Shown: positions 1-7,399 of the stretch, piece after piece | Numbering within the stretch: position 1 is the stretch's first letter | Layout of the letters: each line of letters begins with the position of its first letter | Source: Candidatus Altarchaeum sp. | Lineage (GTDB): Archaea; Altiarchaeota; Altiarchaeia; Altiarchaeales; Altiarchaeaceae | NCBI GenBank assembly: GCA_018260755.1 | Contig: JAGTWP010000064.1 | Span: 1-7,399 of the forward strand | Reading direction: 5' to 3' | Length of the DNA: 7,399 nucleotides | The notes under the pieces: generated by a model | Seen by the model: only the letters and a program-made list of their open reading frames with translations | What the model was told of the DNA's origin: nothing | Databases searched by the model: none | Made by a program: the position numbers and the translations under genes

Positions 1-113
1 CGGAAATTTGTGCGGAATTGACAGGATTTAAAATGTATATGTTCAAATTTATCCGAATATATTATTTATACTCTTTTAATAATTTATATTTTGAAATAAA
101 TTCAAAATTTTAA
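1..113 (+). pseudogene. Possible 3' remnant of a second HTH-propeller gene
   Basis: Bases 1-20 match bases 286-305 of the downstream gene at 18 of 20 positions. The offset (285) is a multiple of three, so both lie in the same frame. Both mismatches are synonymous (GCG/GCA for Ala, TTG/CTG for Leu), and both copies read E-I-C-A-E-L, part of the HTH. After base 20 the similarity stops. The frame stays open to TAA at 111-113 but gives an AT-driven, meaningless sequence. I infer the decayed or truncated end of a paralogue or a partial tandem duplication. The window starts too late to see the rest, and a 20-base match could still be chance. Confidence 0.3.
81..90 (+). promoter_or_regulatory. Likely archaeal TATA box for the HTH-propeller gene
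   Basis: The stretch AATTTATATT lies about 33-42 nt before the ATG at 123. Archaeal TATA boxes sit about 25-30 nt before the transcription start, so the transcript would begin near 111-115 and have a very short leader. No Shine-Dalgarno-like sequence precedes the ATG, which fits leaderless or near-leaderless translation. The region is AT-rich throughout and a second candidate (TTTATAC, 65-71) is nearby, so the exact box is uncertain. Confidence 0.35.
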
Positions 114-122
114 CAATCCAAA

Positions 123-2741
123 ATGAGCGAACATAAAAATAACGGGAGAATTGAGATAGAAAATAAAGGAAAAAAGATAATTGTAATGCCTCTTGATGAC
201 AATTCAAAGGAAATTTCACAGGTTCTGGCAAATGATACGGCACGGAAAATTTTATCATTGCTTTCGGAAAGGTCAATGACATTAACGGAAATTTGTGCAG
301 AACTGGAAATTCCTTTATCAAGCGGAGAATATAGTTTAAAGAAATTACAGGATACTGGCTTAATAAAGATTATAGGAACAAAACAAAGCGAAAGAAATGT
401 TGAGATGAAAATTTATGCTCCTGAAGAGAAATTTATCGTAATTGCACCAAAATCTCTGAAAAAAGAAGACACTATTTTTGCCTTAAAATCATTACTTCCT
501 TTACTCGCGATAGGGATTATTATTTTGGGATTTGGACTTTATATGGTAAATCAAAGCCAGATGCCATTTATTAATCTGATTGCTCCAAACCAAACATACA
601 ACAATATAACTAATACATTTTCCACAGAAGATGGATTTATGAAAAAATTTTCCTCACAAGAAGAACTTAACGCTTACATAAAATATTCTGCCGAAAGTAG
701 AAGTGGCTATTACAGGGGTTACGCGACTAAAGGTAAAGGTGGGAACATAATGTTAGCATCCCATGGAACAAGCAAAACATCCCTTACAAGTAGTAATACA
801 GGTTCTTCCACCTCTGACTTTTCGCAGACAAACATTCAGGTTGAAGGTGTTGATGAAGCAGACATTGTAAAAAATGACGGAAAATACATATATATCGTTT
901 CAGGCAGGAGTGTATTTATAATTGACGGATATCCTGCAAAAGATGCAAAAATTTTATCAGAAATTAAATTTGACGAACGTAGTACTCCGACGAAAATTTT
1001 TATAAATAAGGACAAACTGGTTGTTTTCACGCAGGAATACACTTACATTCCGCGTCCGGGATGCGAATACCTTGTCGCGCCGATGAAGACAAATATATCT
1101 ATAGCGATTTATGACATTTCAGACCGGAAAAATCCTAAAGTTGAGCGTGAAATAAAGTCAGACGGACAATACTTTGATTCAAGAATGCTCGGCGATTATG
1201 TGTATGTGATAATTAACGAACCGATATATTATCAGCCATGCCAGATTTATAAAGGCGCCGAAGTTGATATGAAATGTATCTCAAGCGACATTAAATTTCC
1301 CGAAGTAACAATAAACAACAAAAGAACTGATGAAAATTTCCCTGAAATTTACTACTGGGATGTTTTGGATAACTCGTATCATTGGACAACTGTTTTGTCA
1401 GTAGATACACAGGATAAGGATGCAAAACCAAACAAAAAGTTCTTTGTTATGGGTGATGCACAAAATATATATGTCTCGCCTGAAAATATATACATAACAA
1501 GAACAAAATGGATGAGCCAGCAGGAAATTTTGGAAAAGGTCTATGACGAAGTTATAATACCAAATCTTCCAAAGGATAAGCAGGATGAAATAAAAGAAAT
1601 AGAAAACTCAAACAAGAGTTTCTATGTTAAGAAATTTGAACGAATTCTTGTGATAAAAAATTATTTTGCTGGCATAGATGATAAAGAAAGGGAGGACTTT
1701 CAGAAGAAAATAAACGACAAAATGCAAGAAATTCAAAACGACCTTGAAAAGTATAGCGAGCAGACAATAATCAGCAGAATTGGAATAAAAGACGGAAGGA
1801 TTACTCCGAAAGCAAGTGGCAGTGTTCCCGGAACTATTCTTAACCAGTTTTCAATGGATGAGTATAACAAAAATTTCAGAATCGCAACAACAGCACAAAA
1901 ATATAGTGATAAACAGGCAAATAACATTTATGTTTTGGATAAAAATTTAAAGATTATCGGAAAAATTGAGGATATTGCACCCGGAGAGAGTATTTATTCG
2001 GTAAGGTTTATGGGCAAAAAGGCATATATGGTAACCTTTAAGCGAGTAGATCCGTTGTTTGTGATTGACTTGTCAAATCCGGAAAAGCCAGCACTTGTGG
2101 GAAAACTTAAAATACCGGGTTATTCTGACTACTTGCATCCTTATGATGAAAATCATTTAATTGGAATTGGTAAAGAAGTTGATGAGAGTATTGACGCAGA
2201 TAAAGTCCACAGTAGTGATGCGGTTTATTATACTGCTATCCAGGGAGTGAAACTTGCATTATTTGATGTAACTGATATTGAGCATCCGGTTGAAATGTAC
2301 AAGGTGGTTATTGGTGATCGCGGGACAGAATCCGAGGCAACACAGGATCACAAAGCATTTTTATTTGACAAAGAAAAAAATTTACTCGTTATTCCAATAC
2401 GACTTGCTGAAATATCAGATGCACAGAAAAAATCAGCTGACTGGAAGAATATGGAGGGAGAATTCACATTTCAGGGAGCATACATTTATAATATTTCATT
2501 GGATAATGGTTTCAAATTACTGGGAAGAGTGACGCACATAGATGATCAGAAAGATCAGGAAGAACTTATGAAAAGCGGATATTACTTTAATTCGCCATAC
2601 TCTGTTAGAAGGTCACTTTTTATGGATGATGTTTTGTATACGATTTCAAACAAGAAGGTGAAGATGAATGATTTAAAGAATATTAGTTATATCAATGAAG
2701 TTGGATTGTCTTATGAAGATTATTATGATGGAAGAATCTAA
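123..2741 (+). CDS. Membrane-anchored HTH protein with extracellular beta-propeller domain (Beta_propel, PF09826 type)
   Basis: The 872-residue product has three parts. Residues about 34-105 form an ArsR-like winged helix-turn-helix (TLTEICAELEIP, then SLKKLQDTGLIKI as recognition helix and wing). Residues about 120-142 form one hydrophobic membrane segment (LLPLLAIGIIILGFGLYMV). The rest, from about 236, is a secreted-type beta-propeller with family hallmarks: VEGVDEADIVKNDGKYIY (about 240-257), SVPGTILNQFSMDEY (567-581), VDPLFVIDLSNPEKP (642-656), IPGYSDYLHPYDENHLIGIG (664-683), DHKAFLFDKEKNLLVIP (742-758), and a closing RRSLFMDDVLYTIS (829-842). The C-terminus looks complete. A charged, helix-rich stretch at about 465-550 interrupts the blades and is common in archaeal members. 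There is no signal peptide. Membrane topology is inferred to be N-terminus in, so the protein could sense something outside and act on DNA directly. The ligand and target genes are unknown. Cys373 and Cys385 could form an external disulfide. Confidence 0.9.
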   Translation: MSEHKNNGRIEIENKGKKIIVMPLDDNSKEISQVLANDTARKILSLLSERSMTLTEICAELEIPLSSGEYSLKKLQDTGLIKIIGTKQSERNVEMKIYAPEEKFIVIAPKSLKKEDTIFALKSLLPLLAIGIIILGFGLYMVNQSQMPFINLIAPNQTYNNITNTFSTEDGFMKKFSSQEELNAYIKYSAESRSGYYRGYATKGKGGNIMLASHGTSKTSLTSSNTGSSTSDFSQTNIQVEGVDEADIVKNDGKYIYIVSGRSVFIIDGYPAKDAKILSEIKFDERSTPTKIFINKDKLVVFTQEYTYIPRPGCEYLVAPMKTNISIAIYDISDRKNPKVEREIKSDGQYFDSRMLGDYVYVIINEPIYYQPCQIYKGAEVDMKCISSDIKFPEVTINNKRTDENFPEIYYWDVLDNSYHWTTVLSVDTQDKDAKPNKKFFVMGDAQNIYVSPENIYITRTKWMSQQEILEKVYDEVIIPNLPKDKQDEIKEIENSNKSFYVKKFERILVIKNYFAGIDDKEREDFQKKINDKMQEIQNDLEKYSEQTIISRIGIKDGRITPKASGSVPGTILNQFSMDEYNKNFRIATTAQKYSDKQANNIYVLDKNLKIIGKIEDIAPGESIYSVRFMGKKAYMVTFKRVDPLFVIDLSNPEKPALVGKLKIPGYSDYLHPYDENHLIGIGKEVDESIDADKVHSSDAVYYTAIQGVKLALFDVTDIEHPVEMYKVVIGDRGTESEATQDHKAFLFDKEKNLLVIPIRLAEISDAQKKSADWKNMEGEFTFQGAYIYNISLDNGFKLLGRVTHIDDQKDQEELMKSGYYFNSPYSVRRSLFMDDVLYTISNKKVKMNDLKNISYINEVGLSYEDYYDGRI

Positions 2742-2840
2742 ATTTTGTTAAGGACAACACCATAAAAATTTCCCATTGTGGTAAAACTCGCAGATGTTGG
2801 AAGACATATAAGTTGTGGTTGGAAAAGGAAGAAAATGCCT

Positions 2841-2907
2841 TAAAAGGGTATGAAGGTTTATTTATTTGCAGAACAAATATTAGTTGTTGAAAGTTCATAC
2901 CTTTTTA
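2841..2907. repeat. Long inverted repeat between convergent genes (bidirectional terminator, structured RNA or small element)
   Basis: Arms 2841-2854 and 2894-2907 pair over 14 positions with a single G-T wobble (G2846 with T2902). Within the 39-nt loop, TATTTG (2863-2868) and CAAATA (2874-2879) form an inner 6-bp hairpin with a 5-nt loop. The 3' arm runs into a T-rich stretch. The repeat lies between the ends of two convergent genes (2741 and 2920), so a terminator acting on both strands is the simple reading. The long arms and internal hairpin also allow a small RNA or a miniature inverted-repeat element. No coding potential was seen in 2742-2919. Confidence 0.55.
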
Positions 2908-2919
2908 GATTTCAAATTT

Positions 2920-4080
2920 TTAAATTTTCCTAAATATTAGTATTCTTTCACCTTCGCTTTTATTTTCCTTTGTTGCGTATCTGTAAAATTTATCCTCTAA
3001 TACCATATTATAATTTTTTGCTCTCTCAATTAATTCATTGGCAAATTTAAACCTTACATTTTTTATTTTTCTGTCTTTATCTATAATCATACCACATACT
3101 CCGTTGCTTTTTAGAACTCTTGAAATTTCCGAAATTGCATTTTCCATGTCCTTAAAATAAATTTCTATCGCCATTAACTTTTTACTTGCATCGCTGCTTC
3201 CGGTTCCGTCTATTTCCTTATCAACTCCTATATAATTTTTTTCATCAACTTTCTCATTGAGCAAGGTCATTTCTATCTGGTGGATTTTTATATAGTTTAA
3301 CGCATTTAAATATGGAGGAGATGTAACAACCAAATCAATTGTATGAGTGTCAAGGGAAATTTTCTTTGCATTTTCGGGCTCGTTCCGAAAATCTCCGAAC
3401 GAAGTGAGGTAATCGCAATTAAGCACTTCTGCAAACACATCCGTATTAAGAGATGTAAGTTTTTTTAAATTTACACAAACGGTTTTCTTAAAAATTTCAA
3501 ACACATTTATTGTATCTTTTTTCTCTCTTACTCTTCTTACCTTAGATGCATCAATATTTGCACAGGACTTTACAATAGAAAGCAGGCAGACAAGTAAAAA
3601 ATTTCTTATATCCCCCGTATAATTTTCATAAATTTCTTTTCGTATCTTTAAGAGCTGCATTAAATTTTCCCTGTTAAAAAGATAACCGTATTCAAATTTT
3701 TTGCATTCCTCTGTAATTTCATCAAAATTGTCAAAATCCGGATTTATATTTGTAATTCTTATTAACTCATCATTGCTCATACTTATTTTTTTTGTTTTTA
3801 CCTTTGTAACTAATCGTGCAATCGGATTTATATCTATTCCGTAAGAGTTACGATGCAGTAAATTTGCCTCAACTAATGTTGTTCCACTGCCGCAAAAAGG
3901 GTCTAAAACAACATCGTACTTTTTTGAAAATTTCTCAATTAAAAATCTCGGAATTTGGGGGACAAATTGTCCAGGATATCTGTATAAATGATGGGTCGCA
4001 TAATTTGTTTCTTCTTCTCCGATTCTCCTGAAAATTGTTTTTTCAGACATGTTAAATTTTGACTTTGGTTTCTGTGGCAT
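2920..4080 (-). CDS. Site-specific DNA methyltransferase, amino-group (N6-adenine or N4-cytosine) type, motif order I then IV
   Basis: The product (386 residues) has the S-adenosylmethionine motif I DPFCGSGTT at 60-68, followed by GIDINP at 81-86 (motif II, acidic residue binding the ribose). The catalytic motif IV is TSPPY at 253-257. The segment RYPGQFVPQIPRFLIEKF (34-51) before motif I resembles motif X. TSPPY indicates methylation of an exocyclic amino group on DNA; DPFCGTGG/DPPY-type tRNA methyltransferases differ. The order X-I-II-IV differs from the common beta class (IV before I) and matches a permuted or alpha-like layout. ATG at 4080 lies 3 nt after the pop5 stop, so it is probably translated from the same transcript. 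A second ATG (residue 11, 4050) is possible, and neither has a clear ribosome binding site. No restriction enzyme gene is adjacent, so it looks like an orphan methylase. Residues about 225-238 are encoded by a palindromic repeat. Confidence 0.85.
   Translation of the reverse strand: MPQKPKSKFNMSEKTIFRRIGEEETNYATHHLYRYPGQFVPQIPRFLIEKFSKKYDVVLDPFCGSGTTLVEANLLHRNSYGIDINPIARLVTKVKTKKISMSNDELIRITNINPDFDNFDEITEECKKFEYGYLFNRENLMQLLKIRKEIYENYTGDIRNFLLVCLLSIVKSCANIDASKVRRVREKKDTINVFEIFKKTVCVNLKKLTSLNTDVFAEVLNCDYLTSFGDFRNEPENAKKISLDTHTIDLVVTSPPYLNALNYIKIHQIEMTLLNEKVDEKNYIGVDKEIDGTGSSDASKKLMAIEIYFKDMENAISEISRVLKSNGVCGMIIDKDRKIKNVRFKFANELIERAKNYNMVLEDKFYRYATKENKSEGERILIFRKI
3370..3408 (-). repeat. Palindromic repeat element inside the methyltransferase coding sequence (copy 1)
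   Basis: On the minus strand this 39-nt segment reads CTCACTTCGTTCG (3408-3396), three bases, then ATTTTCGG (3392-3385), a 7-nt loop and CCGAAAAT (3377-3370), a perfect 8-bp stem. The same order, a 13-nt identical head, three bases, then a hairpin with ATTTTC and GAAAAT outer arms, occurs in the intergenic region at 7294-7331 on the plus strand. The segment is exactly 13 codons long and keeps the reading frame. It lies between the cofactor domain and the TSPPY motif. Confidence 0.55.
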
Positions 4081-4083
4081 TTT

Positions 4084-4632
4084 TTAAATTTTATCGCCTG
4101 TCTTGTTTTTATCGCCTGTCTTGTTTTTATCGCCTGTTTTGTTTTTATCGCCTGTCTTGTTTTTATCATCCGTTTTGTTTTTATCATCCGTTTTGTTTTT
4201 ATCATCCGTTTTGTTTTTATCATCCGTTTTGTTTTTATCATTTGTTTTGTTTTTATCATTTGTTTTGTTCCATATCGCCTTTTCAACTGATTTTAAAGAC
4301 ATGATAATTTCTTTTGCCTTCTTTATACTTCCAGTTGTGTTTAGCGGAATAACTGAAATTTTTGTTTCGCTTATTGTGGAAAGCAAAGATAATGCAACAA
4401 CAACATCGTCTTTGGTTTTGTGAGTTGTCTTTAAAATTCCAAGTCCGAAATTTTCATTCCAGTCAATAAGATAAACATTTGCGTCGCTCATTCCTTTATC
4501 ACCCAAAAACGAATGAATTGTATATAAACAACCCCTTAAAATTTCTTCCTTTGAAAATTGCCGGTCTTTTTCTGAAACAACTTTGAAAATTACATATCTT
4601 TTTCTTTCCCTTATTCCTGGCGGTAATTTCAT
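4084..4632 (-). CDS. rnp2: Ribonuclease P protein component 2 (Pop5 family) with repetitive C-terminal tail
   Basis: Pop5 is a protein subunit of archaeal RNase P, which trims the 5' leaders of tRNA precursors. I start at ATG 4632 because a longer reading from 4701 would translate through the tRNA-Val gene. That gives 182 residues. Residues 1-115 match Pop5: LPPGIRERKRYVIFKV (3-18), a helix with KEEILRGCLYTIHSFLG (28-44), LGILKTTHKTKDDVVVALSLL (64-84) and the closing VIPLNTTGSIKKAKEI (94-109). Typical Pop5 proteins are about 110-130 residues. Here residues 122-181 add ten hexapeptides NKT(N/D/G)DK, lysine-rich and probably disordered. The start lies 10 nt after the tRNA-Val gene with no Shine-Dalgarno sequence, so the mRNA is probably made with the tRNA. 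The methyltransferase follows after 3 nt. In many archaea pop5 sits in the exosome/proteasome cluster, which is not seen here. Confidence 0.87.
   Translation of the reverse strand: MKLPPGIRERKRYVIFKVVSEKDRQFSKEEILRGCLYTIHSFLGDKGMSDANVYLIDWNENFGLGILKTTHKTKDDVVVALSLLSTISETKISVIPLNTTGSIKKAKEIIMSLKSVEKAIWNKTNDKNKTNDKNKTDDKNKTDDKNKTDDKNKTDDKNKTGDKNKTGDKNKTGDKNKTGDKI
4093..4269 (-). repeat. Ten tandem 18-bp repeats encoding the Pop5 tail
   Basis: Nine complete 18-bp units and one of 15 bp lie head to tail without gaps. On the plus strand units 4093-4164 read ATCGCCTGTCTTGTTTTT (one with TTTT instead of CTTG at the centre), units 4165-4236 read ATCATCCGTTTTGTTTTT, and units 4237-4269 read ATCATTTGTTTTGTT(TTT). 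In translation order the variable residue is N, N, D, D, D, D, G, G, G, G, encoded AAT, GAT, GGC. Because the unit is a multiple of three, copy-number change keeps the frame. These are contiguous tandem repeats with no spacers. Confidence 0.95.
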
Positions 4633-4642
4633 TTTTGTAAGG

Positions 4643-4715
4643 TGGGCTCGCCCGGATTCGGACCGGGGATCTTCTGCATGTGAAGCAGACGTCATAACCA
4701 CTGGACTACAAGCCC
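4643..4715 (-). tRNA. tRNA-Val (anticodon CAC)
   Basis: The 73-nt minus-strand sequence folds as a standard cloverleaf. The acceptor stem is GGGCTTG with CGAGCCC, containing one T-G pair. The D-stem is short (GTC with GAC). The anticodon stem is TCTGC/GCAGA around the loop TTCACAT, giving anticodon CAC for valine GTG codons. The variable loop is AGATC, the T-stem is CCCGG/CCGGG with loop TCCGAAT, and the discriminator is A. The DNA continues CCTT, so the final CCA is not fully encoded and must be completed by the nucleotidyltransferase. There is no intron. The pop5 start codon lies 10 nt downstream. Confidence 0.95.
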
Positions 4716-4800
4716 TTTAAATTTTAACGACATCTATTACAAATTATGCTTTTGTTTTAAAATTTTGTTTAAATTTTTCCTTTACTTTGAACACAAATTT

Positions 4801-5460
4801 TTACAATATAAATTCAACCTCATCCGCATTTATCATTACCTTTGAAAATTCATCTTCGTTAATTCTCGGACATGCCGTATTTATGTATGCATCAACTTCA
4901 AATCCCAACAAATTAGAATCATTTATATCGTTTCCTGCAAATATAAATGCCTTCCTACCTGCTGATTCTATTTTTTCCTTCAACTGAAATGCCTTTTCTA
5001 CATTATTTTGATATGTTCTTAAAGAAACGAGAATTCCAAAAGTATGTGCAAGTGATGCCTTTGCTATTCTTGAATATCTTTTCCTTTTCATTAAATTTAT
5101 TTGAGCATCTGAAATTTTTGTTATGGCATCTGAAATCGGATCCAAAATCAATACATCTTTCCCAATCTGTGCCTTTAAATTATAAGGATGAAATTTTCCC
5201 GAGCCGACATATATAAATTTTTCAACTTCATTCTCATATTTTTTTGCATTCGCAACATCACAGCCCAAAATTTTCCCGCAAATAATTGCCTGCTTTTTAT
5301 TTTCTTCAAGAAATTTTTTTAACTGACGTGCATTTTTTTCATGCTGAATGACATAAGTAATTCCTATTTTTTCAACACCTTCCAAATACCTTAACAAGTC
5401 ATTCAACAAATCCCCTGAAATTTCTTTTGCATAATAACACGGAACGAACATTATTTCCAT
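4801..5460 (-). CDS. dph2: Dph2-family diphthamide synthase homologue lacking the N-terminal domain
   Basis: Archaeal Dph2 uses a [4Fe-4S] cluster and S-adenosylmethionine to put a 3-amino-3-carboxypropyl group on a histidine of elongation factor 2, the first step of diphthamide synthesis. The 219 residues match domains 2 and 3: FVPCYYAKEI (5-14), GITYVIQH (33-40), GKILGCDVANA (62-72, conserved second cysteine C67), YVGSGKFHP (84-92), LILDP (104-108), AHTFGILVS (138-146) and NTACPRINEDEF (194-205, third cysteine C197). Full-length archaeal proteins have about 330-345 residues. Roughly 90-100 N-terminal residues, with domain 1 and the first cluster cysteine, are absent, and the 124 nt to the next gene cannot hold them. 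Extra cysteines C8 and C61 are present. It could be one half of a split enzyme, a reduced form or a decaying gene, although the reading frame is intact. There is no Shine-Dalgarno sequence, so translation is probably leaderless. Confidence 0.82.
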   Translation of the reverse strand: MEIMFVPCYYAKEISGDLLNDLLRYLEGVEKIGITYVIQHEKNARQLKKFLEENKKQAIICGKILGCDVANAKKYENEVEKFIYVGSGKFHPYNLKAQIGKDVLILDPISDAITKISDAQINLMKRKRYSRIAKASLAHTFGILVSLRTYQNNVEKAFQLKEKIESAGRKAFIFAGNDINDSNLLGFEVDAYINTACPRINEDEFSKVMINADEVEFIL

Positions 5461-5469
5461 CCTGAAAAT

Positions 5470-5520
5470 TTATAAAATGTCAAAATTTATTAAAAAATTT
5501 AACTTTTTTTCATCTGCCAT
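5470..5520 (-). other. Sixteen-codon reading frame in frame with, and just before, the Dph2 homologue
   Basis: ATG 5520 opens MADEKKLNFLINFDIL and ends at TAA (5472-5470). Nine bases later, in the same frame, comes the ATG of the Dph2 homologue. Dph2 proteins often begin with a short lead-in of the form ...FDL/YDFD..., so NFDI could be the relic of the original N-terminus after loss of domain 1. It could equally be a chance short frame or a leader peptide. The evidence is weak. Confidence 0.2.
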
Positions 5521-5524
5521 TTTT

Positions 5525-5543
5525 AATTACATCTAATGTAATT
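5525..5543. repeat. 8-bp inverted repeat upstream of the Dph2 homologue
   Basis: AATTACAT (5525-5532) and ATGTAATT (5536-5543) form a perfect 8-bp dyad around CTA. It lies 65-83 bp before the Dph2-homologue start and 40-60 bp after the end of the alkyltransferase-endonuclease gene. It could be an operator or a weak hairpin terminator. Copies of TTTAATTA flank it (5543-5549, 5558-5565). Confidence 0.35.
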
Positions 5544-5584
5544 TAATTACGACGCGTTTTAATTAAAGTAGAATTTATTTGTTT

Positions 5585-6553
5585 TCATTCTTTGTTTTTC
5601 ATTTCATTCGCATAAATATGTGCCATTCTTATTGGTTCTGGCACATTGTATTTTAAAAATTTCTTAACTATTTCCACTGCTGTTTCTAATGAAATTTTAT
5701 GTCCGGGAGATACATAAATTTTTTTTATTTTCTTGCCGACCAGCCTGCTGTTAATAAATACATTGTCGTCCTTTATTTCTCCGCACAATAAACTCTTTGC
5801 TATGCCAATTGTTGCTATGTCAAGTGAAACACCAATATGGCTTGCAATTCCAATTCCTCCCGGGTGCAAAATTCCGTTCCCATCTACCATCAGTAAAATT
5901 TGGGATTTTTCTATTCCTGCATTTATTGCATCATTTATCACTTTTTCAATTATAGGAAATTCCCTGAACGAAAGATATGTCGGGATGTAAGGAAAATTTA
6001 CAGGTATTTTAACGGAAAATTTTTTAAATTTATCAATGTTTCTATCTTTAACTATCAATGCACCAAATCCGTATTCCTCATCGCTTATATTTTTATAGGC
6101 AACATCGGAACCACAAATTATAGCATTAGAATAATCATTTACATTCTCTACAACAACCCGCCTGCTTAAATCATCCTGAATTTTTTTCATTTCTTTTAAA
6201 GGATAATTGCTGTGAAAATTTCTAAATACATAGTCCAAAAAATTTTTAAGTCCTGCGTCTTCTTTTTTACTTTCATTTTCTATTACAAATCCCTCTTTTT
6301 CTAACAAAGTAATCTTCTTTTCAACTCCGAGTTTATATCCTCCTATTCTTCCGTCGGAATGGAGCACTCTGTGACAAGGAATTTTTATCGGAGTCGGATT
6401 ACGATTTAGTGCTGTTCCTACTGCTCTTGCAGAAATTTCATCCCCCAATGCGAGCGCCAATTCCTTATAGGTTGAAATTTTTCCTTCCGGAATCTGGCTT
6501 GTCAATTTTAGCACATACTTATAAAAATCAAACAGTGCTTCCATCTCACTCAT
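5585..6553 (-). CDS. Bifunctional O6-alkylguanine-DNA alkyltransferase / endonuclease V
   Basis: The start is ATG 6553 (322 residues); extending to 6565 would need a TTG start and adds only four residues. The N-terminal part (about 7-95) is the DNA-binding and active-site domain of an alkyltransferase: IPEGKISTYKELA (21-33), the helix SARAVGTALNRNP (41-53) with its flipping arginine, and the acceptor cysteine in PCHRV (C60). The usual preceding N-terminal domain is missing. The C-terminal part (about 108-318) is endonuclease V, which nicks DNA next to deoxyinosine. The metal and catalytic residues are visible: D150 (GSDVAY), E198 (FREFP), D224 (VDGNG), the HPGGIGIASHIG block and H285 (SPGHKISLE). 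A fusion of this kind was characterised in Ferroplasma acidarmanus as active for both reactions. All key residues are intact here, so both activities are expected. It is divergent to tRNA-Lys across a 62-bp AT-rich gap. Confidence 0.93.
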   Translation of the reverse strand: MSEMEALFDFYKYVLKLTSQIPEGKISTYKELALALGDEISARAVGTALNRNPTPIKIPCHRVLHSDGRIGGYKLGVEKKITLLEKEGFVIENESKKEDAGLKNFLDYVFRNFHSNYPLKEMKKIQDDLSRRVVVENVNDYSNAIICGSDVAYKNISDEEYGFGALIVKDRNIDKFKKFSVKIPVNFPYIPTYLSFREFPIIEKVINDAINAGIEKSQILLMVDGNGILHPGGIGIASHIGVSLDIATIGIAKSLLCGEIKDDNVFINSRLVGKKIKKIYVSPGHKISLETAVEIVKKFLKYNVPEPIRMAHIYANEMKNKE

Positions 6554-6570
6554 ATTTTTAAACAAAAAAT

Positions 6571-6592
6571 TTAATTAACTAACTCTAATTAA
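6571..6592. promoter_or_regulatory. Divergent promoter region with TTAATTA dyad
   Basis: The 62-bp gap between the alkyltransferase-endonuclease start (6553) and tRNA-Lys (6616) must hold both promoters. It contains TTAATTA (6571-6577) and its inverted copy TAATTAA (6586-6592), 8 bp apart. These could be TATA-like elements for the two directions or a repressor site. The AT-richness prevents naming exact boxes. Confidence 0.35.
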
Positions 6593-6615
6593 TTAAGTAT
6601 TAATACAAAATTTAT

Positions 6616-6689
6616 GGGCTTATAGCTCAGTTTGGTAGAGCGACGGACTCTTAATCCGTCTGCCGCGGGTTCAAATCCCGTTAAGCCCG
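6616..6689 (+). tRNA. tRNA-Lys (anticodon CTT)
   Basis: The 74-nt sequence folds as a full cloverleaf. The acceptor stem is GGGCTTA/TAAGCCC and the D-stem is GCTC/GAGC with a GG-containing loop. The anticodon stem is ACGGA/TCCGT with loop CTCTTAA, giving anticodon CTT for lysine AAG codons. The variable loop is CTGCC, the T-stem is GCGGG/CCCGT with loop TTCAAAT and one G-T pair, and the discriminator is G, as usual for archaeal tRNA-Lys. CCA is not encoded (the DNA continues CTTTT). There is no intron. The next gene may start only 6 nt downstream. Confidence 0.96.
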
Positions 6690-6695
6690 CTTTTA

Positions 6696-7169
6696 ATGCT
6701 CTTAATGATGGAACATCAGGAATATCTCCTAAAAGGAAAAGATATGAATGAAATTTTTAAAAAAATTTTGGAAAAGAGCAGAAATTTTCTTGAAGTTGTT
6801 CAGTTTTACAAATCAGCAGATGACTATGCATCGCTTATTCTTTCAAATCCGAATTCAACACCTGAAATTTTGTTTGAGGAAGAACTTAATGAAGTCGCTG
6901 ATGAGCACATATCCAACAATGAGCATGTTATTTATGGAAATCTGGACTACGGAACGGAACGGACTATCAGGTATTTGATGGTTTTTGTTAATAAAATTTT
7001 GGTTGCACGGTTGTACGGTGTTGAATGGTCGCAGAGGGCTGAATCAAAATTGACTGTCCAATTTAATAAAATTGCCCTGTTTGATAACGAAAATTCGGAT
7101 GTTCTCTATAAAAAGGCAGTAAATTTAATTACAGAGGTTATTAAAGAGAAGACGTTATTTAAGGAGTGA
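6696..7169 (+). CDS. Uncharacterised protein of up to 157 residues, downstream of tRNA-Lys
   Basis: I do not recognise the family. The product is soluble-looking, acidic and mixed alpha/beta, with no signal peptide or membrane segment. It has an N-terminal helix region (IFKKILEKSRNFLEVVQFYK, about 20-39), an acidic middle (FEEELNEVADEHISNNEH), a probable beta-strand stretch (RTIRYLMVFVNKILVARLYGVEW, about 90-112) and a C-terminal helix ending TEVIKEKTLFKE. The start is uncertain: ATG at 6696, 6705 or 6708, or ATG 6744, which follows AAAAGGAAAAGAT, a weak Shine-Dalgarno-like stretch, and gives 141 residues. The region before 6744 looks less protein-like. There is no room for a separate promoter after the tRNA unless it lies inside it, so co-transcription is likely. 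Length and composition support a real gene. Confidence 0.7.
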   Translation: MLLMMEHQEYLLKGKDMNEIFKKILEKSRNFLEVVQFYKSADDYASLILSNPNSTPEILFEEELNEVADEHISNNEHVIYGNLDYGTERTIRYLMVFVNKILVARLYGVEWSQRAESKLTVQFNKIALFDNENSDVLYKKAVNLITEVIKEKTLFKE

Positions 7170-7224
7170 ATTCATTAATAAATTTTATTTGTAACTATTC
7201 AGCCACCCCAAAAATCACAGGTAA

Positions 7225-7395
7225 TTTAAAAATTTTTAGATTTTTAAAGATTGAAAATCTTGTGGATTTTCAGTAATTTTTTGAAATTTTACGCTCACTT
7301 CGTTCGTGTATTTTCAAACAAGTTTGAAAATCGTAGGTATTAAAAAATATTTGAAATATTTTTTAAGATTGAAAATTTATTTATAAATTTTCAGT
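7225..7395. repeat. Cluster of five hairpins downstream of the last gene, including palindromic repeat copy 2
   Basis: The gene-free end of the window (7170-7399) is packed with inverted repeats. They are: 7225-7233 with 7240-7248 (9 bp); 7250-7259 with 7265-7274 (10 bp, one G-T); 7310-7319 with 7322-7331 (10 bp, 2-nt spacer); 7340-7352 with 7354-7366 (13 bp, 1-nt spacer); 7368-7379 with 7384-7395 (12 bp, one G-T). The second and fifth share their outer arms, AGATTGAAAAT and ATTTTCAGTAA. The third is preceded by CTCACTTCGTTCG (7294-7306) and forms copy 2 of the element inside the methyltransferase. Some may act as terminators for the preceding gene, and the whole may be a repeat cluster or structured RNA. 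Confidence 0.65.
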
Positions 7396-7399
7396 AAAT

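Follow-up and report, generated by a model that had tools for sequence, protein, structure and literature searches.

The gene for a DNA methyltransferase in a 7,399-nt stretch of DNA from Candidatus Altarchaeum sp. (GenBank assembly GCA_018260755.1, contig JAGTWP010000064.1; hereafter the window) contains a short palindromic sequence, a relative of which lies between genes in the same stretch, raising the question of whether a repeated DNA element has come to be read as protein. A sequence-only reading of the window had drawn attention to these two copies, and indeed they share the 13-base head CTCACTTCGTTCG exactly, at 3396-3408 on the minus strand and 7294-7306 on the plus strand, each head being followed by a hairpin (palindromes ATTTTCGG..CCGAAAAT in the gene and ATTTTCAAAC..GTTTGAAAAT between genes). 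The two had been taken for copies of one repeat; they do belong to one family but represent two variants, type A in the gene and type B in the intergenic copy, which lies in a MITE. The coding copy is in frame, as had been claimed, but its size was underestimated: it comprises 42 nt or 14 codons (3411-3370, minus strand) and not 39 nt or 13 codons. The features that concern us are as follows.

2920-4080, minus strand: host gene, an N6/N4 DNA methyltransferase of 386 aa (Pfam PF01555, E 2.3e-23)
3370-3411, minus strand: inserted palindromic unit, type A, TACCTCACTTCGTTCGGAGATTTTCGGAACGAGCCCGAAAAT, 42 nt = 14 codons, missing from the methyltransferase orthologues of G001, G002 and G003
3393-3411, minus strand: first hairpin (H1) of the methyltransferase copy, NACCTC-(ac ttc gt)-TCGGAN' (N = T, N' = G)
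3396-3408, minus strand: 13-base head of the methyltransferase copy, part of H1
3370-3392, minus strand: second hairpin (H2) of the methyltransferase copy, palindrome ATTTTCGG-aacgagc-CCGAAAAT, 8-pair arms
7191-7399, plus strand: left part of an IS66-like MITE, TIR GTAACTATTCAG at 7191-7202, right end beyond the window
7291-7331, plus strand: second unit copy, type B variant, 41 nt, ACGCTCACTTCGTTCGTGTATTTTCAAACAAGTTTGAAAAT, with a head common to many intergenic copies
7294-7306, plus strand: 13-base head of the intergenic copy, then the palindrome ATTTTCAAAC..GTTTGAAAAT

Elsewhere in the window, an ORF ending at 4084 (minus strand) contains an 18-bp tandem repeat (4084-4268) that gives C-terminal repeats of the NKTDDK/NKTGDK type, and 5585-6565 (minus strand) reads as one ORF in which a methylguanine-DNA methyltransferase is fused to an endonuclease V-like domain, an assignment made by reading the sequence.

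One 13-mer shared within 7.4 kb is weak evidence alone, as we estimate that about 0.4 such pairs are expected from the length. The repeat of the head becomes decisive because of its genome-wide count: the search for further copies, set beforehand as a test, found 65 exact copies of CTCACTTCGTTCG in the window's own genome (G000; 1.32 Mb, 78 contigs, 85% complete) and 0 of the reversed control. Three other Ca. Altarchaeum genomes contain 78, 101 and 130 copies, and each of 57 more distant archaeal genomes contains 0-5. With a longer type A pattern, allowing up to 3 mismatches, we counted 46, 143, 86 and 179 copies in the four genus genomes (65-87% complete) and 0 in controls; copies were read from the stretches around pattern matches, and ORF calls were mechanical. 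The genus thus carries dozens to more than 100 copies per genome of an approximately 42-base element with two hairpins. An exact search of GTDB contigs for the 22-base ACCTCACTTCGTTCGGANATTT returned at least 107 stretches; among the matches listed, nearly all are from Altarchaeum or Altiarchaeales A3 and one is from another Altiarchaeales single cell. The family is amplified in all four Ca. Altarchaeum genomes and almost absent elsewhere. The exact element pattern found no match in viral contigs, and the 13-base head is not named in the Altarchaeum literature searched, where its sole full-text match was an unrelated insect paper. We note that one exact 22-base match among those listed falls in a gammaproteobacterial MAG (L263), and that the complete genome of an archaeon of an unrelated family (G044) has five reverse-strand copies of the head; these matches may reflect transfer, contamination or chance.

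Comparison of the copies defines a unit with the layout T^[N-ACCTC-loop-TCGGA-N'][A-palindrome-T], in which H1, with a conserved CCTC...TCGG and covarying pairs, is followed in tandem by H2, a palindrome under almost no sequence constraint. The N-N' pair is Watson-Crick in 230 of 253 distinct contexts (A-T 87, C-G 131, G-C 8, T-A 4) and, of 46 distinct loops, 35 and 38 allow Watson-Crick pairing at the two inner H1 positions (p <= 0.0002, 5,000 shuffles), counts that treat related copies as separate and whose independence is inflated by kinship within subfamilies. The pairing of H1 rests on this covariation, since energy folding does not predict H1 alone as a stable hairpin. A hairpin was scored at H2 in 163 of 204 units compared with 73 of 612 control positions. 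The consensus runs from TNACCTC to a final AAAT, most units being 36-49 nt long, and the base 5' of the unit is T in 224 of 227 cases (AT in 132). Units retain this AAAT end irrespective of whether position -2 of the target is T, G or A. Insertion after TT or GT does not alter the end, so that any target duplication is limited to a single base pair at most, and duplication of a 2-bp AT target was rejected because the AT is present at the end of these units too.

The residues added to the methyltransferase fall within positions 223-237, YLTSFGDFRNEPEN. The 42-nt unit is missing from three congeneric orthologues that are 91, 89 and 69% identical, the gap in the DNA alignment being exactly 42 nt, and deleting TACCTCACTTCGTTCGGAGATTTTCGGAACGAGCCCGAAAAT from GAT^...^GCAAAG reproduces the empty-site arrangement of G001, GATGCAAAA. 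A homologue alignment, which the sequence-only reading had proposed as a check, has a gap at this position in all 13 aligned homologues, 10 of them distant (identity of 34% or less), so that the inserted codons are missing from every one. In an AlphaFold model built on the homologue alignment (mean pLDDT 76, pTM 0.81), residues 223-238 have pLDDT below 50 and are predicted to be without secondary structure. Alignment and model place the insert between strands 217-220 and 248-253, directly ahead of the TSPPY motif, and in the model it forms a low-confidence loop. Judging from these alignments, the methyltransferase copy is a recent insertion.

Using orthologues recovered by two fused-protein searches over the four genus genomes, we found exact unit-sized gaps of 36, 42, 45 or 48 nt relative to empty orthologues in seven further genes. 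The evidence for insertion is presence or absence between species, and protein names that have no Pfam result behind them were read from the sequences alone.

AMP phosphorylase (G000): 42-nt insert, gap relative to empty orthologue
CODH/ferredoxin-like protein (G000): 42-nt insert and a 36-nt type B copy, gaps relative to empty orthologue
Glycogen phosphorylase-like protein (G002): 42-nt insert, gap relative to empty orthologue
Transglutaminase-like protein (G001): 42-nt insert, gap relative to empty orthologue
RamA-like protein (G001): 42-nt insert, gap relative to the G000 orthologue
Glycogen debranching enzyme (G001): 45-nt insert, gap relative to empty orthologue, and further copies including two in tandem
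Aconitase-like protein (G003): 48-nt insert, gap relative to empty orthologue

A 48-nt unit also lies in a length-variable region of a mannose-1-phosphate guanylyltransferase-like protein of G000. In that genome 13 of 37 distinct type A copies are within ORFs of at least 164 codons, several of them mid-gene in enzymes. All three forward frames of the unit are represented (LTSFGDFQ.., TSLRSEIS.. and ..RRF..), as is one reverse frame (SERSEV, SEQSEV). The 709-codon ORF of the G001 glycogen debranching enzyme (L199/L348) has at least three insertion sites, one with a tandem pair, in differing frames. Units with N = G that follow AT read ATGACCTCACTTCGTTCGGAC (L033, L039, L028 and L139), and in L033 and L039 an ORF (isocitrate dehydrogenase-like and membrane protein) begins at the ATG of ATGACCTCACTTCGTTCGGAC; start codons may thus come from the element.

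The lengths of the units differ between genes and intergenic DNA. Unit length is a multiple of three in 22 of 29 copies within ORFs of at least 150 codons versus 39 of 148 intergenic copies (Fisher p = 7.4e-7); ORF units are mostly 42, 48 or 45 nt long, and the commonest intergenic lengths are 46 and 47 nt. Those exceptions in ORFs that were read individually lie at ORF ends except for L057, which was scored as 47 and is really a mis-measured 42-nt insert. The interior gene inserts examined have an open reading frame throughout. Because of this bias towards multiples of three and these open frames, we argue that copies in genes are translated and that insertions which broke the frame have been lost.

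The same data bear on the rival accounts of the gene copies. Translational bypass is known from yeast mitochondrial byps elements, and short hairpin-rich inserts in conserved genes could likewise be skipped by the ribosome or excised from the RNA. A skipped insert, however, would be free to contain stops and to have any length, and the interior copies examined are open and multiples of three prevail in ORFs (22/29) relative to intergenic DNA (39/148); we therefore hold this account to be very improbable. That the inserted codons go back to an ancestral protein and have disappeared from relatives, their DNA motif being shared by coincidence, has next to no chance of being correct, and nothing was seen in its favour: the same DNA recurs, in one frame or another, in proteins that have no relation to each other (LTSFGDF, TSLRSE and RRF, and SERSEV in reverse), the segment is missing from every aligned methyltransferase homologue, the reversed control of the head gave 0 copies, and the empty-site data contradict it.

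It is also conceivable, albeit unlikely, that the units are useful regulatory or structural RNA (terminators, or processing or stability hairpins) and that the gene copies are by-products. Many copies do lie between genes and within MITEs, and the covarying, conserved H1 points to some protein or RNA machine that recognises it. Yet the 13 of 37 distinct type A copies of G000 in ORFs of at least 164 codons argue against this possibility, as a terminator mid-enzyme would be harmful, and Rfam matches in the window are to tRNA alone, others being sub-threshold chance matches. This evidence leaves room for later use of the intergenic copies.

The type B copy in the window, a variant with the lower stem TACR..YGTA, is nested inside the IS66-like MITE. 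IS66 elements are marked by GTAA ends and an 8-bp duplication. We identify the MITE as IS66-like because complete relatives of about 244 bp have a matching TIR, CTGAATAGTTAC, because the MITE at L034 is flanked by an 8-bp duplication (agaaattt), and because minimal 101-bp relatives carry no palindromic units. The MITE family is abundant in Altarchaeum, and pieces of the IS66 transposase (PF03050) are found in G001 and G002. In G001, such pieces, interrupted by a stop, are flanked by TIRs of the MITE family (L376, 516-2240), so that this related genome still holds the autonomous partner of the MITE in decayed form. The IS66 transposase was considered as a source of the units and rejected, its place between the MITE TIRs accounting for the MITE and not for the units.

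Taken together, these observations make it very likely that the feature in the window is one copy of a mobile palindromic element that is non-autonomous and specific to the genus, has two tandem hairpins and inserts 3' of T. This reading is supported directly by orthologues that lack the insert, by lengths that keep the frame, by open frames, by amplification in the genus and by structural covariation. Insertions lie directly 3' of T, mostly at AT, on either strand, in intergenic DNA, MITEs and protein genes. Translation of the copies in genes would add disordered loops or extend protein termini, and these additions would probably be tolerated rather than useful, with selection purging insertions that shift the frame. 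Mobilisation may take place in trans through an enzyme for which H1, possibly in the form of a single-stranded hairpin, is the recognition signal. A Y1 transposase (PF01797) was found in none of the four genus genomes (65-87% complete), compared with 5 of 14 control genomes. Nor is there support for an RNA-mediated route, since a single reverse transcriptase (PF00078) was found across the incomplete genus genomes, in G001 only. The absence of target duplication, the fixed 5' base and the structured H1 are traits that we would liken more to IS200/IS605-type single-strand transposition than to DDE transposition. More speculatively, we can envisage, as a possibility we think somewhat doubtful, a new and minimal class of mobile element in archaea. 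Its unit, about 42 nt long and with two hairpins, would be moved as single-stranded DNA by a non-Y1 mobiliser and would insert after T without target duplication, and its 42-nt gene-adapted form, open in several frames, would add peptide loops and could supply start codons (ATGACCTCACTTCG).

The Altarchaeum family presents an unusually clear archaeal case of selfish DNA apparently turned into protein, at about 14 amino acids per insertion, a phenomenon documented mainly in intracellular bacteria and in one old archaeal report. Four related genomes provide matched filled and empty sites in metabolic enzymes together with a clear frame-selection signature, and copies are numerous enough to delimit the unit and to derive its rule of insertion. 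With these filled and empty sites, the signature and the ample copies, it can now be tested by what means elements of this small size are moved, and how frequently new protein segments, start codons and termini arise from mobile DNA.

Several known systems resemble the Altarchaeum units. REP elements are likewise short hairpins, often in arrays and thought to be recognised as single-stranded hairpins, and intragenic REPs are known (PMC3733652). REPs, however, are tagged with GTAG or CGTC at the stem-loop end and associated with RAYT transposases, whereas the Altarchaeum units have the consensus TNACCTC...AAAT with neither tag, no Y1/RAYT was found in the four genus genomes (65-87% complete), and a large share of copies lies in genes. 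MITEs (ERIC, RUP, Correia and IS66-derived) are also small and non-autonomous, and some form coding fusions. They differ in having terminal inverted repeats and a target-site duplication; the ends of the Altarchaeum unit do not match each other, no inverted repeats span the unit, and no target duplication exceeds 1 bp. One IS66-like MITE family of the genus carries the units as nested passengers.

The closest likeness proposed by the sequence-only reading was to the Rickettsia palindromic elements (RPEs), reportedly described by Ogata and colleagues in 2000 and 2002. Like RPEs and the Wolbachia palindromic elements, the Altarchaeum units are confined to one group, occur both between genes and in frame within housekeeping genes, and add a peptide segment. 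The likeness holds for the way the units work, given the seven further exact in-frame insertions, but not for size and architecture: RPEs are single long stem-loops of 105-146 bp (PMC2229807), whereas most Altarchaeum units are 36-49 nt (36-48 nt in genes) with two tandem hairpins, inserted after T in an archaeal host. Among the matches listed for ACCTCACTTCGTTCGGANATTT in GTDB contigs there is no Rickettsia, and these matches give no sign of sequence kinship with an RPE family. Methanocaldococcus jannaschii is said, in a 2005 report, to have about 141 elements, each some 100 bp in length; they are described as old and divergent, fall into three groups and include three that lie within genes. 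These, like the Altarchaeum units, are archaeal palindromes, some of which lie within genes and can be read through without breaking them. An archaeal counterpart of RPEs, which the sequence-only reading had called notable, therefore has a precedent, palindromic elements with coding potential in M. jannaschii being attributed to Suyama et al. 2005 where that report is cited in PMC2229807 and PMC2996958. The Altarchaeum units differ by description in their unrelated lineage, 42-nt length, many gene copies and documented empty sites, and no M. jannaschii contig is among the matches listed for ACCTCACTTCGTTCGGANATTT. The Altarchaeum units are a short, well-documented variant of coding palindromic elements and not a new category; as a family they are, as far as the compared sequences indicate, new, much shorter than the M. 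jannaschii precedent and backed by direct empty-site evidence.
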